This document shows, piece after piece, positions 1 to 64,000 of a stretch of DNA of 64,000 bases. A program made the position numbers and the translations under genes. Numbering within the stretch: the stretch's first letter is position 1; each line of letters opens with the position of its first letter. Source of the stretch: an uncultured Myxococcales bacterium (GTDB lineage Bacteria; Myxococcota_A; UBA9042); NCBI GenBank assembly GCA_903883645.1, contig CAISBR010000052.1:1-64000 (forward strand), written 5' to 3'. A model generated the notes under the pieces. The model made no database searches. It had not been told where the DNA came from and was given only the letters and a program-made list of their open reading frames with translations.

Positions 1-1
1 G

Positions 2-1033
2 GGCTCGGGTCTGGTGGCGTTTGCCGCGGCGACGGGCGTGATGCCGCTCGACATGCCCGAGTCGGTGCTGGTGCGCTTTAAGGGCACGATGCAACCCGGC
101 GTGACGCTTCGCGATCTGGTCAACGCCATCCCGCTGTGGGCCATTAAGCAAGGCCTTTTGACGGTCGAGAAAAAGGGCAAGAAGAACATCTTCTCGGGCC
201 GCATCTTGGAGATCGAGGGCCTGCCCAACATCAAGATCGAGCAGGCGTTTGAGCTGAGCGACGCGTCGGCCGAGCGGTCGGCGGCGGGCTGCACGGTGCG
301 GCTGGGCAAAGAGCCGATTATCGAGTACCTCAATAGCAACATTGCGCTTTTGAGCTGGATGATCGCGCAGGGTTACCAGGATCCGCGCAGCCTGCAGCGC
401 CGCATCGACAAGATGAAAGCGTGGATCGCCGACCCGCAGCTGCTCGAGCCCGATGCCGACGCCGAGTACGCGACGGTCATCGACATCGACCTGGCCGACA
501 TCAACGAGCCGATTGTCGCGTGCCCGAACGACCCCGATGACGTCAAATTCCTTAGCGAAGTCGCCGGCGACAAGATTGACGAAGTCTTTATCGGCTCGTG
601 CATGACCAACATCGGCCACTTCCGCGCCGCCAGCAAGGTCTTGGACGGCCAGAGCGACCTGCCCACGCGGCTGTGGATCGCCCCGCCGACCAAGATGGAC
701 CAGAAACTGCTAATGGACGAAGGGGTTTACAGCATCCTGGGCAAGACCGGCGCGCGGATGGAGACGCCCGGGTGCTCGCTGTGCATGGGCAACCAGGCGC
801 AAGTGCGCAAGGGCTCGACGGCGATGTCGACCTCGACCCGCAACTTCCCGAACCGCCTGGGTATCGACACGCGGGTGTACCTGGGCTCGGCGGAGCTGGC
901 GGCGGTGTGTGCGCTGCTGGGCAAGATTCCGACGCGCGAAGAGTACCTGGCGCAAGTGGCGGGGATTGCGGGCAAGTCCGAGCAGATCTACCGGTACATG
1001 AACTTTGACAAGATGGCGGGTTACGCGGCGTAG
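2..1033 (+). CDS. acnB: Aconitate hydratase B, C-terminal part (5' end outside window)
   Basis: The reading frame is open at the left edge, so only the last 343 residues are present. AcnB interconverts citrate and isocitrate in the TCA cycle and is cytosolic. The fragment carries the three cysteines expected for the [4Fe-4S] cluster: one in [13 protein letters not shown] (about residue 199 of the fragment) and two in [11 protein letters not shown] (about residue 257). The C-terminal ending with RYMNFDKM is also AcnB-like. AcnB proteins are about 850-900 residues, so roughly 500 lie upstream. A GTG at position 14 could be mistaken for a start but sits inside the conserved domain. The gene stops just before a structured repeat (1046-1226). 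The family call is firm. Confidence 0.95.
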
Positions 1034-1045
1034 TTGAAGCTGAGT

Positions 1046-1226
1046 TTGGGCGTCCCGGTGCGGCGGGTGGAGTTCGAGCGGATGTCGCTGGATTCCCCGC
1101 CGCACCGTCGCGCCACGGCCGCCGGGCCGAAGAAGACTCCTTAGAAATCCCAGGTTCGTGCGGCCCGGCGAAGGCAGCGCTCCGTCGCGCTACCTCGCTT
1201 CGCGCTCGTGTCGCTGACGCGGGGGC
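1046..1226. repeat. Structured repeat, left half, split copy
   Basis: About 181 bp nearly identical (three mismatches seen) to 3326-3506, offset exactly 2280 bp. It contains two inverted repeats: a perfect 12-bp stem (1056-1067 with 1096-1107) and a perfect 9-bp stem (1121-1129 with 1161-1169). In the intact copy at 3326-3650 the homologous sequence runs directly into the right half. Here it is cut off at about 1226 by a 1140-bp segment. No convincing gene lies in it. Confidence 0.85.
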
Positions 1227-1262
1227 TGGCATTGACTGTTGTTGTTCGGGTTTCGATGGTGC

Positions 1263-1490
1263 CTATGGCGACGCGGTGGCCGTCGGCGCACACGACGACA
1301 CCCCGGCCCCAACGACCCCATATCCCACACTGTTTACCAGTTTGGTAAAGGCCGAGGTCGCCGCGTCGAGCTTCCAGACTGCGGAACTGGTGTCGTCGAT
1401 TGACTTGAAGAAGATGTAGAACACACCTTCGCACCGAGCAATCGCCCAAGCCGCAGGGAAAAGGAACGTGGACCGGGGTAGCGGCCAGAC
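1263..1490 (-). pseudogene. Decayed C-terminal fragment of a secreted-type protein
   Basis: On the minus strand one frame reads as plausible protein, including GVFYIFFKSIDDTSSAVWKL and a C-terminal VGAGVSSCAPT, before a stop at 1263. The alternation of aromatic and beta-strand-like segments resembles the end of beta-propeller-type lipoproteins common in myxobacteria (from memory, not searched). Upstream the frame turns into low-information sequence and there is no credible start or signal peptide, so it is best read as a gene remnant inside the 1140-bp insert. It could instead be a chance open frame. Confidence 0.4.
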
Positions 1491-1601
1491 TTTTCGGCTT
1501 CGACCAGATGGGCGCCAGGGCGCACCGCACCCCACCCCTTGCCCAAACCCACCGCGCGCGCTATCTCTAGCCACGTGCCATCTTTCGGCCGCGAGAAAGC
1601 C

Positions 1602-2315
1602 ATGACCGTCACCGCCCGCCCCACCGACCTTGCCACCGCCCTGCCCGGCGAGACCAGCCTCGACGCCGCGCTGGTTGCCGAGACCGTCGCCGCCATCAAC
1701 GCCACTTGGCGCGCAGGAGGACTCGAAACCGCCCGCGCTGTCGGCGCTTTGGTGGTCGAGCGCTTCTTTGGCGGCGACCCGGCCAACGCGCACAGCCGAA
1801 AACGCCACCACGCGTCGTTCCAAGCTGTGGCGGCGAGCCCAGACTTATTGCTTTCGGCCAGCAGCCTTTGGTATTGCGTGGCCGTTTATGAGCAGTATCA
1901 GCAGCTGCCGCCCGAGGTGGCCGATCAGCTCACCGTGGAGCACTACCGCGTGCTCAGCCACGTCGCCGACCCCGCGATGCGCGCCGCGCTGGCCGAAAGG
2001 ACGGTGAGCGAGGGCCTGACGAGCAAGGCGCTGGCACTTCTCACCGCCGAAACTACCGCCGCACCCGACGACGGGGTGCGCCGCGGCCGGCCGCCCCTGC
2101 CGCCGGTCGTCAAGGACTTGCGCCACCTGAGCACGGCGGTGGGCAAGCTGCGCACCCTGGACCGCACGGCCCTGCGGGCGCTGGATTCGCAGGTGCGCAT
2201 TGAGACGCTGGTGCTCGCCCGGCAGCTGGCGGCCGACCTGGGGCGCTGGCTGATTGACCTTGAAGAGGCTGAGCTGGCGGCGGATCCGGCCGATCGCGAC
2301 GAGCCGGGGGACTAG
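1602..2315 (+). CDS. DUF1016 N-terminal-domain-like protein without nuclease domain
   Basis: Encodes 237 residues. The segment from about 55 to 150 resembles the N-terminal domain of the YhcG/DUF1016 family: a SASSLWYCVAVYEQY helix followed by LTVEHYRVLSHVADPAMRAA and a 'GLTSKALALL' helix, matching the family's 'SHYRLLL...' pattern. In that family this helical domain is normally followed by a PDDEXK nuclease domain. Here the rest is about 80 residues of charged helices with no visible nuclease motif. ATG 1602 was chosen over an in-frame TTG at 1539, which would add 21 low-quality residues. The gene lies inside a 1140-bp segment that splits a repeat, and just upstream of higBA. It may be a DNA-binding or defence accessory protein; function is not known from sequence. 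Confidence 0.6.
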   Translation: MTVTARPTDLATALPGETSLDAALVAETVAAINATWRAGGLETARAVGALVVERFFGGDPANAHSRKRHHASFQAVAASPDLLLSASSLWYCVAVYEQYQQLPPEVADQLTVEHYRVLSHVADPAMRAALAERTVSEGLTSKALALLTAETTAAPDDGVRRGRPPLPPVVKDLRHLSTAVGKLRTLDRTALRALDSQVRIETLVLARQLAADLGRWLIDLEEAELAADPADRDEPGD

Positions 2316-2323
2316 CTCGCGCT

Positions 2324-2351
2324 CGTTTCATTCCGGCGCCGGAATGAAACG
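2324..2351. repeat. Perfect 28-bp palindrome
   Basis: Fourteen bases (CGTTTCATTCCGGC) are followed with no spacer by their exact reverse complement. It starts nine bases after the stop of the DUF1016-like gene. There is no T tract, so a standard intrinsic terminator is doubtful. It may be an operator, a cruciform site or the end of the inserted segment. Confidence 0.8.
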
Positions 2352-2363
2352 GTCGGCGGTCTG

Positions 2364-2510
2364 GGCCGGGCGCAGGCCGGCAGTCTGCGCAACGGACACG
2401 AACCCGCAGGGCGGCGTACTACGCCGGTTTGGGCGCAAGACTCTTCGATTTCGGCGTGATTTCTCTTCGCCTAAACTCGTGGCCGGGTCGTCGCGGCGCG
2501 GCGATGCGCC
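2364..2510. repeat. Structured repeat, right half, split copy
   Basis: About 146 bp matching 3504-3650 (offset 1140 bp) and, less closely, 45572-45720. It holds a 5-bp hairpin (2413-2417 with 2421-2425, loop ACT) and a 9-bp stem (2427-2435 with 2468-2476, one G-T pair). It is the right part of the element whose left part is at 1046-1226. Confidence 0.85.
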
Positions 2511-2528
2511 CCAACCGTCGCGTGGCCC

Positions 2529-2576
2529 TTGATCCCACCACGGGAACACGCTACCCTGATCCCACCCTGGGAGCAC
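2529..2576 (+). promoter_or_regulatory. higBA promoter with two direct-repeat operators
   Basis: A TTGATC box (2529-2534) and TACCCT (2552-2557) are separated by exactly 17 bp. Two 19-bp direct repeats of the form GATCCCACCnnGGGAnCAC lie at 2531-2549 and 2558-2576: one covers the -35 box and spacer, the other directly follows the -10 box. Each repeat contains a short CCC/GGG dyad. The layout suits autorepression by the HigA antitoxin, as known for the family; binding is inferred. Confidence 0.5.
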
Positions 2577-2596
2577 ATCAGGCCACGACAGACCCC

Positions 2597-2893
2597 ATGC
2601 GCATTATCGCCCGCAAAACCCTGCAGGATTTCTGGCAAGCCGGCCACGCTGACGCGGAGCAACCGCTCAAGGCCTGGTTCGGCGAGCTCAGTCAAGCCGC
2701 CTGGACGGGCATGGCCGACGTGAAGGCGCGCTACCCGCACGCGAGCGTAATCGACGCCGAGCGCATCGTGTTTAATATCGGTGGCAACAAATACCGGTTA
2801 GTGGCCAAGGTCTGGTTCGCTGGCCAGGCCGTCTACGTCAAGTTTGTGGGCACGCACGCGAAGTACGACGGGCTCGACGTGCGCTCGCTGTAG
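2597..2893 (+). CDS. higB: HigB-type mRNA interferase toxin
   Basis: Encodes 98 residues, the usual size for HigB (RelE superfamily). Recognisable features are the N-terminal MRIIARKTLQDFW, the central VFNIGGNKYRLVAKVWF strand pair and the C-terminal VYVKFVGTHAKYD, all typical of HigB toxins that cleave mRNA on the ribosome. ATG 2597 was chosen because the family begins there; the frame stays open upstream but runs into a repeat. It is followed after 23 bp by its antitoxin, the toxin-first order characteristic of higBA. Its promoter carries direct repeats probably bound by HigA. In a chromosome it may act in stress response, phage defence or stabilisation of the surrounding segment. Confidence 0.9.
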   Translation: MRIIARKTLQDFWQAGHADAEQPLKAWFGELSQAAWTGMADVKARYPHASVIDAERIVFNIGGNKYRLVAKVWFAGQAVYVKFVGTHAKYDGLDVRSL

Positions 2894-2916
2894 GACGTCG
2901 CAACTAAGGAGGCAAT

Positions 2917-3267
2917 ATGGACATTCAGCCGATTCGCACCGACGCAGACCACGCCCGCGCCCTGGCCCGCATCGATGCCCTGTGGGGGCCAAATCCGACC
3001 GGCGCCGTGGCCGACGAGCTCGACGTGCTGATCACGCTGGTCGACGCCTACGAGGCCCGCCACCATCCGCTTGCGCCCGCGGACCCCGTCGCGGCGATTG
3101 CCTTTCGCGTCGAGCAAATGGGGCTGACGCGCAAGGACCTAGAGCCCATGTTGGGCAGCCGAGCGCGCGTGTCAGAGGTGCTCGCCCACAAGCGGCCGCT
3201 GACGCTGGGGATGATTCGTAGGCTGCGAGAAGGGTTGGGAATTTCGGCAGATGCGCTGGTGGTATAG
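2917..3267 (+). CDS. higA: HigA-type antitoxin, helix-turn-helix
   Basis: Encodes 116 residues. The C-terminal half has a helix-turn-helix reading LTRKDLEPMLGSRARVSEVL then KRPLTLGMIRRL, the usual HigA arrangement; the N-terminal half (residues 1-60) would contact the toxin. A strong Shine-Dalgarno (AAGGAGG) sits just upstream of ATG 2917, stronger than anything before higB, which would give antitoxin excess. By family knowledge HigA neutralises HigB and represses the shared promoter, here with candidate operators at 2531-2576. The gene is followed by an intact structured repeat. Confidence 0.9.
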   Translation: MDIQPIRTDADHARALARIDALWGPNPTGAVADELDVLITLVDAYEARHHPLAPADPVAAIAFRVEQMGLTRKDLEPMLGSRARVSEVLAHKRPLTLGMIRRLREGLGISADALVV

Positions 3268-3325
3268 GTGCCAGGCATTTCCCTTTGCCCGCTAGCCAGA
3301 ACTTACTGATTTCGCGTGAGAGTAG

Positions 3326-3650
3326 TTGGGCGTCCCGGTGCGGCGGGTAGAGTTCGAGCGGATGTCGCTGGATTCCCCGCCGCACCGTCGCGCCACGGTC
3401 GCCGGGCCGAAGAAGATTCCTTAGAAATCCCAGGTTCGTGCGGCCCGGCGAAGGCAGCGCTCCGTCGCGCTACCTCGCTTCGCGCTCGTGTCGCTGACGC
3501 GGGGGCCGGGCGCAGGCCGGCAGTCTGCGCAACGGACACGAACCCGCAGGGCGGCGCCGCGCGCCGGTTTGGGCGCAAGACTCTTCGATTTCGGCGTGAT
3601 TTCTCTTCGCCCAAACTCGTGGCCGGGTCGACGCGGCGCGGCGATGCGCC
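3326..3650. repeat. Intact structured repeat element (about 325 bp)
   Basis: Joins, without interruption, the sequences seen separately at 1046-1226 and 2364-2510. Four inverted repeats are visible: 3336-3347 with 3376-3387 (12 bp), 3401-3409 with 3441-3449 (9 bp), 3553-3557 with 3561-3565 (loop CGC), and 3567-3575 with 3608-3616 (9 bp, perfect). No credible coding frame was found. It could be a MITE-like repeat or a structured RNA gene. Confidence 0.8.
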
Positions 3651-3777
3651 CTGCAACACTCCCGTGCGACGCAGACTGGCGCTGAGAATCTCCGCGAAAC
3701 TGCGCATACACTTGCACCCATGCAGCCCCAGTGATACGACTATGCGCTGGCGCCCCCCCTGCGCCCGCGAGTGACGC

Positions 3778-4908
3778 ATGGCAGCCACAAGTAAGCTCTT
3801 GGCCACCTGGATCGCCGCAACCGCCACCCTCGCGGCGTGCAGCAGCGACCCCAGCGACTCCTCCGGCAAGACCAGCAACACCTCGGGCAAAGGCGCCTCG
3901 ACGTTCAACGCCGCGCTCTGCGACCCGGCCGGCGGCTGGCACTCGGCCGTGCGCAGCGCCACAGGGCCTAAAGACGGCACAGCGCTTGCACAATTTGCCG
4001 CAACGCTGCAGACCTCGGGCTACCGCGCCACTTACCACCCCGGCTTGTTTGCCGCCGACGCCAGTGCCAGCGACGTTGAAGCCGATGCAGGCGGCAGCGA
4101 CCCCGACGCCACGGAATTGGATGCAACTGCTGATGCAGGAGGCAATTCTGCCGACGTCGGCCTGGCCAAAGACGCTACCGGCAAGGATGTAGGGACGACC
4201 GCCGCTGTGGACAATCGCCCTTATGTTATCGCCCTCGACCAGCGCAACGACGCGGTAGTGCTGATGAATACTGGCGATTTGTATGTCGCGTCGGCCTGTG
4301 CACTTGACCGCTTGGGCCAGATGCGCCGCCTGGATTTTGGCCTAGCCGACGCTGCTCGCCTGCTGACCGCCCTCGACCACCCTGGCGACTGGCAGCTCGA
4401 GACCGAGCGCTGGGCGCGGCCCGCTACCATCTACACCGAGGCGGCGGGGCAATATTGGCGGCAATACCTCGACGATGCGGCCAGTCTGCAAAAGCCGGTG
4501 CAGGGCTCGCTGTCGCTGACCGGTGCGCCGCTGGGCCTGGCGATGGGCATGTACGGCCACGCCGACACCCCCTCCGCTGTAGGCGATGTGGTGCGCCTCA
4601 ACAGCCTGAAAGTCGCGGGGAAAGTCCTGGCCAGTGGCGAGACGTGGCCGGTGAGTCAGCTGGCGTCGCTGGTTTGGGACCTGGCGGCGGTGATGGCCGC
4701 GGGCGAGCTGCCGTTTCGCGCCGACCTGCTGGTGGCCGATGCGAGCGTAGAGTGGCATGTAGGTGTTTATCATGTATTTTTTGAGGCGCTGTTTGGCAAT
4801 GGCGGCCAGGGCCTGGGCGTGACCATGCAAGGCTCGCTGCCTGGCGCGCTGCGGGTATCGCACGCCTTGAGCGAACTCGACCTGCCCGCCGCGCCCACGG
4901 AAAGCTAG
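3778..4908 (+). CDS. Lipoprotein of unknown function, first gene of envelope operon
   Basis: Encodes 376 residues. The N-terminus is a lipoprotein signal with lipobox LAAC (Cys about residue 21), followed by a Ser/Gly/Thr-rich linker. Residues about 95-140 form a second low-complexity stretch rich in Asp and Ala. The folded part, residues 145-370, has a VIALDQRNDAVVLMNTGDLYVAS strand-rich start and alternates beta strands with short helices; no family was recognised. The next gene's GTG directly follows the stop codon, so translation is probably coupled. Location is predicted as the outer or inner membrane, facing the periplasm or outside. Upstream lies the intact repeat element. Confidence 0.75.
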   Translation: MAATSKLLATWIAATATLAACSSDPSDSSGKTSNTSGKGASTFNAALCDPAGGWHSAVRSATGPKDGTALAQFAATLQTSGYRATYHPGLFAADASASDVEADAGGSDPDATELDATADAGGNSADVGLAKDATGKDVGTTAAVDNRPYVIALDQRNDAVVLMNTGDLYVASACALDRLGQMRRLDFGLADAARLLTALDHPGDWQLETERWARPATIYTEAAGQYWRQYLDDAASLQKPVQGSLSLTGAPLGLAMGMYGHADTPSAVGDVVRLNSLKVAGKVLASGETWPVSQLASLVWDLAAVMAAGELPFRADLLVADASVEWHVGVYHVFFEALFGNGGQGLGVTMQGSLPGALRVSHALSELDLPAAPTES

Positions 4909-5877
4909 GTGCAGCCTAGGCTTTTGTACCTGCGTATGGTGGCCTCGACGCTTGCGGCGCTGGCTGGCATTCCGCTCGCGCTCGCCGCGCCGGTGTGGCT
5001 GGGGCCGTGGCGGCTCGACGCTGCCGTGCCGGCTGAGCTAGTGGTGACCCGGCCCGACTTGGGCCTGCCGGGTGCCACGCTGCGCATTGAGCCAACTGGT
5101 CTAGGACTGGTAACTACGCAACTGCAGGCGACTTTTGACCTTGTGGATCGCGACTTTGACGCAGCGCACGCCGAGGTTGAGTTGGCCACGACCCCGACCA
5201 GCGTGCACGCCGAGCTGTGGGTCGACGGGCAGCCGTGGGCGACACTGACGCCTAATCTAGTTGAAAATGTGACGATTCCTAAGGGGCGGCGGCTCACGCT
5301 GCTAGTAAACGCGACGCAGGCGGCGGCGAGCGGCTGGCATGTGCAGTTGCGCGGGCTGCTGTTTGAGCAGAGCGGCTGGACCCTGGCCTACTCGCATGAT
5401 GTCGCAGGCTTGCGTGCCCAAGCGACCGATCTTGCCACAGTGGTGGTGGGTGCTGATCCCGACTGGGCCGAGCTGGCCTGGCCGGTGACCGGCACCGTAG
5501 CGGCGACGCGGGCGGTCGCGGGCGATGCGATACAAGCCCATGTAATCAATAACTTACCTGAGCAAGGTGCGGCGGCGGTGCTCGCAGTCGATGATGTGCC
5601 GCGCGCCGTGCCGCATACCGGCCCCCTGCAACTGGATATAGCCAGAGCGAATCACCTGACGCTCACCGTGCACGCCAGCGCCGCCCAGCCTTGGCAGCGT
5701 AATTGGCAGGTGCAGCTCGACCATGTGCAGGTGGGTAGCCGTGCGGAGACCGGTTGTAGCGCGGGCCGGCACCCCATGACCCCAAGTACGACGCGTCAAC
5801 TGCTGATTTTGCTGGCGGTGCCGCTCGCGCTCCTGGCATGCTGGCGACGCAGGCCACACGGAGGCGGGCCACTATGA
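4909..5877 (+). CDS. Exported protein with MYXO-CTERM-like C-terminal anchor
   Basis: Encodes 322 residues from GTG 4909, or 313 from ATG 4936, which gives the neater signal peptide (MVASTLAALAGIPLALA). The body holds two similar beta-rich modules of about 80 residues, each with a 'VELWVDGQP...LTLLVNA...W.VQL' pattern. The tail has a Cys (ETGCSAG), a hydrophobic helix (LLILLAVPLALLA) and an Arg cluster (CWRRRP), the layout of MYXO-CTERM sorting signals that are processed at the Cys and lipid-anchored. It follows the lipoprotein gene with no gap and overlaps the next gene by 4 bp. Function unknown; related modules occur in the 915-residue protein of the same operon. Confidence 0.75.
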   Translation: MQPRLLYLRMVASTLAALAGIPLALAAPVWLGPWRLDAAVPAELVVTRPDLGLPGATLRIEPTGLGLVTTQLQATFDLVDRDFDAAHAEVELATTPTSVHAELWVDGQPWATLTPNLVENVTIPKGRRLTLLVNATQAAASGWHVQLRGLLFEQSGWTLAYSHDVAGLRAQATDLATVVVGADPDWAELAWPVTGTVAATRAVAGDAIQAHVINNLPEQGAAAVLAVDDVPRAVPHTGPLQLDIARANHLTLTVHASAAQPWQRNWQVQLDHVQVGSRAETGCSAGRHPMTPSTTRQLLILLAVPLALLACWRRRPHGGGPL

Positions 5878-6398
5878 AGCAGCACCCCCACCATCTCGCC
5901 GCAAAACTACTGACTGTGTGCCTACTTGCGACCCTGCTACTGGCGCAGAGTGCTGTGGCGGCGCCGGCGGCGCAGGTGACTTCGGCCAAGCTGGGCTATA
6001 CGCTGCAGGTTCCAGCTGGGGTGACGAGCGAGATTCAGCACTACGCCTACGCCAAGTCGAGCCAGACTCGCGAAATTGCAACGATTACTGGCGATGGCAC
6101 CGAGTTCGTGCGGCTCGATGTGTGGGACGATGTGGTCGCCAAAGATGTAGCCCACTGGGTGCGGCGCGACTTTGCTTTCTTGCTCGACCACGCCAAGTGG
6201 CGCGCTACCCGGGCGACGGCGAATCACAGCGCGGCGGTGGAGCTCGACCTGCCCATGGGTCAGACTGAGCCGCAATTGCAGCTGTTTTGGCACTCGGGGC
6301 ATCTGTGGTGCCGGCTGACCTTGGTTGCGTCGAGCCGGCCCTTGGCCCGCGCCGCCTACGCCCTAGCCGCCGAAACTTTTGCCGAGGCGCATAAATGA
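5874..6398 (+). CDS. Small secreted protein of unknown function
   Basis: Encodes 174 residues from ATG 5874, which overlaps the upstream stop (ATGA). The N-terminus is a Sec signal peptide (AKLLTVCLLATLLLAQSAVA, cleavage near AVA-AP). The mature part begins QVTSAKLGYTLQVPAGVTSE and continues as alternating beta strands with a central helix (KDVAHWVRRDFAFLLDHAKW). This resembles small PsbP/DUF1795-type folds, where a lipoprotein-like domain starts with 'lgyslqvP..w'; I hold that only loosely. Its 3' end overlaps the CHAP-protein gene by 4 bp, so it is probably co-translated with it. Confidence 0.7.
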   Translation: MKQHPHHLAAKLLTVCLLATLLLAQSAVAAPAAQVTSAKLGYTLQVPAGVTSEIQHYAYAKSSQTREIATITGDGTEFVRLDVWDDVVAKDVAHWVRRDFAFLLDHAKWRATRATANHSAAVELDLPMGQTEPQLQLFWHSGHLWCRLTLVASSRPLARAAYALAAETFAEAHK

Positions 6399-9142
6399 CT
6401 TGGCGAATCAGGCTATTTCAAGCTGTGCTCGTCATGTTAGCGGCGATTGGCGCGCCCACAGTCGCCCACGCTACGGCCTGGTGTGGCGGCCAGACCTCGA
6501 ACGGCTGCTCGTGCGGCAAAACCGACATCTACCCCTGCTGCGACAACGGCGGCAACTGCACCTGGTACGCCTGGCGCTCGATGTGCTGCCACTGGGGTTT
6601 TGGCCCCGGCAACTGGGGCGATGCCAAGCAATGGGCCGGCAACGGCGCCAACCACCCCGACGTGGTGCTTCTATCCGACCCCATGCCCAATTCGATTGCA
6701 GTTCGCACCATTGGCCAGTACGGCCACGTCGCCTATGTCACCGATGTCAGCGGCGGCAGCATCAAAGTCGAAGAAGAAAACTGCTGCGACAGCTGCTCGC
6801 CCGGCCTGCGCATCCGCTGGTACAATGCCAGCTACTTCAACGGCGGGTTCTTGATTCACAAGGACTTCTTGGGCCCCAAGTGCGGCAACGGCAAGTGCGA
6901 GGGCGGCGAAAACTGCGCCAACTGCAGCCAAGACTGCGGCGGCTGCTGCGGCAACGGCGCGTGCGACAACGGCGAGAGCTGCGACAGCTGCCCAAACGAC
7001 TGCAAGTGCTTGCCCAACGGCGAGATGACCGCGGGCTGCAGCAGTGTACGCGGCTGGGCCTGGGACCCCGATAACAAGGGCGCGCAACTCAGCATCGATG
7101 TCCAGTGCAACGGCGGCACCCAAGGCAGCATGACCGCGAGCGGCGGCTGGCCCGGCCACGATGGCCACGGCTTTAGCTGGAGCGTGCCACCCGCGCTAAA
7201 ACAGGGCGAAATTTGTTCGGCAAGCGCCGTGGTGCACGACTCGAATAGCGGCGGCGTCACCACCTTGGGCCCCAAGTCGTTCGTGTGCAGCAACCAGAGC
7301 AGCTACGAGGGCATCTGGACCACCACCCGCAGCGACGCCGCTGGCATTACTGCGCAACTGCCTAACTCTGCACACGAAGGCCTGCGTCACGACCATACTG
7401 CGGGCTACCCTTACCCCTTGGCCGGCGCGGTGCGCAGCTGTACCCAGCCCGGTCTCGAAGCCTTTGCCGAGCTGCGGGGCGAGCTCGACTACAACCTGCA
7501 GCGCAACCTGCACCGCGTCGAGCTCGAGGTCGATGGCGCGATTCGCCAGCAGTGGCAAGGGGATGCGGCAAGTCAGACCGCGCTGCAAACGGGCGGCGGC
7601 CAGCAGGTGTGTATTACCACCCACGCGCTTGACGAAGTGGTGGTACCCGAGGCACAGGCCTGGATTCTTGGCAACTTGCGCTGGCGGACTCCGGCCTCGC
7701 CCCTGGCCAACTGGTGGAGCGGCTACTCGCCCGATGGCGCGGGCCTAACGCTGCTACACCCGGTCGGCGATGCGCTGCGCGTGCAGCTGCGCGATGTCAA
7801 TCAACCGATCAAAGGCTATGCAGAATCGTGGATTGACTTGCCTGTGGCCTTTGACACCGTGCGTTACCAGCTGAGCGGCGCGGGCCAGGGCCAGCTGAGC
7901 GCGAGCCTGCGGGTGGGCGACACGCTGCTGCCGGCCGAGTTCGGCAACCACACGCTCACGGGGCTGCAAGCGCAAACGCTGGCGCTGCGGGTCGGCGGCA
8001 ATGGTCCGCAACCGCCCGAGACATCTATGGATTGGCGCAACGTGCGGGTGTCGCGCAGCCTGCAGCACCCCGCAGGGCCATGGGGGATAACTTGGCACGA
8101 TGCCTGGGGTCTCGACGCCGAAGTGCCCGAAGATGCGACACCGACCGCGGTGGGTCTGTCGCTGCGCCTACAGCGTAAGTCAATGAATTGGTGGACGACG
8201 GGTGCCGTATCGGCCGCGCTCGACATGCAAGGTGTGCCCTTTGAGCGAGTGCGCGCCGTGCTGCACACCGAGCACACGCCCGGCAGCGACGATGGCAACC
8301 TTGCCGCACAACTCCGTATTGTTGCTGATAATTCGCCCATACTCACGGTGCCGGTGAGCGGAGAGGCGAAGGCGCTCGACCTCACGGCCGGCGGACAGCG
8401 GCTGCAGTTCGTGCTGGCTTTGCTTGGCGATTCGCCGGATGCGCCGGGCAGTTTTGCGGCACGCCTGGATGGAGTCGAGTGGCTGCGGCGCGGCTGGTGG
8501 TCGGCGCCGAGTCCATTTGTGGCGGGGCTGCGCGACGATCGGCTAGAGGGCGGCGGTGTCCGGCTCGAAGTGGTGCGCGCCTGGGGCATGACGGGGCAAG
8601 CACTGCAAGGATTTACCCGTATTCATCGAGGGTTTGCCCATCCACAGACCGGCGTGCGCCTGCACTACCGCCAAGAGCTAGACGGGCAACTGCTGCGGGT
8701 GGTGGTGCTGCTCGACGGGCTGCCGGCGGCGGTGTTCGACGATGTGGGCGAGGCGGAGCGCGACGTTGAACTGCTAAGTCCCGGTTTTAGCGATTTGGCG
8801 CTGCTGCTGACACCCAAGCAGGCCGGCACGGTGCTCCCACTTCACCAATGGGCTGACTTTACAGCGGTCCAGACACGCGACACCTCGGGTCATTGGCTGA
8901 CCTTGCCAACCCAGCCGGTGGCGGGTCCACCCGGCGCGACGGTCACTGGGCTGGGAGCCGACGCAGGCGCTTGGGGCAGTAGCGGCGATACCCGGTCGAT
9001 GGCGGTGCGAACCGAGAGCCCGACGGTTGCCGACGCGGGCTGTGGTACGGACCGTCAAGACCGCGCGTGGCCTACGTTTTTGGGCACGATGATGCTTGGG
9101 CTACTGCTGCGGTGGCGCCGAACTGCCCGGCCAAGGCGTTGA
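6395..9142 (+). CDS. Secreted CHAP-domain, Cys-rich protein with MYXO-CTERM-like anchor
   Basis: Encodes 915 residues. In order: a signal peptide ending AHA; a CHAP domain (about 30-150) with candidate catalytic Cys in NCTWYAW (about 54) and His in YGHVAYV (about 109); two Cys-rich units of the GNGKCEGGENCANCSQDCG type (about 165-210); a 'GWAWDPDNKGAQLSIDVQC' beta module (about 220-300); several strand-rich repeats; and a C-terminal tail with Cys (DAGCGTD), a hydrophobic helix and RRTARPRR. CHAP domains are usually amidases or peptidases acting on peptidoglycan or related amide bonds. Many extra Cys near the CHAP core suggest disulphides and life outside the cell. It is the last gene of a four-gene operon and is probably surface-anchored by myxosortase-type sorting. 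Confidence 0.85.
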   Translation: MTWRIRLFQAVLVMLAAIGAPTVAHATAWCGGQTSNGCSCGKTDIYPCCDNGGNCTWYAWRSMCCHWGFGPGNWGDAKQWAGNGANHPDVVLLSDPMPNSIAVRTIGQYGHVAYVTDVSGGSIKVEEENCCDSCSPGLRIRWYNASYFNGGFLIHKDFLGPKCGNGKCEGGENCANCSQDCGGCCGNGACDNGESCDSCPNDCKCLPNGEMTAGCSSVRGWAWDPDNKGAQLSIDVQCNGGTQGSMTASGGWPGHDGHGFSWSVPPALKQGEICSASAVVHDSNSGGVTTLGPKSFVCSNQSSYEGIWTTTRSDAAGITAQLPNSAHEGLRHDHTAGYPYPLAGAVRSCTQPGLEAFAELRGELDYNLQRNLHRVELEVDGAIRQQWQGDAASQTALQTGGGQQVCITTHALDEVVVPEAQAWILGNLRWRTPASPLANWWSGYSPDGAGLTLLHPVGDALRVQLRDVNQPIKGYAESWIDLPVAFDTVRYQLSGAGQGQLSASLRVGDTLLPAEFGNHTLTGLQAQTLALRVGGNGPQPPETSMDWRNVRVSRSLQHPAGPWGITWHDAWGLDAEVPEDATPTAVGLSLRLQRKSMNWWTTGAVSAALDMQGVPFERVRAVLHTEHTPGSDDGNLAAQLRIVADNSPILTVPVSGEAKALDLTAGGQRLQFVLALLGDSPDAPGSFAARLDGVEWLRRGWWSAPSPFVAGLRDDRLEGGGVRLEVVRAWGMTGQALQGFTRIHRGFAHPQTGVRLHYRQELDGQLLRVVVLLDGLPAAVFDDVGEAERDVELLSPGFSDLALLLTPKQAGTVLPLHQWADFTAVQTRDTSGHWLTLPTQPVAGPPGATVTGLGADAGAWGSSGDTRSMAVRTESPTVADAGCGTDRQDRAWPTFLGTMMLGLLLRWRRTARPRR

Positions 9143-9167
9143 CGGTGCCCCCTGGCCAGCGTAGTGT
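9139..9167 (+). promoter_or_regulatory. Promoter of the acyltransferase gene, probably leaderless
   Basis: TTGACG (9139-9144) and TAGTGT (9162-9167) are 17 bp apart. Only nine bases separate the -10 box from ATG 9177 and no Shine-Dalgarno is present, so the transcript would start at or next to the start codon. Confidence 0.5.
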
Positions 9168-9176
9168 GCCGGCCCC

Positions 9177-11189
9177 ATGGACCAAGGACACCGCGCAGAG
9201 GGCTTGAGCCAACCACCGCCCCCGGTCGCCGCGGCCCGCCACGGCAAGTTTCGCCCTGATATCGAAGGTATGCGAGCTATCGCTGTGCTGCTGGTGGTCG
9301 CCTACCACTTTGGCATGCCGGGCCTGACCGGCGGCTACATCGGTGTCGATGTCTTCTTCGTGGTGTCGGGCTACCTGATCACCGGCCTGCTCGCCGACGA
9401 AATTTCTGCCAAAGGTCGTTTAGATTTCGCCGAGTTCTACGCCCGCCGTGCCCGCCGCCTGCTCCCCGCCGCGGCACTCGTGCTAATGAGCGTGCTGCTT
9501 GTGGGGCGGCTGTGCTTTGGCCCGTTTGAACTGCGCGGCCTTGCTGCCGGCACCGCCTGGACCTCGGTCTATCTGTCGAACCTCACGTTTTTGCGCAATG
9601 CGACCAACTACTTCGCCGAGGGTCAAAGCCCGCTGCTGCACACCTGGTCGCTAGCGGTCGAAGAGCAGTTCTACCTAACTTGGCCGGCCATCATCGCAAT
9701 GGTTCTGGGCAAAAAGCGCAGTCTTCGCCAGTCATTATCGATTCTGGGTGCCCTAGCGGCGGTGTCGCTGCTGGCCTCGCTGTGGTACACGCGGGTGGCG
9801 CAACCCGTGGCATTTTTTGGCTCGCCGCTGCGCGCTTGGGAGTTTGCGATCGGCGCCCTGGCCACGCTCACCCGCGTCAGCACATGGGAATTGCGCCTGG
9901 GCCCATGGCTCGGCTGGCTAGGCCTCGCGGCGGTGCTGGGCGCGGCGGTGGTGTTCGACAGCGGTACGCCCTTCCCCGGTACGGCGGCGCTGCTGCCCGC
10001 ACTGGGAACGCTAGCAGTCTTACGCACTTGTACCCCCATAGCCGGATCAGAGCCGCGCGCACTGGGCGTACGACCGTTGTTGGCGCTGGCCCCGCTCCAG
10101 CAGCTCGGTCGGCTGTCGTATTCGTGGTATCTGTGGCACTGGCCGGTGCTCGTATTCGGCAAGGTCTTGATCGGCCTCGAGTCTCCCATGTCGCGGCTGC
10201 TCGGGGCGGGGCTATCGCTGGCGATGGCCGAGCTTACGTATCGCACGCTCGAGAATCCGATTCGCCGCTCGCGCTGGTTAGCCAAGCGGCCCAACACCTC
10301 AATTCTGCTGGGACTGGGCCTGACAGGGAGCGGCGCGCTGGTGGCCCTGCTGGTCCGCGCGTGGGCCATTGGGGCCGTCGACAATCCTGAGTTTGCGCCC
10401 TTGCGCACGGCGCTCGCGCCCGACACCACGCTCGTCGACCGCGGCTGCTTTCTGGATTACCCGACCAGCAAGCCCGGAAACAACTGCGATTTTGGCGATA
10501 CTTCCTTGGCCAAGCCGTCGCGGGTGGTGTATCTGGTGGGCGACTCGCACGCGGCCCAGTGGTTCCCGGCGCTGCGCCAGGCGGCCGAGCTGGGGCACTG
10601 GCGGCTGCGGGTGCGGGCCAAGTCCGAGTGTCCGTTCCAGGGGGTCGACATCGCAGTGCCACGGCTGCAGCGGGCCTACTACGAGTGCTCGGTGTGGCGC
10701 GACGCGGTGGCAAGCGAGATTGCAGCAGAGCGACCTTCGGCAGTAATCATCGCCAATTCAGCAGCTTATATTGGCGCAGCCACCGGTGTGGACTTGGCGA
10801 CCTGGCAGCGCGGGCTGCAGCAGCTGGCAACCAAACTTACTGCATCGGGTGCCCAGTTGGTGGTGCTGCGCGACACGCCGCGACCCGGCATTGTGGTGCC
10901 CACTTGCCTAGAGCGCATGCGCTTTGCCCCTTGGCGAACCGGCAACACCTGCGACGTCGCGCGGGCGCTAGCGGTGCCAAGCGAGCCGTGGCAAAGTGAG
11001 CAGCAAGCGCTGGCGGGCATCGATGGGGCGCAAGCCGTTGATCTAAACGACCTATTCTGCAGTGCCAGCATCTGTCCTGCCGAGCGCGCTGGCCGCGTCG
11101 TCTATGCCGACAGCAATCACATGGCCGCGAGTTTTGCCGCCACGCTCGGTGCCGCGGTGGCTGAGCGCCTGCGCGCCGCCGGACTGTAG
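9177..11189 (+). CDS. Membrane acyltransferase 3 with SGNH domain (OafA-like)
   Basis: Encodes 670 residues. The N-terminal acyltransferase-3 domain (about 24-385) starts with FRPDIEGMRAIAVLLVVAYH, the His being part of the active-site region, and continues with about ten hydrophobic helices. The C-terminal periplasmic SGNH domain has GDSHAAQW (about 454) and a DSNHMA block (about 644), supplying the Ser, Asp and His of the SGNH triad. OafA-type proteins transfer acetyl groups across the membrane onto O-antigen or other surface glycans. The gene stands alone with its own promoter and ends 18 bp from the convergent giant Cys-rich gene. The glycan gene cluster 7 kb downstream may provide its substrate; that link is inference. 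Confidence 0.92.
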   Translation: MDQGHRAEGLSQPPPPVAAARHGKFRPDIEGMRAIAVLLVVAYHFGMPGLTGGYIGVDVFFVVSGYLITGLLADEISAKGRLDFAEFYARRARRLLPAAALVLMSVLLVGRLCFGPFELRGLAAGTAWTSVYLSNLTFLRNATNYFAEGQSPLLHTWSLAVEEQFYLTWPAIIAMVLGKKRSLRQSLSILGALAAVSLLASLWYTRVAQPVAFFGSPLRAWEFAIGALATLTRVSTWELRLGPWLGWLGLAAVLGAAVVFDSGTPFPGTAALLPALGTLAVLRTCTPIAGSEPRALGVRPLLALAPLQQLGRLSYSWYLWHWPVLVFGKVLIGLESPMSRLLGAGLSLAMAELTYRTLENPIRRSRWLAKRPNTSILLGLGLTGSGALVALLVRAWAIGAVDNPEFAPLRTALAPDTTLVDRGCFLDYPTSKPGNNCDFGDTSLAKPSRVVYLVGDSHAAQWFPALRQAAELGHWRLRVRAKSECPFQGVDIAVPRLQRAYYECSVWRDAVASEIAAERPSAVIIANSAAYIGAATGVDLATWQRGLQQLATKLTASGAQLVVLRDTPRPGIVVPTCLERMRFAPWRTGNTCDVARALAVPSEPWQSEQQALAGIDGAQAVDLNDLFCSASICPAERAGRVVYADSNHMAASFAATLGAAVAERLRAAGL

Positions 11190-11207
11190 CCCGCTAGATC
11201 CCCAACT

Positions 11208-14200
11208 TTACTGACAACTTCCGCCCATACAGTGCCCACCTGGGCAGCTCGTGCCGTCGGCCAAGGGCTTCGCCAAGCAGGCGCCCGAGGCGGGGTTGCA
11301 AAAGTCTTGCGTGCACGGGTTGTTATCATCACACCCTTTGACCTGGCCGCCGCACACGCCGCCCGCGCACTTGTCGCCGGCGGTGCACAACTCGCCGTCG
11401 TTACAAGCCATTCCGTCTGGCCCAGGGCTGTGCAGGCAGGCGCCGCTGACCGAGTCACACGTGTCGAGCGTGCACGGGTCGGTGTCGGAGCAGTCGCGAA
11501 TCGGGCCGGAGATGCACAGGCCCAGGCCGCACATGTCGAAGATTGTGCAGAAATTGCCGTCGTCGCACGCCACACCGGTCAGGGGTACAAAGGTGCATAG
11601 GCCGCTGGCCGCCACGCAGCCGTCTTGGGTGCAGGGGTTGCCGTCGCTGCAGGTTTTGAGCGCACCGGCCAGGCACGCGCCGCCGTTGCAAACATCGCCG
11701 AAGGTACACAAGCTTCCGTCATTGCACGGTAAATTACTGTTCGCGTGCTGGCAGCCCAGCTTGGCCGAGCAGCTGTCTTGGGTGCAAGGGTTGCCGTCGT
11801 CGCAGTTTTGCGGCACGCCGCCCACGCACACGCTGCCGCTGCAGAGGTCGCCGCTGGTGCAGATGTCGCCGTCGTCGCATGGGCCGCCGCTGCCCATGGT
11901 GTGGTAGCAGCCGACCGGTGCGCTGCAACCATCGAATGTGCAAGTATTCTTGTCGTCGCAGGTGAGTGGCGCGCCCTTGCAACTGCCCGCGGCGCAGGTG
12001 TCGCTGCCCGTGCAGGGGTTGCCATCGTCGCAGCCGCTGCCGCTTTGCGCTTGGTGCTGGCAGCCGAAGCCGGCTTGGCACGCGTCGACCGTGCATGGGT
12101 CAAAGTCGTCGCAGCTGATCTTGGGCCCGGCGCTGCAGGTCGCGCCTTGGCAGGTGTCGCCGGCGGTGCACGGGTCGCCGTCGCTGCAGGCACTGGCGCT
12201 GCTGGGACTGTGGGCGCAGCCGGTCTTGCTACTGCAACCATCGAATGTACAAGCATTGTTGTCGTCGCAATCGCTCGGCGCGCCGTTTTGGCACTGGGCA
12301 CGGTCGCACCAGTCGCCGCTCGTGCACGCGTTGCCGTCGTTGCAGGGCAGCGCGCCAGCTGGGCTAAATTGCGTCGCCTCGACGCGGAAAACCAGCCCCG
12401 CCGGGTTGCTCTGCGCCGTACTGCCCACCTTGCCGGGATTGATCACAGTGCAGGTCAGCAGGTTGTTGCCCGCCTTCAGCTTGCCGGTCAGCGGCTGGAC
12501 CATGGGGGCTAGATAGTTGTCTTCGCTGCTTTTTACCCCGGCCAACTTGCCACCAAGTAGACACACAAAGCCGCCGTCGACGGCCAAGCTCAGGCTGGCC
12601 ACCACCGTGCCCGCGCCGGCAGGCAAGGTAATCATGCGCGAAAATTCGACCTGGGTATCCACTTCAGGAGTTAGCATCGTCGGCGTCGACCACAGCCACT
12701 TCGCGCCAGCGACCGCGTGCGTCCAGCCGGGGTATTGGTCCCAGGTTAGCGCCGCCGCTACCGCATTTCCATTGGAGTTCCAAGTTGTTACCGCGTCACT
12801 GACCACCACTAGCGTCTGGGCCTGCCCGGTCGATCCCGCCGTATGGCTGCAGCCCGTGGTCTTGCTGCACGCGTCGACCGTGCACGGATTGCCGTCGTCG
12901 CAGGCCACGCCGCTGCCGGCCACGCACACGCCGCCGCCGCTGCATTGGTCGCCGGCGGTGCACGGGTCGCCATCGCTGCAGGCGCCGCCCACCGCCACAC
13001 TATGGCTACAACCCGTTGCCAGCGAACAGCTATCTAGGGTGCAATAGTTGCCGTCGTTGCAGTTGATGACGGCCTGGCCCTGGCACGCGCCAAAGTTGCA
13101 CACATCGGCGTTGGTGCACGGGTTGCCGTCGTTGCACACCACGCCGTTGGGCAAGGGGTAGCTGCTGCAGCCGGTTTGCTTGTCGCAGCCGTCGCTGGTG
13201 CAGGCGTTGCTGTCGTCGCACACGGTGCCGCCCTGGGCCGAACACTTGCCGCCGCTGCACAAGTCGGGGCCGCTACAGGCATTACCGTCGTCGCACGGGC
13301 CGCTGGCGGGGCTGTGGCTGCAGCCCTGGCTGGGCAAGCACAGGTCGTCGGTGCACACGTTCTTGTCGTCGCAGCTAATTGGGTCGCCCGACAGGCACTT
13401 GCCCCCTACGCAGGTGTCGGGCGTGGTGCAGGCGTCGCCGTCGCTACAGGGCGCCGTGCTGCTGGGCTTGTGCACGCAACCCTGCACAGCGGTGCAGTAA
13501 TCTACGCTGCAGGCATCGCCGTCGTCGCAGTTCTTGCTCGACTTGCCCGGGCTACATGCGTCGAGGTTGCAGGCGTCGCCGATGCTGCACGGGTTGCCGT
13601 CGTCGCACGGCGCATTGTTAAAGGCATGGCTGCAGACGCCGGTGCTGGCCGCGCAGTTGTCGTCGGTGCAAAGGTCTTTGTCGTCGCAGTCTTTGGCCGT
13701 GCCGCCGCCGCACACGCCGCTGGTGCATTTCTCGCCAGTGGTGCAGGCGTTGCTGTCGTCGCAGCCAAAGGCCGAGGGCTTGTATTGGCAGCCCAAGACA
13801 AGGTCGCAAGTATCGACTGTACAAGGGTTATCGTCGTGGCATTGCTTGCCCGCACCGTTGCAGGCGCCCGCCGTCGTGCAGGCGTCGTTTACCGTGCACG
13901 GGCTTTTGTCGTCGCAGGCACTGCCGGCCAAGATGGCGTGCAAGCAACCCTGCGTGGCGTCGCACGAATCGGCGGTGCAGGTGTTCTTGTCGTCGCAGTT
14001 CAGGGCCGGACCGGGCACGCACTTGCCGCCGCCGCACGCATCGCCATCGGTGCAGACCGTGCCGTCGTCGCAAGGGCCATTCTTTAGCGAAACCACGCAG
14101 ATACCCGACATATAGTCGCACACATCGTCGGTACACGGGTTGCCGTCGTTGCAGACCTTGGCGCTGGTGGGCACACACGCGCCCGAGACGCAGCGATCGC

Positions 14201-16769
14201 CCAGCGTGCAAGCCACGTTATCGGTACACGCCCCGCCGTCGTTCTTGGGGATGCAGCCGCCCGCCGCCACCGAGCACACCGCACCGGCGCACGGGTCGCT
14301 GCTGGGGCAAGTCTTGGGGTAGCCGCCCATGCACTTGCCGCTCAAGCACTTTTCGGACACGGTGCACGGATCGCCATCGCTGCACGAGCCGCCCGAGGGC
14401 GCGGGCAAGTCGACGCACACCTTGGCTACCACATCGCACTGCGCAAACATGCACGGCACCACACTTTCGGGGCACAAGCTGGCGCCCGACAGGCACTTGC
14501 CCCCCTTGCACTTGTCGCCCAAGGTGCACGGTACGCCGTCTTGGCACGGGATAGCGTCTGGTAACACCTTGATTTTGCACTGGCCGTTCGCCGTGTCGCA
14601 GTAGGGCAAGTTGCACGAGTCGCCGCCGCTGCACGGCTTGAGCGCGCCCGACTGGCACTGGCCTTTGGCGCACGCGTCGCCCACACTGCAGGGGTTGCCG
14701 TCGTCGCACACCGTTCCGGTCAGCTGTTTGATGGTGCACGTGCCGGCCACGCAGCCGTCGCTGGTGCACGCGTTGCCGTCGTCGCAGGGCTTGGCGAGCG
14801 AGCCTTGGCACACGCCGGCCACGCAGACATCGTCTAAGGTGCAGCCATCGCCGTCGTCGCAGCCGATGTTCAGCGCCTGGTGCTGGCAGCCCAAGCCGGG
14901 GTCGCACCAGTCGAGCGTGCAGCTTACCTTGTCATTACAGTCCGTTACATCCCCTGGCAAGCAGACGCCGGCCTGGCAATGGTCGCCGGGGGTGCACTGC
15001 GAGTTGTCGGCATCGCACGGGCCGCTCTCGCTCAGGTTCTTGGGCAGGCACTTGCCCACAAATGGATCGCAAGCCCATGATACGCAGACTGTATTCTTGC
15101 TTGCATCGCATAACACGACCGAGCTGGGGTCAAGCTGACAGGTGTGGTCGGTCAAGCGGCAGACCAGCGTGCCATTGCAGGCGTCGCCGTCTTCGAACTT
15201 CTTGCAATCGCTAATTTTCTTGCATTGACAGGTCTCGATTCCGGCCTGACACACCCCGCCCTGGCAGCTATCGGCCACCGTGCAGCTGTCGCCGTCGTCG
15301 CACGGGCTGGCGGTGAGGGGCTCAAAGACGCACAGGCCGCTGGCCGGGTCGCAGCCGTCGCTGGTGCAGGCGTTGCCGTCGGCGCACTGGGGCGCAACTC
15401 CAGGCTGGCACACGCCTTTTTGGCATTCGTCGCCGGCGGTGCACGCGTCGCCGTCGCTGCAACCCACGCCGTCCGCTACGGACAAGTGACTGCACGAGCC
15501 GGTCGATACGTCGCAACCATCGATATTGCATGGATTCTTGTCGTCGCAGTCGGGCAGCGGGCCGGGCGCGCACACCCCGCCGCTGCACACGTCGCCCTGG
15601 GTGCAGGCGTTGCCGTCGCTACAAGGGGTAGTTGTGGGTAAAAACAAGCACTTGCCGCTAGAAGGGTCGCAGCTGTCTTCGGTGCAGCCCTCGCCGTCGT
15701 CGCATACGACCGCCGCGCCGGACTGGCACACCCCGGCTTTGCACGCATCGCCGCTGGTGCAGGCTTGGCCGTCGCTGCAAGGGGCCCCGGTAGCCGGCGA
15801 AAATACACAGCTTCCTGTACCAGGCACGCAGGCATCGGCGGTGCAGGGGTCTTGGTCGTCGCAGACTTGCGCCACACCCTTGCACAACCCGTCATGATCG
15901 CAAAAGTCGCCCAAGGTGCACGCATTGCCGTCGTTGCAGGTGGCCTGGTCAGGCAAAAGCACGAAAAGACAGCCTTTGCTGGGGTCACACGTATCGACCG
16001 TGCAGCTATTGTTGTCGCTGCAAGGCTTGGCAAGACCTTGGCATAGGATTGCGCCGCCTACCGTTTCGCAGTTGTCGGCCTCGGTGCAGGGATTGCCGTC
16101 GTCGCAGGCGGTGATGCTGCCCGGCAAGTGCGCACAACCGCCCGTTGCGCCGCAGGTATCGACCGTGCAGGTGTTGCCGTCGTCGCAGCCCGTCGCTGTA
16201 CCGGGCAGGCACAGGCCGCCTTGACAGTGGTCGCCGACGGTACACGCATCGCCGTCGTCGCACGGACTGGCTGCGCCCGGTAAACACGTGCCGCTACTGC
16301 AATTGTCGCCGATCGTGCACACGTCGCCGTCGTCGCAGGGGCCGGCTAGCGGGGCGTGGCCGCAGCCGGCGCTTGGGTCGCAAGTGTCGATCGTGCAAGT
16401 ATTCTTGTCGTCGCAGGCCACCAAGCTCGCGCCGACGCACGCACCCTGCACGCACTGGTCGCCCGCGGTGCATAAGTTGGCGTCGTCGCAGGGGTCTTCG
16501 TCGGTCTGGCCGTCGCAGTCGTCGTCTTGGCCGTTGCATTGCTCGGGTCCGGCGCTGCAGGTGGCGGCGTCGGCGAGGTCGCTGGGTGTGTCGTCGCTGC
16601 TGTCGCTGGGGGCAATTTCGGCCTTGGCATCGCTGCTGACCTCGCCCACGGCGCCGCCGCCGGTGATCGCCAAGTCTTCGGCACAGGACGCAAGCACGCA
16701 ACTAACCAAGAAAAACCACGCGAGCCAGACGCTGGGTGCGGCAGATTGTCGTGGCGTGGGTACAGGCAT
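11208..16769 (-). CDS. Giant Cys-rich repeat lipoprotein (about 1850 residues)
   Basis: Encodes 1853 residues from ATG 16769, chosen because it has a good Shine-Dalgarno (GAAGGGG) and starts a lipoprotein signal (lipobox LASC). After a Ser/Asp-rich linker comes one MopE-type putative metal-binding motif (CNGQDDDCDGQTDE). Then follow several dozen tandem units of about 40 residues built on CDDGNPCTVDTCD...GCxH and CSDGDxCTxGDxCxxGxC, with six to eight Cys each. A single non-repeat beta-rich domain with few Cys interrupts them (plus-strand about 12360-12835, starting near TLVVVSDAVTTWNSNG). The repeats would form a long disulphide-locked rod on the cell surface, possibly binding calcium through the many Asp; adhesion or structural roles are guesses. 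A 16-bp TetR-type palindrome lies in its likely promoter. Confidence 0.88.
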   Translation of the reverse strand: MPVPTPRQSAAPSVWLAWFFLVSCVLASCAEDLAITGGGAVGEVSSDAKAEIAPSDSSDDTPSDLADAATCSAGPEQCNGQDDDCDGQTDEDPCDDANLCTAGDQCVQGACVGASLVACDDKNTCTIDTCDPSAGCGHAPLAGPCDDGDVCTIGDNCSSGTCLPGAASPCDDGDACTVGDHCQGGLCLPGTATGCDDGNTCTVDTCGATGGCAHLPGSITACDDGNPCTEADNCETVGGAILCQGLAKPCSDNNSCTVDTCDPSKGCLFVLLPDQATCNDGNACTLGDFCDHDGLCKGVAQVCDDQDPCTADACVPGTGSCVFSPATGAPCSDGQACTSGDACKAGVCQSGAAVVCDDGEGCTEDSCDPSSGKCLFLPTTTPCSDGNACTQGDVCSGGVCAPGPLPDCDDKNPCNIDGCDVSTGSCSHLSVADGVGCSDGDACTAGDECQKGVCQPGVAPQCADGNACTSDGCDPASGLCVFEPLTASPCDDGDSCTVADSCQGGVCQAGIETCQCKKISDCKKFEDGDACNGTLVCRLTDHTCQLDPSSVVLCDASKNTVCVSWACDPFVGKCLPKNLSESGPCDADNSQCTPGDHCQAGVCLPGDVTDCNDKVSCTLDWCDPGLGCQHQALNIGCDDGDGCTLDDVCVAGVCQGSLAKPCDDGNACTSDGCVAGTCTIKQLTGTVCDDGNPCSVGDACAKGQCQSGALKPCSGGDSCNLPYCDTANGQCKIKVLPDAIPCQDGVPCTLGDKCKGGKCLSGASLCPESVVPCMFAQCDVVAKVCVDLPAPSGGSCSDGDPCTVSEKCLSGKCMGGYPKTCPSSDPCAGAVCSVAAGGCIPKNDGGACTDNVACTLGDRCVSGACVPTSAKVCNDGNPCTDDVCDYMSGICVVSLKNGPCDDGTVCTDGDACGGGKCVPGPALNCDDKNTCTADSCDATQGCLHAILAGSACDDKSPCTVNDACTTAGACNGAGKQCHDDNPCTVDTCDLVLGCQYKPSAFGCDDSNACTTGEKCTSGVCGGGTAKDCDDKDLCTDDNCAASTGVCSHAFNNAPCDDGNPCSIGDACNLDACSPGKSSKNCDDGDACSVDYCTAVQGCVHKPSSTAPCSDGDACTTPDTCVGGKCLSGDPISCDDKNVCTDDLCLPSQGCSHSPASGPCDDGNACSGPDLCSGGKCSAQGGTVCDDSNACTSDGCDKQTGCSSYPLPNGVVCNDGNPCTNADVCNFGACQGQAVINCNDGNYCTLDSCSLATGCSHSVAVGGACSDGDPCTAGDQCSGGGVCVAGSGVACDDGNPCTVDACSKTTGCSHTAGSTGQAQTLVVVSDAVTTWNSNGNAVAAALTWDQYPGWTHAVAGAKWLWSTPTMLTPEVDTQVEFSRMITLPAGAGTVVASLSLAVDGGFVCLLGGKLAGVKSSEDNYLAPMVQPLTGKLKAGNNLLTCTVINPGKVGSTAQSNPAGLVFRVEATQFSPAGALPCNDGNACTSGDWCDRAQCQNGAPSDCDDNNACTFDGCSSKTGCAHSPSSASACSDGDPCTAGDTCQGATCSAGPKISCDDFDPCTVDACQAGFGCQHQAQSGSGCDDGNPCTGSDTCAAGSCKGAPLTCDDKNTCTFDGCSAPVGCYHTMGSGGPCDDGDICTSGDLCSGSVCVGGVPQNCDDGNPCTQDSCSAKLGCQHANSNLPCNDGSLCTFGDVCNGGACLAGALKTCSDGNPCTQDGCVAASGLCTFVPLTGVACDDGNFCTIFDMCGLGLCISGPIRDCSDTDPCTLDTCDSVSGACLHSPGPDGMACNDGELCTAGDKCAGGVCGGQVKGCDDNNPCTQDFCNPASGACLAKPLADGTSCPGGHCMGGSCQ

Positions 16770-16845
16770 TGTCCCCTTCGCGTGCGCCGAACCAGCGTGG
16801 CACGAGCAAACGCTTGGCGACACTACGCGGTCGGGCGCTTCGGCG

Positions 16846-16878
16846 TCAAGCCGCGGGGGCAATGCCGAGGGTGAGCAT
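16846..16878 (-). CDS. Possible 10-codon leader ORF
   Basis: ATG at 16878 is preceded by a consensus AGGAGG (16888-16883, 4-nt spacing) and is followed by ten sense codons (MLTLGIAPAA) and TGA. It lies in the presumed leader of the giant Cys-rich gene, 76 bases before its ATG and in another frame. It may act as a translated leader or be a chance SD-ATG pair. Confidence 0.3.
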   Translation of the reverse strand: MLTLGIAPAA

Positions 16879-16920
16879 GGCGCCTCCTGGGGGGTGTGCA
16901 TCGGCGCCGCGAAAAGCGGG

Positions 16921-16949
16921 AGCTAACCGTTCGGTTAGATCTTTGTCAA
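16921..16949 (-). promoter_or_regulatory. Promoter with TetR-type palindromic operator
   Basis: On the minus strand a consensus -35 box TTGACA (16949-16944) is followed, 17 bp later, by a weak -10 (TTAGCT, 16926-16921). The spacer contains the perfect dyad CTAACCGTTCGGTTAG (16923-16938): 7-bp arms, 2-bp centre. Short palindromes of this kind are typical of TetR-family operators, and its position would block RNA polymerase. The regulator is not in this window. Confidence 0.5.
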
Positions 16950-17160
16950 GAGCTTTTCACCCAGCCGACCTGGCCGGTCGCGGCGAAGCAGCACGCTTGC
17001 GCGACGCAAGGCCTCGAGCTCCGCCGCATTGGGGTCGGCGGAGTTGGCCGCCTAGCCGTGACACCCGACTTCACCTTTCACACTTACGCCCCACTAACTC
17101 CGCAAATACCTATCTATCTCAGATGACTAGCCGCTACACGAATCCAAAAACCATGCTTCG

Positions 17161-17177
17161 TGCGAAATAATTTCGCA
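17161..17177. repeat. Inverted repeat, 7-bp arms
   Basis: TGCGAAA and TTTCGCA separated by TAA, about 100 bp upstream of the DUF3601-like gene. The AT-rich dyad could be an operator. Confidence 0.4.
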
Positions 17178-17276
17178 AAACGTCTGCTGGCCGGCAGCAA
17201 CACCTTGAGCCTACAGCCATTTTTGTGCTAGAAACGCCCCACGCTGCTCCTTTCGCGGCGCTGCAGCAGGCCCGCC

Positions 17277-17537
17277 GTGCAAATCTGGGACCTAAAGCCC
17301 GGTGTCCGCGTGCAGATACGCCGCCCGTTCATCGACCTCGACGGCCAGTGCATCGAGCCCGGCGAGCGCGTAGTGGCACAGCACGACCATTTTGCCTACG
17401 ACAATGGCCACACTCTAGTCTTTGCCGACGGCACTCGCCTGCGCCTGGCCGGCGTAGAGCCCGGGCACGACGCCCTGCTCGACGACCCCAGCGAGGTCTA
17501 CTGGCGGGTGGTAAGCCACAGCGACACCTGGACTTAG
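17277..17537 (+). CDS. Small DUF3601-like protein
   Basis: Encodes 86 residues from GTG 17277. The pattern LKPGVRVQIRRPFIDLDG, then GERVVAQHDHFAYDNGHTL and a C-terminal LLDDPSEVYWRV, resembles the DUF3601 family (pattern 'pF.D.dg...Ge...f..ylPye.G.tL'). The family has no established function. The protein has no signal peptide or membrane segment and should be cytosolic. It is followed after 71 bp by another small gene on the same strand. No strong Shine-Dalgarno is visible before the GTG, so the start is uncertain. Confidence 0.65.
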   Translation: MQIWDLKPGVRVQIRRPFIDLDGQCIEPGERVVAQHDHFAYDNGHTLVFADGTRLRLAGVEPGHDALLDDPSEVYWRVVSHSDTWT

Positions 17538-17608
17538 TGCCGCCTGCAGCCGTTGACGCCCGGCGACATCAGCGCTACGTTCACCCCAATCCGCCCAAGG
17601 AGCGCCCC

Positions 17609-18118
17609 ATGGCCCGCCCGCGCAAGTCTGCCCAACCGACCCTGCCCACCGCGCGGTCGCCCGCCGAGGCGGTGGCGCAGGCCCTAGACCATCCTTTCGA
17701 GTCTTTTGGCATTGTTGCGGGCGCGACGGACCGTTTTGGCGGAGAAGCCGTGGCGCTCGAGGTGGTGCAGGCCTTGGCGGCGCTCGCCTCGGGGCAAGAC
17801 ACGCGACCGGCCTCGGGGTTGGCGCTGCTTTTGGCCCAGACCGGCGTGCCGGGCGATGCGGAACTGGCCCTAAGCAGCTGCATCGACTATGCAAAGTCGC
17901 TGAGCATCGTGGCGCATGTCGACTTGATGCTGCCGCTGTGCTGCGCGGGGATTCCCCTTGATCCGCGCTGGTTTGAGCCCCTTGCCACCGAACAGCGGGC
18001 GCTGCTGGCCAAGCTGGTGGCGGGTCTGGCGCCACAGCTCGAGCATCTGCTGACGCTCCATGGCGGGCAGCGGGCAACCTCGCTCGAGGCGACCTTGAGC
18101 GCGATTACCGGCAGCTGA
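17609..18118 (+). CDS. Conserved-looking cytosolic protein, unknown function
   Basis: Encodes 169 residues from ATG 17609, chosen because AAGGAG (17597-17602) sits at the right distance; the open frame upstream reads as low-information Arg/Pro-rich sequence. The protein is mostly helical: an Ala-rich N-terminus, a GGEAVALEVVQALAALASG helix, and a middle segment ELALSSCIDYAKSLSIVAH containing one Cys. No signal peptide or membrane helix is present, and no family was recognised. It may be co-transcribed with the preceding DUF3601-like gene. Confidence 0.65.
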   Translation: MARPRKSAQPTLPTARSPAEAVAQALDHPFESFGIVAGATDRFGGEAVALEVVQALAALASGQDTRPASGLALLLAQTGVPGDAELALSSCIDYAKSLSIVAHVDLMLPLCCAGIPLDPRWFEPLATEQRALLAKLVAGLAPQLEHLLTLHGGQRATSLEATLSAITGS

Positions 18119-18297
18119 CAGCCAGCTAGCGCCACCCACGCCAACGTCGCCAACCACGCCACCGCGCCGGGGCAATAGCGGCAGAAAGCCAGCCAGTAGC
18201 AGTGACCCGTTGCGCCAAACCGTTTGCGGTCAGGCCGCCCGGGGGGCGCGCTGCCAGGGCGGTAGCGGGCGCGCAAATCCGACCGCGCCGCTTAGGG

Positions 18298-18326
18298 TTG
18301 ACCGAGCAAGGCGGAGCGGCTAGCTT
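18298..18326 (+). promoter_or_regulatory. Promoter of the glycosyltransferase operon
   Basis: TTGACC (18298-18303) and TAGCTT (18321-18326) are 17 bp apart. The -10 box ends 14 bases before ATG 18341 and there is no Shine-Dalgarno, pointing to a very short leader, or to translation from ATG 18413. Confidence 0.5.
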
Positions 18327-18340
18327 ACTGCCCACGCCGC

Positions 18341-19594
18341 ATGGCGACCCGCCCCGGACCGAGGCGGCCGTCGCCAAAAACACGCGCAAAACCTGCCGCT
18401 TCGGTGCCGAAGATGCCCGCGAGTCACGATCTGAGCCACCTACGCATCGGCCTTGTGGGGCCCTTGCCGCCGCTACGGGGTGGAATGTCGCTGTATATGC
18501 AGCGGCTTGCCGATCGGCTGGCGGATCGGGGCGCGCGCGTCGTGGCCATGAGTACCACCGATGGCACCGAGGCGGACCCGCGCGTGCAGGTCGTCAAGGT
18601 GCCTCCCGGGCGCATCCGGGCGGCGGTATGCAGCCAGATCGCCTGGAACGAGGGCTTGGATCTGCTGCATGTGCACTCCTTTGGCGCGTTTTGGAAAGAG
18701 ATGCTGCCGTTCGCCGCGGTGCAACAGGCCACCGGCCTGCCTGTGGTCGTCAGTCAGCACTCACTTATCCAAGAGTTGCATACCTTTAGCGCCCGCGACC
18801 AGCGCATGCTGGCGCTAACTTGCGGGGCGCTGGCGCGGGTGGCGACCTCGGGCCCCACGGTGCGCGACAAGCTGCTGCAACTCGGCGTAGCGCCCCACAA
18901 ATTGACCGCGGTAGTGCCCTTCTTGGTGCCACAAACGCACGATCTGAGCGTGCAGACCTGGCCAGCCGATATCGACGCCGTGCGCAAGCGCTCAGGACCA
19001 CTGGTGGTTGCCGGTACGGGGCGGCTGGTGGCGAGTGGCGGGCGCGACCTGTACGGCCTAGACCAGTTCGTGGCGGCGGCCCGCAAGGTGCTAACACATC
19101 GACCTGACGCGGGTTTTGTGTACCTGATTGGCGCCGACGGTGCGCCCGACCTGCTCAAGGCGTCGCGGCAATTCGTGGTGGATCATCAGCTGCAGCACGC
19201 GGTTTGCATCCATGTGGGCGACCTGCCCGGGCCGCTGATGTGGCAAGCCGGCGACGTGTTCGTGCGGCCAACCATCGACGATGGCGACGCGGTGTCGGTG
19301 CGCGAGGCGATGCTGCTGGGTGTGCCAACGGTGGCTTCGGACGCAGTGGGCCGGCCACCAGGCTGCTGGACCTACCGCAGCGGCGACACCAGCGGCCTGG
19401 CACGGACGCTTCTGAGCATTTTCAGCGATTTAGAAGGCGCTAGGCGAACCACCGCCGCCAACCGGCCCGCCGAAGGGTTTGACGCAGTGGTCGAGATCTA
19501 CCAAGAAGTGCTGGCAGCGGGCGGTGTTCGCAGTCGTCTGCGCAGCGGGCTGCAGCATGGGCCCCTGGGCCGCGCGGTAGGGGTAAAGTCATGA
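18341..19594 (+). CDS. Glycosyltransferase, family 4 type
   Basis: Encodes 417 residues. After a basic, probably disordered N-terminus (1-32), the GT-B fold starts with LRIGLVGPLPPLRGGMSLYM, the usual glycine-rich loop. The C-terminal domain contains GDVFVRPTIDDGDAVSVREA and LLGVPTVAS, matching the E-x7-E-type donor-binding motif of GT4 enzymes. It should transfer a sugar from a nucleotide donor to a lipid-linked or surface glycan at the inner membrane. ATG 18413 is an alternative start that removes the disordered tail. The stop overlaps the next gene (ATGA), and the following three genes look like nucleotide-sugar enzymes, so this is a small glycan-assembly operon. Confidence 0.85.
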   Translation: MATRPGPRRPSPKTRAKPAASVPKMPASHDLSHLRIGLVGPLPPLRGGMSLYMQRLADRLADRGARVVAMSTTDGTEADPRVQVVKVPPGRIRAAVCSQIAWNEGLDLLHVHSFGAFWKEMLPFAAVQQATGLPVVVSQHSLIQELHTFSARDQRMLALTCGALARVATSGPTVRDKLLQLGVAPHKLTAVVPFLVPQTHDLSVQTWPADIDAVRKRSGPLVVAGTGRLVASGGRDLYGLDQFVAAARKVLTHRPDAGFVYLIGADGAPDLLKASRQFVVDHQLQHAVCIHVGDLPGPLMWQAGDVFVRPTIDDGDAVSVREAMLLGVPTVASDAVGRPPGCWTYRSGDTSGLARTLLSIFSDLEGARRTTAANRPAEGFDAVVEIYQEVLAAGGVRSRLRSGLQHGPLGRAVGVKS

Positions 19595-20328
19595 CGGCAG
19601 CGGCAAACGACTTGACGATCGCGATCTTATGTGGCGGACGCGGCCGGCGCATGGGCGAGCTGACCAGCGATGTGCCCAAGCCGCTGGTGTCGTTTCGGGG
19701 CGAGACCATCTTAGACCTGAAGATTCAAGACTATTTGCGTCGCGGCTACCGCAATTTGGTGCTGTGCATTGGCTACAAGGGCGACCTGATTCGCGAGGCG
19801 GCGGAGCGCTACCGCGGCGAGGCCAACCTGCAGTTCTCCGATGCGGGTGAGCAAGCCGGCATTTTGCAAAGACTTTGGCACGCGCGCCAGTACTGGGGCG
19901 AGCGGGTGCTGATGACCTATGGCGACACCTTTACCGACCTCGACGTGCAGCAGCTGGTCGACCACCACGACCGCAGCGGCCACCGCGCCACGCTGGTCAC
20001 GGCGCCGATTCAAAATCCGTTTGGTTTGCTCGAGTTCGAGCGCAATGGCACCATCACCCAGTTCCGCGAAAAGCCCGTGCTCAACTACTATATCGGCCAG
20101 GCCCTGATCGAGCACAGCGCGCTGTCGCTGGTGTCGGACGAGGTCATCGGCCTCGAAGATGGCCGCGGGCTGGTCACTCTGTTCAAAATCCTGATTGCTT
20201 TTGAGGCGATTGGTGCCTACTCGCACCAGGGCCTCGACATCACCTTTAACACCCAGACCGAGCTGGCGCAGATGGAAGAGAAGTTCAGCGGCTTCTTTAC
20301 CGCGCGCGAAGACCCGGCCAAACGCTAG
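19591..20328 (+). CDS. Sugar-1-phosphate nucleotidyltransferase (RfbF-like)
   Basis: Encodes 245 residues with the nucleotidyltransferase signature CGGRGRRMGELTSDVPKPLV at the N-terminus (GGxGxR-M and PKP, binding the NTP phosphates) and a TYGDTFTDLD metal-binding block at about 110. The middle FGLLEFERNGTITQFREKP matches glucose-1-phosphate cytidylyltransferase and related enzymes. It activates a hexose-1-phosphate to a nucleotide sugar; the exact sugar and nucleotide cannot be told from sequence. It overlaps the glycosyltransferase gene by 4 bp and is followed after 33 bp by a dehydratase-type gene that would use its product. Confidence 0.85.
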   Translation: MTAAANDLTIAILCGGRGRRMGELTSDVPKPLVSFRGETILDLKIQDYLRRGYRNLVLCIGYKGDLIREAAERYRGEANLQFSDAGEQAGILQRLWHARQYWGERVLMTYGDTFTDLDVQQLVDHHDRSGHRATLVTAPIQNPFGLLEFERNGTITQFREKPVLNYYIGQALIEHSALSLVSDEVIGLEDGRGLVTLFKILIAFEAIGAYSHQGLDITFNTQTELAQMEEKFSGFFTAREDPAKR

Positions 20329-20361
20329 CGCAACCACAGCGCCCCCACCAAGGCAGACGCG

Positions 20362-21345
20362 ATGAGCACCTACAAGTCTAAGAAAGTATTGGTTACCGGC
20401 GGTGCCGGCTTTATTGGCTCGCACCTGGTGCGGCGGCTGGTGCGCCAGGGCGCGGCGGTGACGGTACAGGTCAAGTACAACTCGCTTATCGACAATGTGC
20501 GCCTAGCTAACGTGTGGGACGAACTCGAGATTAGCGAAGCGGGCCTGCAAAATAGCGACTCGCTGCGGCCGCTGCATGGGCGCCACTTCGACGCGATCTT
20601 CCATTTGGCCGCTTACAACCACGTGGGCGACAGCTTTGTGCACGTGAACGAGTCGCTGCAGTCGAACGCGGTGGGCACCGCCAATCTGCTCGAATGTGGC
20701 GTAAAATTCGACCGTTTTGTGTACATGTCGACCTCGGAGTGCTACGGCCTGCAGCACGACATGCCGTTTCACGAAAGCGCCACCGCCTTCCCCATTTCGC
20801 CTTACGCCATCGGCAAGTACGCGGGCGAGCTGTATGCACGCTTCAAGCGCCACCAAACGGGCCAGCCCATCGTCTGCATCCGGCCGTTCAACACCTTTGG
20901 GCCGTATCAGAGCGAAAAGGCTGTGATTCCCGAGCTGATCATCCGCTGTCTGCGCGGCTTGCCGGTCGTGACCACCGAGGGCAAGCAGACCCGCGAATTC
21001 AACTTTGTCGACAACCAGGTCGATGGCATCTTGGCCGCCGCCGCCGCCGAGCCAAGTTTCGACGGCATCATCAACATCGGCAGTGGCCGCGAGATTGCCA
21101 TCCGCGACTTGGTCAAGACCATCCACACCCTCTGCGAGTCGAAATCGGAGCTAAATATCGGCGGTTTACCCAATCGCCCCACCGAGATCTGGCGCATGGC
21201 CGCCGACAATGCCCGCGCCCAAGAGGTGCTGGGATGGACGCCCAAGGTCGACTTTGAAGAGGGTCTGGCGCGCACGGTGGCGTGGTACCGCGACTACTTG
21301 GCGGCCTACACCGACCCGAACGGGGCGCTGCGTCGGCTGGGATGA
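20362..21345 (+). CDS. Nucleotide-sugar 4,6-dehydratase/epimerase (extended SDR)
   Basis: Encodes 327 residues. The NAD-binding motif GGAGFIGSHL is at about residue 14, a STSECYG block at about 125 provides the catalytic Ser/Thr region, and SPYAIGKYAGE supplies the YxxxK dyad. These are features of extended short-chain dehydrogenases such as dTDP-glucose and GDP-mannose 4,6-dehydratases and UDP-sugar epimerases. C-terminal REFNFVDNQVDGI and the 'INIGSG' block are typical of the sugar-binding half. Substrate unknown. The ATG of the next epimerase overlaps its stop. It probably acts on the product of the upstream nucleotidyltransferase. Confidence 0.88.
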   Translation: MSTYKSKKVLVTGGAGFIGSHLVRRLVRQGAAVTVQVKYNSLIDNVRLANVWDELEISEAGLQNSDSLRPLHGRHFDAIFHLAAYNHVGDSFVHVNESLQSNAVGTANLLECGVKFDRFVYMSTSECYGLQHDMPFHESATAFPISPYAIGKYAGELYARFKRHQTGQPIVCIRPFNTFGPYQSEKAVIPELIIRCLRGLPVVTTEGKQTREFNFVDNQVDGILAAAAAEPSFDGIINIGSGREIAIRDLVKTIHTLCESKSELNIGGLPNRPTEIWRMAADNARAQEVLGWTPKVDFEEGLARTVAWYRDYLAAYTDPNGALRRLG

Positions 21346-22217
21346 GCGCCGACCCAAGTGTGCACAAAAGGATCGGAGTAACTGGACTCAAAGGCTTTTT
21401 GGGCGGCGAAGTCGCGACCGAGCTGCGCCAAGCCGGCCATCTGGTCTGCGACCTCGACCCGTGGTGCCGGCACCGCGACGCCGAGTCACTGCGCGACCTG
21501 CCCGCCCAGCTCGATTGGGTTCTGCATTTTGCCGCGCGCACTTCAATCGAACAAAGTCGCCTAGATCCGAAGGGTTTCTTGCGCGACAACCTGGCCGCTA
21601 CCCAAAATGCCGCCCACGTGGCGGTCGAGCGCGGCGCGGCGCTGCTGTACCTGAGCTCGTACGTGTACGGCCAGCCGCAGTACAACCCGGTCGACGAACT
21701 GCACCCCACTTCAGAGCTAAATCCCTATATGGCGAGCAAACTTGCGGGCGAGAAGTGGCTACAAAACGCCCTGCCCGACCTGCCCGTGGTGGTGCTGCGA
21801 CCGTTTAGTGTGTATGGGCGGCAGCGGCAGCCGGGGCGGCTGGTGTCCGACCTGCTCGAGTGTGTGCGCGCGGGGCGCCCTCTGGCGATTGCCGATGCGA
21901 CACCACGGCGCGACCACCTGTATTCGCGGGATTTTTGCGCGCTGGCCCAGGCGATTGTGACCACTGCGCCGGTTGCGACAGGGGTCTATAACGTGGGCTC
22001 CGGCGTGGCGAATTCGAACCTAGAAGTGGCCGAGCTGCTGGCCGAGCTGGCGGGCGAGACCCGGCCGGTGGCGGTCTTGAGCCAGCCGCGACCGAACGAT
22101 GTGCCCTTGTGTATTGCTGACTTACGCAAGGTACATGCCGCGTTTGGCTGGTCGCCGCACTGGTCGCTGCGGGCCGGACTAGCCGAACTGGTCGCCGCCC
22201 TCGGACCCAACCGCTAG
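21342..22217 (+). CDS. NAD-dependent sugar epimerase/dehydratase (extended SDR)
   Basis: Encodes 291 residues from ATG 21342 (ATGA overlap with the upstream stop). The Rossmann motif is GVTGLKGFLGGEV, the catalytic dyad is in NPYMASKLAGE, and LRPFSVYG plus VYNVGSG mark the sugar-binding half. It is slightly shorter than its neighbour and diverged from it, so it is probably not a recent duplicate. It is the last gene of the glycan operon and ends 46 bp from the convergent FadL gene. Likely role: epimerisation or reduction of a nucleotide sugar for a surface polysaccharide. Confidence 0.85.
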   Translation: MSADPSVHKRIGVTGLKGFLGGEVATELRQAGHLVCDLDPWCRHRDAESLRDLPAQLDWVLHFAARTSIEQSRLDPKGFLRDNLAATQNAAHVAVERGAALLYLSSYVYGQPQYNPVDELHPTSELNPYMASKLAGEKWLQNALPDLPVVVLRPFSVYGRQRQPGRLVSDLLECVRAGRPLAIADATPRRDHLYSRDFCALAQAIVTTAPVATGVYNVGSGVANSNLEVAELLAELAGETRPVAVLSQPRPNDVPLCIADLRKVHAAFGWSPHWSLRAGLAELVAALGPNR

Positions 22218-22263
22218 GGCTGGCACTTATTTGAGTTTGCTAAGGGATTTGCCACACCAGCCG

Positions 22264-23673
22264 CTACGGCTTGGCACTCGCCTTGGCACCAAACGGCACC
22301 CGCAGCGCCAGCGACACAATGTCCATCCCCGCCTCGTAGGTGCCATTGCCCACCACCGCCGCCTTGGGCGCGTCCATACCCGGCAGCACCGCAGGCGTCT
22401 CTTTCTGCTCAATTACGCTATCTGTCACGGTTTGCGTCGCGACAAAGTGGTGCGCATAGGCCAGGTCGATCCACGCATCGTACACGTGCAGCGACGCGCC
22501 GACGCTCGCCACATGCCGCGCCCAGTTGGGGAAGTCGACACTCACGTACTTGGTTGGAACTGCACTAGTTTCGTACATGTAGCCGGCGCGCAGCCGCAGC
22601 CGACCGGCCAAAAGCTCGTGCTCGCCGCCCAAGCGAAGGCTAATGGTGTCTTGAAACACATGCGGAAACACGATGTCTGGCACCGGCTTCGACGTATCGA
22701 ACGAAGTCTTCACGTTGATATTACTCGTCTTAATCCGCACTTCTTTGAGCGCCGACCACGCCTCGTACACCGCATCGACCTCGACCTCCCAATCGGGCCG
22801 CGGCCGCCACTGCGCACCCAGACGCACCATATCGGCGAATTTCAACTGCAATTGCGCGGTATCGCCCACCTGCCACGAGCTCGTCTTGGCCCAGTCTGGC
22901 CCCACGGTCTTTAACGTGCCGTCGGCGGCAAAATCGAGCCGGGGCCGCCACGACAGGCCGATCGCCAGCGTTTTCGTGGGCAAAACCGTCGCCCCGAGCA
23001 CAAATGCCGGCTTGATGCCATTGCTGCCCGCAAACGTCGCAGTGGTGTCGTTCTTGGGGTCAGTACCGGGCGCGGTGCCACTGTAAACGGCCTGCGTAAA
23101 GGTTGCGTTGCCGTGGGCAAGCTGAAAAGTCAGGCCTAGGCGCAGCCAATCGGACCAACCCACCGCCACCGCAGCCGAGTAGTAGGCAATAAAATAGTCT
23201 GTAGATTGAATCGCATAGCGCTGCGCACCCTGGGCTGGCAGCTCGAGCTTGCCGATCGACGACGGCCCTGTGGCACCCAGAGCCAGGGTCAACTCCGACA
23301 AGGGGCCGACAGCACCAAACCCGTAGCTAAGACAAGCACTTGGACCAAAGAAGGGCGGCGCGCTATTCTCAACCTTGGCGCTGCCGGGGATCGAGGTCGA
23401 GGTAAAGGCCAAGTGCTGCTGCGCCGCGCGCCCGTCAAGGGTCAGATTCAGGCCGTGTTGCTGGGCGAGGCCGGCGGGATTGTACTGAAAGGCAAGTCCA
23501 TCTGAAGGGTTGGCCGCCCATGCACCGCCGCGACCGATGGCTACGGTACCATTGTCGGGGTACTCGACGCCGGCCGCCCATGCCGAGCCTGCGCACAAAC
23601 ACCCAGCTAAAACCAAAGATTGCGATAGCACTGCCGCCCAGTTTCGGGCCGCTTTGTCGTGGTGCGCGCTCAT
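22264..23673 (-). CDS. FadL-family outer-membrane transport protein
   Basis: Encodes 469 residues from ATG 23673, chosen for the strong Shine-Dalgarno GGGGAGG and the signal peptide (SLVLAGCLCAGSAWA). The mature N-terminus has GRGGAWAANPSDGLAFQYNP followed by AGLA: the 'NPAG' plug motif is a hallmark of FadL/TodX channels. The rest alternates polar and aromatic beta strands, as in a 14-strand barrel. FadL proteins let long-chain fatty acids or other hydrophobic compounds cross the outer membrane by lateral diffusion. The gene is divergent from the MCE lipid-transport operon, separated by 250 bp, which suggests shared purpose or regulation. The C-terminus does not end in the classic aromatic residue. 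Confidence 0.88.
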   Translation of the reverse strand: MSAHHDKAARNWAAVLSQSLVLAGCLCAGSAWAAGVEYPDNGTVAIGRGGAWAANPSDGLAFQYNPAGLAQQHGLNLTLDGRAAQQHLAFTSTSIPGSAKVENSAPPFFGPSACLSYGFGAVGPLSELTLALGATGPSSIGKLELPAQGAQRYAIQSTDYFIAYYSAAVAVGWSDWLRLGLTFQLAHGNATFTQAVYSGTAPGTDPKNDTTATFAGSNGIKPAFVLGATVLPTKTLAIGLSWRPRLDFAADGTLKTVGPDWAKTSSWQVGDTAQLQLKFADMVRLGAQWRPRPDWEVEVDAVYEAWSALKEVRIKTSNINVKTSFDTSKPVPDIVFPHVFQDTISLRLGGEHELLAGRLRLRAGYMYETSAVPTKYVSVDFPNWARHVASVGASLHVYDAWIDLAYAHHFVATQTVTDSVIEQKETPAVLPGMDAPKAAVVGNGTYEAGMDIVSLALRVPFGAKASAKP

Positions 23674-23923
23674 CACTGCCTCCCCTGCCGACCCCGCCGC
23701 CGCTGAGGCTGGGGGTGCCGCTCTTTGCCAGTCGCACGGGCACCAGCGGCCGCGTTGCGTCGATGGGGTTACCATGCTCCCGGAAAGCGTCGCCGTCAAA
23801 CAGCAAGCGCCGCAACCACTTAGTGGCCATCGGCGGCGTCTGCGAAGTGGCGCGGCGAAGAACGCTCTGCACCCTAGCCGCAGCGGACCATCGGGTCCAC
23901 AATAGCCCAGCGCGGCCGGTCCG
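23674..23923. other. Divergent intergenic region, fadL-like and MCE operon
   Basis: Holds the 5' ends of both transcripts. The minus-strand Shine-Dalgarno of the FadL gene is clear; no convincing Shine-Dalgarno precedes the MlaE-like gene. A short dyad, GGACC and GGTCC around ATCG (23885-23898), lies about 25 bp upstream of its ATG. No gene recognised. Confidence 0.4.
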
Positions 23924-25081
23924 ATGGCCCGCGTGCACGACGAGGCCGTTATCGCCCGCTCCCCTGCCCAGCTGACCGCGACCGAAGCGCCCGCCGTGCC
24001 GGGGCAGCCGCGCACTTGGCAGCTGAGTGGAGTGCTCGACGCGCACAGTTCGGCCGAGGTGCAGCAGCGCCTGGGCCGGCACCTGGGGCGTGCGACAGGG
24101 CCATTTTGTCTGGATTTGACGGAGTTACACGGCATCGACAGCGCGGGCGCGGCGACCTTAGTCGACCTGTGGCGGCAGAGCCAGGCGCGCGGCGTACTGC
24201 TGCAAGTTGTGGGTGCGCAACCGGCGGTCATCGAAAAACTGGCGCAATTTCGTGTTAATCCAACCCTTGCGCCCACGCCGCCTGCAGCGGGCCTATTTGA
24301 GGCTCTGGGCGACGCGGCTTGGCAAAACACCCTGGCCTTGCGCGACTTTATCGTGCTCGCCGCCGATGTGACGGTGGGTGCGGCGCTGGCCCTGCTGCGG
24401 CCGCATCGCCTGCGCTGGGGTGCGCTGCTGCAACAGTCGAGCCTAATGGGGTCGCAAGCGCTAGGCATTGTTGGGCTTATTACCTTTCTAATTGGTCTCA
24501 CGCTGGCGTTTCAGTCGGCCTATCAGCTCCGCCAATTCGGCGCGGCCATCTATGTGGCGACGCTGACTGCGATTTCGATGGTGCGCGAGATGGGCCCTCT
24601 GATCACGGCGATCTTGGTGGCGGGCCGCTCGGGGTCGTCGATCACCTCCGAAGTGGCGACCATGAAGGTGGGCGAAGAGATCGACGCGCTGCACGTAATG
24701 GGCATTCCTTTCGTAGACTTTGTGGCCGTGCCCAAGCTGCTGGCGATGCTGGTGACCGTGCCGCTGCTGACCGTGCTGGCCGATGTGCTGGGCATCGTGG
24801 GCGGCTGGATCGTGGGCATGGTCTACCTGGATCTGGCGCCGCGACCGTACCTGCAAAAGACCATCGACGCGCTAGTGGCCAAAGACTTGGCGACCGGGCT
24901 ATTCAAAAGCGTAGTATTTGCCTGGGGTATCGCCCTCATCGGCCTGTACTACGGCGCCGGGGTGCGCGGCGGGGCGCAAGAGGTCGGCCGCGCCACCACG
25001 GCCTCGGTCGTCAGCGGCATCTTCTTTATCATCGTCGCCGACAGCTTGTTTTCCATCCTGTTTTACGTGGTGCTGGGATGA
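23924..25081 (+). CDS. mlaE: MCE-system permease MlaE with fused N-terminal STAS domain
   Basis: Encodes 385 residues. Residues about 30-120 read as a STAS domain (LDLTELHGIDSAGAATLVDL), the MlaB-type partner that in E. coli is a separate protein. Residues about 125-385 are the MlaE permease: five or six hydrophobic helices with the conserved RSGSSITSEVATMKVGEEID loop that contacts the ATPase. It forms the inner-membrane core of an MCE phospholipid or hydrophobic-molecule transporter. It is the first gene of a four-gene operon; its stop overlaps the ATPase start (ATGA). STAS-MlaE fusions are known in other bacteria. Confidence 0.92.
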   Translation: MARVHDEAVIARSPAQLTATEAPAVPGQPRTWQLSGVLDAHSSAEVQQRLGRHLGRATGPFCLDLTELHGIDSAGAATLVDLWRQSQARGVLLQVVGAQPAVIEKLAQFRVNPTLAPTPPAAGLFEALGDAAWQNTLALRDFIVLAADVTVGAALALLRPHRLRWGALLQQSSLMGSQALGIVGLITFLIGLTLAFQSAYQLRQFGAAIYVATLTAISMVREMGPLITAILVAGRSGSSITSEVATMKVGEEIDALHVMGIPFVDFVAVPKLLAMLVTVPLLTVLADVLGIVGGWIVGMVYLDLAPRPYLQKTIDALVAKDLATGLFKSVVFAWGIALIGLYYGAGVRGGAQEVGRATTASVVSGIFFIIVADSLFSILFYVVLG

Positions 25082-25905
25082 GCAGCGCCGCCCTCGACTT
25101 GGCCCTGAGCCCGGCACTTGCGGTGCGCGGCCTGGTGGTCCGCTACGGCGAGCGCACGGTGCTCAGCGGCGTCGACATGACGGTGCCAGCCGGCGAAATC
25201 CGCGTCATCTTGGGCGGCAGCGGCTCGGGCAAGTCTACGCTCCTAAAGGGAATATTGGGCCTAACCGACGTCTCTGCCGGCAGCGTGACCCTGCTGGGTC
25301 AGCCGATGCTGGGTCTGCCCGAGGCCGAGCGCCAGCGGCTGATGCAGCGCGTGGGGGTTTTGTTCCAGAATGGCGCGCTGTTTGGCTCGCTGACTGTGGG
25401 CGAAAACGTGGCACTGCCGCTGCGCGAGCACCGCCGACTGCCCGAGGGGGCCATCCGCGAGCTGGTGCGCAGCAAACTGGCCCAAGTGGCGATGAGCCAC
25501 GCCGAACACCTATACCCTGCCGAGCTTTCTGGCGGCATGAAGAAGCGGGCCGGCCTGGCGCGGGCGCTGGCGCTCGACCCAGAGGTGCTGTTTTGCGACG
25601 AGCCGTCGGCCGGCTTGGACCCGCAGACGTCGCTGAACCTGGACAATTTGCTGCTACAACTGCGCGACCGACTTGGGGTTACTGTGGTTATCGTCACGCA
25701 CGAGCTCGCAAGCATTGAGGGTATTGCCGATTCGCTTATCATGATCGGCGCGGGCAAGGTCATTGCCGAGGGGGCCGTTGCCGAAGTGCGCCGCCGCGGT
25801 CTTGCGCAAGTAGACGACTTCTTTGCCCGGACCGCGCAGCTTGACGCGAGCCCCGAGGTCAGTGCGGCGGAGTTGCTGGGGCTCACCGCCCGCGGAGGTG
25901 CCTAG
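25078..25905 (+). CDS. mlaF: MCE-system ATPase MlaF
   Basis: Encodes 275 residues. It is an ABC ATPase with Walker A GGSGSGKST (about 45), the Q-loop in LFQNGALFGSLTV, a signature AELSGGMKKRAGLARALAL (about 150), Walker B LFCDEPSAGLDP (about 170) and the switch His in THE. The 'SGGMKKR' form is characteristic of MlaF/Mkl-type ATPases rather than ordinary importers. It energises lipid movement through MlaE. Start and stop overlap neighbouring genes (ATGA upstream, TAGTG downstream), so the three core subunits are translated together. Confidence 0.95.
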   Translation: MSSAALDLALSPALAVRGLVVRYGERTVLSGVDMTVPAGEIRVILGGSGSGKSTLLKGILGLTDVSAGSVTLLGQPMLGLPEAERQRLMQRVGVLFQNGALFGSLTVGENVALPLREHRRLPEGAIRELVRSKLAQVAMSHAEHLYPAELSGGMKKRAGLARALALDPEVLFCDEPSAGLDPQTSLNLDNLLLQLRDRLGVTVVIVTHELASIEGIADSLIMIGAGKVIAEGAVAEVRRRGLAQVDDFFARTAQLDASPEVSAAELLGLTARGGA

Positions 25906-26882
25906 TGGCCAGCCTGAGCAAGGGCCAAAAAGTCCGCCTAGGCGTGTTTGTCGCCACAGGCCTCAGCGTGCTTGCCGGTGCCACGGTGGTGCTCGCTGGC
26001 CGCAAATTCACCGAGCAGCTCGACACGTACGCGATCCGCTACTCGAACAAAGCTGCGTCGTTCGCGGGCCTGTCGATCGGCAGCGACGTCACCTACAGCG
26101 GCATCAAGATCGGCCGGGTCGAGAGCTTGGCCGTGGCCCGCGACGACGTTGCGGTCATCGAGGTCGGTATCAGCGTCGCCCACGGCACCCCGATTGCCGC
26201 CGACTCGAGCGCGAGCCTGGGCACACAGGGCATTACCGGCATGAAATACATCGACATTTCGCGCGGCTCGCAGACGGCTAAGCTGCGCCAACCGGGCGAG
26301 CGCATCCCGCCGGGCGAGTCGATGATCGACAACCTGAGTGCGCGCGCCACTTCGATCGGCGAGCGCCTCGACGCGCTGCTGATCAATCTGCAGGCGATGA
26401 CGGGGACGAGCCAGCAAAAGAGCCTCGACAAGGTGTTCGACCGGGTCGACAGCGTGCTGGGCGAGACCAGTGCAATCTTGAGCGACAATCGGCCGGCCAT
26501 CGCCGCCATCGTGCAAAATGCCCAGCAAGTTACCGAGGATATGACCACGATTTCGCGCAATTTGGCCCAGATTTCGCACAGCGGTGTGGCCATGGCTGAG
26601 CGCGCTGACCGGGTGATGGCCAACCTAGAGACCGCGAGCGGCGAACTAAAACAAGCCGCGGCGCCAAACGGCGAGGTGGCGGTGGCCGTGGCCAAGGTCG
26701 CCAAGCTGATCGACGGCCTGAACATGGTGGTGGTGCGCAGCCAGGGCGATATCGACGTAACTTTGAGGCACTTGCGCGACGCGGCCGCCGACCTGCGCGA
26801 TTTTGCCCAGGCCGTCAAAGACAACCCCACGACGCTGATGTTCACAAGCGAGCAAGGCAGCGACAGGAAGATCGGCAAATGA
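25905..26882 (+). CDS. mlaD: MCE-domain substrate-binding protein MlaD
   Basis: Encodes 325 residues starting with GTG that shares its first base with the upstream stop. One N-terminal transmembrane helix (VRLGVFVATGLSVLAGATVVLA) anchors it in the inner membrane. The MCE domain (about 38-120) has SIGSDVTYSGIKIGRVESL and ASLGTQGITGMKYIDIS, the usual core. A long helical tail (about 145-320), rich in Ala, Gln and Asp, would form a periplasmic needle or coiled-coil, as in MCE rings that bridge the periplasm. The stop overlaps the lipoprotein-barrel gene by 4 bp. The hexameric ring would conduct lipids between MlaE and the outer membrane. Confidence 0.92.
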   Translation: MASLSKGQKVRLGVFVATGLSVLAGATVVLAGRKFTEQLDTYAIRYSNKAASFAGLSIGSDVTYSGIKIGRVESLAVARDDVAVIEVGISVAHGTPIAADSSASLGTQGITGMKYIDISRGSQTAKLRQPGERIPPGESMIDNLSARATSIGERLDALLINLQAMTGTSQQKSLDKVFDRVDSVLGETSAILSDNRPAIAAIVQNAQQVTEDMTTISRNLAQISHSGVAMAERADRVMANLETASGELKQAAAPNGEVAVAVAKVAKLIDGLNMVVVRSQGDIDVTLRHLRDAAADLRDFAQAVKDNPTTLMFTSEQGSDRKIGK

Positions 26883-29179
26883 GTAGGTCGCAAGCCAATA
26901 AATTGCATCTTTTCAAGCTGTTTCGAGCCATGCTTGGGGCGCTCGTGCTGAGTGGCTGCTGGGGCACGACCGCCGCCGAGCAACGCTTCTATACGCTGAG
27001 CCTGCCGCAGGCCGCCGCGACGACCACCGGGCGCCACGCGGCGCAGGTATGGGTCAAAGAGGTCGAAATTGCGCCGGTTTACAACCGCCCGCAGATCGTG
27101 TTTCGCTTTTCGCCGCAAGAGCTGCAGTTCTTTAACCAGAGCCGCTGGGCCGACCGGCCCTCGCGCATGGTGGGCCAGCTGCTCGAGCGGGCGGTGACGA
27201 CGTCGGGGGTCTTTGCCGGGGTGGTGGCGCGACTGGGCACGGCGCCGCCCACCTATGTGCTTGATTCTAGTGTTGAAGCTATCGAAGAGCTCGAAGGCGG
27301 CGACCTGTGGTATGCCCACCTCGCCATGACCTTGCGCCTGTCGCGTTTCGACGACAACCGCGCCGTGTGGCAGTTTAGTTTTGACGAGCGCCGCCCAATC
27401 AATCGCCAAGACTTGGGCTTGGTTACGCGGGCATTGTCGGAGATTTTAGACGAGCAATTGGGCATCGCGCTGCGGCAGATGGAGGCCGCGCTCGATGGCA
27501 AGCCGCCGCTGGCGACCAAGCCGGTGCCGACCGCCGCCAGTCCGCCCAAAAGCAACGGTATAGAACTGCAGCCGAATCAAGCGGTTCATGGCAGTGTGCC
27601 GGTCGCAGGCGAGACCAAGTTCGACGGCACCAATGGCAGCGAGGTCAACTGGCGCAACAGCACGCAATACCACAGCGACAACACGGCGATTCCCACGGGC
27701 AAGGGCGCGATTTTCTTACCCTCGCTCAGTCTCAAGGCCGAACGCGAGCCCCCAGTCAGCGTGCTGCAAGACGGCAAAGTGGTGGGCAGCGGCGGCATGG
27801 GCCGGCGGATTGTCATGGCGCCGGGGCAGTACGAAGTGGCGTTCGGCTCGGGGCCGGCGTCGCAACACCTGCTGCGGCAAGTCGTGGTCGAAGAGGGCCG
27901 CACCACCATTGTTTCGCCCGACTGGGCGGTGCTCGATGTCAGCGTCGTCAACGCCAAATTCATCCCATTCTTGGGCACCTACGAGATCATGCGCATGGAC
28001 GACCGCGAGTACATGGGCGTGGGCTACGGCGTCGACGAAGAGCTGGGCCAGCGCGCGCAGGTGTGGGTGCTAAAGCCCAGTCTTTACAAGATTGTGCAGT
28101 CGGGGTCGACCTACCGCGCCCGCACCAACTTTGCCACGGTGCTGCTGGTGCCGGGCATGGCCGTGCCGTACCTGCTGGTGCAAGACGACACCACCCGCGA
28201 CTTCTTGGGCGCTGGCGTGGCTGAGCCCGATAGCAGCCGCTGGGTCGACACGCGCACCGATCAAGAGGGAAATTGGCGCTTTCGCACCTCTTTAGGCGGC
28301 AGCGTGCTGCTGAATAATCGCACCGAGGGCTACTCGAGCGCGCCGGTAGGGAGCAGCTTAGGCATCGACTTGTTTTCGGATAATCGCCTAACGTTCAACT
28401 CCGATCCGCATATCTGGACCACTCGCCTCGAGATCGAAGAAGGCCAGTCGCTGCAGCCCACCATCGGCACCGACAATAAGCCCGGCAGCCTACTCGACGG
28501 CCGCTTGCTGTCGGTCAAGGATCGCGTCTACTTCAATTCAATCTATATTTATCAATACTTGCCATGGGTCGGCCCATACCTGCGCGTGGGCGGCGAGACC
28601 ACCTTGGTCGACCAGCAGACCTACTTTGAGAAGCCGACACAGGTGGTGGTGCAAGACACGGGCGGGGCCACGATTGCGACCCATAACGGCAGCGACGGCA
28701 AGGGCGAGACCAAGTTTGTGCTGAGCGGACCGCTGACGCCGGTGCAGCTCAAGCAAGGCGCGGGCGTGAATTTTCGGGTGCTGCACAATACGACCTTCGA
28801 CCTCGACTTGCGCTCGGGTCTGGGTTCGCGGCAATACCTCGCGCGCAACCAGCTCGTGCCCAAAGACGACCCGAATACGCCCAGTTTCGAGGTGCGGCGG
28901 GTGGCTGGCACGGTGCTGACCGGTTTCGAGGCCTCGGCGCTGGGCCAGCTGCGGCTGACGCGCTACCTGCAAGGCTCGACCGAGCTCGACGCGCTGCTGC
29001 CCTTTGACGGCCTGACCGCCACTCAGCTGACTTGGCGCAGTGCTTTGAGTCTGCGTTTGGGCAGTTACGCGTCGCTGACCTATACGCTGAACGTGGTGCG
29101 CCAGCCCAATGTGCGGCCCGACACGCCGTGGGCGACCGAGCAAGGCCTGCAGCTGCGCTTCCACTACGCACCTTTGTAG
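26879..29179 (+). CDS. PqiC-like MCE auxiliary lipoprotein joined to probable outer-membrane beta-barrel
   Basis: Encodes 766 residues. The lipoprotein signal ends in lipobox LSGC (Cys about 27). Residues about 35-210 resemble the ABC-transport auxiliary lipoprotein family (PqiC/LetC-like): FYTLSLP at the start, VWVKEVEIAPVYNRPQIVFR, and a MVGQLLERAVTTSGVF helix. A Pro/Lys linker follows. Residues about 240-450 are beta-rich, with a PEGA-like MAPGQYEVAF part. Residues about 460-766 alternate hydrophobic and polar strands (for example RVYFNSIYIYQYLPWVGPYL and SALSLRLGSYASLTYTLNVV) and look like an outer-membrane barrel. Stand-alone PqiC proteins are about 190 residues. The fusion would place an outer-membrane domain at the end of the MCE path. 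It is the last gene of the operon, 9 bp from a convergent gene. Confidence 0.82.
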   Translation: MSRSQANKLHLFKLFRAMLGALVLSGCWGTTAAEQRFYTLSLPQAAATTTGRHAAQVWVKEVEIAPVYNRPQIVFRFSPQELQFFNQSRWADRPSRMVGQLLERAVTTSGVFAGVVARLGTAPPTYVLDSSVEAIEELEGGDLWYAHLAMTLRLSRFDDNRAVWQFSFDERRPINRQDLGLVTRALSEILDEQLGIALRQMEAALDGKPPLATKPVPTAASPPKSNGIELQPNQAVHGSVPVAGETKFDGTNGSEVNWRNSTQYHSDNTAIPTGKGAIFLPSLSLKAEREPPVSVLQDGKVVGSGGMGRRIVMAPGQYEVAFGSGPASQHLLRQVVVEEGRTTIVSPDWAVLDVSVVNAKFIPFLGTYEIMRMDDREYMGVGYGVDEELGQRAQVWVLKPSLYKIVQSGSTYRARTNFATVLLVPGMAVPYLLVQDDTTRDFLGAGVAEPDSSRWVDTRTDQEGNWRFRTSLGGSVLLNNRTEGYSSAPVGSSLGIDLFSDNRLTFNSDPHIWTTRLEIEEGQSLQPTIGTDNKPGSLLDGRLLSVKDRVYFNSIYIYQYLPWVGPYLRVGGETTLVDQQTYFEKPTQVVVQDTGGATIATHNGSDGKGETKFVLSGPLTPVQLKQGAGVNFRVLHNTTFDLDLRSGLGSRQYLARNQLVPKDDPNTPSFEVRRVAGTVLTGFEASALGQLRLTRYLQGSTELDALLPFDGLTATQLTWRSALSLRLGSYASLTYTLNVVRQPNVRPDTPWATEQGLQLRFHYAPL

Positions 29180-29188
29180 TGGCGGCAA

Positions 29189-29845
29189 CTATGCGTGCGG
29201 AATCAAGCCATTGCGAATCGCAAACCGCACCAGATCCGCCGTGGTCTCTACGCCCAGCTGCTCCATAATCGCCCGGCGATGGGCGTCGACGGTCTTGCTG
29301 CTGATGCCGAGAGAAAATGCCACTTCTTTAGCCGACATCCCCTCAGCGAGGAGGCGCAGCACCGACTGCTGGCGAAAGCTAAGAGCCGACTTTAGCTCGC
29401 CCGGCGCGGCCGCCGCTTCGTTTGTCGGTTGGCGAAAGCCATCGGCCACGGTCGACGCCACTTCGGGGCACAGGTAATGCTTGCCCGCGTGCACCGTGCG
29501 AATGGCGCGCGGCAGCTCGTCGAGCTCCGTGTCTTTGGTGATGTAGCCGTGCGCGCCCAGCCTGAGCGCCTCGCGCACAAACGCCGACTCGCCGTGCATC
29601 GACAGGATCACGATGCGGCAAGTAGGATGAATTTCACGAATTTTCGGCACGGCTTCGAGGCCGGTCAACCGCGGCATGGTCACATCGAGCACCACCACGT
29701 CGGGCTTGAGCGCCGCCGCCAGCTCGCAGGCCATTAGGCCATCGGAGGCCTCACCCACGACCTCGATGTCGGGCTCCGACTTCAGCACGAGGCAAAGACC
29801 CGAACGCACCAAGTTGTGATCATCGGCTAGCAACACGCGAATCAC
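29189..29845 (-). CDS. NarL/FixJ-family response regulator
   Basis: Encodes 218 residues. The receiver domain begins IRVLLADDHNLVRSGL and has the phospho-acceptor Asp in VVVLDVTMPRLTG (about 54), the Thr/Ser switch in ILSMHGES and the Lys in YITKDTE. The C-terminal LuxR-type helix-turn-helix reads LSFRQQSVLRLLAEGMSAKE and SLGISSKTVDAHRRAI. It should bind DNA as a dimer when phosphorylated. Its start overlaps the stop of the kinase gene by 4 bp, so the two form a cognate pair with the HbpS-like gene just upstream. No dedicated operator could be identified. Confidence 0.92.
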   Translation of the reverse strand: MIRVLLADDHNLVRSGLCLVLKSEPDIEVVGEASDGLMACELAAALKPDVVVLDVTMPRLTGLEAVPKIREIHPTCRIVILSMHGESAFVREALRLGAHGYITKDTELDELPRAIRTVHAGKHYLCPEVASTVADGFRQPTNEAAAAPGELKSALSFRQQSVLRLLAEGMSAKEVAFSLGISSKTVDAHRRAIMEQLGVETTADLVRFAIRNGLIPHA

Positions 29846-31563
29846 GACTTCACCGCCTTGGTTGGGCGCACAGCGAGTGGCGGCGCACCGATCTCAATAT
29901 CCACTTCGGCACCGCGCCCAGAGGCCTGCCGCACATGCAAGCCGCCGCCAACGCCGATTAGGCGCTCGCGCCAGGCAAACAGGCCATAGCCTGGCCCGGC
30001 CACAGCAGGGGCATCGATCGAATAACCCTTGCGAAAGCCGCCACCATCGTCTGCCACCCGCAGCCACAGCCGCCCCGAGCGCCGCCAGCACGACACGGTC
30101 AAGGTCTGCGCCGCCGCGTGCTTGACCGCGTTGTGAATGAGCTCGCGCACCGCACCAAACACAATCGTCGCATGCAAGTCGCCGAGTTGACCAGAGGTCC
30201 GCCACTGCAGGCTCGCTCGCAGGCCGTGCTGCATCTGCGCCCGGTCGAGCAGCCCCTCAATCGCCTCGCGCAGGCCAAAAGTATAGAGCGCGGTCGGACT
30301 TAGGTCTGTCGTCAAGCCCCGGGCCGCCTTCATGATGCCGACCACCGCGTCGTCGAGCTCGGCAAACCGCACCTTTAGATGCGCATCGACCACCGTCTGC
30401 CGCATCAGATCGCGCAAATTTAGGCGCAGCAGCGTCAGCTCTTGACCAATGCCGTCGTGGATCTCGAGCGCCAAACGCCGCCGCTCGGCCTCTTCGGCCA
30501 TCACCAGCGACTCGGTCGCGCGCGCCAGCCGCTCTTGGTAGTCAACCAAGTGGCTCTCCGTACGCTCGCGTTGCGCGACTTCGCTCAGCAACAGCTGCAC
30601 GGTCGCGTCAAGCGTGGCCGTTCGCTCAGCAACCCTGCGCTCCAACACACTGCGCCCGACATGCAGCGCCTGCTCCGCCCGCTTGCGCGCATCGATATCT
30701 TGGTGGATACCCGCCGCCCGCAGTGGCCGGCCATCCGCGTCGCGCAGCAGCACCCGGCCGGTATCCAATACCCAGCGCCAATCGCCTTGCCGGGTCCTAA
30801 GGCGGTGCTCGGTCGAGTAGTAGGGTGTGTGACCGTCGAGGTGCGCTTGCAGCGTGCGCATCACCTCGGGCATGTCGTCGGGATGCAAAAGCTCTTCCCA
30901 AACAGAGACATGCGGCGGAACTTCGGACAGCTCGTAGCCCAGCATCTCGGCCCAACGCTTGTTAAACGTCACATGGCCGCTGGCGATATCCCAATCCCAG
31001 CTGCCCAAGTGGGCGCCATCGACCACAAAACTGAGGGCTTCTTGGCTGTGGCGCGTCGCATCCAGCGCCTGCAGCCGCGAGTAGATCACCCCGGCCAAGC
31101 TCGCGGCCACGCGCAGCACATAGATCGTCTGCTCGGAGTAGGCGTTGGGCCGCACATCGCCCAGCCCAAGGGTGCCAACCACCTGATCACCCGAGCGAAC
31201 TGGAATAAAGAGCCGCGAACGAATCACCGGAGCGCCCGACACCGTCTGCGTCTGATTGAGCGGATCATCTAGCGTATCCGGCACATGCAACAGCTTGCCG
31301 CTCCGGATCACGCGCATGGGGTGGCGCTGCGTCGCGGTCCGCTCCAGTTCGTCAAAATCTTTGCGCAAATAGCCACGGGCTACGGCCAAACGCAAGCGCC
31401 CTGTGGTCGGTTCAAAGAAGTAGAAACCGGCGTGCGAGGTGTTGACGACCGTTTCGACGCCATCAAATAGGCCGCGCGCCAGCTCTTCGATGGTGGTGGC
31501 GGTTGCCAGTCGGTCGACTACGCCGCCGAACATAGACGCCATCTGCTCGTAATTAATAGACAT
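29842..31563 (-). CDS. Soluble GAF-PAS sensor histidine kinase (HisKA_3 type)
   Basis: Encodes 573 residues from ATG 31563, eight bases after the stop of the HbpS-like gene. Domains: GAF (about 10-150; TIEELARGLFDGVETVV), PAS with PAC (about 165-300; LGSWDWDIASGHVTFNKRWA), a coiled coil (about 300-360), HisKA_3 with phospho-acceptor His in LALEIHDGIGQE (about 368), and a C-terminal HATPase (VRELIHNAVKHA, then VADDGGGF). There is no transmembrane segment, so it senses a cytosolic signal, perhaps a small molecule or redox cue through GAF or PAS. It should phosphorylate the adjacent NarL-type regulator. The frame continues upstream into the neighbouring gene, but domain content starts at the chosen ATG. 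Confidence 0.9.
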   Translation of the reverse strand: MSINYEQMASMFGGVVDRLATATTIEELARGLFDGVETVVNTSHAGFYFFEPTTGRLRLAVARGYLRKDFDELERTATQRHPMRVIRSGKLLHVPDTLDDPLNQTQTVSGAPVIRSRLFIPVRSGDQVVGTLGLGDVRPNAYSEQTIYVLRVAASLAGVIYSRLQALDATRHSQEALSFVVDGAHLGSWDWDIASGHVTFNKRWAEMLGYELSEVPPHVSVWEELLHPDDMPEVMRTLQAHLDGHTPYYSTEHRLRTRQGDWRWVLDTGRVLLRDADGRPLRAAGIHQDIDARKRAEQALHVGRSVLERRVAERTATLDATVQLLLSEVAQRERTESHLVDYQERLARATESLVMAEEAERRRLALEIHDGIGQELTLLRLNLRDLMRQTVVDAHLKVRFAELDDAVVGIMKAARGLTTDLSPTALYTFGLREAIEGLLDRAQMQHGLRASLQWRTSGQLGDLHATIVFGAVRELIHNAVKHAAAQTLTVSCWRRSGRLWLRVADDGGGFRKGYSIDAPAVAGPGYGLFAWRERLIGVGGGLHVRQASGRGAEVDIEIGAPPLAVRPTKAVKS

Positions 31564-31570
31564 ATTCCAG

Positions 31571-32026
31571 TTAGCCTGGTGCTGAATCCTTGGTAGCCGA
31601 CGCAGTCGCATCGACCAGTCCAAGTGCCACCCTAGCGCATTCGTCGTCTTGAGCGTAGTGCCCGCCGCTGACCCCGATCGCGCCAGCCACTTGCCCGGCC
31701 AGGCGCAAGGGATGGCCACCGGTCAGCATGGTAAAATTAGGCAGAGCGAGGATGCCCTGCTCCAAGATATAGTCGCCGCGGCTGAAATCGACCCAAGCCT
31801 GGCCGGTCGGTATGCCAAAACCCACTGCCGTCAGCGCCTTGTTGCGGGCCACTTCAACGGCCACAAGCGGGGCACCGTCCATGCGGGCAAAGGCTTTAAG
31901 TACGCCACTTTCGTCGACAATCGCGACAGCTACGCATACGCCGATTTGCTTGGCGTGGGCGACAGCGGCCTCGACAAGAGCGGTCGCCGTGGCAAGAGGT
32001 AGACTGGGCTTCCATACAATGCTCAC
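31571..32026 (-). CDS. GlcG/HbpS-like protein
   Basis: Encodes 151 residues from GTG 32026, with GAGCAGG as a plausible Shine-Dalgarno. The pattern VAVAIVDESGVLKAFARMDG, then ARNKALTAVGFG and GVSGGHYAQDDECA, matches the GlcG/HbpS family. In Streptomyces reticuli HbpS binds haem and modulates the SenS-SenR two-component system by redox-dependent contact with the kinase. Here the gene lies directly upstream of a HisKA_3 kinase and a NarL-type regulator in one likely operon, the same association. No signal peptide is seen, so this version should be cytosolic, matching the soluble kinase. Haem binding cannot be judged from sequence; some family members are metabolic proteins of unknown role. Confidence 0.85.
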   Translation of the reverse strand: MSIVWKPSLPLATATALVEAAVAHAKQIGVCVAVAIVDESGVLKAFARMDGAPLVAVEVARNKALTAVGFGIPTGQAWVDFSRGDYILEQGILALPNFTMLTGGHPLRLAGQVAGAIGVSGGHYAQDDECARVALGLVDATASATKDSAPG

Positions 32027-32207
32027 GGCCTGCTCGCTGCGCAGCTCATGCGCTCATTCCGGCACGGTAGCAAGCCAAGACCGAGCCGCCTATGCGCCGT
32101 TGGCTTAGTGCACTGCGCCAAAGGCTGCGTCGGCAACTGGTCGAGCAAGGCCTATCGCCAACTAGTCAAGAACGATGACGGGGCGTGAACGACGGTCCGC
32201 AGCGGGA

Positions 32208-32468
32208 CTAGGCGGCGACAGAGACGGTCGCGCTGGCAGCCGCTTCGGCGGTGTCGATGTAGGCAATCGACCACCACACCGTGCGGTCCTTGTCGTTTAC
32301 CTTGTTGACCAGGCCCTTTTCATGCAGGCGCAGAAGGGCTTCGCGCAAGTTCATCTTGGTAAAGCGGCCGGTGGCCATGTCGAACAACTCCGAAATCTGA
32401 ATTTCGCGGTCCGAAAAGCTGGTTAGGGTCGACAGCAAGAACTGAGTGGCGGTGCCGTGGTGCTTCAT
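32208..32468 (-). CDS. Small winged-helix-like protein
   Basis: Encodes 86 residues. Shine-Dalgarno GAGGA is well placed before ATG 32468. The sequence reads as a short winged helix: ATQFLLSTLTSFSDREIQIS, a helix FTKMNLREALLRLHEKGLV, and a wing NKVNDKDRTVWWSIAY, followed by an Ala-rich tail. It may be a small DNA-binding regulator, but no family was recognised. The 5' leader contains a dyad (CTTGCCGC at 32496-32503, GCGGCAAG at 32530-32537) that could form a hairpin. Confidence 0.6.
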   Translation of the reverse strand: MKHHGTATQFLLSTLTSFSDREIQISELFDMATGRFTKMNLREALLRLHEKGLVNKVNDKDRTVWWSIAYIDTAEAAASATVSVAA

Positions 32469-32819
32469 CTTGGTTCCTCGAGCGGGGGCGGCGTGCTTGC
32501 CGCAAGGAGGGGGAGTCCGAAGGTGCGCGGCGGCAAGGAGCCGAGCGCTTTATGAATTGTGCCGGTCCGCCCGACCGTCAGCAATGCGTCATTGGCTCGC
32601 CGCGACTAAGCCTGACGCTTACCAAGCTGGGCCGGTAGCTGCCCAACCGAGCCAACTGCGCGAAGAGCGACGATGTGCTCAAGCCTAGGTATCTTCTCTT
32701 GATTAAGCCATCCGGCGGTTCAACCCACCCGGTACTGCCATCGCGGTCGGCCGGGTGCGTTGCGGGCAGAGCTCGCGCGGCGGCGGCCTGACGAAGCCAG
32801 ACGGGAGGCGGGCACCGCA
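32469..32819. other. Intergenic region between small wHTH-like gene and OMP gene
   Basis: No credible gene found in 351 bp. It contains the leader of the small protein, with a CTTGCCGC/GCGGCAAG dyad (32496-32537) and a purine-rich tract (32505-32514). Confidence 0.5.
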
Positions 32820-33761
32820 CTAAAATGTCCAGCCGCCGATAAGCCACGACTCGAGTGCACTTTCGTAGCCGTGGCCGGCCTCGCCCTGCACACCCACCAG
32901 CACGGTCGCGAGCACATGCATCGCCGGCACCGGGTAAAACGCGATGCTGGGGCCGACCAAGTGAGCCTGCTCGATAAAGTTCTTGAAACGACTACCCTTT
33001 TTGTCGATTCCGCCGGTCTTGCCCTCGAGGCCAATCGACAGGCCCTCGTCGGTGATGGTCTTGGAAATACCGCCACTGAGGACGAATTCGTGCGTCCAGT
33101 CGCCGCCCAAGCTGGTCTCGAAGGCCAAGTTTAGGCCCCAGTGCCACGACGGCGCCAGCTGATCGCCAAGCAAAATCTTGCCTTCGCAAAAGTCGGTGTC
33201 GCCATGCACGCGGCTCCACTCTAGGTACAGCGTGGGATTGCCCCACAGCTTGCCCCAGTCGGCCAGCGCATAACGAAGCTCTAACTTCTCTTTCTTTAGG
33301 CCGAAATCACCCTTCCAGCCCTTTTGCTCGGTGGTTAGGTACAGGTCGAGCTGCACGCGGTGGCCCAGGCCCAGCTCAAGCTCGTAATACGACTGAATGC
33401 CGCGCGACCGCACCAAGTCGCCGAGCGGAGCGTTGACCCGCTGCCAATACTCAACCGTAGCTTTACCCTTTGGCACCACATAGATACGCGTGTTAGGGAA
33501 GCGGCGATTGGCCGTCCAACGCGGCTGGGCGTAGTCGCCGATCGCTTCTTCTTCGCGCAGCTCGGGCGCCGGCTTGCCCTTGACCTGGATGGGCGGCATG
33601 CGCCAGGGCTGGGATACCCCGTCGTCGGCAACAGGGGTCGCATCGCGGGCCGCCGCTTCTGCCAAGTGGGCCGGCGCCGGCAACGCGCCCGAGTCAGCGT
33701 GGGCCGGCTGGGCAATCCAGAGTAGATTCAGAATAACTAGAGCTGGAACGAGACGCTGCAT
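32820..33761 (-). CDS. Outer-membrane beta-barrel protein, unknown function
   Basis: Encodes 313 residues from ATG 33761, preceded by GGAGG. The signal peptide is MQRLVPALVILNLLWIAQPA with cleavage near AHA. A Pro/Ala-rich stretch follows, then alternating strands such as QSYYELELGLGHRVQLDLYL, WHWGLNLAFET and TLYLEWSRV. The last residue is Phe (LIGGWTF), the C-terminal signal recognised by the BAM complex. No enzyme motif or specific family is recognised. It lies between two two-component clusters on the same strand; functional ties are not evident. Confidence 0.75.
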   Translation of the reverse strand: MQRLVPALVILNLLWIAQPAHADSGALPAPAHLAEAAARDATPVADDGVSQPWRMPPIQVKGKPAPELREEEAIGDYAQPRWTANRRFPNTRIYVVPKGKATVEYWQRVNAPLGDLVRSRGIQSYYELELGLGHRVQLDLYLTTEQKGWKGDFGLKKEKLELRYALADWGKLWGNPTLYLEWSRVHGDTDFCEGKILLGDQLAPSWHWGLNLAFETSLGGDWTHEFVLSGGISKTITDEGLSIGLEGKTGGIDKKGSRFKNFIEQAHLVGPSIAFYPVPAMHVLATVLVGVQGEAGHGYESALESWLIGGWTF

Positions 33762-33878
33762 CGTGGTCGGCCTCCGTTTAGACGACCGCATGATCGCCGG
33801 GTCGCGGTAAGTCTGCAATTCGGCAATCTACGCAGGCGCCCTAGGTAGATCTACTAATGGCGGATAGCCGGGCGCGGG

Positions 33879-34520
33879 CTAGGCATCGGCCGAGATCAGC
33901 CCGGCGCGAATGGCAAATCGCACCAGCGCCGGCACATCGTGCAGCCCCAGCTTGCCCGCTAGATTGGCGCGGTGGGCCTCGACGGTCTTGCTCGAAATTC
34001 CAAGCAACTCGCCGATGTCGCCACTGGTCTTGCCCAGCGCTACCCAGCGCAGCACCTCTTGCTCGCGGGCCGACAGCAGGCGCAGCTTGGCCTCTGGGCT
34101 TTGGGCGTCGCGTGCATCGTGTACCAGCAACGCCGCCACGGCCGGGCTAAAGAAAGCGTGGCCGTGGAAAACCGCGCGAATCGCCGCCACCAGGTCTTGC
34201 AGACCCGAGCCCTTGACCAGATAACCCCGCGCACCCGCACGCAAAGCCGGGCGCACATAGTCCTCACTGTCGTGCATCGACAGCACCAGCACCTGGGTCT
34301 GTGGGCTCGCCGCGCGCACGCCCGCAATGGCATCGGGCCCCGAACGGTCGGGCAGGCTCAGGTCCATCACGGCGACGTCGGGTCGAAGATCACGGGCAAG
34401 ATCAATGGCTTCAGCGGCACTGCCGGCCTCGCCCACCACCGCCACGTCGGCCTCGGTGCTCAGCAGCGCGAGCAGCCCCTGGCGCACAATGGTATGGTCA
34501 TCGACGAGCAAGATCCGCAT
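33879..34520 (-). CDS. NarL/FixJ-family response regulator
   Basis: Encodes 213 residues. Receiver: RILLVDDHTIVRQGLL, phospho-acceptor Asp in VAVMDLSLPDRSG (about 54), VLSMHDSED switch and LVKGSGL Lys. Output: LuxR-type helix-turn-helix with LSAREQEVLRWVALGKTSGD and LGISSKTVEAHR. It follows its presumed kinase after nine bases and closes an operon that starts with a metzincin lipoprotein. The cluster suggests that it controls an envelope or nutrient response linked to a PstS-like protein. Confidence 0.92.
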   Translation of the reverse strand: MRILLVDDHTIVRQGLLALLSTEADVAVVGEAGSAAEAIDLARDLRPDVAVMDLSLPDRSGPDAIAGVRAASPQTQVLVLSMHDSEDYVRPALRAGARGYLVKGSGLQDLVAAIRAVFHGHAFFSPAVAALLVHDARDAQSPEAKLRLLSAREQEVLRWVALGKTSGDIGELLGISSKTVEAHRANLAGKLGLHDVPALVRFAIRAGLISADA

Positions 34521-34529
34521 GACCCCAGC

Positions 34530-35834
34530 CTAACGCGCCCGCTCGCCAGTGGAAAGAGGCAGGTGCGCCACCACCCGGCAGCCCTGCCCCGGCGCGGTGT
34601 GCAGCTCGAGATGGCCACCCACCAAGGCGGCGCGCTCGCCCATCCCCCGCAGACCCTGCCCACCCACCACCGCACTTGGCGCGAAACCGCAGCCATCGTC
34701 GGCCACTTCGCAGGTAAGCTCGGCCTCGCGCAGCTGCACGGTCACCTTGACCTGGCCCACGCGGCTGTGGCGGGCGGCGTTGGTCAGCGCCTCTTGCACG
34801 ATGCGGAAGCAGGCGACGTCGACCGCAGCCCCCAAGCTGGGCGCATGGGCCAGACTAGGTGGATCTACCGATACGGCGATTCGCAACGCGCCACGGGCCT
34901 CGAGCGCGTCGGCCATCTGGCGAATCGCACCCACCAGCCCCAACTCGGCCAGCAGCGGCGGGGCTAGACGGCGAACCGCCCGCCGCGTCTCGTCGAGAGC
35001 TTGGTCGACCAGGCTGAGCACGACGTTCGGCGGCCGCGCACTCATCGGACTTTTCGCGGCCAAGGTCTGCAGTTGCAAGCGCAAGGCCGTCAGCGTCTGG
35101 CCGATGCCATCGTGCAAGTCGCGGGCGATACTGCGACGCTCGTCTTCTTGCAGCTGCACCGCATGGGCCGTAAGTTCCCGCAATTTCTCGGCGGTTTGGG
35201 CCAGCTGCTCGGAACGTTCTGCCACCCGCCGCTCGAGCGACTCGGCCAGCCCCTGCAACTCGGTCTGCGAGTCCTGCAGCTCGACCACCAGTTCGCGAAT
35301 TCGCTGCTCCGCCGAGCGCACCGTCCGCAGCGGCAGCCAACGCAGCAGCCCCGCAAGCACGGTCGCCAGCAGGCCAAACACCGCAATCAGCAAAGCCATC
35401 TCTTGCCACAGCGGCCGCAGCGCCACCGCGACGTGCACGCGGGCCGGCACCACACCCCGGGTAGGGGCCGACCGCCAGAGCACTTGCGGCGCCTGCAAAT
35501 TCGTCGTCGCGCGGTCCGGCACCGCCACCGCCACCGTACCGGCGTGCTCGACCAGCACCGCTGGCAGGCCCTCGGCAGTACGCAACTGCTCGATTTGCTC
35601 CATCAATTTCTGTGTGTCGTAGCGCCACAAGCGAGCTTGCGCGGTCGTCTCGCGGTCGACTAGGTCCGCCACCCGCTGCGCCAGGCGGTCGCCCTGGTCT
35701 TCGAGCTCGGTCAAGCGCAACAGCCCACCACCGACCGGAGCCACGCCCGCCACCAGCACCCACGCCAGCGCTGCGAGCGGCACCAAACGCCGGCTCAGAA
35801 CGACCGAAGGCTGTAATTCTGGGCGGGTTGGCAC
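34530..35834 (-). CDS. Membrane sensor histidine kinase (HisKA_3 type)
   Basis: Encodes 434 residues. Two transmembrane helices (about 15-37, LVPLAALAWVLVAGVAPVGG; and about 147-168, ALLIAVFGLLATVLAGLL) flank a periplasmic domain of about 105 residues with no recognised fold. A long coiled coil (about 175-230) leads to HisKA_3 with phospho-acceptor His in IARDLHDGIGQTL (about 238) and a C-terminal HATPase (IVQEALTNAARHS, then VADDGCGF, GLRGMGERAALVGG). It starts three bases after the PstS-like gene and is followed by the NarL-type regulator, so ligand binding by the PstS-like protein could be relayed through it. That partnership is inferred from context. Confidence 0.9.
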   Translation of the reverse strand: MPTRPELQPSVVLSRRLVPLAALAWVLVAGVAPVGGGLLRLTELEDQGDRLAQRVADLVDRETTAQARLWRYDTQKLMEQIEQLRTAEGLPAVLVEHAGTVAVAVPDRATTNLQAPQVLWRSAPTRGVVPARVHVAVALRPLWQEMALLIAVFGLLATVLAGLLRWLPLRTVRSAEQRIRELVVELQDSQTELQGLAESLERRVAERSEQLAQTAEKLRELTAHAVQLQEDERRSIARDLHDGIGQTLTALRLQLQTLAAKSPMSARPPNVVLSLVDQALDETRRAVRRLAPPLLAELGLVGAIRQMADALEARGALRIAVSVDPPSLAHAPSLGAAVDVACFRIVQEALTNAARHSRVGQVKVTVQLREAELTCEVADDGCGFAPSAVVGGQGLRGMGERAALVGGHLELHTAPGQGCRVVAHLPLSTGERAR

Positions 35835-35837
35835 CAG

Positions 35838-36857
35838 CTACTCCGTTGGGGTCGGCAATGCGCCGGCGGCCAGCAGCGCCGCGCGACCAGCAGGCGAGCG
35901 CAGACAGTTGAGTAGCGGCAGGGCCTTGGCGTGGTCGCGAGCGCGGGTCACCGCCGATTGGTCCTTGGCCCAGGGCCAGCGCCCCGCAGCGAGTCCAGCA
36001 CTGTCGGCCGTGGCGCCATCGATACGCGGCAGTGCCACCGGCACCCCTTCGGCCCGCACCGCGGCAGCGTCGACCCAGCCAAAGGTGCCTGGCGTGGACT
36101 GCAGCGTGGCGTGCATGGTGCGATCATGAAACAACACTTGGGCTTGCGAGCTCTGTCGCGCGGTCTGCTCCCACGCCGCAAACGCTGGCCACGCCGCTCG
36201 CAGCACCGCGTGGCTCGAGTCGCCGCGCTCGCGCAGCAGCCACTGGGTCGGCGTGCCATCGGGCCAGCGCGCGACCTTGCCCGCCAGCAAGTCGGCCAGT
36301 TGCGCGAGCGACAGGTCGGCCACCCCGTTATCGGGCTGCAAGGCCAGCGCCACCGGCGAGCGGGCATAGGGCATAACCCGCAGTTCTTGTTTGAGTTCTT
36401 CGGGCTTGAGTGGTCGCGACACCAGCGCCACCGCCAGCGCACCGTCGGCCAGTGCAGCCAGTCCGCCGCCCGAACCGATCCCCTCGTGGATCACCACATC
36501 GACCCGCTGCCCCTGCTGCCGACACCCCGCAACTGCGCGCCGCACCAGCGCAATACAGCTCCCGGATCCCCCCACATGCACGGCGTCGTCGGGCAGGGTC
36601 GCCGGCGCGAGGCTGGGTATCGGCGCAAGCTGCGGCCCACTCTCGCGCGCGAGCCGCTGCAACAGGGCACCCAGGCCAAGCGCCAGCCCCAGGCCGACGA
36701 GCGCCACCGCCAGCCAAAGGGGACCACTGCCCAGGCGGGGCGAAGCCGCGGGCGCGTCGTGCTGTGGGTTGGCGTGGCTGGGCAAGCGCACTCCCGGGGG
36801 CCCTACTGCGGTCCGGCCGCTAGCATGGGGTGGCAGCGGCAGCCCCGTCAACGACAA
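35838..36857 (-). CDS. Membrane-anchored PstS-like (PBP superfamily) protein
   Basis: Encodes 339 residues. It has no cleavable signal. A single hydrophobic helix at about 47-66 (LWLAVALVGLGLALGLGALL) anchors it. The rest reads as a periplasmic phosphate-binding-type domain: HVGGSGSCIALVRRAVAGC, VVIHEGIGSGGGLAALADG (about 124) and ADLSLAQLADLLAGKVARWP, as in PstS. No PstCAB transporter is nearby. It lies between a metzincin gene (6-bp gap upstream) and a membrane kinase gene (3-bp gap downstream). It is better read as a sensory binding protein than a transport component. Phosphate specificity is not assured. Confidence 0.8.
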   Translation of the reverse strand: MSLTGLPLPPHASGRTAVGPPGVRLPSHANPQHDAPAASPRLGSGPLWLAVALVGLGLALGLGALLQRLARESGPQLAPIPSLAPATLPDDAVHVGGSGSCIALVRRAVAGCRQQGQRVDVVIHEGIGSGGGLAALADGALAVALVSRPLKPEELKQELRVMPYARSPVALALQPDNGVADLSLAQLADLLAGKVARWPDGTPTQWLLRERGDSSHAVLRAAWPAFAAWEQTARQSSQAQVLFHDRTMHATLQSTPGTFGWVDAAAVRAEGVPVALPRIDGATADSAGLAAGRWPWAKDQSAVTRARDHAKALPLLNCLRSPAGRAALLAAGALPTPTE

Positions 36858-36863
36858 ATGCAG

Positions 36864-39800
36864 CTACGGCTGCGGCAGCCCATCGACAGGTTGCCCAAAT
36901 GTATTGACCAGTTGCCTAAACATATCGAGCTGATCGACGTAGCCCTGCAGCTCCGCCGCCGCCGTAGGGTGGGCCGGGTCGGGCTGCGGCTTGCCGTTCG
37001 CATCCAGCACCAACAGCGGCGCCCCCTGCGCATCGGTCTTGGGCGTGCCATCGGGCAGGTGCTCGACCAAATAGGCAAAGGTAAGCAAGCGGTTGGCCCA
37101 CTCGATCATGCGCGCACCGGCGGCTTTCTCGCGGGTCTTGCCCATCACCACCTCGCTGCCCGTGCTGCGGGCGCGGTAGGTCAGGCCGCTTTTCGGATCG
37201 TAGAACGTCTTGACATCGCTGGGCTTCCAGTCAGGCATCTCGCTGGGCAGCACGGCGATGCGCGCCTGGTTGATAAAGTCGTACGACCAGTTGGTGGGGA
37301 AGAAGATGCTGCCCCAGACCATCGCGTAGATGCGCTCGTTCCAGCCGTAGCTGGGGTCGACCAACTTGGATTTCGCTGGCAATGCGGGCACTTCTTTGCT
37401 GGCGAGCCAGTCGGGGTACAGCACTTTGCTGTCGGCGGGGTTGTTGGCCGCGGTGTCGAGGCCGGTGGCATGGGGGGCAAAGGTCTCGAGATCACCCGTT
37501 AAAAGCGCGTTGTACAGCCGGCGCATCTGCTCGGGATACACGGTGGCAAAGTTGACGTTCTTGTAGCGGCCGTCGATAAAATCCTCTTTGGAATTGGAGA
37601 TGAAGCTGTCGAACGCCTCGCCCAGGTAGTACGTCGCCCACACCTTGTCGTAGTACGCGCCCACTTGCGTTTGGTAATCGCCCCACCAGTAGCCCTGGGT
37701 GTAGTCGAAGTCGTTGTGAACAAAGCGACCTTCGCCCAGCGGCAGGTTGAAGTTGTAGCCATACACCGCCGGCAGCGCGTCGAGGTCGGCGCCGTAGACA
37801 GTGGCGGTAACCCCAGTTGGCTGCTGCACAAAGTAGCAGTCCTTGCTCGAGCAGTAGTAGCCGGGCTCGGGCCGCGTCAAAATGCGCGCAAACAGGTCGA
37901 ACGCGGTGCTGGTGGCCAGGGCGAGGGGGCCGTAGTTGCCATCGGCGAGCAGCTTGGTTGTGGGCTGCGCCGGGTCGCCGTCGAGCAGCGCGGCAAAGGC
38001 AAAAGTCTTGGCGATCGCCTGGATAGGGTCCAAATAGCGCGCCTGCACTCGCGAAAGCACCGAGTCGGAGTTGAACGTGGTGCGGTTGCGGCGGAAGCTG
38101 TCGAGCACGTAGCGCAGCTCGTACTGACTCTCTAAAAACCGCACAATCTCATACGCATCCGCACCCGCATCGTCGGTAAAGGTGGTCACATTGCCGGCGT
38201 CCGCGTACTCGTCGCTCTGGAACAGGTAGCCGCGGCGCACCCGACCGGCCGCATCCACGGCGCGCGGCGTAGTACCCCACGAAAACTGGGCATAATTCGG
38301 GTCGTCGGCAAAGGGCTGCATGTCGCGGTAATCCACCACGTCGAGCGCCTGCTCTTTGCACTTCTGCCCCAGCACGGCGTCCGGGGCGGTCGACGGTGCA
38401 CAGTCTTGCAACAAACTGAATTCTTGCTGGTACTTTGAGTAATGCAGCTGCGCAAACGGGGTATTGCTGTCGCCGGTGGGCAGTTGGTACACGCCGAAGA
38501 GGCCCGGGTTGCTGATAAAGCCGGTGAGCTTGTAAGCCCGCGTCTTGCCTGCGCCTTTGCCCTTTACGCTCAGGTTCGGCGCGCCCCATACGTCGACCGT
38601 GTTGCCGTAGATCAGGCGCACCGCCGCGCGGTCGTACTTGCCCAGCAGGCGTGTGTCTTGGGTGGTGTCGCCGGGGTAGTCCATCACGCTGGTCGTCGCG
38701 TAAATACCGATATTGTTTTCGAGTTCTTCTTTGCTGATAGGATCGCGCCAGCGCGGACCGATGCAGGTGGTGCCGTCGGTGGTGCCCTCGGCGCAGTCTT
38801 GGGTGACCGTCGCGTTGCGGCTGCGCAACTGCCAGTAGCCGGCGTCGTAGTTCAGGGCGTCGAAGCTGGCGGCAAAGTTGTGGCGCAGACCCATCGAGTG
38901 GCCGAGCTCGTGGGCCAGCACACCCTTGGTGTACTCGACGCGCGCCCATTCGTAGATTTTCTTGCGCCACGCCTGGACCGCCTTGGGGTCTTTGCCATCG
39001 GGCGAGCCGAACAGCTTCTTGGCGATCGTGGCCAAACCAATCAGGTTATCGGGTTCCACGTCTTGGCGATCGAGCCGGCAGCTGCCATTCTTGGCGCGGG
39101 TCAGCAGGCCTTGGCGGTGCAAAGCGCGCTGCATGGCAGGGTTTTTCAGGCCAAAGGGCGAGGCCATCTTCACCGTCGTCGACGTAACGGGCGCCTTGGG
39201 ATTGAAGCCCGCCAGCTGCGCCATTTCGGGAGTAATCATCTTGGCTTCGATGGCACTACCCTGCAAACGCTTGAGCCGCTCGTTCAGCGCGCCGTTGCCG
39301 GGCCCCAGCCGCCCCGCCTGGGCCAGCGCGTCGAAGCGCTTCTTGTGGGCCAAGTGCGGATTGATGTTCACATTTTGCGGCGTCGCAATGTCGCCCAGCA
39401 CTTGCGTCAGCGCCTTGGGGTCAAAGGCCGCGTAGTGCCGCGCCAACTCTTCTTGGTTCACCGGCCGGCCAGCGTGAGCACTGGGGCCACCGTTCTTCAA
39501 CTCCGCGACCCAGCTCGCAATGTTCTTGCCGCCGGCATATTCTTTGGGGTCAATCAGACCCTCTTCAAGCATCAGCAGATCGGCCAACTGCGCCGCGGCG
39601 TGGTCGGTGCGGGCGCCCCAAATATTCACCGAACCCGAGATTTTTTCGCCACTTAACGGGTCTTCGGCGTCGACCATGATGCCCCAGGGCGACTGAGTCT
39701 GCGGCGGCGCGATGTCGGTGATAAAGTTGTAGCGCAGATCGCCCATGCGCGGCGCCAGCCCGGCCTTGCCGCAGGCCGCGTCGTCGCCCGCCACCACGGG

Positions 39801-41162
39801 GTTGTGGCACAGCACGAAAACATTGGGGATTTGCGCGGGCCCTGTGCCCAGCGGCGGCACGAAATCGTCGGCCCAGGGCTGCGGCCAGCCGTGGGTGGCT
39901 TCGCATGTGCCCGCGCCGGTGCGGCGACATTCGGCCAGGCGGCCCGACAAAAGGCCCACGCGCACCGCATCGTTCCAGACGCCGAGGGTCTGGCGGGTGC
40001 CCTCGAATAGCTCTGCAGGGAAGCCGGGATTTACGTACCACGCCAGGGTGCGAACCGCGCGATCGCGCACCGGAATCGTGCACAGCTGGCGGAATTCGTC
40101 GCAGCCCGAGCCACGGCCGACGCTGGCGCACTCGTCTTCGGTGCCGTCGGCATTGGCGTCGCGGTGGACATCGACGCCGGCGGCAGAAGTGGTGGCACAG
40201 GAGGTCGAAGTGTGTGACTTAACGAACAAATTCCAACGAGAAGCAAAACGATGCCACTTGTTGTCGACCAGGCCGTAGCCCGTCTCGAAGCCGATGCGGT
40301 CCTGGGTAAACACACCCGCCACGTCCATGCGCTCGCCGTCCCAGTCGATGGGCTCGTAGTCGTTGTCGTGCACTTTCATGAACGAGGTTCGCAGCTTAAC
40401 TTCCGTTGGATTGCAGCTCTGCTCGGGGAAGGCGCCGACCATCCAGCAGGCGGGGAACTTGCCCCACTCGCTGTCGACCACGCCCGGCTTGGCCAAGACC
40501 TTGTTGGTGATGTCGAAGTAGCCTTGCTCGCTGCTGAAAACGGGCGCGTCGGGGCTCGCCGGGTCGTTGACGTAATAGGCGAGCGGCTCCCACTCGACGG
40601 CGTAGTTGATGCCGATTTGTGCAAGTGTATCTAGGCTGTACGCGTCGGTGATCTGGTTCTTGCTCCAGTCGACGCGAAATTGGTCGCGCTGGTACCACGG
40701 CCGGTCGCTGTCGTTTTCGACCAGCACATTGGTCTCTTCGCCGGTGGTCGCGTTGTAGTCATGGCGGATATCAAAGTGTTTTTCGATCGCATAGGCCGCG
40801 ACGATTTGCCCGTCGGCCGTAGCGCGCAGACCCTTGTTGTCGCTGTCTTGCACCTGTTCGTACCGCAGCCGCGCGAGCAGCGCCTTCTCCGTGATTTCCC
40901 AACGAATTCGTGTCATCGCCTGGCCGTCGGCGCTGGTAATCAGCCCATCGGAATTCGAGCCAAACATCACGTCGACGACCGACACGTGCATATAGAACTC
41001 GGGATCATCCTTGGGGTCCGCCAAGTTGCCCACAAAGAACGCCTTGGCCTGGGCGTTGGCTTGCACGCGGTTAATGGCGGGGCGCTCTTCGGCGCAGGCC
41101 CACAGCACGCTGGCGGCGGCAAGCACAGTCAACGCACGAACCGCAAAGGACTTCTGACGCAT
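36864..41162 (-). CDS. Large metzincin-type zinc metalloprotease lipoprotein
   Basis: Encodes 1432 residues. A lipoprotein signal ends in lipobox LWAC (Cys about 23). The active site is HELGHSMGLRHNF at about 750, giving the HExxHxxGxxH zinc motif of metzincins. Downstream stretches such as TTSVMDYPGD supply the Met-turn region expected after it. The long flanks are typical of bacterial zinc-dependent metalloproteases of unassigned substrate with beta-rich N-terminal regions. It should be exported and attached to the membrane, acting on proteins outside or in the periplasm. It is the first gene of an operon with a PstS-like protein, kinase and response regulator, an unusual combination. Confidence 0.88.
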   Translation of the reverse strand: MRQKSFAVRALTVLAAASVLWACAEERPAINRVQANAQAKAFFVGNLADPKDDPEFYMHVSVVDVMFGSNSDGLITSADGQAMTRIRWEITEKALLARLRYEQVQDSDNKGLRATADGQIVAAYAIEKHFDIRHDYNATTGEETNVLVENDSDRPWYQRDQFRVDWSKNQITDAYSLDTLAQIGINYAVEWEPLAYYVNDPASPDAPVFSSEQGYFDITNKVLAKPGVVDSEWGKFPACWMVGAFPEQSCNPTEVKLRTSFMKVHDNDYEPIDWDGERMDVAGVFTQDRIGFETGYGLVDNKWHRFASRWNLFVKSHTSTSCATTSAAGVDVHRDANADGTEDECASVGRGSGCDEFRQLCTIPVRDRAVRTLAWYVNPGFPAELFEGTRQTLGVWNDAVRVGLLSGRLAECRRTGAGTCEATHGWPQPWADDFVPPLGTGPAQIPNVFVLCHNPVVAGDDAACGKAGLAPRMGDLRYNFITDIAPPQTQSPWGIMVDAEDPLSGEKISGSVNIWGARTDHAAAQLADLLMLEEGLIDPKEYAGGKNIASWVAELKNGGPSAHAGRPVNQEELARHYAAFDPKALTQVLGDIATPQNVNINPHLAHKKRFDALAQAGRLGPGNGALNERLKRLQGSAIEAKMITPEMAQLAGFNPKAPVTSTTVKMASPFGLKNPAMQRALHRQGLLTRAKNGSCRLDRQDVEPDNLIGLATIAKKLFGSPDGKDPKAVQAWRKKIYEWARVEYTKGVLAHELGHSMGLRHNFAASFDALNYDAGYWQLRSRNATVTQDCAEGTTDGTTCIGPRWRDPISKEELENNIGIYATTSVMDYPGDTTQDTRLLGKYDRAAVRLIYGNTVDVWGAPNLSVKGKGAGKTRAYKLTGFISNPGLFGVYQLPTGDSNTPFAQLHYSKYQQEFSLLQDCAPSTAPDAVLGQKCKEQALDVVDYRDMQPFADDPNYAQFSWGTTPRAVDAAGRVRRGYLFQSDEYADAGNVTTFTDDAGADAYEIVRFLESQYELRYVLDSFRRNRTTFNSDSVLSRVQARYLDPIQAIAKTFAFAALLDGDPAQPTTKLLADGNYGPLALATSTAFDLFARILTRPEPGYYCSSKDCYFVQQPTGVTATVYGADLDALPAVYGYNFNLPLGEGRFVHNDFDYTQGYWWGDYQTQVGAYYDKVWATYYLGEAFDSFISNSKEDFIDGRYKNVNFATVYPEQMRRLYNALLTGDLETFAPHATGLDTAANNPADSKVLYPDWLASKEVPALPAKSKLVDPSYGWNERIYAMVWGSIFFPTNWSYDFINQARIAVLPSEMPDWKPSDVKTFYDPKSGLTYRARSTGSEVVMGKTREKAAGARMIEWANRLLTFAYLVEHLPDGTPKTDAQGAPLLVLDANGKPQPDPAHPTAAAELQGYVDQLDMFRQLVNTFGQPVDGLPQP

Positions 41163-41380
41163 GGGAGCTCCTGATCGCTGCCCGCGCGCGGCGTGCGGCG
41201 GGGCGGCGATTATGGCGCAAGGGCCGGGGGTCGCAAGGGGCCTAGCAAGCGTGCGTCAGCCTTGCTCTTTTGCTCGTTATGCGCCCCGCTGGGGTGCCGG
41301 CCACGCAAACTTGCGGTATTATCAGCCGGCGAGGGCGTCCTCTGTCCGATATTCTTAATCATTTTAGGGAGTTTCTTGCC

Positions 41381-41827
41381 ATGCCGCCGACCTTCGTGTT
41401 CATCCGCCACAGCCACCGCGACGGCGAAGGCCTGTCGAGCCACGGCCGCGCCAGCGTACAGTACACGGCGCAGTGGCTGAAAGAGCACGGTTTTCTGGCG
41501 GATTTGGTGTTTGCGACGAACACACCGCGCACCCGCGAGACAGCCATGCTGCTGCTGCGGCCCACCGGGCGCACGCTTGTGCAAACCATTGTAACCAATG
41601 GGATGTTTGGTTCATTGGCAGGTCTGCAGGCGCACACACGCGAGGCGGCGGCGCGGCAACCGAGCGGCGTGGTGTATTTTGTGGGCCACCACCCGAGTCA
41701 GCTGTTTCTAGAGCACTTGTTCGGCGCCGAGCTGGCGATTGCGGACCAAAATCGCTGTGCTGCCGTGGTGTTTGAGCGCGATGGCGAAGGCTGGCGGCTG
41801 GTCGACTGGTTCGCCGGGGTGGCCTAG
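41381..41827 (+). CDS. SixA-like histidine phosphatase
   Basis: Encodes 148 residues from ATG 41381. The catalytic N-terminal motif reads FVFIRHSHRDG: His is retained but the usual RHG glycine is Ser. Later motifs are TNTPRTRETAMLLL (phosphate-pocket Arg) and VYFVGHHPSQLF (second catalytic His). The size matches the SixA branch of histidine phosphatases, which in E. coli removes phosphate from the phosphotransfer protein NPr/HPt. It is divergent from the metalloprotease operon, which ends in a two-component pair, but a link is only a guess. No membrane segment. Confidence 0.85.
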   Translation: MPPTFVFIRHSHRDGEGLSSHGRASVQYTAQWLKEHGFLADLVFATNTPRTRETAMLLLRPTGRTLVQTIVTNGMFGSLAGLQAHTREAAARQPSGVVYFVGHHPSQLFLEHLFGAELAIADQNRCAAVVFERDGEGWRLVDWFAGVA

Positions 41828-41984
41828 GCCTCGCACATCGCGCCCGAAACTCTGGATACCAGACGGGATCTACGGCGCGGCGCGGCGAGTCGGCAAGTAG
41901 AACGCGAGCTTGCGCCCCACCACAAGGACAGGGCCGCCCACAGAAAACCCAATGTGATCGAACCGTTCGTTCTGGGTGGCGCGA

Positions 41985-42395
41985 TCAGGACTTGAGCTGC
42001 TTGACCGCCGTCAGCCATTCTTCAACATGGTTAACGAACTTGACCTGGCCGTTCTCAAACGTGTGCATGTCGATGGTAGTAATGCGAAATGACTTGGTGC
42101 CGTCGAGCTCAAGGCCCATAAACGGCCCCTTAGGCGACCCGGTGACCACGCTGCGCACCACCACGGTGTTGCCCTCTTGCACGAGTTGCACGGGCTCCCA
42201 CTTCAGGTCGGGGATGAGCTTCCAAAACCCTTGCACTTGGCCAATTAGCTGGGCCTTGCCCTTGGTTTCAGCGGCGTTGATCGACTGAAAATCGTCGGCC
42301 AGCAGACGCTCCATGGTTGGCACAGGGCTCCCCCCTTCGCGCACAGTCAGGGCTTCGGTATAAAAGGTGCGAATGAGATCCTTGATATTTTGCAT
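41985..42395 (-). CDS. SnoaL-like polyketide cyclase/ester cyclase family protein
   Basis: Encodes 136 residues. The pattern MQNIKDLIRTFYTEALTVRE, LADDFQSINAAETKGKAQLI, then FWKLIPDLKWEPVQLVQEGN and DMHTFENGQVKFVNHVEEW is that of SnoaL-like NTF2-fold proteins. These small cone-shaped domains are isomerases, cyclases or binding proteins; substrate unknown. It is cytosolic, transcribed alone, and divergent from the following secreted-protein gene. Confidence 0.85.
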   Translation of the reverse strand: MQNIKDLIRTFYTEALTVREGGSPVPTMERLLADDFQSINAAETKGKAQLIGQVQGFWKLIPDLKWEPVQLVQEGNTVVVRSVVTGSPKGPFMGLELDGTKSFRITTIDMHTFENGQVKFVNHVEEWLTAVKQLKS

Positions 42396-42722
42396 GAAAA
42401 CCTATTTGGCAAGCGGGCTATCCAGCAGTCGTTCCTGGTGAAGGGGTGGGGCGAAGGATGGTATGTCACGGTTTGGCTTTTTTGCAAGCGGGACCGCGGC
42501 GTTTCGATGGCTGCCGTGCTGCTGCCCGAGCGGCTGACCGTGATAGCCAACAGTGGCTAGTCGCATGACCACTTGGACTCGCTGCATTTTCGCATGGACA
42601 CGGGTGACGCTGAACCTGGCGTGCGGGCAACCGTACCGGCAAGAAATGCCTAGTCCGCTCGCCTATGGCCGACCTTGGCGTCGCGCGCCCGGTCCATGCT
42701 ACACTCGTGACCGGAGGTTTCC
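42396..42722. other. Divergent intergenic region, SnoaL-like and fibrinogen-like genes
   Basis: In 327 bp no gene was recognised. Near its right end lies a possible promoter for the plus-strand gene: TTGGCG (42675-42680) and TACACT (42700-42705), 19 bp apart, followed closely by the Shine-Dalgarno GGAGG before ATG 42723. Confidence 0.4.
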
Positions 42723-44480
42723 ATGCCACGTCTCGCTAGCCTTGTTCGCGCCGTCTTGACTGCTGTTGCCGTGTTTCTGATTGCTATGCCTGCGCTTGCG
42801 CTGGCTGGCCCCGCGGCAAGCGTGCCCAATGTGCTGCAGGTAAGCGGCGCACTCACCACGGCCGCCGGCTCCGCCGTGAGCGACGGCGCCTACGACATCA
42901 AGTTTGCGCTCTACCCGGGCGACAGCGGCGGCGCTCCGGTGTGGACCGAGTCAGCCACTGTAGTTGGCGTAAAATCTGCACAATTTCAGACGACGCTGGG
43001 CGAGAAGGTGCCGCTCGACCCCAAGGCCTTTGGCAGCGCGTCGCTGTGGCTGGGCGTAACCGTGGGCAGCGACCCCGAATTGCCTCGCAAGCCCTTGGCT
43101 AGTGTAGTTTTTGCTTTGCGCGCGGCCCTGGCGGCGGGGCTCGAATGCTCCGGCTGCATCGACGCCAGCCAACTGAATGGCGCGGTGCTGCAACCGTACG
43201 CAAAGTTTAGTGATCTCGCAGCTGTGGCCCAGTCCGGCGCCTACAGCGACCTAAAGGGCTTGCCCAACCTAGCCGTGTATGCCAAGGCCGCCGAGCTCGC
43301 TGCGGTCGCCCAGTCGGGGCAATATGCAGATCTGAAGGGTACGCCCGATCTTGCGCCCTTTGCCAAGTCGGCGGAGCTCACTGCGGTGGCCCAATCTGGC
43401 CAATACGCCGACCTCAAAGGCACGCCCGACTTGACCCCCTATGCCAAAGCCACCGACCTCGCGGCGTTTGCCAAGTCGGCCGATCTGGCGGCCATTGCCA
43501 AGTCGGGTTCATGGACAGACCTTAAGAATATCCCAGCATTGGCCAAGGTAGGCGCCAGCTGCGGCACCGGCCTTGTGGTCAGCGGCATTGCGGCCGACGG
43601 CACGCTACAGTGCACACCCGGCTACGACGCCAGCAAGCAGTTGTTTCAGTTCACGGTCGCCCAAAGCGCACCGGCGGCCTGCTCGCCCCAGCTCTTTGGC
43701 AGCGCCTACACCAACGACAAAGACCAGACGCTAAATATCTGTAATGGTTCTAGCTGGTTCGCCATGTCGATCGCCGGCTACGGCACGGTTACCGCACCCG
43801 GCAAGTCGTGCAAAGACATCTTGACCGTGGCGCCAAATAGCAAAGACGGCATGTATTCCATCAGCATCGGCGGCGGCACCGTGCAGGTCTACTGCGACAT
43901 GACCAGCGACGGCGGCGGCTGGACGCTGGTCACCTACGCCTACCGCCCCGTGGCCGGCGGCACCGAGGTCTACTACCTGCCCAATTCTGCTCAGGGTTCG
44001 TGGGATCCCGCCAGCCGCAACGGCAAGGCCGCCATCAACGCCACCAGCCTACTGACCGGTGGCAGCCAGGTGCTGCTGACCGTGACCAACAGCGGCACTA
44101 TGCCGGTCACCGGCAACGCACTCAGCTACGAGCTGGCCTACCGCTGGGCGAAACAGAGTGGTTACAACCAGTTCGGCTGGGCACTGACCACCACCGCCTG
44201 CATCGACGTCAACGTGACCGAGCTGAAGACCAACACGACCTTTAGCGCCAAGACCTTCGACAACCGCCCCGAGGTCAGCTGCAGCGGCCACGCGGCCGGC
44301 ACGGCGTACGAGCGCCAGTTCATCGGCTTCAACAGCCTGACCTGCTACGGCGCGTGCGGCTCGGACCCCGTCACCTCGAACGGCATGGTCACCTGGTACG
44401 GCGACGGCTACACGCCCACCACCTCGGGCGGCAAGGGCGACCCGGCGCGCGCGGCGTCGTGGGGCTTCTGGATTCGCTAA
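42723..44480 (+). CDS. Secreted protein with tail-fibre-like repeats and fibrinogen-like C-terminal domain
   Basis: Encodes 585 residues with a signal peptide (VAVFLIAMPALALAG). An N-terminal beta-rich region (about 30-140) resembles phage or pilus carrier domains (GALTTAAGSAVSDGAYDIKF). Residues about 160-275 hold three to four units of about 27 residues, each around AAVAQSGQYADLKGTPDL, strikingly like the 'SGSYNDLTNKP' spacer repeats of phage tail fibres. The C-terminal part (about 360-585) starts CKDILTVAPNSKDGMYSI and contains VYCDMTSDGGGWTLV, the start of a fibrinogen-related domain, with further Cys pairs (ACGSD). It is likely a surface adhesin recognising a glycan or acetylated ligand. 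It is strongly preceded by Shine-Dalgarno GGAGG and ends 16 bp from a convergent lipoprotein gene. Confidence 0.85.
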   Translation: MPRLASLVRAVLTAVAVFLIAMPALALAGPAASVPNVLQVSGALTTAAGSAVSDGAYDIKFALYPGDSGGAPVWTESATVVGVKSAQFQTTLGEKVPLDPKAFGSASLWLGVTVGSDPELPRKPLASVVFALRAALAAGLECSGCIDASQLNGAVLQPYAKFSDLAAVAQSGAYSDLKGLPNLAVYAKAAELAAVAQSGQYADLKGTPDLAPFAKSAELTAVAQSGQYADLKGTPDLTPYAKATDLAAFAKSADLAAIAKSGSWTDLKNIPALAKVGASCGTGLVVSGIAADGTLQCTPGYDASKQLFQFTVAQSAPAACSPQLFGSAYTNDKDQTLNICNGSSWFAMSIAGYGTVTAPGKSCKDILTVAPNSKDGMYSISIGGGTVQVYCDMTSDGGGWTLVTYAYRPVAGGTEVYYLPNSAQGSWDPASRNGKAAINATSLLTGGSQVLLTVTNSGTMPVTGNALSYELAYRWAKQSGYNQFGWALTTTACIDVNVTELKTNTTFSAKTFDNRPEVSCSGHAAGTAYERQFIGFNSLTCYGACGSDPVTSNGMVTWYGDGYTPTTSGGKGDPARAASWGFWIR

Positions 44481-44496
44481 AATCCGTTGCGACGCC

Positions 44497-45378
44497 CTAC
44501 ATACAGATGGCGAGCGCGATTAGTTTGCCCGAGCACGACGAATACCAGCCCTCGGCCGAGGTTCCGACGCCTTCGCACAGGGCCGTGCAGCTCTTGCACT
44601 GGTCCCACAGCGGAATGCCGGTGGCGCTGTACAGCGGCGTCATGCTGCAGCTGTCGAACCATCCCTCGCTTTTTGAGCCAATGTAGCCGCAGATGGGCTG
44701 GCAGACGCCGGCGCCGTCGGAGTAGGTGTCGTAACCCACGTCGGTGTAAGGAGGAACGTCGTATTCGCCGCCGTCGATGCCATCGGTGTCGTAGCTCCAG
44801 CCGTCTTGGTTTAGGCATTCGGCGCAACCTAGCGACATGACTTCTTGGACGCAGGTCTCGTCCCACGCAGTGCCGCAGCAGTACGGGTCTTGGGCGCACA
44901 CGCAACTGGCGACGCCGGGGTCGGCGCAGCTAGGGCCACCACTGACGCAGCAGCTATGGTCGCCGGTGTCGGTCCACGGCGGCACATCGCCATCCATATC
45001 ATACATCCATGTATCACTTGACGAATCGACCCAAGTGTCGCCGGGATTCCAGGTATCGACCTCGCCGCCTGCAATGTCCCAGGCCGTGCCATCCCCGTCG
45101 CCGTCTTGCAGCATGGTGTCGGCCGCGCTAGCGTCGCCACTCCCTGTTGTTTCGCCGCCTTGGTCGCTCATGTCGCCGCTTGGGCTATCGCCGCCGAGGG
45201 TGTCGGGCGAAGTTCCGCTGCCATCGGTAGGGGTTGCGTCGGCGCCCAAGCCGCTGCCGTCGCTGGCGTAGTAGCCGGCGGTGGTGACGGCCACGCCACA
45301 GCCGCCTGCAGTGAGCGACAGGGCCAACAGGATGGCGGCGATCAGGGGCGAATAAGTTGATTTGCAAAGGGTAAGCAT
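44497..45378 (-). CDS. Lipoprotein with Cys-rich C-terminal half
   Basis: Encodes 293 residues from ATG 45378, preceded by AGAAGGTG. The lipoprotein signal ends LTAGGC (Cys about 27; Ala at -3 is acceptable but less usual). A long Asp/Ser/Gly/Thr-rich linker (about 35-130) is followed by a Cys-rich module reading CVCAQDPYCCGTAWDETC and CAEC, common in Myxococcota and planctomycete extracellular proteins. A second Cys-containing region near the C-terminus holds PICGYIGSKSEGWFDSC and SAEGWYSSC. It should be an extracellular or periplasmic disulphide-bonded lipoprotein. No enzymatic motif was recognised. A structured repeat (45572-45720) lies upstream. Confidence 0.8.
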   Translation of the reverse strand: MLTLCKSTYSPLIAAILLALSLTAGGCGVAVTTAGYYASDGSGLGADATPTDGSGTSPDTLGGDSPSGDMSDQGGETTGSGDASAADTMLQDGDGDGTAWDIAGGEVDTWNPGDTWVDSSSDTWMYDMDGDVPPWTDTGDHSCCVSGGPSCADPGVASCVCAQDPYCCGTAWDETCVQEVMSLGCAECLNQDGWSYDTDGIDGGEYDVPPYTDVGYDTYSDGAGVCQPICGYIGSKSEGWFDSCSMTPLYSATGIPLWDQCKSCTALCEGVGTSAEGWYSSCSGKLIALAICM

Positions 45379-45896
45379 GAGGGCGCACCTTCTGGCGAGT
45401 CCATTGGGACCGCACTCAGCATAGCAGGTGTGCAGGCCACGGCCATGTACGACCGCTGAACTGCCGCCGTACCTCGACACCCTCCGGAGTGCGGCTCGGC
45501 TGGCCATAACCCACTGAAATAACGGCAGCGAGAACTCTGGCACATGTGCCACAGTCAAAAGCTCGGGGCCCCCCGGGCGCGCAGCGGCCGGTCTGCGCAA
45601 CGGACACAGACCCGCAGGGCGGCGCCGCGCGCCGGTTTGGGCCAGGTCGCGGCGATTTTCGCAGGGGTCTGTGTGCCCAAACTCGTGGCCGGGTCGACGC
45701 CTTGGCGGCGATGCGCCCTGCTGTTGGGGTAAAACGCGGAATTACAGTGAGTTGTCTAGTTAAATAGGCAAAAGACAATACCTGACACCCTGCCTCGCAC
45801 CACTTTGCCCTTGTGCCCCGGCGCCGATATGCGCAGAATCAAGGAAGCTGGGCATTTGCGCCGCGTTGCGATCCATCCCCCAAGCATGGAGACCGC
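45379..45896. other. Divergent intergenic region with dispersed repeat
   Basis: The 518-bp region between the lipoprotein gene (minus) and the PilZ-kinase gene (plus) contains a partial copy of the structured repeat (45572-45720). No gene recognised. A weak TTGCCC-17-TATGCG pair (45805-45833) might be the kinase promoter. Confidence 0.5.
45572..45720. repeat. Structured repeat, right-half copy 42 kb away
   Basis: About 149 bp similar to the right half of the element at 3326-3650. The GGCGC/GCGCC hairpin (45621-45633) and the GTTTGGGC/GCCCAAAC stem (45635-45642 with 45675-45682) are kept although the loop between the latter arms has diverged. The left half is absent. Confidence 0.8.
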
Positions 45897-47744
45897 ATGG
45901 ACCAAGACCGCCGCCGCCAACCGCGGTACCCCTGCCTAATCTTAGGCGAAGCCGCCGCACCGGCTGTCGCTAGCGTCAAAGTCGTTTGCACCAGCATCAG
46001 TCGCACCGGCGCATACTTTGCGTGCCCGCGGGCACTGCAGCCGGGTGCGGCGTTGGTCGTCACACTGCAACCGCGCGGAGCCGGCGGCCCGCAAGTAGTT
46101 GCCCGCATTGAAGTAGTCCGCGTCACTGCGCGCGGCCAGCCCGAACAGCCAGGCTTTGGTGCCCGCTGGCAGTCGGTAGCGTGCGAACAGGGCTCTGAAA
46201 TACTGAGGCAATTTGCTATAGAGCACCTGCGCTGGCCCGACGCGCCGCTGCCCGCAGTCGATCCCAACGGGCTAGCACGCTACCAAGTGAGCAGCGATGG
46301 TGTGTGGATCGGCGCAACACAAGAGGTCGCACCGGCACAGCCGGCCACGGCAGCAAGGAGCCGACCTGCGATCGCGCTGGGCGCCGCTGCTGTGCCAACT
46401 CCAGGAACTTCGCCAGGAACGGGCCTAGTTGACCCGGGCCCAGACCTTGGCAGGAGTGGCCCGTCGCACGACGGGATAGGCTGGATCGACGACGCCGCTT
46501 CGACTGCCACAGAAGACTCGTTACCCCAGGCGCCGCAAGCTGTTTTTGCCGGACGTCGCCGCGATCCGTCGCAACCGTATGAGCCGATGCCGGTGACGAG
46601 CGAAGCCGCGCCTGTAGGTTGGTTTGGCCGCCCCGCCGCCCCGCCGGCTGCAGAATCCGAGCAAACCGTAGCGGTGATCACCCCTGGCGCGCTCGCAGCC
46701 ATCCATGCGGCCAAAGCGAGCGGACTCTATGCCGCCGCCCGGGCCAGCTCGGCACCGCTGCCCGCACAGGTCCAGACAGGTGCAAAGCCGCAAAACGAGT
46801 CTACTATCGCATATACCCGCACCGGCACCTCGAGCTCGGCCACGGCCAAGGCCGAGCTGCCGCGACCCGCTAGTCGCCCCGAGCTCGTGCTGCTGCCCGG
46901 CCCGTTGCCGCCGCCCCGCAGCGAGTGGCCCGCCGGCGTACCAACTACACTTGCTAATCGATACAACGATTTGCGACACATCGGCCAGGGTGGCAGCGGC
47001 GTTGTGTTCCGCGGCTTTGACAAAGTGCTTGAGCGGCCCGTGGTGCTGAAGTTCTTGTCGCAGCCCCGCATGGCCACGGAGGTGGCGCGCCGTTACTTCG
47101 CGCGCGAGATCAAGGTCGCAGCGGGGCTGAATCACAAGCATATCGTGCACATCTACGACGCGGGCGCGGCCGAGGGCGTGCCGTACTATGCGATGGAGTT
47201 TGTCGACGGCGTAACGCTGAGCCACTACCTGCCCGAGGGGCGGCCGCTAACCGATATGGCCTTTGTATACGCCGTGTTCGCAGCCCTATGCGATGCACTA
47301 GACTATGCGCACGGCCTGGGCATCTTGCACCGCGACATCAAGCCCGACAATGTGCTGGTGGGCGCCGATGGTGCAGTCAAGCTGTTCGACTTTGGTCTAG
47401 CGCGCTTGGCCGATCAAGGCTTTGGCGAGCACTCGGTGCTGCTGGGTACCCCGTATTACATGTCGCCCGAGCAGCTGACCGGCGCGCCAGTGGACCACCG
47501 TTCCGACATCTATGCCCTTGGCGTTACGCTGTACCAAATGCTGACGGGGGTGCTGCCGTTCCGCGCGGGCAATATCTACGCAGCGCATGTGTTCGAGACG
47601 CCGCCGCAGCCCCTGACCCTCAACCCGTCGCTGCGACCGGAACTGGCCGAGCTCGTGCTAAAGATGCTGGCCAAGCAGCCGGCGGACCGCTTTGACTCGT
47701 GCCGCCCGATGGCTTTGCGCATGTGGCACGCGCTGTTCGACTAG
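45897..47744 (+). CDS. PilZ-Ser/Thr protein kinase fusion
   Basis: Encodes 615 residues. Residues about 1-105 form a PilZ domain: RRRQPRYPC (RxxxR) and CTSISRTGAYF, in which the usual D/NxSxxG carries Ser in the first position. Both motifs bind c-di-GMP in typical PilZ proteins. A Pro/Ala/Thr-rich linker (about 110-345) contains no transmembrane segment. The kinase domain (about 350-610) has a glycine loop IGQGGSGVVF, Lys in VVLKF, catalytic HRDIKPDN (about 478), DFG (about 497) and an APE-like SPEQ. The complete set indicates an active Hanks-type kinase in the cytoplasm. The architecture suggests direct c-di-GMP control of phosphorylation. Ends convergent with recD. Confidence 0.9.
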   Translation: MDQDRRRQPRYPCLILGEAAAPAVASVKVVCTSISRTGAYFACPRALQPGAALVVTLQPRGAGGPQVVARIEVVRVTARGQPEQPGFGARWQSVACEQGSEILRQFAIEHLRWPDAPLPAVDPNGLARYQVSSDGVWIGATQEVAPAQPATAARSRPAIALGAAAVPTPGTSPGTGLVDPGPDLGRSGPSHDGIGWIDDAASTATEDSLPQAPQAVFAGRRRDPSQPYEPMPVTSEAAPVGWFGRPAAPPAAESEQTVAVITPGALAAIHAAKASGLYAAARASSAPLPAQVQTGAKPQNESTIAYTRTGTSSSATAKAELPRPASRPELVLLPGPLPPPRSEWPAGVPTTLANRYNDLRHIGQGGSGVVFRGFDKVLERPVVLKFLSQPRMATEVARRYFAREIKVAAGLNHKHIVHIYDAGAAEGVPYYAMEFVDGVTLSHYLPEGRPLTDMAFVYAVFAALCDALDYAHGLGILHRDIKPDNVLVGADGAVKLFDFGLARLADQGFGEHSVLLGTPYYMSPEQLTGAPVDHRSDIYALGVTLYQMLTGVLPFRAGNIYAAHVFETPPQPLTLNPSLRPELAELVLKMLAKQPADRFDSCRPMALRMWHALFD

Positions 47745-47760
47745 ACCGGTTGCCCAGAGC

Positions 47761-49725
47761 TCAGCTACCGAGCAGCGGCGCCAACCCCGAAGCCCGCGCC
47801 ACCATTCGCTGCAGCGCGTCGTGCAAGGCCGGGGCAGTCCCCACCCAGGTCAGCTGCTGCTGCGCGCGCGTAATCGCCGTATACACCAGCTCGCGGCTTT
47901 GCAGCGGCGAGGGGCCATCGGTCAAAACCAGCGCCACGTGGCCGAATTGCGACCCTTGGCTTTTGTGCACCGTCATCGCCAGCGCGCCCATGTGGGGCGG
48001 CAAGCGGGCGATCGGCACCTCGCGCACCCCGGGCCACTTGGCCTCGACACCGGTCGCATCTACGGGCGCCGCCACAGGAAACACCACCACCAGCCGCCCG
48101 CCATCGCCACAGACCACGAGGCCAATGTCGCCATTGCGCAGATCGACGTCGTAGGCATTCTCGGTCACCAGCACTAGCTGACCGAGCCATAGACCGGCCT
48201 CGCGCGGCAGATCCTCAGACTTGGTGCGCACTTGCTGGGTCGACTTGCGCTCGTTCCACGCCAGCTGCAGCACGCTGCGGACGCTGTCACCGATGGCCTT
48301 TTCGAGCCCCGCCACACCCAGCGGCCCCTGCCGATGCACGGCCAGCACGCGATAACTACCCATGGCATAGAGCAGTTGCCGCCGCACCTGGGTCTCGCGC
48401 AGCGCTGCCCGGCCGCCTGTACGCAGCTGCTCGGCGAGCAAGGCCACATAACCACCCTTGGCGAAATAGGGGCCGGCCAGGGTATGCGTCGCGGCCGTCC
48501 GCTCGGCCAAGTCCCCCGCGGCAATCGGCTGAATCGGCTGCGCATCCACAGCGTCCGGCCGCCGCCCCGTGAGGAGTTGCTCGGCCTGCACCAGCGACTC
48601 GGGGGTCGCCGCCTGGATCGCCGCCGCCACCGCACTGACCAAGGGCGAGTCGGCAAAGCGGTAATTGACGGTCAGCCGCACCAAACACGCCTGCAGCGGC
48701 GAGCCCGTCTGGGCGGCGGCGTGGGCAATATCGGCAAGCACGGTGCCCACATCCACGCTGGCAAGCTGGTCGCGATCGCCTAGCAGCACCAGTTGCGCGC
48801 CCGGGGCCACGGCATCGACCACTTGCGCCATCAGCACCAAATCGACCATCGACGCTTCGTCGACCACCACGATGTCGGCCGGCAGCGGATTGCCGCGGTG
48901 GTGACGCACACTGCCGTCGGGCCGCTTGCCCAGCAGCTTGTGCACGGTCGACGAGGGCAGATCCGCCAGCAGCTGTGCGATGTTATCTTGGGTCGGCGCC
49001 GCACGCTGGGCCTCGCGCATCGCCTCGGTCATCCGCACCGCGGCCTTGCCCGTGGGCGCCGCCAGCACCACCCGCAGCTCGGGCCGCTGGGCCAGCAAGG
49101 CGGCGAGCAGAAAGCGAATACTAAAGGTCTTGCCCGTACCCGGCCCACCCAGCACCAGCGTTAGCCGCAGCCGCGCCGCAGCCGCCAGACTCTGCGCCAC
49201 CTGGGTCTTGGCCGCCAGATGTTCGGGCTTGGCGCCCTGGGTCAGCGAACGCAAAAGCGCTTGCTGCAGAAGGTCTTGCGTGGGGGCGTGCGCGGTTCTC
49301 TCGCCCGCCATTTGCCGCAGCGCTTGGGCCAGGCGGGCCTGCACGTCCCACAGCCGCTGGGTCATCAGCAGGTGTTCGCCACCCGGCAGGGGCTGCATCA
49401 CCAGCGGCCGCTGACGATTTTCGCCTTGACTCACCAGCGGCGACGCCAGCAGTTTGGCTTGCCACGCCGGCAGATCGCTAGGCCACACAGGCTCTTCGCT
49501 GGGCTCGGCCAGGGTCGCCACTTGCAGCAGATCCACCCCCACATGCCCGCGCCGCTGCACTGCCAGCGCCAGCGCGGCCGCTAGCAGCTCGTCAGGATCG
49601 GGCTCGCCAAAGCGCTGCAACGCGGCATCGACCAACACCAGGTCCGCCTCGGTCAATACACCTGCGGTAAGCAAGGGCGCGGCGCGACTGGCCAATTGCG
49701 TATTGCGCAAATTCAGGGTGCTCAT
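47761..49725 (-). CDS. recD: Exodeoxyribonuclease V subunit alpha (RecD helicase)
   Basis: Encodes 654 residues. After the N-terminal domain that contacts RecBC, motor motifs are: Walker A GGPGTGKTFS (about 193), VVDEASMVD (about 288), LLGDRDQLASVD, and C-terminal TVHKSQGSQFGHV and YTAITRAQQQL. RecD is the 5'-3' motor of the RecBCD helicase-nuclease, which repairs double-strand breaks and degrades foreign linear DNA. Its start overlaps the recB stop by 4 bp, giving the order recC-recB-recD. The gene ends 16 bp from the convergent PilZ-kinase gene. Confidence 0.95.
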   Translation of the reverse strand: MSTLNLRNTQLASRAAPLLTAGVLTEADLVLVDAALQRFGEPDPDELLAAALALAVQRRGHVGVDLLQVATLAEPSEEPVWPSDLPAWQAKLLASPLVSQGENRQRPLVMQPLPGGEHLLMTQRLWDVQARLAQALRQMAGERTAHAPTQDLLQQALLRSLTQGAKPEHLAAKTQVAQSLAAAARLRLTLVLGGPGTGKTFSIRFLLAALLAQRPELRVVLAAPTGKAAVRMTEAMREAQRAAPTQDNIAQLLADLPSSTVHKLLGKRPDGSVRHHRGNPLPADIVVVDEASMVDLVLMAQVVDAVAPGAQLVLLGDRDQLASVDVGTVLADIAHAAAQTGSPLQACLVRLTVNYRFADSPLVSAVAAAIQAATPESLVQAEQLLTGRRPDAVDAQPIQPIAAGDLAERTAATHTLAGPYFAKGGYVALLAEQLRTGGRAALRETQVRRQLLYAMGSYRVLAVHRQGPLGVAGLEKAIGDSVRSVLQLAWNERKSTQQVRTKSEDLPREAGLWLGQLVLVTENAYDVDLRNGDIGLVVCGDGGRLVVVFPVAAPVDATGVEAKWPGVREVPIARLPPHMGALAMTVHKSQGSQFGHVALVLTDGPSPLQSRELVYTAITRAQQQLTWVGTAPALHDALQRMVARASGLAPLLGS

Positions 49726-52700
49726 GCGACCTCCGTGCTTGGGCCGGGCAGGGGCGTGCTGCTGCCGAGCAGGGCCGCATCCAAGGCGAGTACGGCCTCT
49801 TCGGGCCAGCGGTCGGCCCACACGCCCAGACAACTGCCCTGCCAGCGCGGCGTGGCTGGACCGGCCATTCCCTTTAAGAACAAGTACAAATGCCCACCTA
49901 TGTGTTTGCGGTAACTGTAGTTTGAGCCAAGCCGAGTCTGCAGCAGCCGGTGCAGCGCCACCGTGTAGACCAGCGCCTGCAAGTGGTAGCCCGCGTGCGC
50001 CATCGCCCACTGCAGCAGCGGCCGCGTGTAATGCACGTTGGCGAGTCGCGGCACCTGCTCGATACTGTTGCGTTTTGCTGCCTCAGCCAGTCGGCCTGAC
50101 AGCCACTCGGGGCCGCGGATGGCATTGCTTTTGTAGTCGGCGATGTAGTAGCGCGCATCGGCCCCGCTGCCGCCGACGCGGAAGGTTAAGTCGATGAAAC
50201 CTGTTAAGAATCCGGCAATTTCGGGCAAGATTGCCTTGACCTGGTCGCCGCCGCGGTCGAGCATGGTCTTGCACCAGGTCGCGCCGCCGAAATCCTCTAC
50301 CGCCGCGCCGATTTCAAAGGCCTTGCGCACCCCCGCGACGTCGATGCAGCCTGCGCCCCGCTTGCTCGCGTCGCCCACCGGTACGCGGTAGTCGGCGCCG
50401 GCGCCCAGGCGCATGTCGAAGCCCAGCTCATCAAGGCGATGCGACAACTCTAGCTTTTGCAAGGTAAAATCGGCCGGCAGCCCGAGCGTAGTGGCCTCGA
50501 AGCCAAGGGGGGTCGTCAGCCACAGGGGTAGTAGCGCTTCAAGAGCGGCAATGGGTTCCTCGCCCTTCTTGGGCGGCTGCACGCCGTAGCGCTGCGCGAG
50601 CTCGCCGACCAGTTTGTGCGCAGACTCGCCATCTTTCGCGACCAGCCCACCAGAGTCTTGCTCTTTAAAGTCAAGCTCTTCAAAGACACCGTGAATCCAA
50701 TCGCCCGTGGTGGTGCCACCCGGCAGCTCCGCCCCGGCGGCCTTTTCAAGCATCCAGGGGTGCTTTGCCAAGTCATCCAGTGCACCCGCCTCGACGGTCG
50801 CACCCTCGCTGCTCTCTTCTTCTGGCTGCGCGCTACTTTGCCCCGAGATCGTGGTCGCCAAGTCGGCCAACTTGCGCGTAGGCTCGTCGTCGTCGGCACC
50901 GCGGCCCGCCGCTAGCGAGCTGAAGCTGGCCACCTGCCATCGCGCACCCAGGGGCCGCTCGGGGTCGAACGGTTGCGCCAAGGGCAGCACGAGCGGGTCA
51001 TTACTAGCTGATTGCCAAGGCTTTTCGCTGGTCGGGGCCAGTTCCATACTCCAACCGATCCCGCCGGCCGCGTCGTTTTGCAGCTCTTGCAAGCGCGCCT
51101 GAACCGCGCCACTCCAGGCACCTTGTGGGTCAGCGTCTTTTGCCTTGGCGCAAAGCGCCTTCGCCACCTCATCGCCCAGCACCAGCCGCGAGAGAGCCCC
51201 TTTTGCCTTGAAATCCATACGATTTAGCCAGACCACCGCGTGATTGCGCGCCCGCGTCAGCGCCACGTACAGCAAGCGCACCGACTCGGCCTCCGCCGCG
51301 CGATCGCTCCAATCCTTGGCCCCCTGCCGGTCGTGGCTGCCCGGAGCCGACATGTCGAGCTGGGTCACGCCCTGGTCGCGCATCAGCAGCGGCTGGCGCT
51401 TTTCTTTCTCGGCCGTGGGCGCCCAGGCAAATGGAAGCAAAACAACTGGGTATTCAAGACCTTTACTGGCATGCACCGTCACCAACTGCACTGCGGCGGC
51501 ATCGCTTTCGAGGCGGGTCGCCTGCTCGTCACTTTTATCGTCGGCGCTCGCCTGGCACGCCCGCAGCCACTCGGCCAGACCGCGCGGCCCGGCACGGGTG
51601 CGACGGTCCTCGGCCTGGCAAAGCTCTGTCAAATGCCGCAGATCCGTGGCACCGCGCTCGCCCCACAGGCTGCCGAGCAGCCGCGCCAGCACATCGAACT
51701 TGGCCAATGTCTTGTCGAGCACGCGGGCAAAACCCTGTGTTACCCAGGTATTCGCGAGCGAGGCCATGTGCTGCCGCAGCGCCTGCCACGCCTGCTGGTC
51801 GTCGTTCAGCTTGGCACCGCTGGCAGGCTCCGCGACGGCTCGGGTCAGCTGGTCCGCCGTCCAGCCAATGAGCGGCGATACCGCCAGCAGCCGCGCCGGC
51901 CGCTCACTCGCCGGGTTGGCCACCGCGTCGAGCCAGGCCACCAGCCACCCCAAAGCCTCGCTGCCATAGATGCTGCCACGCCCAGCCGCAACCGCCGGAA
52001 TCGCCAGTCTAGCCAGCTGGTTGCGCACGATGGCCGCCTCGCGGTGGCTCGGCACCAGCACCGCCAAGTCGCCCGGGGCGAGCGGTCGCGCCACCTTGCT
52101 ACCCTTGGGCACAATCTTGCACGAGGACTGCAGCAATTTCAGACACTCGCAAGCACATAGCTGGGCTAGCGCCGCCGTCATATCGGCCTTGTTCGGCGCA
52201 CTGTCGAGGTCACCGCCATCGGCCTGGGCCATACACAGGCGCACTTCTAGGGGCCGGCGCGGTCGCGCATCTGCGCCGGGATTGGGCGGCAAACCCTCAA
52301 TACTTATGTCTTTATCCGCGTTAACATGCACATAGTTCACCACATCGCCCACATCGCCCACATCGCCCATACTCAGGGGCAGCTTGCTCGCGAGCCAGAG
52401 CGTATTGAGCGCATTGACCAGTGGCGTGTCGGCGCGATAGTTAGTATCTAACTGATAACAAACAGCTTGCTCCCGCGCTGCCAGGTACACATCCAGGTCG
52501 GCGCCGCGGAAGCGGTAGATCGACTGCTTGGGGTCGCCCACCACAAAGAACCGGGTGTCGTTGCGGCCAAAAACCGCGTCAACCACCTGCCATTGCGCCA
52601 TGTCGGTATCTTGGAACTCGTCGACAAGCGCCGCCCGATAGCGACTGCGAATGGCATCGGCCAGCAGCGAGCCGCCACTTTGCCGCTCGTGCACCAGTCG

Positions 52701-53813
52701 CTCGGCCAGCCGCGACAACATGCCGTCGTACGTGAGCTGGGCGCGGCGGTCGATCTCGGTCTGAAAGTCGGCGCGCACCGTGCTGGCGAACTGCACCAAC
52801 GGCTGCGACCACAGGCGGGCTTGCACCGCACAAAGCTTGGTAAATTCGACGGCGAGGGGGTAGCCGGCAAATTGTCTAGCGGCTGGTTCATCGCCGGCCC
52901 AGCGCTCGGTGACCACTGCAGGATCGAGCCACTGAACCCCAGACACAAACGGCCTTTCGCTCAGCAACCCTGGGCTGTTGAGCCAGCTCAGCACCTTTTC
53001 CCCCAAGTCCTTGGGCGCCAAACCCATTCGACTATAGGGCATTTTGCTCTTGGCTGCAGACTTCGACGGCAGAGCGCGCTCTGCTTGCCAGGCTGCCAAC
53101 GCGGCTCGGCCGCCTTCACTGCCGCACCAACTCTTGAATTGCGCAAGCTCCGCGCGCCATTGCTGCAGCACCGCCAGGGGGTCGGCTAGGCCGGGCTGCG
53201 GCGCGGGGCGCGGCGTGGGCTGGGTGGCGCCGGTCATCTTTTTGGCGACAGCGCGCAGACCATCGGGGGTCCAGGCCATATCGGTAAGCAGCCGCAAATC
53301 CTCTTCACTAGCGCGGGCATACACGCGGGCGAGCGCGTCGGCCACCAGCTGTTCGCGCACCTCGGTAGCCTCGCCTAGCACTTCGAGCTCCGACTCTTGC
53401 CCCGACTCGAACGCCAGTTCTTGCAGCATCCGCTGGCAAAACGAGTGGATCGTCGAGATGGCGGCACGGTCGATGTCGGCCAGGGCCTGCGACAGACGCC
53501 GGGCCAGCAGCTCGGGGTCCGCCGCCTTGCTCAGGCGCTCGGCGAGCTTGTCATCGCCCGCTTCTTGAGCGCCCTTGAGCACTTGCGACACCTTGACCAT
53601 GCGCTGGCGCACGCGGTCGCGCAGCTCGGCTGTCGCCGCATTGGTAAAGGTGATGACCAGAATCTGATCAATCGTTAGGCCCTCTTCGGCGACGAGCTGC
53701 ACCACAATGCCTTCGATAGCGAAGGTCTTGCCGGTGCCGGCGCTGGCCTCTAAGAAGACCCGGGGGGCGCCGGGCAGCGGCCCTGCTGCGGACCAAGTGG
53801 GTGGGGTGATCAT
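49722..53813 (-). CDS. recB: Exodeoxyribonuclease V subunit beta (RecB helicase-nuclease)
   Basis: Encodes 1363 residues, somewhat longer than E. coli RecB (1180). Walker A EASAGTGKTFAIEG lies at about 25, the DEFQDTDMAQW motif at about 400 and VVGDPKQSIYRFRGAD soon after, all UvrD/RecB superfamily 1 helicase motifs. Helicase motifs V and VI appear as TVHASKGLEYPVV and LYVALTRARN. The C-terminal nuclease domain holds YYIADYKSN at about 1225, matching the RecB nuclease motif. Codons corresponding to 52341-52367 repeat a 9-bp unit three times, giving Gly-Asp-Val repeats. The start overlaps recC by 4 bp. Confidence 0.95.
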   Translation of the reverse strand: MITPPTWSAAGPLPGAPRVFLEASAGTGKTFAIEGIVVQLVAEEGLTIDQILVITFTNAATAELRDRVRQRMVKVSQVLKGAQEAGDDKLAERLSKAADPELLARRLSQALADIDRAAISTIHSFCQRMLQELAFESGQESELEVLGEATEVREQLVADALARVYARASEEDLRLLTDMAWTPDGLRAVAKKMTGATQPTPRPAPQPGLADPLAVLQQWRAELAQFKSWCGSEGGRAALAAWQAERALPSKSAAKSKMPYSRMGLAPKDLGEKVLSWLNSPGLLSERPFVSGVQWLDPAVVTERWAGDEPAARQFAGYPLAVEFTKLCAVQARLWSQPLVQFASTVRADFQTEIDRRAQLTYDGMLSRLAERLVHERQSGGSLLADAIRSRYRAALVDEFQDTDMAQWQVVDAVFGRNDTRFFVVGDPKQSIYRFRGADLDVYLAAREQAVCYQLDTNYRADTPLVNALNTLWLASKLPLSMGDVGDVGDVVNYVHVNADKDISIEGLPPNPGADARPRRPLEVRLCMAQADGGDLDSAPNKADMTAALAQLCACECLKLLQSSCKIVPKGSKVARPLAPGDLAVLVPSHREAAIVRNQLARLAIPAVAAGRGSIYGSEALGWLVAWLDAVANPASERPARLLAVSPLIGWTADQLTRAVAEPASGAKLNDDQQAWQALRQHMASLANTWVTQGFARVLDKTLAKFDVLARLLGSLWGERGATDLRHLTELCQAEDRRTRAGPRGLAEWLRACQASADDKSDEQATRLESDAAAVQLVTVHASKGLEYPVVLLPFAWAPTAEKEKRQPLLMRDQGVTQLDMSAPGSHDRQGAKDWSDRAAEAESVRLLYVALTRARNHAVVWLNRMDFKAKGALSRLVLGDEVAKALCAKAKDADPQGAWSGAVQARLQELQNDAAGGIGWSMELAPTSEKPWQSASNDPLVLPLAQPFDPERPLGARWQVASFSSLAAGRGADDDEPTRKLADLATTISGQSSAQPEEESSEGATVEAGALDDLAKHPWMLEKAAGAELPGGTTTGDWIHGVFEELDFKEQDSGGLVAKDGESAHKLVGELAQRYGVQPPKKGEEPIAALEALLPLWLTTPLGFEATTLGLPADFTLQKLELSHRLDELGFDMRLGAGADYRVPVGDASKRGAGCIDVAGVRKAFEIGAAVEDFGGATWCKTMLDRGGDQVKAILPEIAGFLTGFIDLTFRVGGSGADARYYIADYKSNAIRGPEWLSGRLAEAAKRNSIEQVPRLANVHYTRPLLQWAMAHAGYHLQALVYTVALHRLLQTRLGSNYSYRKHIGGHLYLFLKGMAGPATPRWQGSCLGVWADRWPEEAVLALDAALLGSSTPLPGPSTEVA
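52341..52367. repeat. Tandem 9-bp repeat inside recB
   Basis: Three perfect copies of CACATCGCC (plus strand) encode Gly-Asp-Val repeats in RecB on the minus strand. A change in copy number would keep the frame, so it may vary between isolates. Confidence 0.75.
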
Positions 53814-56800
53814 TGCGCTTCCTCGCTGGCTGCCGCTGCGGCTTGGTAGAACGACAGGGCGGCGGCCGGACCAGCTTGCAGGGCTTGCGCCAGCGGCCCG
53901 TACACGCGCAAAGCGAGGCCAGCAAAAGACTCTTGCCCCTCGTCAGGGTCGAGATGCTCAGTCGGGTCCCAGCCGGCGAACAGCGCGCGGTGGCTGGGTT
54001 GTAAGGCCTCGCCGGGCTTGAATTGATTGCCCTCGTCGCCACCACCCCACGCGGCCCGCACTGCCGAGAGCACTTTGCCGGGCGACTGCCGCCTCTTGTC
54101 GGCATACGCCCACGACGTCTGGGCAAACAGCGGCAGCGGACGGTCGCGGCAACTCAGCCACACCTGTACCAGGTCCGCAAGCAACGCATGGGCCTGCTCT
54201 GCCGATAGCTCTGAGGTCACCAACTCGCCCGCCACTTGCGCGAGCGTCGCCCCCCACTTGGCCTTGGGCTTGTCGCCGTCGCCCACCACCCGCGCCAACT
54301 GCACGTCGCCACCCGTGGCCCGCGCCATGAGCAAGTAAATCCAGGTGCGCAAGAGGTTTTTTGGCTTGTCGCTTTTGCTTGGGCTCATCCACTCGAGCAT
54401 AGACTGCTCGGCCAAACGGCGCATTTGCGGTGGGGCGCCCTGCACTTGCACACGCAGGGGCTGGCCCTGGCGCGACACGCTTACATCCAGACGCAAAAGC
54501 TCGCCTGCAGGGCTGACCTCGCCCGCAGCCCGTGCAAAGCTCGTCAAAAGTTCCTCTACCTTTTTGAACAACTGCTGCAGCATGTGGTCGCCACCCGCGC
54601 GCAGCGGCAGCTCGCCCTGCGCCTGCAGCCGCCGCGTCAACGTGTCGACCAGCCCGTCGCGTGCGCACGCGGGGTCTGCCAGCAGCACCTGCATCACATC
54701 GTCGCGAATATCCCACTTTTCTAGGTTGTCGAGCTCGAGCGGCTCGCGACCCTGCAACTCAGCTTTATCTTTAGGAATAGACACTTGCAGGCGCTCGCGC
54801 AAGAAGCTGTCGGCCGCGCTCGTCAGGCCCTTGACCAGCTCTTCGATCGACACGGCGGTGGGGGGCTTGTCCTCGTCTTGACAGGCACTGCGGTCGGTCG
54901 CCGACAGGCCCATGGGCTGCGGTTGCGCGCGGCCGGTCTGCACGTCTATCAGCGCAGCCGCCGCCTTGGCAAGCGACTGAGCATAGGTAAACCGGCCCTC
55001 CGTAAAGGCTTTTAGGCTCCACGGCTGCAGGGGATGCTCGGTCACCCACTGCTTCTTGGGCGGGCGACTCGCCTCGACAAGCAGGTCGCGCAGCTCGACC
55101 ACGGGCACGGCCGGGGCAAATTCCTCGCCCGGCTTCTTGCCAAAGCCATTGTAAAGAATCAGCAGTCGCTCGCGCGCCGACAGCAGCGTCTCGAGCAAAA
55201 GGTGGCGCTGGGCCAACCGCGGATCGACCTCGCCCGGCTTCGGCTGGCCAAACGGGTCCCAGGCGCGCCGCGTACGGGCACGCGGAAACGCGCCGTCGTC
55301 CATACCCAAAAGCGCAATGACTTTAAAGGGTACCGACCGCATCGGCTGCAGCGCGCACACCGTGACCGCACCGGTAATCGCCCGGTCGCCCCGCACGGGC
55401 AGGTCAAAGCGCCCCTGCAGCGCCCGCCGCACCGCATCGAGCGACAGCAGGCCCGTAAACCCCTCGCCAGCCTTGGCGAACTCGTCGAGCTCTTGCCGCA
55501 CCTGCGCCGTCAGCCAGGTCGCCTTGTCGCTGGTCAGCGCAAAGTCGTCGAGCAGCGTCTGCCACTCGGCCTTCCATGCAACCAAGCTCCGCCCCTTGGG
55601 ATTTAGGCGCTGCCGCGTCCGCGCCGCCCGCACCGCATTGACGAGTTGCCCCAGCGCCGCCACCCGCGCCAGCCGCTCGGGGCTCTGTAGCGGCACCGGC
55701 ACCACTTCGCCGCCCTGCACCGGCAATAGCTCGAGCGGCTCGGGGTCGGCCAGCAGCGCGCCCAAGGCCAGGCGCTCTAAGCCGAAATCTAGGGTATTTT
55801 GAAAGAGCGCCGGCTGGTCCACCGCTTGGCGGTCCTGGGCATCGAGCCCCCACCGCATCCCCGACTCGTCAATCAACTCGCGCAGATCGGCCACATCGTC
55901 GACGCTGAGCGCAAGCCGCAACCGCACCGGCTCGAGCGCCAGCAGCGCGTACAGTTGCGGAGCCGCCACCCGCCCATCGGCCAGCGCCAATACCGCCAGC
56001 AGCACCTCGGCCACGGGGTTGACGCGCACCAGCCCAAGGTCGGCAATGCTCACCGAAATGGCTGGCAACTGCTTGCTGCGATTGGGCTTACCGCGCGCAT
56101 CCACGGCATCGTCGTCGGTATCGTCGTGCGCGTTGTCGGGCGTGGGCTCGGCGGGCGCCGTGGGCGGCGGCTGCAGCGGACCGCGCCGGGCAAATACCGC
56201 CGCCACCAGCGGCCCAAAGGTCTCGATATCCGGCGTCATCACCAGCACATCGCGGGGCTCGATCACACCGGGCTGGCTCTGAAACAGCTGCAAAAGCTGG
56301 TCGCGCAGCACCTCGACCTGGCGCTGGGCACCCCAACAGGCGTGCAGAGCCACGCTACCGTCGCCCTGTAGCCTAGCGTCGGTCAGCGCCTGGGTATCGC
56401 CCGCGGCGCCGATCCATTGTTGCACGCGGTGCAAATCGTTCGCCACCACAGGCACTTGCTTGGCCATCGCCGGCTCGCGGTAGCTCAGCGTCTCGAGCCA
56501 GAGCTGCACATCGCGGCTTGGAATGCCCAGCCCGGCTAGCAGCCGGTTCTGATTGTCGCGGTCCAGCTCGAGCAGCGCGCGGTCTTCGGCCGTGTTGGCG
56601 TTTTGCAGGGCGCGGAAGTGCTCACTGCGACTACGGATATCGACCCACCACTCGTGGCTGGGCGCCAGCAGGTAGAGCTCGAGAGGCACCCGCGCCGCCA
56701 GCGCCGCCAGCATCGCCCGGTCCGAGGGCCCCAGCGTCGACAGGCAGAACAGCCGCACGGGCGGCATCGCAACCTTCTCGGGCCGCTGCCCTAGCAAAAG

Positions 56801-57400
56801 GGCGCGAACTTGGGCTGGCGACTGCAGATCGTCTGCCCCCACCGCCGCGAGAAGCAGCGCCAGCCACTGGTGTTGCCCCGCAGTCTCGGGCGCGGCAAGC
56901 CACTGCAGCACATCGGCGTGGCGGTCGTGCAGCAGCTTGTCGAGCACATCGGCCACTTCGCGGGCAAAGGCAAATTCGCGAAAGGCGATGGTCGGGTCGC
57001 CCGTCTGAGCCAGCTGCAAGTAGCTACATACTGCTTCAAATTCAGGCAGATGCAGATGATTGCGCAGCGCGGTGAGGACGGCAAAGGTCAGCGCGTCGGT
57101 CTGCCAACGGGAGGCACTTACTTCGCCAGACGGCTGCCAAAACGGCCGATTCACCGCACTGGGCGCTGCGAGCAAGGCCGCGGCAAGCCCATCTAATGCC
57201 TGACGCGGAAAGGGGAATACCAGATTGGCGGCGATCCCCAGCTCCGTCGCCAGCTGATGCCGCAGCCAGCGCTCCATGCCGCGACTGCCGACCACGATGG
57301 GCACCGGCTCGAACGGATCGCGAGGGTCTAGGCGCAGTTGGCCGGCCAGGGCCGTTGCGAGGTCTTCGGCACAGGCACTTCGGAAAATGGCGAGCGACAC
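53810..57400 (-). CDS. recC: Exodeoxyribonuclease V subunit gamma (RecC)
   Basis: Encodes 1196 residues from GTG 57400, preceded by GAGGTG at 5-nt spacing and beginning SLAIFRSACAEDLATAL, close to the usual RecC N-terminus. An ATG at 57514 would add 38 residues with no Shine-Dalgarno and no family match. Diagnostic segments are PIVVGSRGMERWLRHQLA, VLVMTPDIETFGPLVAAVF and ALLGMDDGAFPRARTRRAWD (about 697). RecC forms the scaffold of RecBCD and recognises Chi sites; it is an inactivated helicase-nuclease. It heads the recC-recB-recD operon, likely driven by a promoter at 57541-57568. Confidence 0.95.
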   Translation of the reverse strand: MSLAIFRSACAEDLATALAGQLRLDPRDPFEPVPIVVGSRGMERWLRHQLATELGIAANLVFPFPRQALDGLAAALLAAPSAVNRPFWQPSGEVSASRWQTDALTFAVLTALRNHLHLPEFEAVCSYLQLAQTGDPTIAFREFAFAREVADVLDKLLHDRHADVLQWLAAPETAGQHQWLALLLAAVGADDLQSPAQVRALLLGQRPEKVAMPPVRLFCLSTLGPSDRAMLAALAARVPLELYLLAPSHEWWVDIRSRSEHFRALQNANTAEDRALLELDRDNQNRLLAGLGIPSRDVQLWLETLSYREPAMAKQVPVVANDLHRVQQWIGAAGDTQALTDARLQGDGSVALHACWGAQRQVEVLRDQLLQLFQSQPGVIEPRDVLVMTPDIETFGPLVAAVFARRGPLQPPPTAPAEPTPDNAHDDTDDDAVDARGKPNRSKQLPAISVSIADLGLVRVNPVAEVLLAVLALADGRVAAPQLYALLALEPVRLRLALSVDDVADLRELIDESGMRWGLDAQDRQAVDQPALFQNTLDFGLERLALGALLADPEPLELLPVQGGEVVPVPLQSPERLARVAALGQLVNAVRAARTRQRLNPKGRSLVAWKAEWQTLLDDFALTSDKATWLTAQVRQELDEFAKAGEGFTGLLSLDAVRRALQGRFDLPVRGDRAITGAVTVCALQPMRSVPFKVIALLGMDDGAFPRARTRRAWDPFGQPKPGEVDPRLAQRHLLLETLLSARERLLILYNGFGKKPGEEFAPAVPVVELRDLLVEASRPPKKQWVTEHPLQPWSLKAFTEGRFTYAQSLAKAAAALIDVQTGRAQPQPMGLSATDRSACQDEDKPPTAVSIEELVKGLTSAADSFLRERLQVSIPKDKAELQGREPLELDNLEKWDIRDDVMQVLLADPACARDGLVDTLTRRLQAQGELPLRAGGDHMLQQLFKKVEELLTSFARAAGEVSPAGELLRLDVSVSRQGQPLRVQVQGAPPQMRRLAEQSMLEWMSPSKSDKPKNLLRTWIYLLMARATGGDVQLARVVGDGDKPKAKWGATLAQVAGELVTSELSAEQAHALLADLVQVWLSCRDRPLPLFAQTSWAYADKRRQSPGKVLSAVRAAWGGGDEGNQFKPGEALQPSHRALFAGWDPTEHLDPDEGQESFAGLALRVYGPLAQALQAGPAAALSFYQAAAAASEEAQ

Positions 57401-57540
57401 GGCGGCACCTCGTTCAGTTGGCGCGGCCGAGTCTAGGCCAGTTGGCTCGGACTGCAAGAGTGGCGCGGCGCGAACGAAGAGGGGGGTGTTTGTAAGCGAC
57501 AGCTTGTGTCGCATTGCTAGTATTTATGAATATATACGAA

Positions 57541-57568
57541 ACATTAGCCGACTATTGGGGCTTTTCAA
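57541..57568 (-). promoter_or_regulatory. Candidate promoter of the recCBD operon
   Basis: On the minus strand TTGAAA (57568-57563) and TAATGT (57546-57541) are 16 bp apart in an unusually AT-rich stretch upstream of recC. A TATATT sequence a few bases downstream is an alternative -10. Confidence 0.35.
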
Positions 57569-57725
57569 ATTCGGCACGCCGCACGCTGTTTTAGCGGTCG
57601 GTGCGGACTGGATCGGCCGACACGCAACTGCCCTGCGGCGAATAGCTGACGACGATGCTGCGCGGCGGTCCAGACAGGCACGCTGTGGGGCAAAATAAGC
57701 GAACATTGATCCGAGTAAAGCGACC

Positions 57726-58880
57726 CTACTCCAGCCCGCGCCCATCCACCTCAGGCCCGCGCGCCAGCCACCGCTCCGCCGCCCGCTGCCCCGCCGCAAA
57801 CATCGCCAGCATCGGCTTGCGCTCAAAGTACAGGTACGAGCCCGCGTCGAACGGCGCCGCCTCGTCGGGGCGAATCGCCCGCAACAGCTCGATCTCGCGC
57901 AGCTTGGGGTCGCCGTGGCGCTTGGCCAGCTCGTTTCGGTCGAGCAGCAGCTTGCGGTCGGTGTTGTAGGCGTTCTCTAAGAAGGAATCCGCCAGCCGCT
58001 CGATGGCATTGCCCATGGTCTTGATGGGTTGCGGCTTATGGTCGGGCGGCATCGTCACCAGCACCGGCACGATACGCCGGGCCCCCAGCGCCACCGCGGG
58101 CGCGAGCGGGGTGTTGACCAGCACACCACCGTCCCACAGCTCTTGCTCACCCACGCGCACAGGGTTAAAAAGCACCGGAATCGAGGCACTTGCCAGGATC
58201 ATGTCGAGCGAAATCACCGGCTCGTAGCGGTAGTGCGTCGCCGAGTGCACCGCCTTGTCGGGCTTGTGGTTGACGATGCGCACCACCTTGCCCGTGCCGA
58301 TATCGACCGTGTTAATCGCTAGTTTTACAGGCGTATCGCGCAGTTCGCGGGCACCGATCGCTTGGGCAATGCGCTCGCGCACAGGCTCGGTCGAAAACAG
58401 GTACGACGTCTCGATGCCGGCGAGCAGGGTCGACAGGGTGTCGAAGCGGGCAGTCATAAGGTACTCGAGGCCCATCGCCAGCCGGCCACTCTCGCGATAC
58501 CACGCATGTTTCTTGAGCAAATCCAAGGCAACGAGCACCTCGCGCTTGCGCAGCGACAGGCTGCGGGTCGGCTCGCGCACGGCCAGCTTGAGCAGCTCGC
58601 GGCCCAGCGAGCGAAAGAACGTCTCGTTGGCCACTACCGGTGGGCGATCGGCTAGATCGAGCCAAAAGTCGAGGATCTGCCCTGGGTTCAGACCTGCGGC
58701 GATCAGCACTCCGTTCAGGGCCCCCGCCGATGTGCCGCTGATGACATCGGGCAGCCGGCGCAGGCCGCGTTCGTCGGTGTAAAGCGTATGCCATACGCCA
58801 GCTTGAAAGGCACCGCGCGCGCCACCGCCCGACAGGACGAGGGCGATGGGGTTGGCAGGGTCATGTGCGAGTCGGTTCAT
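57726..58880 (-). CDS. Patatin-like phospholipase
   Basis: Encodes 384 residues from ATG 58880. Motifs in order: oxyanion loop LVLSGGGARGAFQAG (about 19), nucleophile GTSAGALNG (about 47) and catalytic Asp in LWDGGVLVNTPL (about 250), forming the Ser-Asp dyad of patatins. No signal peptide or membrane helix is seen, so it acts as a cytosolic or peripheral lipase. Patatin-like proteins cleave acyl chains from phospholipids or other acyl lipids; substrate unknown. A good promoter lies only six bases upstream, implying a leaderless mRNA. Confidence 0.92.
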   Translation of the reverse strand: MNRLAHDPANPIALVLSGGGARGAFQAGVWHTLYTDERGLRRLPDVISGTSAGALNGVLIAAGLNPGQILDFWLDLADRPPVVANETFFRSLGRELLKLAVREPTRSLSLRKREVLVALDLLKKHAWYRESGRLAMGLEYLMTARFDTLSTLLAGIETSYLFSTEPVRERIAQAIGARELRDTPVKLAINTVDIGTGKVVRIVNHKPDKAVHSATHYRYEPVISLDMILASASIPVLFNPVRVGEQELWDGGVLVNTPLAPAVALGARRIVPVLVTMPPDHKPQPIKTMGNAIERLADSFLENAYNTDRKLLLDRNELAKRHGDPKLREIELLRAIRPDEAAPFDAGSYLYFERKPMLAMFAAGQRAAERWLARGPEVDGRGLE

Positions 58881-58886
58881 GCAGCG

Positions 58887-58915
58887 GTTATAAAGGCAGT
58901 TCGGGCGCCTAGCAA
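58887..58915 (-). promoter_or_regulatory. Promoter of the patatin gene, probably leaderless
   Basis: On the minus strand TTGCTA (58915-58910) and TATAAC (58892-58887) are 17 bp apart. The -10 box ends six bases before ATG 58880, so transcription would begin at the start codon. Confidence 0.55.
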
Positions 58916-58984
58916 GCGGCGGGTTGACGCGGCGACCAAGGGGGTGCACGGTCAATTCGGGCGGCGCCCGAGTGAACGCTTGCT
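58902..58984. repeat. Two interlocked inverted repeats (pseudoknot-like arrangement)
   Basis: CGGGCGCC (58902-58909) pairs with GGCGCCCG (58963-58970), and AGCAAGCG (58911-58918) pairs with CGCTTGCT (58977-58984). The order X, Y, X', Y' is not nested. The region is the divergent spacer between the patatin gene and a thioredoxin-fold lipoprotein gene. Confidence 0.5.
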
Positions 58985-59018
58985 GCGTCCCTGAGAAAAG
59001 TACGAACTAGGGATTCAT

Positions 59019-60143
59019 ATGGGCTATTCTAACCGCTACCTCGCACTTTTTGCACTGGTCTTGGCCTGCGGTGCGCCGCAGCATTCCGCGCCGAGCGCCG
59101 CACTGGATGCCTCGCAGTGGCTTGATCGGACTCAAAAAGAGGCGCATGACCGCCATGCCGCGGTAGTGGTGGTGGCCGGCGCCGATTGGTGTGAGCCCTG
59201 CAACGAGCTGCATCAGCGCTACTTCGACGCGACGGCGGGGCAAAAGCTGCGCGAAAACCAGGTAGTGCGCGAACTCGATGTTGAGACGCCGCTGGGCCAG
59301 GCGGTGGCTGCGCGGCTGGGCGTGCTGGGTTACCCGACCACGCTTGTGCTGCGGCCACAGCCCCAACTGGTCGAGGTAGGCCGCATTGAGGGCTGGGACA
59401 CGCTGCCCTATTTTACGAGCAGTCTTAACGAGTTGCTGCAACGCCCCGCGCCACTGCCGGCGGTGTGTGCGCCGGGCGATGCCACGCCGATCACGGGCGA
59501 CGTGGCCACGGCCCTGCCCGCGGTGCGCTGTGCGGTCGAAGCGCTGCATGGGCCGGCGGGGGCCAGTGCGGCCAGGCGCCTGAGCGAAATGCTGAGAAAT
59601 GACGGGGTACTGCACGCCACCGCCACCTGGCCCGCGCCGCAGCGCGAAGAGCTACTGGGGGCCTTTCGCCAACTGGGGCGATGGCAGACGCGGGTGGCGA
59701 ACCAGCACGATGCCTGCGCTCAAACATTTACTCGCGCTCAGCAGTGGCCGGGAACGCCGGCCGAACAGGTGCCCACCCTGCTGTATTGGCAGGCGAAATG
59801 CACGCTGCGCGACGCTCGCGGCGACGAGGCCAAACAACTGGTCGAGCAGTGGCTTGCGGCGAGCGGCGATACCTACGAAGCCCGTGCGCTGGCAGCAGAT
59901 TTTGTGGTGCACGAGGCGCTGGCGCAACCCTGGGGGCCGCAGTGGGGGCGCGCGCTGCTACAGCGACTGCTGGCCGAAAGGCCTGGCGAGCCCTGGAATC
60001 ACTATCTTTTGGGGCTGCTGCTGGCGGAGCACGGACCGCGGGCCGAGGCGCGGGCCGAGCTGGAGCGGGCGGTGGCGCTGAAGCCCGAGTCAGCGCTGTT
60101 CGTGCGGCAGCTGGCGCGGGTGCGGGCGACTGGGGTTCCGTAG
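59019..60143 (+). CDS. Thioredoxin-fold lipoprotein
   Basis: Encodes 374 residues. Lipoprotein signal with lipobox LVLAC (Cys about 17). A thioredoxin domain (about 30-145) contains the active-site WCEPC (about 56) in VVVVAGADWCEPCNELHQRY and the cis-Pro region GYPTTLVL. The rest (about 150-374) is helical and TPR-like, ending ARAELERAVALKPESALFVR. It should be a membrane-attached disulphide reductase or isomerase exposed to the periplasm, possibly assisting the many Cys-rich exported proteins encoded nearby (inference). A TAGGGA Shine-Dalgarno precedes ATG 59019. It is divergent from the patatin gene. Confidence 0.85.
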   Translation: MGYSNRYLALFALVLACGAPQHSAPSAALDASQWLDRTQKEAHDRHAAVVVVAGADWCEPCNELHQRYFDATAGQKLRENQVVRELDVETPLGQAVAARLGVLGYPTTLVLRPQPQLVEVGRIEGWDTLPYFTSSLNELLQRPAPLPAVCAPGDATPITGDVATALPAVRCAVEALHGPAGASAARRLSEMLRNDGVLHATATWPAPQREELLGAFRQLGRWQTRVANQHDACAQTFTRAQQWPGTPAEQVPTLLYWQAKCTLRDARGDEAKQLVEQWLAASGDTYEARALAADFVVHEALAQPWGPQWGRALLQRLLAERPGEPWNHYLLGLLLAEHGPRAEARAELERAVALKPESALFVRQLARVRATGVP

Positions 60144-60466
60144 GTCGCGAGTCGCGAGTCGCGCAGTGACAGCCAAGGGCGACTGGCGCGGCGCACACCT
60201 GATCATGATCATGCTGCGGGCGCTCAAACGGCAAAAACCGCAGTCCAGCACCCCTTTGCACACCCAACACAAAGTGCGGCCACGCCGAGCCAACTTCGCG
60301 GCATTACCTGTAAACGCCGCTTTGCCCGATCAGACATGATCCGAACACACAAACAAGAAGTAAGTGTGTGCACGCCCGGGCGGCGCCGCAGACTGCCCTT
60401 GCGCACAACGAATGAGCAGATAGGAATATAGTTGCGCGCACCCGCAAGCGCGGGTCAACGGCAGCT
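60144..60466. other. Intergenic region before the arylsulfotransferase-like gene
   Basis: No gene was recognised in 323 bp. It begins with a tandem heptamer (GTCGCGA, two full copies and a third partial, 60144-60163) and contains the 12-bp palindrome TGATCATGATCA (60200-60211). A TATAGT -10-like box lies at 60427-60432 without a clear -35. Confidence 0.5.
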
Positions 60467-62275
60467 ATGCAGCCCCACGCACCCGTACGCCCCCTGTTTT
60501 GCCACCTCGTCGCAGTGTGGTCGCTGTGCTCGGTGGTAGGCTGCCAAGCCGCGACACCACCACGCCCAGCCGCGGCCGCAGCCGACGATGCTCCCCATGA
60601 ACAGCTTGCCGACGCTGAGGATTCTGCTGCCGATGTGACCCCGGAGGCCGCGCCCGACTCTGCCCCCGACTCTGCCCCCGAACTGGACTCGCCTGCTGAT
60701 GCGCCCCTTGAGACGGCGAGCGACACTGCGGCCGACCTGTTTGCCAGCGATGCCGGCGCCGATGCCGCGCCCACTGACGCCACGGGCACGGACACAGCCA
60801 CAATCGCGGACGCCGTCGCTCTCGACACGGCAGCAACGAAGGATGCCAATCAACCCGTTGACACAGAACAGGATTCCGATATCACGCTAGCCGATACCGC
60901 GACGTCCGACGCGCTGAGCGCGGTGCTGCAAATCAGCGATGTGATGGTGCAACCCGCGCCGAACAACCCGCTCGCCTGTCGCGTCACGTGGAACAGCAGC
61001 GAGCCGGCGTCGTCGGTCGTCTTGTTTGGGCTGAGTGCGCCGACCATGCGAATGCGCGACCCGACGCTTGCGCTCAGCCACGAGGTGCTGGTGCTGGGCA
61101 TGCGCGCCGACCAAAGCTATACACTACAAGTACGCTCGTAGACAGCGAAAGGTACGGTAGTCACCGTCGACGCGCCCCCCTTCCAGACCGGGAAGCTGCC
61201 ACCGTACCTATCGCCCGCCACCGTGACCAAGCCGTGGGTCGATCTGCTGACGCCGCACTTCATTGTGCTCGCGGCGATCCACCTGAACCTGCCCTTTGCC
61301 TATAATCCCTATGATTTTACTCCAACTGCGGTGATGTACGACGACGAGGGCCAGGTCGTGTGGTTCCACAGCCAAGCGAATGGCACCAACATCCTGGCCT
61401 GGCTGTCTGACACGGACCACACGCTGCTGGTGGCGGGCGGCGGGCCCCCGCTGGTGATGAACTTGGCCGGCGACCAACTGTGGCAAGGCAACGGCATGGC
61501 CAACGAGACCGGCGGGCCGCCTCAGCCCGCGACCGGGATGCTGCATGGCGACCTGCGGCAGCTGCCCAACGGCAACTTCTTGGGGATCGAATACGATGTA
61601 CGCAAAGGGGTTTGGGGCGACCAGCTCGTGGAGCGGACGCCCGATGGCCAGCTGCTGTGGCTCTGGAGTAGTTTTGACTACCTAGCGCCAGGTGCCGGCG
61701 ACTGGGCCCATGGCAACTCGTTGCAGCCGCTCGATAATGGCGCCACGGTGCTGTACTCGCCGCGCAACCTGAACATGATTTTCAAGATCGACCGGCTGAC
61801 CAACAAATTTGTGCTGCGGCTTGGCGATGGTGGCGATTTTGCACTCGATCCAGCCAGCAGCGACGACTGGTTTGCGCTGCAGCACTCGGCCGAAGCCCTG
61901 CCTGGCAACCGCATTTTGCTCTACGACAACGGCACCATGACGCGGGGCTACTCGCGGGCGGTCGAGTACGAGTACGACGTGGCGAGCAAAAAGGCGAAGA
62001 TTGTCTGGCAGTATCTGGGTGCACCGGGCCCCAAGTTCTTTTCGCCGGGTCAGGGAAGTGTGCAGCGGCTGGCCAATGGCAATACCCTTATCAGCGCGCC
62101 GGACTGGAAGGCGGGGTTCGCCATGCCGTCGTCGCTGCGGCGGGTCAACGCGAGCGGAGAGCTGAAGTGGCGCCTAAACTTACCCGTCATCTACGACTAT
62201 CCAACGGTGGCCTACCGCGCCCAACAAGTGGCGCTGCCAGGGCTCGAGTTTGTCGCACCGGGCGAGGCTCCGTAG
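60467..62275 (+). pseudogene. Arylsulfotransferase-like lipoprotein gene with in-frame stop
   Basis: Two stretches in the same frame are separated only by TAG at 61139-61141; reading through gives about 602 residues of continuous protein. The first part has a lipoprotein signal (lipobox VVGC), an Asp/Ala/Thr linker and a fibronectin-III-like domain (LACRVTWNSSEPASSVVLFG) that the stop cuts before its last strands (TAKGTVVTV follows the stop). The second part (from about 61200) matches arylsulfotransferase/ASST-like proteins: YDFTPTAVMYDDEGQVVWF, the HGNSLQPLDNGATV block, FALQHSAEALPGNRILLYDN and RAVEYEYDV. Family proteins transfer sulphate from donors to phenols; here the gene is broken, read through, or mis-sequenced. 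If read separately, the downstream part could start at GTG 61223. Confidence 0.8.
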
Positions 62276-62292
62276 CGCTGCGTGCCCGATAG

Positions 62293-63444
62293 CTACCCGC
62301 CCCACCGCGTCGCCGCCAGCATTCCACACGCCGCATGGCGCTGCCGGCCACCCGAATAGCGCCGCACCACCGGCTGTCGCAGCACTTGCAGGCGGTCGCG
62401 AAAGGCTGCGAGTTCCTCGGCCTCGGCGCGCACAAAGCCGTCGGGCCGCGCATCATTCACATCGATCAGATTGATCCGCAAGGGCAAATCGCCAAATAGT
62501 GCCTGCAGGGCCGCCACCTCGTCGTCGCCGGTATTGACGCCGGCCATCACCACCCAAGCCACGGTCAGGCGCTGGCGAGTCGCGGCGTGCACCGCGCGCA
62601 TGGCCGCAGCCAGCTCAGAAAGACTGTGCTTTTGGGTAATTGGCAGCAACTGGGCGCGCCGTTCTTCTACGGCCGAAGTCAGCGACACCACCAACCGATA
62701 CGGGCGCTTCTCGGCGGCAAACCGCAGCAACTGCGGGGCCAAGCCCACGGTCGAAATCGTGATGGCGTCCGCAGCGATGCGACCCGTATAGGGCTGGGCG
62801 ATGGCGGCGGCGGCGCGCATGACTTCGTCGTAGTTGTGCAATGGCTCGCCCTGGCCCATGAACACCGCACCCGACACACGGCCTGGAGCGTGCAGGCGAA
62901 CTAGGCGGAAAGCCTCAACCATCTCCCACGCTTGCAGATGGCGCTGCAGACCCAGCCGGCCCGTCGCGCAAAACACGCAGCCCATCGCGCACCCCACCTG
63001 CGACGACAGACACACCGAAAAACAACCCTCTGCCTGCAAGGGGATTTGCACCGCCTCGTGCACCGCACCATCGGGCGAGCGAAGCAGGTACTTCACAAAG
63101 CCGTCGTCGGGATCCGTACTCATTTCAATGATTTGCAAGGTGTCGCTGCGGGTCAGCTCGGCACAGGCCTGGTGCAGCTCGCGGCGCACGGGCTTGGGCT
63201 GGTCGGTCTTGACGCCGGGGCGGGCGAACCAAGCGGCCAGCAAGCGGCGCGCATGGGTCGGCGTCGCCGTGGGCACCCGGGTACGCAACAGCGCGAGCAG
63301 CTCGGCTTCGCTCAGCGCGGCAAGGTGTGGCAAGGGGTCGAGGGGCGTCACGGTGCGGGGCAGCTCCGCGGCAGCTAGCCGCAGTTGCAAGGGTGGCTGC
63401 CAGCCGGCGCGTTGTCTAGCCACATGCGGGCCGACACAAGGCAC
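62293..63444 (-). CDS. rlmN: Dual-specificity rRNA/tRNA adenine-C2 methyltransferase RlmN
   Basis: Encodes 383 residues from GTG 63444, close to E. coli RlmN (384). The radical-SAM motif CAMGCVFC (about 149) is preceded by a Cys in SVCLSSQVG, equivalent to the methyl-carrying pair, and the partner Cys lies in HAACGML near the C-terminus (about 369). Other family segments are GAVFMGQGEPLHNYDEVM and AWVVMAGVNT, then RINLIDVN. It methylates A2503 of 23S rRNA and A37 of some tRNAs. The N-terminus up to about 40 is not clearly conserved, so a downstream start is possible. Confidence 0.92.
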   Translation of the reverse strand: MPCVGPHVARQRAGWQPPLQLRLAAAELPRTVTPLDPLPHLAALSEAELLALLRTRVPTATPTHARRLLAAWFARPGVKTDQPKPVRRELHQACAELTRSDTLQIIEMSTDPDDGFVKYLLRSPDGAVHEAVQIPLQAEGCFSVCLSSQVGCAMGCVFCATGRLGLQRHLQAWEMVEAFRLVRLHAPGRVSGAVFMGQGEPLHNYDEVMRAAAAIAQPYTGRIAADAITISTVGLAPQLLRFAAEKRPYRLVVSLTSAVEERRAQLLPITQKHSLSELAAAMRAVHAATRQRLTVAWVVMAGVNTGDDEVAALQALFGDLPLRINLIDVNDARPDGFVRAEAEELAAFRDRLQVLRQPVVRRYSGGRQRHAACGMLAATRWGG

Positions 63445-63610
63445 CCTTGTGTTAGAACGATGAACTTGTTAGCTAATAACCACAACGCGCGCCGCGCCAC
63501 AGCTCTGTCAGAGAAGCGGCGTAACCATCACTTTACGATTGCACTTGGCAGCATGGCGGCGCAGCATGCGCGCGGGCGTCTGCGCCCAGCTTATCTGCAA
63601 TGAGGTCGTT

Positions 63611-64000
63611 ATGTTCCGTACCCTGAGCGCTCGCCCTACTTACCACATCGGCCTCGCCGCGTCTACCTTGCTCTGGCTAATGCTGGCCGCCGGCTGCAGC
63701 GACCCCGCCCAGTCGCCCACCACCGCGGCGACCGACACGGGCACGGCCGACGTCAACACCTCGTTCGGCGACGGCAAGGTGACCGATACGGCCAAGCCGA
63801 GCGATACGGGCAGCACCCCAGACACGGGGAGCAAAGACACCAGCGAGCCGATCGATGTGGTCACTGTGGATACAAGCGACACGGCGCAACAACCCGACGT
63901 AGCCCCCGACACGGCTGCAGCGGACGCGAGCGATACCGTAGTGGTCGCCGCCACTTGCAAAGATCGCTGCGACAAGTACGACCCCAAGGCCCCCTGCCAA
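63611..64000 (+). CDS. Lipoprotein with Asp/Thr-rich linker (3' end outside window)
   Basis: The frame from ATG 63611 is still open at the right edge (130 codons). The lipoprotein signal ends LMLAAGC (Cys about 29). Residues about 35-110 are a low-complexity Asp/Thr/Ser/Ala linker with repeated 'DT' and 'SDTG' steps. A Cys-rich domain begins near the edge (ATCKDRCDKYDPKAPC). The architecture mirrors other exported lipoproteins in the window (44497-45378, 60467-62275). A GAGG sequence lies just upstream of the start. Function unknown. Confidence 0.75.
   Translation, partial: MFRTLSARPTYHIGLAASTLLWLMLAAGCSDPAQSPTTAATDTGTADVNTSFGDGKVTDTAKPSDTGSTPDTGSKDTSEPIDVVTVDTSDTAQQPDVAPDTAAADASDTVVVAATCKDRCDKYDPKAPCQ

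Follow-up and report, generated by a model that had tools for sequence, protein, structure and literature searches.

The MpcEFDA system of Brucella abortus, a chimera of Mla and Pqi components, co-purifies as one complex and has been modelled as a bridge across the envelope (PMC12436622). It combines a MlaEFD-type ABC core with a long needle-like protein containing a single MCE domain, and its last gene encodes a PqiC-family lipoprotein (PMC12436622). The operon analyzed here, which is located in a 64,000-nucleotide stretch of DNA from an uncultured Myxococcales bacterium (hereafter, the window), holds the same set of MlaE, MlaF, MlaD and a PqiC-family lipoprotein, and it resembles the Mpc operon also in having no MlaA homologue. 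There are two differences. MpcA has been described as a PqiC-like lipoprotein only, whereas the PqiC part in the window extends into a beta-sandwich region and a predicted outer-membrane barrel, and MlaE of the window system carries a STAS domain.

In Veillonella parvula, MlaD ends in a 10-stranded outer-membrane barrel, and MlaA and MlaC are missing (PMC10665443). This barrel-bearing MlaD is the closest functional parallel and the nearest precedent; it belongs to an MCE machine that has its own outer-membrane beta-barrel and lacks MlaA. However, its barrel is attached to the C-terminus of MlaD with no lipoprotein involved, whereas in the window the barrel (12 predicted strands) is attached to PqiC, and the separate MlaD ends at 325 amino acids. 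The preliminary description of this DNA knew of no system with this architecture. That statement holds for the fusion of PqiC to a barrel, of which we found no description in the literature searched (which mostly excludes subscription papers and preprints), but not for a barrel carried by an MCE machine, as the Veillonella MlaD illustrates (PMC10665443).

PqiC of E. coli is an octameric toroid approximately 100 Å wide with a pore of approximately 40 Å, which resides in the outer membrane and receives the PqiB needle (PMC10897342). The window protein shares with it the PqiC fold (PDB 8q2c), the lipobox and, by analogy, the role of an outer-membrane ring for an MCE needle; the E. coli protein has no barrel, and PqiA and PqiB have no MlaEF ABC core. 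At its receiving end, the MCE pathway of E. coli with MlaA-OmpC/OmpF and MlaFEDB-MlaC likewise pairs an outer-membrane lipoprotein with a barrel. However, this lipoprotein, MlaA, has no relationship to PqiC, a general porin has been recruited as the barrel, and the transfer is performed by the shuttle protein MlaC. TamL of Bacteroidota is an earlier example of a lipoprotein that forms an outer-membrane barrel itself (PMC12045153). It partners a trans-envelope bridge as well, but it belongs to the TamA/BamA family, its partner is TamB, and neither MCE nor PqiC proteins are involved.

Operon organization and the PqiC domain

The operon is encoded on the forward strand in the order STAS-mlaE, mlaF, mlaD and fused gene, with each start overlapping the preceding stop. 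The first gene (23924–25081, +) encodes an mlaE-like permease (Pfam MlaE, E = 1e-70) with an N-terminal STAS (MlaB-like) domain (E = 1.9e-13). The mlaF-like ABC ATPase gene (25078–25905, +; Pfam ABC_tran, E = 2.7e-30) begins within the end of mlaE, and the best NCBIfam model for its product is MlaF (PRK11831, E = 3.3e-53), below the equivalog cut-off. The mlaD-like gene (25905–26882, +; Pfam MlaD, E = 2.7e-14) encodes the MCE protein of 325 amino acids, which has a single MCE domain at residues 49–121. The MCE domain is followed by approximately 200 proline-poor residues, and this tail reads as long enough for a helical needle. The mlaD stop is overlapped by the start of the fused gene (ATGA), which is the last gene of the operon (26879–29179, +; ATG start, stop codon at 29177–29179) and encodes a 766-residue protein consisting of a PqiC lipoprotein, a beta-sandwich region and an outer-membrane barrel.

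A FadL-family gene, identified by Pfam, is located divergently upstream of the operon. No homologue of it was found at the relatives' loci examined, and the linkage is not conserved. The window genome (95% complete) encodes four MCE proteins, three MlaC proteins and one PqiC-family protein, which is the fused protein itself, and no MlaA was found in it.

The fused protein begins with a lipoprotein signal peptide and a lipobox, LSGC (26879–26959, +). Cys27, the predicted acylated cysteine, is nearly invariant in the fused homologues, and a lipobox-like motif is present in most PqiC-bearing relatives; Asp at position +2 is absent from the window protein. The PqiC ring-subunit domain follows at residues 36–205 (26984–27493, +). 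Residues 38–192 match the PqiC family ABC_trans_aux (PF03886) with E = 2.7e-17 and 63.2 bits (cut-off, 26), spanning positions 1–155 of the 161 in the profile. In a Foldseek search of the PDB, the best matches of this domain were PqiC structures with TM-scores by target of 0.80–0.86 (2iqi, 0.80; 8q2c, 0.85), and profile matching gave 13hr, 2iqi, 13hq and 8q2c. The NCBIfam model of E. coli-type PqiC (NF033620) reached 16.3 bits, far under its cut-off of 200. Therefore, judged by its sequence, the fused protein belongs to the PqiC family without being of the E. coli type.

Middle domain and C-terminal barrel

An AlphaFold2 model of the full-length protein, built from 55 relatives, has a mean pLDDT of 88.4. 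It comprises a signal helix, the PqiC fold, a disordered segment at residues 217–242 (pLDDT <50), a middle domain with strands at residues 262–450 and long antiparallel strands at residues 466–763; with a pTM of 0.58, the placement of the domains relative to one another is not fixed. The disordered segment is part of a flexible linker at the fusion junction (residues 206–261; 27494–27661, +). The middle domain (residues 262–460; 27662–28258, +) is rich in strands in the model and probably consists of two periplasmic beta-sandwiches of the Ig/transthyretin type. Its family matches, to Fn3-like domains and CarboxypepD_reg, are weak, a sequence search found no solved relative of it, and no membrane-type strand alternation was detected in this domain.

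The C-terminal part (residues 466–763; 28274–29167, +) is predicted to be a 12-stranded outer-membrane beta-barrel. When modelled alone with AlphaFold2, it showed twelve long strands with a pLDDT of 92.5 and a pTM of 0.85, and we infer from this model that strand 1 would close onto strand 12. In the Foldseek search with the full-length model, the other matches listed, to the C-terminus, were outer-membrane barrels; with the barrel alone against the PDB, all 50 of the 50 matches listed were of this kind. The TM-scores with solved barrels were approximately 0.4–0.5 at most, so no close structural relative of this barrel is known. None of the Pfam barrel families reached its cut-off with the window barrel (DUF481, 14.1 bits versus 21.1), and its relatives match OMP_b-brl, DUF481 and DUF3078 weakly.

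The residue pattern supports a membrane barrel. The strand-wise hydrophobic alternation was 2.78, compared with 1.36 ± 0.29 for within-strand shuffles, and none of 2000 shuffles scored as high. Among 45 family members, hydrophobic residues make up 69% and charged residues 7% of the lipid-facing positions, whereas 32% of the lumen-facing positions are charged. Because the more hydrophobic of the two alternate sets was taken as lipid-facing, this contrast arises partly by construction, and its informative part is the size of the contrast together with the conserved charges. The conserved residues of the lumen include R569, R645, R651, E684, R692 and R760. The last strand ends in a beta-signal-like sequence (LQLRFHYAPL at 29147–29176, +; LRFSYTLF in relatives). 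In the alignment of relatives, the consensus is LRFSYxxF, and the terminal residue is F, L, W, Y or M in 42 of the 42 complete rows.

The preliminary description had read this frame as a PqiC-like lipoprotein continuing into a beta-rich middle and a strand-rich C-terminal part of approximately 300 residues that resembled a barrel. The frame, its PqiC-like start and both extensions were found as described, and AlphaFold2, alternation, residue facing and Foldseek agree on the barrel. At the level of prediction, the architecture and the assignment of the C-terminus as a membrane beta-barrel are nearly certain.

Distribution and history of the fused gene

The fused gene was found in 18 of 284 sampled Myxococcota genomes from three families (f1, f30 and f47), in each case as one frame with no internal stops. 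The preliminary description had suggested a search for this domain order beside mlaEFD in other genomes; the fused gene follows mlaD wherever the contig extends that far. The scan of the genome collection was based on the fused set; an alignment of 36 family members was too diverse. Outside these families, about 25 more genomes have a split form: mlaE, mlaF, mlaD and pqiC are followed by a separate gene, whose product starts with a signal-like segment of its own and continues with the middle domain and barrel. In one of these genomes (G171), pqiC and the barrel gene are on different contigs, and their adjacency is unproven. In other Myxococcota and in some Acidobacteriota, the barrel protein also stands alone, at loci without mce genes nearby, so lipid transport is not necessarily its basic function. 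These stand-alone relatives have signal-peptide-like N-termini and the same C-terminal signature.

Two ways in which the fusion might have been misread were named in the preliminary description, namely a C-terminus that folds as a soluble beta domain and a sequencing error that has joined two genes. Both are extremely improbable, and nothing was found in their favour. An assembly error or frameshift is ruled out by the recurrence of the fusion in 18 independent genomes, and a soluble domain is ruled out, at the level of prediction, by the membrane-type alternation, the residue facing and the confident barrel models. The signal-like N-termini and shared C-terminal signature of the stand-alone relatives also argue against both.

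Comparison with the two nearest relatives gave dN/dS values of 0.12–0.15 for the PqiC domain, 0.14 for the middle domain and 0.09–0.12 for the barrel, which indicates from the sequences that the fused gene is under purifying selection. The linker is the fastest-changing segment (dN/dS 0.23–0.49) and the sole relaxed one. No other PqiC fusion was found among ten further long PqiC-containing frames from the phylum where the PqiC gene could be read. These frames correspond to ordinary PqiC genes of approximately 190–220 amino acids, mostly located after PqiB-like genes, and in the remaining cases a short PqiC gene ends a spurious long frame. A search of plasmids for the fused gene gave no match.

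In a tree of the middle-plus-barrel region, the split forms constitute one group (support 100/99), and the fused forms constitute another together with four derived stand-alone paralogues (support 100/99.6). The two groups adjoin as sister clades with the other stand-alone forms outside, in a tree whose root is not fixed. Two long-branched rows of the first tree (L027 and L092), probably in the wrong frame, were left out of the final one. The simplest history suggested by this tree consists of two single events, the entry of the barrel protein into the mce operon and its fusion to PqiC; a fusion that was later split is a less simple alternative. Because the root is not fixed, the direction of change, fusion or fission, is an inference.

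MlaA is encoded in 58 of the 284 Myxococcota genomes and was found in none of the 44 genomes with a fused or split barrel operon. This absence is compatible with a replacement of MlaA by the barrel operon. It is no proof of it, because the absence follows family and clade boundaries and may reflect shared ancestry.

Proposed role of the barrel

That PqiC and the barrel are fused in 18 genomes and are split neighbours in about 25 more supports a functional link between them. We consider it likely that the operon encodes a trans-envelope lipid transporter of the Mpc type (MlaEFD plus PqiC), in which the PqiC ring has outer-membrane barrels of its own attached to it. A hexamer of MlaD would form a helical needle across the periplasm. 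Where the needle reaches the inner leaflet of the outer membrane, it would be capped by a ring of PqiC domains, which in known relatives is an octamer. Each PqiC subunit would hold this ring in the membrane both by its lipid anchor and by the barrel covalently attached to it. ATP hydrolysis by MlaF would drive phospholipid through the tunnel of MlaD, either towards the outer membrane or away from it. The choice of lipid as the substrate follows what is suggested by the protein family; that MlaD touches the PqiC ring, and how many subunits the ring has, are assumptions taken from E. coli and Brucella.

The preliminary description had proposed a docking pore in the outer membrane. Docking is a likely role of the barrel, whereas the evidence gives no support to a pore that conducts lipids through the lumen. 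The predicted lumen is charged and conserved, which suits a scaffold or anchor more than a passage for lipids. The barrel most likely acts in the way that OmpC does for MlaA, and lipids would enter or leave at the ring and the barrel exterior.

Mycobacterial MCE systems import lipids. By analogy, the barrel could instead be a porin- or FadL-like substrate channel that passes a hydrophobic nutrient or lipid from outside to the PqiC ring and the MCE needle, making the machine an uptake system rather than one for membrane maintenance. FadL and TodX are among the many barrel matches of Foldseek, and the FadL-family gene upstream would fit such a function. We regard this reading as improbable: the conserved Arg, Glu and Asp residues lining the lumen do not resemble the wall of a hydrophobic conduit, twelve strands make a narrow barrel, and the FadL-like gene has no homologue at the relatives' loci examined.

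Another possibility, which we hold to be unlikely but more probable than a substrate channel, is that the barrel is an anchor or assembly handle only, fixing the ring or coupling its assembly to BAM, with no role in lipid transfer. An anchoring or stabilizing role has been allowed by the authors of the V. parvula study for its barrel (PMC10665443). Furthermore, ordinary PqiC proteins, such as one of 221 amino acids in the same family (G088), follow mlaEFD with no homologous barrel in the 8 kb examined. However, PqiC is already lipid-anchored, and the 500-residue addition is strongly constrained (dN/dS 0.09–0.14) and has a conserved charged lumen, which together suggest more than tethering.

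Within the proposed transporter, every PqiC subunit brings a single barrel with it through the fusion, so a PqiC octamer might, tentatively, carry a crown of eight barrels around the tip of the hexameric MlaD needle. In standard barrel geometry, a 12-stranded barrel is approximately 32 Å across. By arithmetic only, eight of them side by side would form a ring of roughly 84 Å between opposite centres, which is compatible with the 100 Å PqiC toroid as a calculation rather than a model. Such a crown, if true, would enclose a patch of outer membrane for lipid delivery or extraction and would represent an outer-membrane portal architecture not so far described.

Among MCE systems, the known means of connecting with the outer membrane are a shuttle with MlaA and a porin, a PqiC ring (Pqi and Mpc) and a barrel on MlaD (Veillonella). 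The PqiC-barrel family would add a further one, a barrel covalently tied to the PqiC ring with one copy per subunit. It also leads to the prediction that, in related myxobacteria with separate genes, PqiC works together with the barrel protein encoded beside it. Through this fusion, the lipid-transport machine of some myxobacteria appears to bring its own outer-membrane anchor.

Genes flanking the operon

Upstream of the operon, a gene on the reverse strand (22264-23523) encodes an outer-membrane protein of the FadL/TodX family (Pfam Toluene_X, E 8e-28). It is divergent from the mlaE gene, with approximately 400 bases between them, and no homologue of it was found among the relatives' loci that were fetched. 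On the other side, reading of the sequence suggests genes for a putative LuxR-type response regulator and PAS/GAF-like sensor kinase (29189-31719, reverse strand), which are convergent with the barrel gene and end 10 bases past its stop codon.

The PqiC part and other MCE genes of the genome

In profile comparison, PDB entries 13hr, 13hs, and 13hq rank among the top matches for the PqiC region of the fused protein. They hold an ABC-type transport auxiliary lipoprotein with eight chains per entry, for which a literature search found no accompanying paper. Besides the MlaD of the operon, the genome encodes three MCE proteins (contigs C97, C102, and C119; loci L104-L106), one of which has approximately 550 residues. 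No PqiC or barrel neighbours were recognised beside these three. The genome contains three MlaC genes and no MlaA gene.

Relatives of the middle domain and barrel

Barrel-only proteins of approximately 350 residues, related to the barrel domain of the fused protein, are common across Myxococcota (L064, L067, L068, L069, and many others); their DUF3078 matches are borderline. Outside Myxococcota, stand-alone middle-plus-barrel proteins occur in Acidobacteria MAGs (L093, L094, and L095). L086, a fused homologue whose 3.6 kb contig bears the label Verrucomicrobiia, is placed well within the myxobacterial fused clade, and this contig is probably mis-binned. Also nested within the fused clade are paralogues (L041:6400-8154, L043:763-3036, L087, and L091) that consist of the middle domain and barrel without the PqiC domain. 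At least two of the four are sited away from mce genes and have, where the PqiC domain would be, a cysteine-rich N-terminal segment (e.g. CKRFCARMELDCPDVFLGNEATCLWAC).
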